From: a virus
DNA length: 23,585 nt
IMG/VR virus record: IMGVR_UViG_3300034092_002928
Span: 1-23,585 of that record
Direction: 5' to 3' (one strand)
The notes under the pieces are model-generated. The model ran no database searches and was not told where the DNA came from. It worked only from the letters and a program-made list of their open reading frames with translations. Numbering within the stretch: position 1 is the stretch's first letter; every line of letters begins with the position of its first letter. Shown piece after piece: positions 1 through 23,585 of this stretch. The position numbers and the translations under genes are program-made.

Positions 1-1
1 T

Positions 2-832
2 CGTGTTAAAGCTGCCGCGTTCATCGGAACACTTCAGGCGGGTTACACTAACTTCCACTATCTTCGTGATATTTGGAAAAGAACAACTGAGAAAGATGCA
101 TTAATTGGTGTATCTATGACAGGTATCGGTTCAGGTATTGTTTTGGGTTATGATATGAAAGAAGCGGCTAAAGTTGTTAAAGAGGAAAACTCAAGAGTTG
201 CGGAATTAATTGGTATTAACAAATCGGCTCGTACTACAACAGTAAAACCTGCAGGAACAACCTCATTAACTTTAGGAACATCATCAGGTATTCATGCCTG
301 GCACAACGATTATTACATCCGTAGAATTCGTGTAGGTAAGAATGAATCAATTTACCATTACTTAATTAATAATCACCCTGAATTGGTTGAAGATGAATTC
401 TTCCGTCCACATGATACTGCGGTTATTTCGGTTCCACAAAAAGCACCTGAAGGTTCAATATTAAGAACTGAAAGTCCGTTTCAACTATTAGAAAGGGTTA
501 AGAAAATCACACAAGAATGGATTAAACCTGGACATAGAAATGGTTCAAATAGTCACAATGTGTCGGCAACAATTAGTTTAAAACCTGAAGATTGGGAATT
601 AGCTGGTGAGTGGTTTTGGAATAATCGTGATTTTTACAACGGTTTATCTGTACTTCCGTATGATAATGGAAGTTATATCCAAGCTCCTTTTACTGATTGT
701 ACTAAAGAAGAGTATGAAAAATTATTTTCAAAACTACATTCAATTGACTTATCAAAAGTTATTGAATTGACAGATGAAACAGATTTAAGTGGTGAGTTGG
801 CGTGCGCTGGAGGAGGATGTATTATTACTTAA
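2..832 (+). CDS. nrdJ: Class II (adenosylcobalamin-dependent) ribonucleoside-triphosphate reductase, C-terminal part
   Basis: The reading frame is open from base 2, so the gene starts upstream of the window; the Met at 116 is internal, because the preceding codons continue the same conserved protein (…LIGVSMTG). About 276 C-terminal residues are present. The family reduces ribonucleotides to deoxyribonucleotides using B12, supplying DNA precursors in the cytoplasm. Visible hallmarks are the VSMTGIGSG stretch, the KPAGTTSLTLG loop with a following GIHAWH, the YIQAPF segment near the end, and a C-terminal CAGGGC (C-x4-C) pair matching the thiol shuttle that re-reduces the active site in monomeric enzymes such as the Lactobacillus RTPR. 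The radical-site cysteines lie in the missing N-terminal part, so intactness cannot be judged. Class II enzymes work with or without oxygen. The class is assigned from remembered family motifs; nrdJ is the conventional symbol. Confidence 0.88.
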   Translation, partial: RVKAAAFIGTLQAGYTNFHYLRDIWKRTTEKDALIGVSMTGIGSGIVLGYDMKEAAKVVKEENSRVAELIGINKSARTTTVKPAGTTSLTLGTSSGIHAWHNDYYIRRIRVGKNESIYHYLINNHPELVEDEFFRPHDTAVISVPQKAPEGSILRTESPFQLLERVKKITQEWIKPGHRNGSNSHNVSATISLKPEDWELAGEWFWNNRDFYNGLSVLPYDNGSYIQAPFTDCTKEEYEKLFSKLHSIDLSKVIELTDETDLSGELACAGGGCIIT

Positions 833-860
833 TAGTAATTATCTAATTAATAATAATAAT

Positions 861-896
861 GGGTGTGAAGTCATAAAAAAACTTCACACCTTTGTA
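861..896 (+). terminator. Rho-independent-type terminator after the reductase gene
   Basis: A perfect 10-base-pair stem, GGTGTGAAGT (862-871) with ACTTCACACC (881-890), can be extended by a G-U pair (861 with 891). It has a 9-base A-rich loop and is followed by TTTGTATTTA. It begins 29 bases after the reductase stop codon and is the strongest hairpin seen in the window. It probably separates the nucleotide-metabolism block from the endonuclease and baseplate genes. The T-tract is short and broken, so termination may be partial. Confidence 0.75.
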
Positions 897-902
897 TTTA
901 TA
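895..902 (+). promoter_or_regulatory. TATTTATA motif upstream of the GIY-YIG gene
   Basis: An 8-base TATTTATA directly after the terminator hairpin and 17 bases before the ATG at 920. The same octamer precedes three other genes in this window. A promoter element is an inference; the surrounding sequence is very AT-rich, so chance is a real alternative. Confidence 0.25.
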
Positions 903-919
903 TAATATATTACTATATT

Positions 920-1666
920 ATGATAATGTACATCTACAAGATAACAAATATAAAAAACAAAAAGTTTTATATTGGTAAAAGTAAAAATGTTGAAAAACGA
1001 TGGAAACAACATTTGTCGTTGGTTGGAAAAAAAAGACATCCATTATATGATGCAATAAAAAGTTATGGAATTGAAAATTTCAAATTAGAAATTATTGATT
1101 GTAATGAAGAAACAATGATAGACGAGTTAGAAAAAAAATGGATATTAGAAACTAATGCAATAAAACTTGGGTATAATATGACTGATGGAGGTACGGGAGG
1201 GGATACTTTTTCCAACAAATCTGAAGAATTAAAAAAAATTACAAGAGATAAATTAAGACAAATAATGAAAGACAATAACCCAATGTTTAACCCAATAATC
1301 AAACAGAAACTTAAAGAAATACAAAGCGGGGATGATTATAAAAATAAAATGTCGGAAATTGCGAATTCAAGACGTGAGGATTTTAAAGTAAAAGTTAGTA
1401 ATGGTTTAAAGTTAGCGTTAAAGTCATCTGAATTAAGAAAAAAATGGAGTGAATGTAAGATAGGTGATAAAAATGGGAGGTCATTAGGTACAATAATTGT
1501 TACGGATTTAAATGGAAATGAAACTAAATATGAAACAGCAAAAGATGCTGCAAAAAAATTAGTTGTTACCGCCCATTTAATTAGAGAACATTGTAGAAAT
1601 AAAACCACATTTCAAAGAGGGATATATAAAGGATGGAAATTTAGATTTGATGATAAAAAATACTGA
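920..1666 (+). CDS. GIY-YIG homing-type endonuclease with NUMOD DNA-binding modules
   Basis: A 248-residue free-standing homing-type nuclease. The GIY-YIG catalytic domain fills residues 1-95: YIY at 4-6, YIG at 17-19, the expected catalytic Arg at 27 followed by His 31, a probable metal-binding Glu at 71 in the ELEKKWI segment, and a closing GYNMTDGG. Residues about 119-133 (NNPMF…) resemble NUMOD3, and about 194-241 (dLNG…ETAKDAAKKL…GWKFRF) resemble a NUMOD1/IENR1 helix-turn-helix DNA-binding module. Such enzymes cut a target in related phages that lack the gene and are copied in during repair. It lies between the reductase terminator and the baseplate genes, and its last 17 bases overlap the next gene. 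The start could also be the second Met, at 926. All catalytic positions look intact. The target is not known. Confidence 0.9.
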   Translation: MIMYIYKITNIKNKKFYIGKSKNVEKRWKQHLSLVGKKRHPLYDAIKSYGIENFKLEIIDCNEETMIDELEKKWILETNAIKLGYNMTDGGTGGDTFSNKSEELKKITRDKLRQIMKDNNPMFNPIIKQKLKEIQSGDDYKNKMSEIANSRREDFKVKVSNGLKLALKSSELRKKWSECKIGDKNGRSLGTIIVTDLNGNETKYETAKDAAKKLVVTAHLIREHCRNKTTFQRGIYKGWKFRFDDKKY

Positions 1667-1871
1667 AGATTGGATAAACCAAGAGCGTGTTAAGAAAATT
1701 ATGATTAGTAATCATGAACCAACTGATTTTTATTTTGAAGATGGTAAAGTAGTTATGACTGAGTCATACCATATTAAGAGAGGTAGTTGTTGCGGGAATG
1801 GATGTAAAAATTGTCCTTATTCTCCAATTCACAAAAAAGGAAACACTACTATATTTATAGACAATGGCTAA
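1650..1871 (+). CDS. Small DUF5522-like cysteine-motif protein
   Basis: A 73-residue protein with the signature RGSCCGNGCKNCPY (residues 45-57), preceded by an FYFEDGKVVMTESYH segment; together these match my memory of DUF5522, a short family common in Bacteroidota. The four cysteines (47, 48, 52, 55) could bind a metal or an Fe-S cluster, but no function is established to my knowledge. The ATG at 1650 is chosen; a TTG one codon upstream is possible. The start lies inside the 3' end of the GIY-YIG gene (17-base overlap), and its 3' end overlaps the gp25-like gene by 8 bases, so it is probably translated together with them. It is longer at the N-terminus than the core motif and looks complete. 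A virion role is possible from position alone; a host-derived accessory gene is equally likely. Confidence 0.72.
   Translation: MIKNTEDWINQERVKKIMISNHEPTDFYFEDGKVVMTESYHIKRGSCCGNGCKNCPYSPIHKKGNTTIFIDNG
1852..1859 (+). promoter_or_regulatory. TATTTATA motif just before the gp25-like start
   Basis: TATTTATA followed by GACA and the ATG at 1864. The arrangement closely matches that before the HNH gene (TATTTATA, GAAT, ATG at 13211). Here it also encodes the C-terminus of the DUF5522-like protein. It may be a promoter element, or part of an SD-less A/T-rich ribosome entry site. Confidence 0.22.
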
Positions 1872-2334
1872 TGGTGTTACATATGGTATAAATTTTCCCT
1901 TCAGAGATTCACGAAGAGGTGACTATTTGGAGTTAACTGAATTTCAGTCTCAAGAAATTAAGGCGGCTTTGATACATTTGTTATTAACCAGAAGAGGATC
2001 AAGATATTTTTTACCAGAATTTGGTACTAGATTATATGAATTTTTATTTGAACCATTTGACGGATTAACATTTAACGCAATTGAATCTGACATTAGGGAT
2101 GCAATTGAAAACTTTATGCCAAATCTATTGGTTAATAGTTTAAGTATTACTCCTGCAGACCCACAAGAAGAGGTGGATATTGCGACAGGACAAAACTTGA
2201 TTGGGACCAGTGAATCATCAATATATAGATTTCCGGGTAAGGGTACTTCAGAATACACAGCAAAAATAAGAATAGATTACTCAACTAATGGGGCGACATT
2301 TGGTCAGAGTGATTTTGTAATTATCAATATTTAA
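1864..2334 (+). CDS. Baseplate wedge protein, T4 gp25-like
   Basis: A 156-residue protein of the gp25/IraD-like family. The N-terminal GINFPF, the central helix (LTEFQSQEIKAALIHLLLT), the RRGSRYFLPEFGTRLYEFLFEP segment at residues 43-64 and the following amphipathic helix match the family; the usual Glu-Pro pair of the core is at 63-64, but Phe follows where Arg is common. T4 gp25 has 132 residues. In T4 the protein sits at the inner ring of the contractile baseplate, joining wedges to the hub and the sheath start. It overlaps the upstream gene by 8 bases and is followed after 5 bases by the gp6-like gene, the usual pairing in contractile phages. No Shine-Dalgarno sequence is present before the ATG. 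Confidence 0.9.
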   Translation: MANGVTYGINFPFRDSRRGDYLELTEFQSQEIKAALIHLLLTRRGSRYFLPEFGTRLYEFLFEPFDGLTFNAIESDIRDAIENFMPNLLVNSLSITPADPQEEVDIATGQNLIGTSESSIYRFPGKGTSEYTAKIRIDYSTNGATFGQSDFVIINI

Positions 2335-2339
2335 ATAAG

Positions 2340-4178
2340 ATGGCGAATAACAGAATATCATATACTAGTAGAGATTATCAGTCAATAAGAACGGAACTTT
2401 TAAATTACGCAAAAACTTACTATCCTGATTTAATTCAAGATTTTAATGACGCCTCAGTGTTTACTGTTTTCCTTGATTTAAATGCTGCGGTTGCGGATAA
2501 CTTGCATTATAATATTGATAGAAGTATTCAAGAAACCGTTTTACAGTATGCTCAACAAAGGTCTTCAATTTACAACATTGCAAGAACATACGGGTTAAAA
2601 TTACCAGGTCAAAGACCATCAGTATCATTAGTTGATTTCTCAATTACGGTTCCTGCCTTTGGTGATAAAGAAGATGAAAGATATCTTGGAACTTTATCAA
2701 GAGGTTCTCAAGTTGTTGGAGCTGGTATTGTATTTGAAAATGTTTATGATGTTGATTTTGCGTCACCGTACAACGCTCAAGGATTTCCAAACAGATTAAA
2801 AATTCCAAACTTTAACGCTAATAACATATTAATTAATTATACAATTACAAAAAGAGAACTTGTTGTTAATGGTATCACTAAAGTGTTTAAAAGAGTAATT
2901 GGGGCAAATGATGTTAAACCATTTTTTGAATTATTTTTACCCGAAAAAAACGTCTTAGGTGTTACAAGTGTGTTATTAAAAAATGGAACTAGCTATACCA
3001 ACGTACCAACAACAGCGGAATTTTTAGGTTTAGATAATAGATGGTATGAGGTGGATGCTTTGGCTGAAGACAGAGTGTTTGTTGAAGACCCTACAAAAGT
3101 GTCTGACCAACCTGGTATTAAAGTTGGTAGGTACATTCAAACACAAGATAGATTTATTACTGAATACACACCCGAAGGATTCAAAAAGATGACATTTGGT
3201 GGGGGTACAAATACCGCTCAAGACCAATTAAACCAATTTACAACATTAGGTGCCACATTAGATTTACAAAGATATAGTAATAACCTTTCGTTAGGTGCAA
3301 CACTAACACCAAATTCAACTTTATTTATTCAATATAGAGTTGGTGGAGGTTTGGCAACAAACTTAGGAACAAATGTAATTAACTCTATTGGTACCGTATC
3401 ATTCTTTGTAAATGGTCCTTCCGAAACTACAAACTCATCGGTGGTTAATTCACTGAGGTGTGTTAACGTAACCGCAGCTGTTGGCGGAGCAGGTATACCA
3501 TCACTTGAAGAGATTCGAAACTATGTTTCATTTAACTTTGCAGCACAAAAAAGAGCGGTAACAGTTCAAGATTATGAATCATTAATTAGAAACATGCCAG
3601 CCCAATTTGGTGCACCTGCAAAAGTATCTATCACGGAAAATGATAATAAAATATTAATTCAAATATTGTCATATGATACTTCAGGTAAATTAACCAATAT
3701 TGTTTCAAACACATTAAGACAAAATATTGCGAATTATTTATCAAACTATAGGATGATGAATGATTATATTTCTATCTTTAGTGCAGAAGTAATTGATTTA
3801 AGTATGGACATTTCAATTGTTTTAGATTCCGCACAAAATTCAGGTCAAGTAATTTCAAGTGTCGTTGATAAACTATCGGCGTACTTTAATCCTCAAACAA
3901 GACAATTAGGACAAAATGTTTATTTATCTGAAGTTAGGAGTTTAATTCAAAATACTAATGGAGTATTAACAGTTGCTAATATTGATGTTTTCAATGAAGT
4001 TGGAGGACAATATTCTTCAGCTGAAACTTCTATGGTTTATGCAAACGAAGAAACAAAATTAATATTACCAGTTGACGACACAATATTTGCACAACCATCA
4101 CAGGTTTATCAAATCAGATACCCAAATAGAGACATTAGAGTTTCGGTTAAAAACTTCCAATCAGTAACTTTTTCATAA
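2340..4178 (+). CDS. Baseplate wedge protein, T4 gp6 / P2 gpJ-like
   Basis: A 612-residue protein, close to T4 gp6 (660). The N-terminus has the family pattern of a DYxSIRxELL helix, a DASVFTVFLDLNAAVADNL stretch and an ALxY-type dimer region (residues about 12-85). The C-terminal half carries the baseplate-J-like signature: a small Gly-rich turn, SLEEIRNYV, then RAVTVQDYESLI at about 405-416. In T4 two gp6 copies with one gp7 form the ring-forming wedge heterotrimer. The gene follows the gp25-like gene directly, supporting the call, and a gp7-like partner lies about 10 kb downstream. The TATTTAAATAAG before the ATG has no Shine-Dalgarno core. Confidence 0.9.
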   Translation: MANNRISYTSRDYQSIRTELLNYAKTYYPDLIQDFNDASVFTVFLDLNAAVADNLHYNIDRSIQETVLQYAQQRSSIYNIARTYGLKLPGQRPSVSLVDFSITVPAFGDKEDERYLGTLSRGSQVVGAGIVFENVYDVDFASPYNAQGFPNRLKIPNFNANNILINYTITKRELVVNGITKVFKRVIGANDVKPFFELFLPEKNVLGVTSVLLKNGTSYTNVPTTAEFLGLDNRWYEVDALAEDRVFVEDPTKVSDQPGIKVGRYIQTQDRFITEYTPEGFKKMTFGGGTNTAQDQLNQFTTLGATLDLQRYSNNLSLGATLTPNSTLFIQYRVGGGLATNLGTNVINSIGTVSFFVNGPSETTNSSVVNSLRCVNVTAAVGGAGIPSLEEIRNYVSFNFAAQKRAVTVQDYESLIRNMPAQFGAPAKVSITENDNKILIQILSYDTSGKLTNIVSNTLRQNIANYLSNYRMMNDYISIFSAEVIDLSMDISIVLDSAQNSGQVISSVVDKLSAYFNPQTRQLGQNVYLSEVRSLIQNTNGVLTVANIDVFNEVGGQYSSAETSMVYANEETKLILPVDDTIFAQPSQVYQIRYPNRDIRVSVKNFQSVTFS

Positions 4179-4247
4179 CAAGTTTATTTTATTTTTCTTT
4201 AGTTTATTATTTAGTAGTGTGGATGTCTTTAAAAATTCCGCATAAAC

Positions 4248-4255
4248 TATTTATA
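4248..4255 (+). promoter_or_regulatory. TATTTATA motif in the gap before the 1,761-codon gene
   Basis: This 92-base gap (4179-4270) is the longest within the structural block. TATTTATA lies 15 bases before the ATG at 4271 and runs into TATAAATT on the same strand, one base from the T4 late promoter octamer. A new transcript start for the downstream structural genes is plausible but inferred. No convincing hairpin was seen in this gap. Confidence 0.3.
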
Positions 4256-4270
4256 AATTAAAGTAACTTG

Positions 4271-7200
4271 ATGGGCCAATCGTATAGAATAAGAACGGAG
4301 TTAGGAATTAGTAAAACAATTAACATTCAACTTGATCAAGAGTTTGAATTTTTAGAAATTTTATCATTAAAACTCCAACAAGAAGATATCTACACAAAAA
4401 GTTGTGCGGAATATGGTGTTGTTGTTGGTAGAGTTACCGCAAATAACGGTTTTGGATTACCAAACGCCAGAGTTTCAATTTTTATACCTATTGAATCTGT
4501 AGATGAATCAAATCCAATAATTTCTAGTATATACCCTTACAAATCGCCAAATGACAAAAACGAAGATGGTTATAGGTATAACTTACTTCCATATGAACAA
4601 TCATATTCCGCACATGCTGCCACAGGGACATTACCAACAAGATTAGATGTTTTAACAGGTAGTACCGCAATTGAAATATACGACAAATATTATAAATTTA
4701 CGGTAAAAACAAACGAGAGTGGAGATTACATGATAATGGGGGTACCTCAAGGTAACCGTACATTAGTTATGGATGTTGATTTATCGGACATAGGTGAATT
4801 TTCATTAACACCACAAGATTTAATACGAATGGGACTTGCTAGTGAGGCTCAAGTTGCTGGTAATAGATTTAGAACATCAACGGACTTAACTTCTTTACCT
4901 CAAATTATTAATATAGTTAAAGATTTAGAAGTGTCGCCACTTTGGGGAGACCCTGAATTGTGTGATATTGCGGTTAACCGAGTTGACTTTGATTTAAGGG
5001 ACGAAGCAAATATTGATATCCAACCCACATCGACATTTATGGGGTCAATCTATTCGACTGCGGATAATTTTAGGATAAAAAAGAATGGTAAACCTCGTGA
5101 TAATATGGGCAATCTATGTTCATTAACGTCAGGTCCAGGCCAAATCATTGCAATAAGACAAACAATTTTTCAAGATTCTATTGGTAATCCAGTGTTAGAA
5201 TCATATCAATTGGAACAATCAGGTAATATTATCGATGGTAACGGTGTTTGGTTAACTGAATTACCAATGAACTTAGATTATTACATTACAAATGAGTTTG
5301 GTGAAAAAGTATTGTCAAACGACCCAACTTTAGGTATACCAACCAAAGCCAAATATAGATTTAAAATTAAGTGGCAACAACCAGCAACATTAACTGAACA
5401 AGTAAGAAGACCATATTATTTGGTGCCTAATGTTAAAGAATATGGTTGGTCAAATATTGATTCTGACCCAAATATTGATCCTAAACCAAATGTTAATCCA
5501 CCACCTAACCAATTAAAAAGTTCTTATTATTTTGGATTAGATTGGAGTGGATATACTAATGGATTTAGTACAACAACATCACCATCAAAACCAATTTCAG
5601 ATTATACCAATAGACTAAATGAAGTTATTGATTGTGAAGACACTTTTTATGAATTTCAATATAATAGAGTTTATACGGTATCAGGATTAATTGATGAGTT
5701 TAAAAATGGAGGTAGAGGTAGATTTATAGGTATTAAAGAAATTGATAGTCAAGAGTGTGATAGTAGTGTAAATAAATTTCCTGTAAATGAAGGGTTTAGG
5801 AATTTTGATTTATTGTATTTTATTTTTGCAATACTATTTCAAGTCATCCAAATTATTGGAACACCGTTATTAATTGTTTATCATTTTGTAGCGTTTCTTT
5901 GGAATAATTTTGCGGTTCCAATCATAGGATTACTTGCTACAATTGCTTTCAAAAACAGTGTTCAAGAAGGTGCCTTAGCAATTGCAATGGGTATTGCAGC
6001 CACAGGTTCTTTTGGTGCGACATTAGTTGCAATTGGACCTTTTATAATTAAGGCGGTATTGTGGGCGGCATTGGGAGTTGCAATTTTAGTGTTGGGATTA
6101 AAGATTAAATCATACAAATTTGGTAGGTTTAACTTGCCAATGATAACATATCCTGATTGTCAAGCGTGTGAATGTGACCCAGAAACAACAGCACCTGGTT
6201 CAGAAGATGGGACAAGTGAATCAATTCCATCTGAAGGATTAATAACACAATTATCAAACAATATATCGTATTATGAATCTATTGAAACAGGATTTTTAAA
6301 GGTTGGATTTAGTGATACAAATGCACAAATTAATGCCATTATGTATTCACAAGCTGTATCAGGAATTGGTGGTTATAATAACAACCCACAACTTTTTAAA
6401 TTACCACAATCTCAAGTCACAACAGTTGAAAATGGTGGTAAATATTATGCATATAGTATTACGTTACCACCAGGAGAAAGGGTTAATATCTACAACACCC
6501 GAAAAAAATATTTTGATGATGTTAACAAAATAAAAGTTACATTTAACTACCCTAGTAATGGTGGATATGATGTACCTCAATATCACTATGATAATACTTT
6601 AACTGTTTTATCAACACAAGATTTACAACCAGGAACATTATTAAGTTTTGTTAACCCAAGTAGAACAACTGATAAAAATTATTTGTGGACAGGATCGACA
6701 ACTATTGGTGGAGTAACTTTAAATGGTATTAATGGTGTTATTAAAAATGAACCATTTGTAGCCCGTACTTATTGGGCGACTACTCAAACAACAGAATCAT
6801 TTACTGATTATAGTATACCAAGTGGAGATTCACAATGTTTTTTAAGTTTAACTTTAGATATTCAAACTTCAGGTACAACAACTTATTTAGATTGTGTCGG
6901 TGTTAAATATACAACCACGGCAACAACAATAGGACCACATGTTATATCAAACTCAAATGGTATTGATATAAGTTCTATTGGTGGTAGTGCAACTTACAAT
7001 AATGCAAATATAATAAAAGGACAATCTTGTCAAAGATACATTTATCCGTCAGATATAGAGTATTATCAAGTGTTAACCGCAATAACTATAACAACTTCTG
7101 TTGTTGCGGGAGTAACGTATTATTCTTTACCTAATCTTGGTAGTGGACCTAGTTTTTGGCAAGAATTAAATTTACCAAATATGGGTTATCTATTAACCGA

Positions 7201-9553
7201 AGTGGATGGTAAAGGATGGGTTTTTGATGTAACAAAAAGTATATCACCTCCATCAAACCCATTTAACTTCCCAACATCTGGTTTTACTAATTTTGATCAA
7301 CAAAAAGTTTTAATTTTACAAAGAGGTGTTGACCCATATTCACCTAAGTTACCAAATAGATATGGTATTGGCCAAATTATGGGCCATAGTAATCCTGATG
7401 CTGTGGTTATTACAGGTATGACAAGAATGAATATTCCAATTCAAAAACTAACAGGTTCTACAACCTCAGTTCAAAAACACAACAATCAAAACAACATCTA
7501 TTCTACATCATATTTTTATACACCAGGTATTACAAGTTCACCTTTATTCCCTAATGCTTCAACAACACCTGGATTGCAATTTTCATCGTACACAACAAGT
7601 AATGTTGGATATTATGGGGCTTTAGATTCTAGCTTTACACCACTTTCAAATAAAATAACAACAAACGTTGGACAACAATATTACAGTAATGGTACTATTA
7701 CATTTGAAGGTACTTCAACCAATTATGGTGTTAGTTCTTTTAGTTGGGGTAATACTAACGGTGTTAAATCAGTACCAAATAATTTATATTTTCAAACTGG
7801 AGGATATACTGAATCTGAAGATTTATCAGGTGCCGCCTATATATTTAGAGGGGGGTTTTCAAGCTTTCTTGCTAGTGGTGAATTTAGATTTTTTTTAGAA
7901 CCAAATAGTCCTTTTACACTATACTTCAGTCCAATATTATATCCGTCTTTAACTGGAACCACTCAACTTAGTATTTCAGAATCTTCTAAAGTGATTATGA
8001 GAACTGATAGATTACCGTCATCTGATTTTATTGATAATGAGGATAATTTAAATGGTAGTGTTAGTTTGTTACAACAAAATCTTGGATTTGCGATATACAA
8101 TATTGATGAGGGTTTAGAAACTTTTGTTTCACCTGGATTTTCAACAGGTGCAGAACAGACAACTGCGGATATTGGAGGACAAATTGCGGAAGGAAATGTT
8201 TTAAGAACTTTAAATACGTGTGAGAACATGGTTGGACTTAATTGTTATAGTGGTAATGGTGTTAATTTTGGTGTAAAATCGGGATGTCAGGCTTCAGATA
8301 GTGTGGAAAATGGTTGTTATGTTCTGATGACAAAACCATTAATTAGTTTAAGTAATGATTTAAAGGCATTTGCTGAATGGGGGTATAGGTTTAGATTTTT
8401 TTATGGTCTATGTAGAGGAGTATTGGCTCAAACGTTTACAAATAATTGGGTGAATGGTTCTTTATATACATTCCCTATTCAAGTAGATACGTTTTTTGGT
8501 CCCGACAATAAACCATTATATCCTGAGTTTGCAAGACAACTTGCTTATTTTGATCGTGATACAAGTAATTTCTACTATAGAAGTTCACCATACCTATTAA
8601 CTTCATCACCAACAACCACAAGATTTATTGGCAGTCCTACAGGAGATTTAATAAAACCTGTAAACCAACGAAATTTATTATTCCCAACAACAATTGTTAA
8701 TTTAGGGATTAAAGATGATTTTTATCAAGAAATAATATTTGACCCGTCGGCTAAGGCATATATAATGAAAAGTTTACAACCAACAAGTTATTCAGACACA
8801 TCTGATTTAGTTAATTTGTTTGTTATTAGTAGGATAACTGATAGTGGGTTTTTGTCTAACATATTATCAGGATTAAATGGTAGTTTAAATAAATTATTTA
8901 CAAGGAGTGAATTAAGAATTGATGGTGATTTAGCTCAAAGTATGTCAATTAATTCAGAATATGGTGTTATACCATTTTCACCTGAATATTATAGTGTTTA
9001 TGGTGCGACTACTGACCCTGTCGTTATTTTAGGGTCTTTAGATAACCCGACAATGGGAATTTTCTTTTCATCTACCACAGTAGATTTACAAAATAAAGAT
9101 TTTTTAACTCCAGGTATAATTGATTTTAGACCATCAAATGAGGCAAACGCAATAACTTATCCATATGGAATTAAGTCTCAATATGTCCCATTTTATCAAT
9201 GGCAACTAAACCAAGGAAGCTCTACTTCAATATTTGGGAGTGAAAAAAATAATTGGAAGACAAATGAAAGTTCAAATATAAATAATTCTGGAATTTTTAA
9301 ATACAGGTATCAATCTTTAAGTAGAAGAAACACTGGTTATCCGAGTTATTTTAGCGGACCTAATGTTGCTCTTGGTGACATATATCAAAGAGGATATATT
9401 TTTAATGTCAACTCAAGTGGTCAATATTCATATGACGCTTCACCATATACACCTATTTTCTTAGTTGGAGCCCCAAACCATTTTTACTTTGGATTAATAA
9501 ATGGTGAAACTGCGTTAGATAAATTTAAAACAAAATACTCTATTGATGAATAA
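4271..9553 (+). CDS. Very large tail/baseplate-region protein with central hydrophobic helices
   Basis: A 1,760-residue protein not recognised as a named family. Residues about 48-170 look like a carboxypeptidase-regulatory-like beta sandwich (GRVTANNGFGLPNARVSI … NESGDYMIMGVPQG), a fold often used as a spacer in virion proteins. Residues about 512-608 form a strongly hydrophobic block, probably three or four membrane-type helices (for example FDLLYFIFAILFQVIQIIG and WAALGVAILVLGLKI), followed by a Cys cluster, DCQACECD, at about 627-635. The remaining roughly 1,100 residues are Ser/Thr/Asn/Tyr-rich and probably beta-structured. ATG at 4271 is used; a TTG lies one codon earlier. It overlaps the next gene by 8 bases. 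Position between gp6-like and gp7-like genes suggests a baseplate-attached protein. The hydrophobic block hints at membrane contact during DNA entry, which is inference. Confidence 0.8.
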   Translation: MGQSYRIRTELGISKTINIQLDQEFEFLEILSLKLQQEDIYTKSCAEYGVVVGRVTANNGFGLPNARVSIFIPIESVDESNPIISSIYPYKSPNDKNEDGYRYNLLPYEQSYSAHAATGTLPTRLDVLTGSTAIEIYDKYYKFTVKTNESGDYMIMGVPQGNRTLVMDVDLSDIGEFSLTPQDLIRMGLASEAQVAGNRFRTSTDLTSLPQIINIVKDLEVSPLWGDPELCDIAVNRVDFDLRDEANIDIQPTSTFMGSIYSTADNFRIKKNGKPRDNMGNLCSLTSGPGQIIAIRQTIFQDSIGNPVLESYQLEQSGNIIDGNGVWLTELPMNLDYYITNEFGEKVLSNDPTLGIPTKAKYRFKIKWQQPATLTEQVRRPYYLVPNVKEYGWSNIDSDPNIDPKPNVNPPPNQLKSSYYFGLDWSGYTNGFSTTTSPSKPISDYTNRLNEVIDCEDTFYEFQYNRVYTVSGLIDEFKNGGRGRFIGIKEIDSQECDSSVNKFPVNEGFRNFDLLYFIFAILFQVIQIIGTPLLIVYHFVAFLWNNFAVPIIGLLATIAFKNSVQEGALAIAMGIAATGSFGATLVAIGPFIIKAVLWAALGVAILVLGLKIKSYKFGRFNLPMITYPDCQACECDPETTAPGSEDGTSESIPSEGLITQLSNNISYYESIETGFLKVGFSDTNAQINAIMYSQAVSGIGGYNNNPQLFKLPQSQVTTVENGGKYYAYSITLPPGERVNIYNTRKKYFDDVNKIKVTFNYPSNGGYDVPQYHYDNTLTVLSTQDLQPGTLLSFVNPSRTTDKNYLWTGSTTIGGVTLNGINGVIKNEPFVARTYWATTQTTESFTDYSIPSGDSQCFLSLTLDIQTSGTTTYLDCVGVKYTTTATTIGPHVISNSNGIDISSIGGSATYNNANIIKGQSCQRYIYPSDIEYYQVLTAITITTSVVAGVTYYSLPNLGSGPSFWQELNLPNMGYLLTEVDGKGWVFDVTKSISPPSNPFNFPTSGFTNFDQQKVLILQRGVDPYSPKLPNRYGIGQIMGHSNPDAVVITGMTRMNIPIQKLTGSTTSVQKHNNQNNIYSTSYFYTPGITSSPLFPNASTTPGLQFSSYTTSNVGYYGALDSSFTPLSNKITTNVGQQYYSNGTITFEGTSTNYGVSSFSWGNTNGVKSVPNNLYFQTGGYTESEDLSGAAYIFRGGFSSFLASGEFRFFLEPNSPFTLYFSPILYPSLTGTTQLSISESSKVIMRTDRLPSSDFIDNEDNLNGSVSLLQQNLGFAIYNIDEGLETFVSPGFSTGAEQTTADIGGQIAEGNVLRTLNTCENMVGLNCYSGNGVNFGVKSGCQASDSVENGCYVLMTKPLISLSNDLKAFAEWGYRFRFFYGLCRGVLAQTFTNNWVNGSLYTFPIQVDTFFGPDNKPLYPEFARQLAYFDRDTSNFYYRSSPYLLTSSPTTTRFIGSPTGDLIKPVNQRNLLFPTTIVNLGIKDDFYQEIIFDPSAKAYIMKSLQPTSYSDTSDLVNLFVISRITDSGFLSNILSGLNGSLNKLFTRSELRIDGDLAQSMSINSEYGVIPFSPEYYSVYGATTDPVVILGSLDNPTMGIFFSSTTVDLQNKDFLTPGIIDFRPSNEANAITYPYGIKSQYVPFYQWQLNQGSSTSIFGSEKNNWKTNESSNINNSGIFKYRYQSLSRRNTGYPSYFSGPNVALGDIYQRGYIFNVNSSGQYSYDASPYTPIFLVGAPNHFYFGLINGETALDKFKTKYSIDE

Positions 9554-11240
9554 GTATACAATAATACCAAGTAGTCAACAATATAAGTCTGCACCATTTG
9601 TTGACCAAGAAATATCTTTATCTTTAGAAGAACAAAGTCAACAAATTACTGAGTATGATAGAAGTCAAAGTATTAGTCTTGCTCAAATTTACGATAATGA
9701 AAGACAAAGTTGTACAATCTTTAGACCAACATTTAAAGTTAATTATTTGTATGCAAACACTTATGTTGGTACAACAAATTATGTGCCTTTCTTAAATAAA
9801 TTATACTATGTTAATCCAGAACAATCTATTGTTAATAACATATGGAAAGGGTTTCCACAATATTATGAATTTGATTTTTATAGACCTGACGTGACCGACC
9901 AACATATTAGGTATCAATCAAAAAGTGCTTACACCTATAATTGGACATATTATGTTAGTTATGCTTATCAAAACAATTATAGTAAACAATTATTGTATGA
10001 TTTAGATGGAACTAGTTTAACTTGGATAGCATCACAAGGAATTCCATTTTTTATTCAAAACTCTGTTCAAAATGGAAATAATGTAATATCATTTCAATGT
10101 ATATCTCCACACGGATTAAGTGTTGGTGAATATGTTGAATTATCTTTTAATTATAATAATATAAATTTATTTCAAGTGTATTCGTTAGGTAACGGATTAC
10201 TTGGTAGTGACACGCATATATTCAATATATATAATGTTGGTTATACGGGGGCGACATTTGCAAATAAAGTAACTGGCACGTTTAGAAGAGTTATTAATTC
10301 TGACAATATTGAAGAAACTAAATCAAAATATTACGTTAGAGAACATAAAATTATAACCAATCTTGATGATTGTGTAATGACCAAAAACGGATTTGAAAAA
10401 AATGTTTTTAACGAAGAAAGAAAGTTTGAATATAGTTCAATTACTCCAAATAAAGTTTCAAGAGTTTCTCAAAAGACCAGTAGTAATTCATATAATATCA
10501 CAGTAAAATATGATTTAGATTTAAATAATATTTTGGATAACCAAAAACGTCCTGTTAGTGAATTATTTTTAACAATAATAAATAAAGGATATACAGGATA
10601 CTTTAACAAACCTACTAATGGTGTTGGATTAAAACAAGGTTGGGAATTCAATTTAACTAAGAGTTCTAATTTTTGGTGGGATGACACTAATTTGGGTTCA
10701 AATACAAATATCTTAACATCAGGATATACATTAACTAGTGGTGCAACTAAAACATTTTATTACAATCAAAATTTAATGTCAGGGGATACCATTGATGGTG
10801 ATTTCTGTGAATGGAATGATTATGAACAATTGGAAAGAGTTGTTTCACCTTATTATCATAAATTAAAATATAATCAAGATGTGTTTCAAACAACACAAAC
10901 TCCTACCACAAACGCACCAGGATTTTATTATGAACCACATACTCCAATGACAATTAGAGTATTTTCTGACTATGTTGAAACAGGTGACCTACAATTTATT
11001 GATGGTATACCAAGTTATGCGTATTTTTCAAATTCAGACCAAGAATTTAGGTGGAGAGATTTATATGGTTATGGGTTTATTGATAATTTAGATAGAGGTG
11101 TTGATTATCCTTTTTTAAATTTTGCGCAATATCCATTTAAAAATGTCCAATTCAGGTTAATACCTGAGGGAATAAACTACAACTCTGAATTATTTGGAGT
11201 TTCTTTCTCTGTTAAACCTTTGATAGATGGATGTGAATAA
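9546..11240 (+). CDS. Uncharacterised structural protein of the baseplate operon
   Basis: A 564-residue protein, rich in Tyr, Asn and Phe, with no family I can name. Residues about 184-250 hold a compact beta-type segment (SPHGLSVGEYVEL … GYTGATF … GTFRRVIN) of the sort seen in virion proteins. No signal peptide or membrane segment is seen. It overlaps the preceding 1,761-codon gene by 8 bases and the following gene by 14 bases, so the three are probably translated as a coupled set and may form one assembly. The ATG at 9546 is used; a TTG one codon earlier is possible. A virion role is inferred only from its composition and neighbours. Confidence 0.7.
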   Translation: MNKYTIIPSSQQYKSAPFVDQEISLSLEEQSQQITEYDRSQSISLAQIYDNERQSCTIFRPTFKVNYLYANTYVGTTNYVPFLNKLYYVNPEQSIVNNIWKGFPQYYEFDFYRPDVTDQHIRYQSKSAYTYNWTYYVSYAYQNNYSKQLLYDLDGTSLTWIASQGIPFFIQNSVQNGNNVISFQCISPHGLSVGEYVELSFNYNNINLFQVYSLGNGLLGSDTHIFNIYNVGYTGATFANKVTGTFRRVINSDNIEETKSKYYVREHKIITNLDDCVMTKNGFEKNVFNEERKFEYSSITPNKVSRVSQKTSSNSYNITVKYDLDLNNILDNQKRPVSELFLTIINKGYTGYFNKPTNGVGLKQGWEFNLTKSSNFWWDDTNLGSNTNILTSGYTLTSGATKTFYYNQNLMSGDTIDGDFCEWNDYEQLERVVSPYYHKLKYNQDVFQTTQTPTTNAPGFYYEPHTPMTIRVFSDYVETGDLQFIDGIPSYAYFSNSDQEFRWRDLYGYGFIDNLDRGVDYPFLNFAQYPFKNVQFRLIPEGINYNSELFGVSFSVKPLIDGCE

Positions 11241-12069
11241 AATACAAATAACTCAAGATGGGTTAATTAACAAAGAGTTAGTTATTCCAATCCAATTAAC
11301 GTGGGACTACTTAGGTTTAGACCAAAGTATTGACGAATACGAGGCAAATATAATTAAAGAAGTTACTGGTACATATGGTGACTTTGAGGTTACAAGATTT
11401 GCTCACGCACCTATTGCGATTTCAGATCCATATTCTAATAACGATTTTGAAATTACGGACATTCAATATGAATTTAATTTCTTTTCAGGTGGTTCGTTAA
11501 GTGCATCTACGAGTTGGAGAAACAATTACATTTCAGAAGGTTTTACTCCACAAGAAATATATTATTACACAAACAATTTTACTAATTCGTTTTTTAAATT
11601 GGACTTATATGATAATGTTGATGAAAAACGTCAAACAAATTATATAACAATTATAATCCCAACCCAACAAGGGTTAACTATGGATGCAATAATGCAAAGG
11701 ACACCAGTTAAAATTAAAAAACCATATTTTGTTTTAGATTATGTTGGAGATAAAGAAGGATTTTTTATTTATTGGTTAAAGAAAAGAAACTTTTTGAACG
11801 TAAGAACTTTTTTTATGACTGCAAAATTTTATGATGCAAAAAATGGGTATTTTACCAAAATGATGAACATGCCACAATCATCAATTGTTGGTGATAAGTT
11901 TACTTTTGATAGTTCGCAATATTTCTATTATAGGCTCGAATTAGATTATGAAAAACAAAATTACCAAGTGTTTAACATGAATCCAACACAAACGTTATAT
12001 AGTAATTTGGGTGGTAGAGCGGGAGCAACAATACCCATAAAATGGTACGAATATGTTAATCCAAGATAA
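11227..12069 (+). CDS. Uncharacterised structural protein of the baseplate operon
   Basis: A 280-residue protein with no recognised domain. It starts with an acidic, mixed alpha/beta region and continues with aromatic-rich beta-type segments (residues about 170-280, including FFIYWLKKRNFLNVRTFF and a YFYYRLELDYEKQNYQVF stretch). No signal peptide or transmembrane helix is obvious. It begins inside the 3' end of the previous gene and its stop codon overlaps the next start (TAATG), typical of tightly coupled phage structural genes. A baseplate or tail-fibre-connector role is inferred from context only. Confidence 0.68.
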   Translation: MDVNKIQITQDGLINKELVIPIQLTWDYLGLDQSIDEYEANIIKEVTGTYGDFEVTRFAHAPIAISDPYSNNDFEITDIQYEFNFFSGGSLSASTSWRNNYISEGFTPQEIYYYTNNFTNSFFKLDLYDNVDEKRQTNYITIIIPTQQGLTMDAIMQRTPVKIKKPYFVLDYVGDKEGFFIYWLKKRNFLNVRTFFMTAKFYDAKNGYFTKMMNMPQSSIVGDKFTFDSSQYFYYRLELDYEKQNYQVFNMNPTQTLYSNLGGRAGATIPIKWYEYVNPR

Positions 12070-13178
12070 TGGAAGATTTTTATAAAATAATTGTATCACC
12101 AGAAACAATACTTGGGGATTTATTTTTGGTAAACCTAAGTGGGCAGAATGTTAATAATACTTACACAGGTGAAACTGTTGGGGTGTATTCTGCCATGACA
12201 CAAGTCGTTAGTTCGGGACCAAATGGTAGTTCGTTATTAACTGGATTAACAGTTCCAATCTTAATTAGACAAACCGCAGTTGATGTTGGATATTATAGTC
12301 CATTTGACGGGGCGGTTCTACAAAAAGATGTCGTAGCCAATTTTATATTTTCATCAACAACTGAGAACCCATATGTTTATAACATTTACAACACCTCAAG
12401 TGAGTTTCAAAAATTCCTTGATTTGTCGTCATATAGAGTGGATTGGGGAGACGGGTCTCCAAAACAAACAATAACTACCTATACACCAAATTCATTAAGT
12501 CATAGTTACCCAACTGCAAATACACAATATAATATTTCGTTAGAACAAACAAATCCATGGGGTATAACTAGAGTAACTAAAACGATTACAACACCATATT
12601 CAAATGTTATTATAAATAATCCTAATGGTGAGGCGTTTTTTATTCCTGCAGGTGGTAATTGGGTGGGAACTCCTGTTAGTTATGATTACATATTTTCAGG
12701 TGACGCAGTAAATGAAGTATCTGCACAAACATCAATTAACTATGTTAGTATACCATATACTGTTTCAGGATTAACTAAATCAAGTATAACTGATTTGGCA
12801 TTATACGGTTCCGTAAAATATATGGTAAACACACCTGTTATTAAAAATGGCCAAATATGGGGGGCAATAACAGATATGAATCCTGTTTTTACTGCATATA
12901 CTATTAATGATGTAAATTATTACGACTATTCTGATGGAACAACAATATTTTTTGAACCATCTTCAGGATTTACTGAAAATAATTTAACTCAAACACCAAT
13001 AACAAAAGACGAGGTTTTACTTAAAGTTATTGACCAGGCACAGATACAAACCAATCTCTTTATTGAGAGAGGAAAGAATTCAGCATATGAAAGAATTCAA
13101 AGAATGGGAGAGGTTGATAATCTTGGAGACATGATTAACTACGGATATGGATTCTATCGGGTGGTTAAAAAGAATTAA
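12069..13178 (+). CDS. Virion protein with a PKD domain
   Basis: A 369-residue protein. Residues about 121-175 contain a PKD-type beta-sandwich signature: YRVDWGDGSP, then LSHSYPTANTQYNISL and an NPWG turn. PKD domains are protein- or sugar-binding modules found in surface and virion proteins. The N-terminal part (IIVSPETILGDLFLVN) and the C-terminal helix-containing part (TKDEVLLKVIDQAQIQTNLF … ERIQRMGEVDNLGDMINYGYGFY) are not recognised; the latter looks like an attachment or oligomerisation segment. The start overlaps the previous stop by one base (TAATG). An HNH endonuclease gene follows after 32 bases. A baseplate or tail-tip role is inferred from position. Confidence 0.75.
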   Translation: MEDFYKIIVSPETILGDLFLVNLSGQNVNNTYTGETVGVYSAMTQVVSSGPNGSSLLTGLTVPILIRQTAVDVGYYSPFDGAVLQKDVVANFIFSSTTENPYVYNIYNTSSEFQKFLDLSSYRVDWGDGSPKQTITTYTPNSLSHSYPTANTQYNISLEQTNPWGITRVTKTITTPYSNVIINNPNGEAFFIPAGGNWVGTPVSYDYIFSGDAVNEVSAQTSINYVSIPYTVSGLTKSSITDLALYGSVKYMVNTPVIKNGQIWGAITDMNPVFTAYTINDVNYYDYSDGTTIFFEPSSGFTENNLTQTPITKDEVLLKVIDQAQIQTNLFIERGKNSAYERIQRMGEVDNLGDMINYGYGFYRVVKKN

Positions 13179-13182
13179 AAAT

Positions 13183-13197
13183 AAAAAAAGTAATAAA
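13183..13197 (+). repeat. 15-base direct repeat, left copy, beside the HNH gene
   Basis: AAAAAAAGTAATAAA lies in the 32-base gap before the HNH gene and recurs exactly at 13826-13840, near that gene's 3' end. The spacing is 643 bases. The sequence is A-rich, so coincidence cannot be excluded. Confidence 0.45.
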
Positions 13198-13198
13198 G

Positions 13199-13206
13199 TA
13201 TTTATA
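13199..13206 (+). promoter_or_regulatory. TATTTATA motif before the HNH gene
   Basis: TATTTATA, then GAAT and ATG at 13211. If the second Met (13217) is the true start, the spacing is 10 bases. It is one of four exact copies found shortly upstream of genes in this window. Confidence 0.25.
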
Positions 13207-13210
13207 GAAT

Positions 13211-13855
13211 ATGGAAATGAAAGTTTGTAAGAAATGTTTAATTGAAAAACCGTTAAATGAGTTTTACATTAAAAGAACAGAATGTATTGTATGCGCTAAA
13301 GAATATCGCAAACTATCATATAAAAAAAACCCTGATAGACAAAAAGAACGAAGTAAGTTAAGAAACTTAAATGACCCTAACTATGCCAAGAATTATCAAA
13401 AAAATAATAGAGAAAAAGTAAATAATACTGCTAAAAAATGGAGGGATGAAAACCCTGATAAATCTGTAGAGTGTGTTCTTAGATGGAGAAGTAATCATAA
13501 AAAAAAATACAATCAATACCAAAAATTATATCGAACCAATAATGATTTAGTTAAATTAAGTTCTAATATTAGGAATAGAATTAATAAATATTTAAAAATT
13601 AATAGAGTAAGTAAAAAAAATACAACTTTTGAAATTGTTGGGTGTTCTCCACAATTCCTTAAGGGATATTTAGAAAACCAATTTGTTGATGGTATGACTT
13701 GGGAGAATAGGGGTGAATGGCATATTGACCACATAATCCCATTATCTTCTACAAAAACAGAAGAGGAATTTTACAAATTGTGTCATTATACAAATCTTCA
13801 ACCACTATGGGCGGAAGAAAATATGAAAAAAAGTAATAAACTAATTTTAAACTAA
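13211..13855 (+). CDS. HNH homing-type endonuclease
   Basis: A 214-residue nuclease. The N-terminus holds a zinc-ribbon-like pair, C6-x2-C9 and C25-x2-C28 (VCKKC … CIVCAKEYRK), followed by a long basic helical region (residues about 30-135) that probably contacts DNA. The HNH core is at 170-210: EWHIDHIIPLS with D173 and H174, then NLQPLW (N195) and NMKKSNK (N204, K210). The key residues appear intact. It stands alone between structural genes and looks like a mobile endonuclease rather than a packaging HNH protein, because no terminase genes are nearby. An ATG at 13217 is an alternative start. It contributes nothing obvious to the virion, and the flanking genes would be close neighbours without it. 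Confidence 0.9.
   Translation: MEMKVCKKCLIEKPLNEFYIKRTECIVCAKEYRKLSYKKNPDRQKERSKLRNLNDPNYAKNYQKNNREKVNNTAKKWRDENPDKSVECVLRWRSNHKKKYNQYQKLYRTNNDLVKLSSNIRNRINKYLKINRVSKKNTTFEIVGCSPQFLKGYLENQFVDGMTWENRGEWHIDHIIPLSSTKTEEEFYKLCHYTNLQPLWAEENMKKSNKLILN
13826..13840 (+). repeat. 15-base direct repeat, right copy, in the HNH gene 3' end
   Basis: AAAAAAAGTAATAAA, identical to 13183-13197. Here it codes for part of the KKSNK end of the HNH motif, so it may be constrained by protein sequence rather than being an insertion scar. Confidence 0.45.
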
Positions 13856-13862
13856 AAAAAAT

Positions 13863-14771
13863 ATGGCGATCGGTTCGTACGGTACTATAAGGCCGAGTGA
13901 TGTCTCACCTGAAGATGTCCAAATCATACTCAATTATACACCATCAAGAGATGTTACAGATAACTTTATCTTAACAGAACTTGACGCACAAACATTATTA
14001 AAACCATATTTCAATAATACGGAGACAGGCGGAAACGCAAATGTTGAGGTTTTAGGTGGATTATATAACTTAACATTACCTGCAGAACAATTTAATGCGC
14101 TTGGGATTTACACTTTATACTTAAGACCTGCTCAAATTAGAACCAGAATTACAGATTGTGGTGTATTAAGTGCATTACCAAACGTTAAGGGTATCATCAT
14201 TGATATTTCAAACGTACCAGTACAATTTCAAAATAAATTTGTACCACAAGGATTGGTTGGATTTAGAATTGAATATTTAAATGCCGACGGGTCAAAAATA
14301 CCTAATTTCTTTAGAGTTGTTACTTCATCATTCTTCTGTGAACCAGTTGTTACGAATGAAATTAATACAACCCAAAAATCTATAAGATATAGATATGTTG
14401 ATGGTAGTTCAAATTTAATATTTTTAACACTATCACCATCATCATCACCAACAAACAAGCCAAATGCAACACCGTTTATTGGCCAACCAAACCAAAATAT
14501 CATAATTAGTAATACTTTTTTTAATCCTGTTACATTAGAGGTTGAGATGGTTGAGTATGATATTTCGTCTCTTGCAATTGCTCTTTACGGTAATCAAACC
14601 AAATCTATTGATGACGGTATCTATACAATTTACGATTCTGAAAATAACATTTACAGACAATACAACTTGTATGAAATTAGAGACCAATTTAACGCATTAC
14701 TTTATGAGGTTAGACAAAGTAGAGGAAATAATATTGATTTTAGTAAAAACTTTACAACAATAACAACTTAA
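13863..14771 (+). CDS. Uncharacterised structural protein upstream of the gp7-like gene
   Basis: A 302-residue protein with no family I can name. The sequence is mostly beta-type, with a Ser/Pro/Thr-rich low-complexity stretch at about residues 196-208 (LSPSSSPTNKPNATP), a likely flexible linker between an N-terminal domain and a C-terminal part. The end has a helical YNLYEIRDQFNALLYEVRQS segment, possibly for docking onto another wedge protein. No signal peptide or membrane helix is seen. It starts 7 bases after the HNH stop and its own stop overlaps the gp7-like start by one base (TAATG), so it is probably co-translated with the gp7-like protein. A baseplate wedge role is inferred from that coupling. 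Confidence 0.72.
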   Translation: MAIGSYGTIRPSDVSPEDVQIILNYTPSRDVTDNFILTELDAQTLLKPYFNNTETGGNANVEVLGGLYNLTLPAEQFNALGIYTLYLRPAQIRTRITDCGVLSALPNVKGIIIDISNVPVQFQNKFVPQGLVGFRIEYLNADGSKIPNFFRVVTSSFFCEPVVTNEINTTQKSIRYRYVDGSSNLIFLTLSPSSSPTNKPNATPFIGQPNQNIIISNTFFNPVTLEVEMVEYDISSLAIALYGNQTKSIDDGIYTIYDSENNIYRQYNLYEIRDQFNALLYEVRQSRGNNIDFSKNFTTITT

Positions 14772-17755
14772 TGGCGGTAGAAACTAAAAATACTAAATTT
14801 TTTTATCCCCCTAGACCAGGTAGTGGTGCGGGTACCTTCTCTGACAACATTGTAGGATTACAAACTGTTGAGGGAGGAGGACTTACGCAAGGTAACTTTG
14901 AGTTTACTACGGGTGTAACAGAAAAGGTTAATAGAACCTTTAATGTTGGGGCTTTCTCTGAACCAATGTCTTTGGACATGATGGGTATTGAAAATTTAGA
15001 GGAAAGCAGAAGAATTATGGCAACCCAATTTAGGGTTTATCCAAATTACGACATTTCTCAAGTTTTAAATTTTTCAATGTATGGTTCATTGTCTAAAAGA
15101 TTTAGTGTGTCTATCACAAAAATCATTAATTATTTTCCTGCATCATTAGATGTGGAGTTTAATAATGATGATTATACGACGGGTAATACTGCTTATGACA
15201 TCGCATACGACCTTCAAAATGATGAAACATATTTTAAAGTAAACGTTTCTCGAATTAACAACCCGTTTGATATTGATTATTCGATTAGTGCTGCCACTAA
15301 CCTATCAATTAGAGAATTAGAAGTATCTCCCTATAGAAACTTATATAACACTTATTTAGATTATTGTGTTAGTATTAATGACAATATTTTTAACCTACTT
15401 GCGTTTGTTCCGTCAGAAACTTTATCCTCAGGGTATATAGAATTTTTTGTGTCAGGGGATCCTTTTGGTACTACAGCAACCACTAGCAATGATGACTTTC
15501 AAATTAGACCAAACGATTTTATTGTCGATAAAGTTTTTCAAGAAACATTTGATGAGGTTGAAAAGTTTTTAGTTAATAGATTGGTGAGACCAGAATATAC
15601 TGCGGTATTTCAAGTACCGCAACAAAATGAATTTGGCCAAACATACACAGAATATAAACAAGTTACTTGGCCAAAACAAGGTCCTTGGAATTTAGACATT
15701 CGTTCATTTTTGTTTGACAGATATCTTGAAGAAATTCAATCAATTGCAGTTAACTTAGATTCGTTCAAAACTAATTTAATTTCAAGATTTTTAATTACGG
15801 ATTCGTTAAAAGAGTTTGACACTTTAGGACAAAAAGTTGAAAAAATATTTCAAATTTATGGTAGAAGTTTTGACCAAATAAAACAATTTATTGATGGGTT
15901 GGCGTATATGAATTCGGTTAATTATAACCCTTCAAATGATATACCTTCTGAGTTGTTAGTTAATTTATCAAGAACGTTGGGATGGTCGTCAAATTTTTCA
16001 CCAATCACCAACGAAGACTTCTTAAGTTCAGTATTCGGTAATACATCAACTCCGACATATCCAGGATATGCCAGAGCTCTTACACCGACTGAATTAAACT
16101 ATGCTTATTATAGAAATTTAATTCTTAACGCTTCATACCTTTTTAAATCAAAAGGAACTAGAAGGTCTGTTGAATTTTTATTGAGATTAGTTGGAGCACC
16201 TGATTCGTTAATAGAATACAACGAATACATTTATTTGGCGGACCAAAGAATTAATCTTGACCAATTTGATACTCAATGGGCTAGTATTTCTGGCGGAACA
16301 TATGTTAATGATGTTCCCGCGTATTTACCGAGTGAAACATTTAAAATTAAGGGACAATTATATACCGCATTTACATCAACTGCAACATATGAAGATGTTA
16401 GTATTAATTTAACGGATTATCCAATTGACGCTGAAGGTTATCCTAAAGCACCTGCAAATACGGAAACGTTCTTTTTTCAAATTGGTTCTGGTTGGTATGA
16501 AACAACACCACAACATAGAAGTCCTGATCAAGTGCAAATCACAGGAAATGTCTTTACAGGTCAAAATTTTAATATTCAGACTCAATTAACACCTTTCACT
16601 TATGGTCAAACTTATCTTAACAGATATAGAGATTTTCCATATATGAATGAAGGGTTTAAATTACAAAAAGTTGTTGATAATAATAAATCTTGGTTATCTG
16701 ATGATGATAGAATTAGAGTTTCAACCCAAGGGGATTACAATGCCTATTATTTTGTGGATAATGAGAAATTGGTATTAAACGTTAAGAATGTTGATATATT
16801 TTTAAATCCAGCTCAGGGTATCGTATATGATGTTTGGAATCAATCGGTTCAATATGATTATCCAATTCCTGAATCAGGTTTAACTGTTGGTTATCCTGTT
16901 CCTGGTGGGGTTGATTGGACTTACATTAATCCTGAACCAAAGAAAAAAACATTCTTTGAATTTTCTCAAACTTTTTGGGAGAACATGATTAACACAAGAA
17001 ACAGACAATATATTACAGATGGTAAAACAGGTGGATATCCGACATTACAATCAATATTTTGGAAATACATTGAATCTGAACAAACTGTTGGGTTACCAAA
17101 CAACAAATATACTTACCAAAAATTAATTGATTATGTTGATGGTATTGGTCCTTATTGGACTAAGTTAGTTGAACAAATGGTTCCTGCAACAACAATTTGG
17201 AATGGAGGGGTTAGATTAGAAAACTCAATCTTTAATAAACAAAAGTTTGTTTATAGAAGACAAAGAGGATGTCAATTTATTCCAGTCCCTGTTGACCCAT
17301 GTTTTATTATCTCAAATATATTTGATTATACATGTAATACCGAATATGCGGATTTTAACGTTTATCCATGGTTTAATGGAGATGTTACGGTATCAAACTT
17401 TAGTAGTATTTTAGGTAATAGAATTAATAATATGTTATCTCAAAGTGGATTAACGCTTAATCAATGTTATGAAAATTCAGTATTAACAGATTGGTTTGTT
17501 GATTTAACAATCAATAACGAAGAAATAATTAAAGAGTCCTTTTATACTGGTTACGGTATTACTGATGTACCAACTAACACACAATGGAGAAATGCTTTAA
17601 TAAATTATTTACCTCAATTATATAATTATGGGTATACATATTACTTAAATGGTAATACATTAACAATAACAAATTTAACGTGTTTAACTCAGAATATAGT
17701 GGATACTGTTTCGTTAAACGTTGGAATAAACATTAGTATTAACTGTACAGAATAA
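14771..17755 (+). CDS. Baseplate wedge protein, T4 gp7-like with P2 gpI-like core
   Basis: A 994-residue protein, close to T4 gp7 (1,032). The best evidence is the segment at residues about 445-490: YYRNLILNASYLFKSKGT, then RRSVEFLLRLVGAP and a following IEYNEY. The 'K-S-K-G-T, then helix, then G-A-P' pattern is typical of tail protein I of contractile phages, whose counterpart in T4 is a gp7 domain. Upstream helices (about 315-400, FDRYLEEIQ…, FQIYGRSFDQIKQFIDGL) fit the wedge core bundle. In T4 one gp7 and two gp6 make each wedge heterotrimer. The N-terminal third and the C-terminus are not recognised. It shares one-base overlaps with both neighbours. The gpI-like part is fairly secure; equating the whole protein with gp7 is inference from length and partner genes. 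Confidence 0.75.
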   Translation: MAVETKNTKFFYPPRPGSGAGTFSDNIVGLQTVEGGGLTQGNFEFTTGVTEKVNRTFNVGAFSEPMSLDMMGIENLEESRRIMATQFRVYPNYDISQVLNFSMYGSLSKRFSVSITKIINYFPASLDVEFNNDDYTTGNTAYDIAYDLQNDETYFKVNVSRINNPFDIDYSISAATNLSIRELEVSPYRNLYNTYLDYCVSINDNIFNLLAFVPSETLSSGYIEFFVSGDPFGTTATTSNDDFQIRPNDFIVDKVFQETFDEVEKFLVNRLVRPEYTAVFQVPQQNEFGQTYTEYKQVTWPKQGPWNLDIRSFLFDRYLEEIQSIAVNLDSFKTNLISRFLITDSLKEFDTLGQKVEKIFQIYGRSFDQIKQFIDGLAYMNSVNYNPSNDIPSELLVNLSRTLGWSSNFSPITNEDFLSSVFGNTSTPTYPGYARALTPTELNYAYYRNLILNASYLFKSKGTRRSVEFLLRLVGAPDSLIEYNEYIYLADQRINLDQFDTQWASISGGTYVNDVPAYLPSETFKIKGQLYTAFTSTATYEDVSINLTDYPIDAEGYPKAPANTETFFFQIGSGWYETTPQHRSPDQVQITGNVFTGQNFNIQTQLTPFTYGQTYLNRYRDFPYMNEGFKLQKVVDNNKSWLSDDDRIRVSTQGDYNAYYFVDNEKLVLNVKNVDIFLNPAQGIVYDVWNQSVQYDYPIPESGLTVGYPVPGGVDWTYINPEPKKKTFFEFSQTFWENMINTRNRQYITDGKTGGYPTLQSIFWKYIESEQTVGLPNNKYTYQKLIDYVDGIGPYWTKLVEQMVPATTIWNGGVRLENSIFNKQKFVYRRQRGCQFIPVPVDPCFIISNIFDYTCNTEYADFNVYPWFNGDVTVSNFSSILGNRINNMLSQSGLTLNQCYENSVLTDWFVDLTINNEEIIKESFYTGYGITDVPTNTQWRNALINYLPQLYNYGYTYYLNGNTLTITNLTCLTQNIVDTVSLNVGINISINCTE

Positions 17756-19899
17756 TGGCGGCATATGAATATAATATATCAATAACAGGGGATTGTCAAA
17801 ATACAAATTCTGGCGCAATTTATTTGACTTTAACTGGTGGTACTCCACCATATACGGTTGAATGGGTTGACCCAAATTTAGGTGCCGATGTTGTCATAGA
17901 TATGATACCATCAATTAGAACATCATTAAGTGCTGATACATATGCGGTCAGAGTTAATGACAGTACGCTACCGACTAACCAAGAATTTTATATTAATATA
18001 CCTGTATCGTCAGGTGTTTGTGCAACTATACTTGGAGTACAAGGGACAACATGTTCTTTAAATAACGGTTCGGTAACTGGAAGTTCTTCTTCAGATTATT
18101 CTAGTACTAATTTTTATTTATATACTTCTAACGACATATATATAACGTCGGCAATTACAAGTGTAAATCAAGTTATTTTTGGCACTTTGAGTGCGGGAAC
18201 CTACTACATGGAAGTGGTTGATTTAGGTGGATGTACAGGGTATAGCCAAAATTTTATAGTTGAGGATTCAGATACTTTGGATTTTGGTTTATATGCGGTA
18301 CCAAATTCTAGTTGTGGTGGAGTACCTATAGGTAAAATTACAATAACAGGAGTGACAGGTACGCCACCATATACATATAATTGGTCTACAAGTGCAACTG
18401 GAACAACTGTAACGGGGTTAACTTCGGGTACTTATTCTGTTTCGGTCACAGATTCATATGGGTGTGTTACCACAAAAAGTGCAACAATTGTTGATGTTAA
18501 TCCTGTTGGATTAGGTTCTTTTACTGCAATACAACCAAGTTGTTTTGCTGCTGATGGTTCTTTTACAATACAAATTACTGGAGGAACTGCACCTTATTAT
18601 TATTCCGCGTCAACTGGAAGTGTTCAAATTCAATATGGTACTTCTTTTACTGTTTCAGGTTTATCTCCTGGAGACTACTCAGTTCAAGTGACTGATGCCG
18701 CGTTATGTTCATTTGTTGCAGGAACTGTATTAACGTCACCACAAGGGATTACCTCAGTTAACATTAATTCTGTGGGTTCAACTTGTTCTAGCGACGGTGG
18801 TTCAATACAAATTTCAGTTTTTGGTGGAACAACACCATACATTTACACCTTAATATATCCTAACGGTAACACAACAAATGTCACCAACACTTTAACCACT
18901 CAAATATTTTCAAATTTAGCTAGTGGAACGTATAGTGTTGCAGTACAAGATGCCGCGGGGTGTTCGTATATAGATGAAATTACTTTATTTGCAACAAACA
19001 CATATACAATCTCAACCGAAGTTACAAGTACAACTTGTAATCAAGACAATGGTTCAATCTTAGTTACAAGAACTGAAGGTGGGGCAGCACCTTATGATTA
19101 TTCTTTGGATGGTATTCAAAATGTAATTGATACTACACTATCTGCAGTTACGTTTACAAACGTTGCTTCAGGGCAACATACAATAACGGTTACAGATGCT
19201 ACAGGATGTACACAAACAACTCAAGTGTATGTTAATGAAAGTGTGCCATTAGATTTTACGTTATATAGTACTTCTTGTGGCGAAGGTTCTGATGGAACAT
19301 TAACGGCTTTAATCTCAACTGGCACACCACCATTTACGTTTGATTGGTCAAGTAATGTTCAAACTAATCCACAACAAATTCAAGTTACAGGGTTAACTGC
19401 TGGTACATACAGTTTAACTGTTGTTGATAGTATTGGTTGTTCTTTAACTAGAAGTACATTAATTGATTGTCAAGGTCTTTATGTTTCATACCAAACTTAT
19501 GTTATGGGTGGTGAACAGTTCAACATCCAATCACAAACAAAGTACGGTTTACTTCAAATGTTAAATGAAGGTTTTGATGATTTGACTAACGATAAAGTTA
19601 GTTGTGATTTATTATCTGCGGTATTTGGTGTTAAAGTTTCTGTTAATCCAATGGGGTTAACAACCAATCAAAACTTTTTTACAGGAACAACTTTGGTTAA
19701 CGCTCCAAGTGACAATCTTTATTATGATACGGTTAAAAATTTATTATTAACAATTCCTGGTGTTGGTGGTGTAACTATTGATGCATTTAATAATCAAATA
19801 ACAGTTAGTACTGACCCAAATAATACAACATTAAACGGGCAAGAAATTGTGGTTGAATTAACTATAGTTTACGATATTATGTGTTTGTCGTGTGATTAA
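17755..19899 (+). CDS. SprB-repeat virion protein, probable host-contact adhesin
   Basis: A 714-residue protein built of about seven tandem 75-85-residue repeats (residues about 5-570). Each has the SprB-repeat outline: a Cys near the start, a G-S/G-T strand, a GGTxPYxY or GTPPYTYNW turn, a GLxxGTYSVxVTD strand, then GC. The third repeat (TGTPPYTYNWS … GTYSVSVTDSYGC) and the seventh (TGTPPFTFDWS … GTYSLTVVDSIGC) are the clearest; the first two are degenerate. Such repeats are known from SprB, the gliding adhesin of Flavobacterium, and other secreted Bacteroidota proteins. Residues about 575-714 form a distinct C-terminal domain ending CLSCD. There is no signal peptide or T9SS-type C-terminal signal that I can see, which fits a virion component. 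The start overlaps the gp7-like stop by one base. Binding to the host surface is inferred. Confidence 0.82.
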   Translation: MAAYEYNISITGDCQNTNSGAIYLTLTGGTPPYTVEWVDPNLGADVVIDMIPSIRTSLSADTYAVRVNDSTLPTNQEFYINIPVSSGVCATILGVQGTTCSLNNGSVTGSSSSDYSSTNFYLYTSNDIYITSAITSVNQVIFGTLSAGTYYMEVVDLGGCTGYSQNFIVEDSDTLDFGLYAVPNSSCGGVPIGKITITGVTGTPPYTYNWSTSATGTTVTGLTSGTYSVSVTDSYGCVTTKSATIVDVNPVGLGSFTAIQPSCFAADGSFTIQITGGTAPYYYSASTGSVQIQYGTSFTVSGLSPGDYSVQVTDAALCSFVAGTVLTSPQGITSVNINSVGSTCSSDGGSIQISVFGGTTPYIYTLIYPNGNTTNVTNTLTTQIFSNLASGTYSVAVQDAAGCSYIDEITLFATNTYTISTEVTSTTCNQDNGSILVTRTEGGAAPYDYSLDGIQNVIDTTLSAVTFTNVASGQHTITVTDATGCTQTTQVYVNESVPLDFTLYSTSCGEGSDGTLTALISTGTPPFTFDWSSNVQTNPQQIQVTGLTAGTYSLTVVDSIGCSLTRSTLIDCQGLYVSYQTYVMGGEQFNIQSQTKYGLLQMLNEGFDDLTNDKVSCDLLSAVFGVKVSVNPMGLTTNQNFFTGTTLVNAPSDNLYYDTVKNLLLTIPGVGGVTIDAFNNQITVSTDPNNTTLNGQEIVVELTIVYDIMCLSCD

Positions 19900-19909
19900 A
19901 ATATAAGAA

Positions 19910-20248
19910 ATGGTACAAATAAGAATAACAGAAATATCAGGTGGAACTTACCCAATCAATGTCTTTCTTGCGGATGTTTATGGTAACAATCAAACTTTTC
20001 TTGGGACGATAGATCCAGGACCAGTTCCTCCCGCACAAAAATATAATTCAACTATTCCTTCAATTTTTGAAACCGCACCAGAGGTTATGTTATTGTTAGT
20101 AGATGATAATAATTGTAGTGTCTTTAAAATTCTTGATTGTACATTTGGTTGTGCCTTTGAAATAACCATTGAAATGGCGTCTTGTATTGTAGATATGACT
20201 ATACAAGAATCTAACTGTATTTTTAACATAATCTCAACCGAAATATAA
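19910..20248 (+). CDS. Small Cys-rich protein of the fibre region
   Basis: A 112-residue protein of unknown function, 10 bases after the SprB-repeat gene. The N-terminal part is beta-type and contains TYPINVFLADV (residues 13-23), which resembles GPFNVYLDDV in the next gene's product, suggesting a shared small module. The C-terminal 45 residues hold five cysteines (NNCSV, LDCTFGC, ASCIV, SNCIF) in beta-type surroundings. No signal peptide or membrane helix is seen. Its place between two adhesin-like genes suggests a small tail-fibre or attachment protein, which is context only. Confidence 0.65.
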   Translation: MVQIRITEISGGTYPINVFLADVYGNNQTFLGTIDPGPVPPAQKYNSTIPSIFETAPEVMLLLVDDNNCSVFKILDCTFGCAFEITIEMASCIVDMTIQESNCIFNIISTEI

Positions 20249-20252
20249 TAAT

Positions 20253-20274
20253 TTAGTTTTTTATTAAAAACTAA
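20253..20274 (+). terminator. AT-only-type hairpin after the small Cys-rich gene
   Basis: A 9-base-pair palindrome, TTAGTTTTT (20253-20261) with AAAAACTAA (20266-20274) and a 4-base loop, starting 5 bases after the stop at 20248. There is only one G-C pair and no T-tract follows on the + strand, so any termination would be weak. It marks the boundary before the next gene. Confidence 0.35.
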
Positions 20275-20296
20275 CAATCAAATATTATATCTGTGG

Positions 20297-20304
20297 TATT
20301 TATT
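20297..20304 (+). promoter_or_regulatory. TATTTATT motif before the Pro-Thr-linker gene
   Basis: A seven-of-eight match to the TATTTATA octamer seen before other genes, placed 14 bases before the ATG at 20319 and after the weak hairpin. Together these suggest a possible new transcript start. The evidence is only positional. Confidence 0.22.
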
Positions 20305-20318
20305 TAATAAAACTGCGG

Positions 20319-21320
20319 ATGACTACATACACTATTCTTGTTACTAATATTGCAGCAGGTTGTAATAATGAAATTGAACAACAACTTACATTAAGCGCCT
20401 GTACTTCATATATAGTAAGACTTACGTCTAACTCAAATGCTTTAGGGCCATTTAACGTTTATCTTGATGACGTAATATATTATTCAGCACAAACAAGAAC
20501 AGAAATGTTAAATGGTGTTGTGGTGAATATACAATGTGAAACACCAACACCTACACCAACACCAACGATTACTCCGACAAATCAAACTCCAACACCAACT
20601 CCGTCAAGTGTTACGCCAACTCCAACACCAACAAATACTGAAACACCAACTAACACACCAACAAGTACATTAACTCCAACACCAACATTAACTCCAACAC
20701 CAACCAATGTTCCATTTAGGGCTTACATATTTCCAGAACCACAAGACAGTACATCTCAATTTGATATAGGTACTTTTACATCTGGTTTAGGTGGTAATTT
20801 TAATGGATTTAGTAATAATATTGGACCTGCGGGTGGTGCAACATATGCTGCTGACATGGCAATATACGCTCAATATCCAGGATGGAGCGGTTCAAGTGGT
20901 AACTTTATTACAAATGTTTCATTAATATCTAATGCAATTAGACAAGACTCAGGAACAGGCACTGATTCTCAAGGATGTCCCCAAAATCAATATACATTTG
21001 GTAGTATTGGGGTAACAACATCTACAGTTAATCCTTCAGTTCAGTATGTGTATACAGTTTGGGTTCCATTAACGGGTGTTGGTGGTACATTTAATAATAT
21101 GACGTTAGATGTTGGTACAGGTGCCGCTTGTTCAACATCAATTATTAACAATGGTATTCCTGATTCTGGAAATGCGGCAATAAATGTCGTGGTACCAAGT
21201 GGTTGTGCAATTCCTTCAGGAACTTACAGAATTTTATGGATGAATGAACTTTATTATGTACCTAATACATTACCATTAGGTACGACACTTTGGATTAAAG
21301 GAGATACAAAAACACCTTAA
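20319..21320 (+). CDS. Tail-fibre or adhesin-type protein with Pro-Thr linker
   Basis: A 333-residue protein in three parts. Residues 1-73 form a small beta-type domain with GPFNVYLDDV, similar to the previous protein. Residues 75-129 are a low-complexity Thr-Pro linker (TPTPTPT units with occasional Asn, Ser, Glu and Leu), expected to be an extended, rigid spacer. Residues about 130-333 are a Gly/Ser/Thr-rich domain with three cysteines (GCPQNQ, AACSTS, SGCAIP) and a WMNELYYVPNTLPLG segment near the end; it looks like a globular binding domain but matches no family I recognise. Domain-linker-domain layout and position favour a tail appendage. No signal peptide is seen. The start lacks a Shine-Dalgarno sequence. 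Confidence 0.75.
   Translation: MTTYTILVTNIAAGCNNEIEQQLTLSACTSYIVRLTSNSNALGPFNVYLDDVIYYSAQTRTEMLNGVVVNIQCETPTPTPTPTITPTNQTPTPTPSSVTPTPTPTNTETPTNTPTSTLTPTPTLTPTPTNVPFRAYIFPEPQDSTSQFDIGTFTSGLGGNFNGFSNNIGPAGGATYAADMAIYAQYPGWSGSSGNFITNVSLISNAIRQDSGTGTDSQGCPQNQYTFGSIGVTTSTVNPSVQYVYTVWVPLTGVGGTFNNMTLDVGTGAACSTSIINNGIPDSGNAAINVVVPSGCAIPSGTYRILWMNELYYVPNTLPLGTTLWIKGDTKTP
20541..20705 (+). repeat. Thr-Pro codon repeat (extended linker)
   Basis: About 55 codons, mostly ACA/ACT alternating with CCA, encode TPTPTP-type sequence interrupted by NQ, SSV, NTE and STL. Codon third positions vary (CCA, CCT, CCG; ACA, ACT, ACG), so the protein repeat is better kept than the DNA repeat. Confidence 0.85.
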
Positions 21321-21349
21321 AGTATAAAAAAATATAAAAAATATAGAAT

Positions 21350-23585
21350 ATGTCATTTGAATATAAAAATCCTTTATCGCCAGCACAATTAGGTGGAACA
21401 CAAAGTGTTGCTAGAACTGTCCCATTTGGAACTAATTTTTCGGTATTAAATGTAGGGGGTTACATGGAGGTTTATTATTTAAGAGACCTTGAATTAATTC
21501 TTACCGCTACAACATACCCATCACAAATTCAATTATCCGCTAATACAATACCAATTAACTTTACTAAAGGTACTGGTTCGGTATTTTCACCTGATGGTAT
21601 AAGTTTAAATTCGGACAACATTTCTACAGGTAGGAGAAGATTGGGTATGCAAGTTTATGTTCAAGAAACCGATACCGTTTATCAATACACAATACCTAAT
21701 TATGAATTTTTGTGGAATTCATTGTCAGGACTTACAGGTAATTCAGCAAAAACTCAAACAGAATATTCAACTACGGTTAATAATCGTTCTCAAGCGGGTA
21801 GAGATTTCATTAACGCTTGGACTGGTTCGACAATTGAAGGGTATAATGATACAAGAGAAAATGCTCGATGGAGAATATTTTATGGTACAGATACTCAAAT
21901 TACAGGTGGAACTTATTATTCTGGGACATCTCAATTAGATTTATTTAATAATACTGGTGGTACAATAACAATTACAGGTTTAACCGCACCAATTACAGGT
22001 GGAACTTATGATGGTGGTAACCAAACTTTAACTCTAACCAATTCTCTTGGTGAGGATATTCAAGTAACTGGATTTACATCAGGTGGAGGAGGTAGTCCTC
22101 TTAGTGTTGGAGATGGTACAACAACTGTTGCCAATGTCACAGGTATGACATTTTCAGGTGCTTCAGTTATTGATAATGGAAACGGAAATGTAATTATTGA
22201 ATTTACGGGTGGAACGGGAACATCAGGAACTAGTGGTACTTCAGGTTTAAGTGGAGTTGATGGTACATCAGGTTCATCAGGAACTAGCGGTACGGATGGA
22301 ACTAGCGGTTCTTCAGGAACTTCAGGATCAAGTGGTACGGATGGAACTAGCGGTTCTTCAGGTACTTCAGGTTCTTCAGGAACAGATGGTACATCAGGTT
22401 CAAGCGGTATAGATGGAACTAGTGGAAGCTCAGGTACAGATGGTTCTTCAGGAACTTCAGGATCAAGTGGTATAGATGGTACAAGTGGTTCTTCAGGAAC
22501 AGATGGTACTTCAGGTTCAAGCGGAACAGATGGAACTAGCGGTTCTTCAGGAACTTCAGGTTCAAGCGGTACGGATGGAACTAGCGGTTCTTCAGGAACT
22601 TCAGGTTCTTCAGGAACAGATGGTACATCAGGTTCAAGCGGTATAGATGGAACTAGTGGAAGCTCAGGTACAGATGGTTCTTCAGGAACTTCAGGATCAA
22701 GTGGTATAGATGGTACAAGTGGTTCTTCAGGAACAGATGGTACTTCAGGTTCAAGCGGAACAGATGGAACTAGCGGTTCTTCAGGAACTTCAGGTTCAAG
22801 CGGAACAGATGGTACATCAGGTTCAAGCGGTATAGATGGAACTAGCGGTTCTTCAGGAACTTCAGGGTTATCTGGTGTTGACGGAACTAGTGGTAGCTCA
22901 GGAACAGATGGTACTTCAGGTTCAAGTGGTATAGATGGTACAAGTGGTTCTTCAGGAACTTCAGGTTCAAGTGGTATAGATGGTACAAGTGGTTCTTCAG
23001 GAACTTCAGGTTCAAGCGGAACAGATGGAACTAGCGGTTCTTCAGGAACTTCAGGTTCAAGTGGAACAGATGGAACTAGCGGTTCTTCAGGAACAGATGG
23101 AACTTCAGGTTCAAGTGGTATAGATGGAACTTCAGGTTCAAGCGGTATAGATGGAACTTCAGGTTCAAGCGGTATAGATGGAACTAGCGGTTCTTCAGGA
23201 ACTTCAGGTTCAAGCGGAACAGATGGAACTTCAGGTTCAAGCGGTATAGATGGAACTTCAGGTTCAAGCGGAACAGATGGTACATCAGGTTCAAGTGGTA
23301 TAGATGGTACATCAGGTTCTTCAGGAACTTCAGGTTCAAGTGGAACAGATGGAACTAGCGGTTCTTCAGGAACTTCAGGTTCAAGTGGAACAGATGGAAC
23401 TAGCGGTTCTTCAGGAACTTCAGGTTCAAGCGGTATAGATGGAACTAGCGGTTCTTCAGGAACTTCAGGTTCAAGCGGAACAGATGGTACATCAGGTTCT
23501 TCAGGAACTTCAGGTTCAAGTGGAACAGATGGAACTAGCGGTTCTTCAGGAACTTCAGGTTCAAGTGGAACAGATGGAACTAGCG
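21350..23585 (+). CDS. Collagen-like fibre protein, 3' end beyond the window
   Basis: An ATG at 21350 opens a frame with no stop before the window end, giving 745 complete codons; the gene is incomplete. Residues 1-180 (MSFEYKNPLSPAQLGG …) are an unrecognised beta-type region with WNSLSGLTG and RWRIFYGTD segments. Residues about 184-244 hold two copies of a 30-residue beta repeat starting ITGGTY and ending ITGLTAP or VTGFTS, a pattern common in phage fibres. From residue 290 (base 22217) to the end, every third residue is Gly: 152 triplets, almost all GTS, GSS, GTD or GID, with rare GLS and GVD and no proline. It probably forms a long shaft carrying a C-terminal tip domain outside the window. 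Trimerisation like collagen is inferred. The start has AAAATATAGAAT before it and no Shine-Dalgarno sequence. Confidence 0.88.
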   Translation, partial: MSFEYKNPLSPAQLGGTQSVARTVPFGTNFSVLNVGGYMEVYYLRDLELILTATTYPSQIQLSANTIPINFTKGTGSVFSPDGISLNSDNISTGRRRLGMQVYVQETDTVYQYTIPNYEFLWNSLSGLTGNSAKTQTEYSTTVNNRSQAGRDFINAWTGSTIEGYNDTRENARWRIFYGTDTQITGGTYYSGTSQLDLFNNTGGTITITGLTAPITGGTYDGGNQTLTLTNSLGEDIQVTGFTSGGGGSPLSVGDGTTTVANVTGMTFSGASVIDNGNGNVIIEFTGGTGTSGTSGTSGLSGVDGTSGSSGTSGTDGTSGSSGTSGSSGTDGTSGSSGTSGSSGTDGTSGSSGIDGTSGSSGTDGSSGTSGSSGIDGTSGSSGTDGTSGSSGTDGTSGSSGTSGSSGTDGTSGSSGTSGSSGTDGTSGSSGIDGTSGSSGTDGSSGTSGSSGIDGTSGSSGTDGTSGSSGTDGTSGSSGTSGSSGTDGTSGSSGIDGTSGSSGTSGLSGVDGTSGSSGTDGTSGSSGIDGTSGSSGTSGSSGIDGTSGSSGTSGSSGTDGTSGSSGTSGSSGTDGTSGSSGTDGTSGSSGIDGTSGSSGIDGTSGSSGIDGTSGSSGTSGSSGTDGTSGSSGIDGTSGSSGTDGTSGSSGIDGTSGSSGTSGSSGTDGTSGSSGTSGSSGTDGTSGSSGTSGSSGIDGTSGSSGTSGSSGTDGTSGSSGTSGSSGTDGTSGSSGTSGSSGTDGTS
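21899..22081 (+). repeat. Two ITGGTY beta repeats in the fibre protein
   Basis: Copy one (21899-21991) encodes ITGGTYYSG…LDLFNNTGG…ITGLTAP and copy two (21992-22081) ITGGTYDGG…LTLTNSLGE…VTGFTS. They are adjacent and in frame. They probably fold as a short beta shaft between the N-terminal attachment region and the Gly-X-Y repeat. Confidence 0.7.
22217..23585 (+). repeat. Gly-X-Y coding repeat, 152 triplets and continuing
   Basis: Nine-base periodicity holds without any loss of register to the window end. Position X is Thr or Ser, with Ile, Leu or Val in some triplets; position Y is Ser or Asp. The most common larger unit is 45 bases (GSS-GTS-GSS-GTD/GID-GTS), mixed with 27-base units. The same residues use alternating codons (for GSS: ggttcttca, ggttcaagc, ggttcaagt, ggatcaagt, ggaagctca). 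Confidence 0.92.
22334..22801 (+). repeat. 234-base tandem duplication inside the Gly-X-Y region
   Basis: Bases 22334-22567 and 22568-22801 are identical by eye except one synonymous change (ggtact versus ggaact). 234 bases is 78 codons, or 26 whole triplets, so frame and triplet register are kept. It includes the distinctive ggaagctca and ggatcaagt codon variants in the same order in both copies, which marks a copy event rather than simple repeat similarity. Confidence 0.85.

Follow-up and report, generated by a model that had tools for sequence, protein, structure and literature searches.

A seven-repeat SprB-family protein in a phage tail gene cluster: a probable host-contact arm with a docking-like C-terminal domain

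The tail gene cluster and the SprB-repeat gene

The window analysed (23,585 nucleotides) is the whole of IMG/VR record IMGVR_UViG_3300034092_002928, which is complete at 23,585 bases and represents a virus fragment without a host genome. The gene order begins with gp25-like and gp6/Baseplate_J proteins and five proteins of unknown family; a 994-aa protein and the SprB-repeat protein come next, and then three products of 112 aa, 333 aa and collagen-like type. The SprB repeats sit in a tail/baseplate gene cluster marked by gp25 and gp6, and the phage structural setting given in the original prediction was borne out. The principal genes are as follows.

1864..2334, + strand: gp25-like baseplate wedge protein (PHROG 261, E 1.1e-18)
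2340..4178, + strand: gp6-like/Baseplate_J wedge protein (PF04865, 31 bits; PHROG 6, E 1.4e-23)
14771..17755, + strand: 994-aa baseplate-type protein at the gp7 position (lies with gp25/gp6; similar by profile to same-position phage proteins)
17755..19899, + strand: gene for the 714-aa SprB-repeat protein (overlaps the upstream gene by one base)
19910..20248, + strand: 112-aa adaptor-like protein, downstream of the SprB gene (its homologue in locus L081 bears a PT stalk and a propeller-like tip)
20319..21320, + strand: 333-aa candidate fibre protein, PT-rich in its stalk and with a tip at the C-terminus (read from the sequence)
21350..23584, + strand: collagen-like fibre protein, running off the window end (PF01391, 218.8 bits)

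The collagen-like gene (21350-23584) is highly repetitive, being built of GTSGSSGTDG units; the repeat also gives rise, as a by-product, to an ORF of 507 aa on the other strand (22060-23583). Profile comparison gave a weak link between the 333-aa and 112-aa proteins, from a shallow alignment. Endonuclease-type ORFs were observed beside and inside the tail cluster, namely a GIY-YIG endonuclease gene at 920-1666 (PF01541, 50 bits) and an endonuclease-like ORF at 13211-13855, which is HNH-like by eye and has no Pfam match. Positions 2-832 probably encode the C-terminal part of a ribonucleotide reductase truncated where the window begins (a reading of the sequence, again with no Pfam match). An Rfam search of the window returned no RNA family, and no diversity-generating retroelement was seen in it.

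The junction between the 994-aa gene and the SprB gene reads TAATG, with one base common to the upstream stop codon TAA (17753-17755) and the ATG (17755-17757); both the ORF and the junction are exactly as the original prediction had them, in which the gene directly followed a gp7-like gene with a one-base overlap. That prediction had also proposed an HMM search against PF13573 as a check, with matches only to unrelated Ig-like families counting against it. PF13573 (SprB) proved to be the best Pfam family of the 714-aa protein (E 3e-24; 84.8 bits, the cut-off being 28), matching in six stretches, and the matches are therefore not confined to Ig-like families without relation to SprB. A six-frame search of the window located PF13573 at six places, all within ORF 17755-19899, while the same search of 14 control genomes gave no match. 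The best PHROG matches were to Hoc-like and virion structural families (phrog_2973, E 1.6e-17), a similarity which probably reflects generic Ig-like likeness. The gene is under purifying selection, with a dN/dS of about 0.08 for the reading frame (an approximate value, synonymous sites being near saturation).

In an AlphaFold (AF2) model built on 65 orthologues (mean pLDDT 84.3, pTM 0.36), seven beta-sandwiches are followed by a disordered linker and then, at the C-terminus, by an alpha/beta domain that stands apart (residues 595-714). As the low pTM leaves the mutual arrangement of the units unpredicted, the term "arm" is used here on the basis of domain order and not of modelled shape. The parts of the protein are listed below, together with the related domain of the upstream protein.

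17423..17752, + strand: C-terminal domain of the gp7-position protein, common to the SprB protein (hhalign)
17755..18018, + strand: repeat unit 1 (aa 1-88), Ig-like beta-sandwich (PF13573 match at 17794; AF2)
18019..18276, + strand: repeat unit 2 (aa 89-174), degenerate SprB unit (hhalign to units 5/6; AF2 strands)
18277..18507, + strand: repeat unit 3 (aa 175-251) (PF13573)
18508..18747, + strand: repeat unit 4 (aa 252-331) (PF13573 over cut-off)
18748..18996, + strand: repeat unit 5 (aa 332-414) (PF13573; AF2)
18997..19242, + strand: repeat unit 6 (aa 415-496) (PF13573 over cut-off)
19243..19470, + strand: repeat unit 7 (aa 497-572) (PF13573)
19471..19536, + strand: disordered linker (about aa 573-594) (pLDDT <50 at 575-594)
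19537..19896, + strand: C-terminal alpha/beta domain (aa 595-714) of the SprB protein (hhalign, hmmsearch, AF2)

Unit 2 (aa 89-174) fell below the PF13573 threshold and was grouped with the other units by profile comparison (D2 versus D5/D6, hhalign probability 97%). The predicted count of about seven repeats is thus made up of six found by PF13573 and a seventh given by profile comparison and AF2. Among the orthologues, unit 3 was the most conserved (mean pairwise identity 0.52), the linker was of near-constant length (24-27 aa), and each unit retained at least one cysteine in at least 97% of sequences. Five units carry conserved cysteine pairs (100/160, 187/237, 263/318, 344/403 and 428/485), between which disulphides are possible.

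The C-terminal domain, the upstream protein and exchangeable tips

The C-terminal domains of the SprB protein and of the 994-aa protein upstream are paralogous. Comparison of the two by hhalign gave a probability of 96.4% (E 1e-9, 106 columns), compared to at most 2.8% for 30 column-shuffled alignments; a shallow alignment had given 42%, and the relationship was clear only with 49 and 65 diverse sequences. The homology was also found by hmmsearch, and the element order H-E-E-H-E-E-E was observed in both AF2 models, that of the upstream protein being confident in its C-domain part and of low confidence in much of the remainder. Paralogy with the gp7-position protein suggests a docking or assembly role for the C-terminal domain of the SprB protein.

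The "gp7-like" label of the upstream protein is one of position. It is in keeping with the place of the gene and with profile resemblance to the same-position proteins of Microcystis phage Mel-JY01 (probability 93%) and Flavobacterium phage immuto (73%), but the protein had no Pfam or PHROG match, hhalign against T4 gp7 gave a probability of 0.2%, and a fold search was uninformative, its AF2 model being mostly of low confidence. None of these comparisons identified the protein as gp7, and the "baseplate" assignment rests on the neighbouring genes.

Relatives were chosen by the upstream protein alone in two scans. Among the matches listed, more than 550 stretches encoded relatives of the upstream gene, and 160 metagenomic loci were taken from the matches listed. 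The SprB family was found directly downstream in all 156 loci which continue beyond the upstream gene (in one of these, L217, the SprB gene is split into two ORFs, and several are cut by the contig end), the other 4 of the 160 ending within about 150 bases of it. These loci are redundant metagenomic contigs, and 65 orthologues were left at 85% identity. The length of the core was 708-746 aa even though pairwise identity drops to 34%, and large variable extensions were present at the C-terminus only. A PF13573 search of immuto, Mel-JY01 and the 484-kb LR756508.1 gave no match, so the SprB protein marks this phage group and not all relatives.

At the C-terminal end, 31 of the 65 orthologues (the window protein among them) stop at the C-domain and have no tip, 9 have short tails and 25 have longer extensions, mostly attached via a PT-rich stalk. 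Pfam families in some of the tips were DUF285, CBM_4_9, Fib_succ_major (FISUMP), LRR_4 and PKD, and others appeared propeller-like when the sequence was read by eye. The tip of the SprB protein in L248 is 75% identical to the L081 tip borne by the 112-aa-protein homologue, while the SprB cores of L248 and L081 are only 43% identical; the occurrence of similar tips on different proteins, in loci whose SprB cores have diverged, indicates that tips move between carriers. Such movement is typical of receptor-binding modules. The arrangement expected of a receptor-binding fibre, a conserved part followed by a variable exchangeable tip, was found in the relatives and not in the window protein itself, and the position of variable tips after the conserved C-domain in some relatives suggests that it is often the tips, and not the SprB repeats, that determine the receptor.

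Further SprB-repeat proteins were noted in these loci. A second downstream protein of about 439-814 aa with two SprB repeats was present in L208, L210-L212, L216, L223, L234, L239, L275, L280 and others. In addition, two close relatives (L291:5389-7878 and L293:5711-8200) encode an 829-aa PT-stalk protein with two SprB-type repeats, the gene for which lies in another fibre cluster beside several relatives of the 112-aa and 333-aa proteins.

Comparison with host adhesins and known proteins

A subset of the repeats was compared with those of other phages and with a host set consisting of repeats from 79 GTDB loci. Each repeat matched the same-position repeat of other phages best (110-119 bits), compared to 34-56 bits for other positions and host repeats (34-52 bits for host repeats), and the best host repeats examined were about 35-45% identical to the phage repeats. 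The GTDB scan for host or prophage matches returned what look like cellular adhesins, the best of which match mainly the repeat region (23-35% identity), with most matches ending by about residue 610. In contrast, repeats within the secreted adhesin of LR756502 are up to 80% alike. This position-specific orthology indicates that the array is old and was fixed before the phage group diversified. A recent copy from a host was ruled out, as same-position phage repeats match far better than the repeats of this host set, and the suggestion that the phage uses the host's own module by copying it was not supported. In this comparison with host repeats, of the kind proposed at the outset, the phage repeats proved highly diverged from those of hosts.

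The T9SS/gliding adhesins of Bacteroidota belong to the same PF13573 family and share Ig-like beta-sandwich units, mostly with a conserved Cys pair; the phage protein differs from them in its fixed seven units, tail-operon position, phage-specific C-domain and lack of a signal peptide or T9SS CTD. No N-terminal hydrophobic segment was found in the 65 orthologues (hydropathy, maximum KD 1.85), compared to a KD of 2.34 for a genuine secreted phage adhesin. Likewise, the T9SS sorting domains TIGR04131/TIGR04183 (NCBIfam) gave no match over cut-off in the window protein or in two tip-bearing orthologues, while the positive controls, the LR756502 and G004 adhesins, were both matched; a Por_Secre_tail (Pfam) match of 14.9 bits (cut-off 27) lies inside repeat 7. 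Hydropathy across the 65 orthologues and NCBIfam thus agree with the earlier reading that the lack of a signal peptide or T9SS signal argues against a secreted surface protein, and identity as a secreted adhesin was ruled out for the window protein.

Two phages were observed to encode SprB proteins of the secreted kind. LR756502.1 (a 642-kb phage) encodes a 1670-aa protein (L117:10786-15798) with a signal-peptide-like N-terminus, at least 12 SprB repeats and, for sorting by the T9SS, a type B domain (TIGR04131, 50.1 bits). A candidate secreted adhesin is also encoded on the phage contig G004 (203,171 bases), namely an 1855-aa SprB-repeat protein (L292:5925-11492) in which an N-terminal hydrophobic segment and a type A sorting domain of the T9SS (TIGR04183, 34.7 bits) were found. 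G004 also encodes a virion-type SprB protein, and the virion-type and secreted-type proteins are thus separate genes. No paper on phage-encoded T9SS adhesins was found in the literature searches made.

A full-length structural match of 714 aa (34% identity) was obtained to UniProt A0A6J5LD72 in BFVD, from an uncultured Caudovirales phage, which is very likely of the same family and was already annotated automatically. As that entry bears the name "SprB repeat", the family is not unseen, only undescribed in the literature searched, where no function, context or C-domain description of A0A6J5LD72 was found. A literature search for "SprB repeat" with "phage" gave a single match, concerning polymorphic toxins, and virion proteomics of Flavobacterium phage immuto was not found in the literature.

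A single-sequence search of solved structures gave nothing significant. The nearest solved structure by profile (E 4.9e-8) and fold was the grappling hook protein GhpA of Aureispira (PDB 9flp and others), the likeness being in tandem Ig-like domains; GhpA itself is cellular, 5898 aa in length and not a virion part. The profile search also matched the decoration proteins 5lxk and 8zvi and the putative neck-whiskers protein gp24 (9occ). Tentaclins, candidate receptor-binding proteins of phages, begin with a C-lectin, continue with 1-4 Ig domains and are anchored by an Ig domain at the C-terminus (PMC10743442); the combination of a binding domain, tandem Ig-like domains and an anchoring end is similar, but the SprB protein has seven SprB units, no C-lectin and a non-Ig C-domain, with tips (in relatives) at the C-terminus. 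Ig-like domain proteins of gut phages are described as virion adhesins which bind epithelium (PMC13370021); the likeness is that of phage-encoded Ig-like domain proteins and the difference is the binding of gut epithelium.

Probable role of the SprB protein

Taken with the gene context, these data make it reasonably probable that the SprB protein is a tail host-contact component with a seven-domain arm and a docking-like domain, in a large phage of myovirus type which probably infects Bacteroidota. A fixed-length arm would be formed by the seven SprB-family Ig-like domains, followed by a short flexible linker and the alpha/beta domain. From its paralogy, the latter may attach the arm to the baseplate, either next to the gp7-position protein or on it, and many relatives carry a P/T stalk and an exchangeable, putatively receptor-binding tip after this domain. 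The window arm is tipless, and binding heads may be carried by the 112-aa, 333-aa and collagen-like products of the adjoining genes. Presence in the virion, docking and receptor binding by the tips are all presumed in this scheme, and the arm might instead point the other way, its N-terminal end being proximal and its C-domain and tip lying at the distal end.

The phage is presumed to be of freshwater origin. Shine-Dalgarno motifs preceded 2.5% of ORFs, compared to 4.3% after shuffling and 33% for the locus of a cyanophage. Their absence is expected for Bacteroidota, and a frequency at or below chance supports such a host without proving it.

It is unlikely, though worth weighing, that the protein is a head or neck decoration (Hoc-, T5 pb10- or whisker-like) merely sited in the tail operon. 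Ig-like arrays are common on phage heads, which favours this reading, as do the Hoc-like PHROG matches and the profile matches to 9occ, 5lxk and 8zvi. Tandem Ig-like domains and the PHROG 2973 match are indeed common to the SprB protein and the Hoc/Ig-like decoration proteins; the former is set apart from the Hoc type by its tail-operon position, its baseplate-paralogue C-domain and the exchangeable C-terminal tips of relatives. Where a Hoc protein has a capsid-binding domain, the SprB C-domain instead resembles a neighbouring tail-cluster protein, the gp7-position protein of which it is a paralogue and to whose gene it is invariably linked, and the exchangeable tips are common to neighbouring fibre-type proteins.

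It is improbable that the SprB repeats act by mimicry, binding the polysaccharides of host SprB or attaching the virion to the moving adhesin track. The repeat family is that of host gliding and T9SS adhesins, the host is probably of Bacteroidota given the absence of Shine-Dalgarno motifs, and phage resistance in Flavobacterium columnare goes with loss of gliding (PMC7345892), the phage receptors in that species being regarded as likely components of its motility machinery (PMC7345892). However, the repeats are highly diverged from those of hosts and conserved position by position in the manner of a scaffold, the variable domains of binding type are instead found beyond the array, no report of ligand binding by SprB repeats was found in the literature searched, and the host is not known to glide. 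A related proposal, that the SprB-type arm engages the host gliding/adhesin system and that virions exploit adhesin movement to reach an entry site, either through association with moving SprB filaments or through common glycan ligands, is considered very unlikely. Display of the protein on the infected host, as a lysogenic-conversion or secreted adhesin, is the least credible reading; although LR756502.1 and the 203-kb G004 do encode SprB adhesins with a signal peptide and a T9SS sorting domain, the window protein and its orthologues lack the hydrophobic segment, no sorting domain exceeded the cut-off, the gene is locked in a tail operon, and the G004 phage has both kinds as separate genes.

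The tail host-contact reading describes an architecture which is widespread in uncultured large phages, in which a seven-domain adhesin-type arm and a docking-like paralogous domain are combined with swapped tips. The virion-type arm is thereby set apart from the true secreted SprB adhesins of other phages. Confirmation would point to the part of these phages that informs on host range, and would mean that a Bacteroidota adhesin fold entered a phage tail in the distant past and there became a scaffold.
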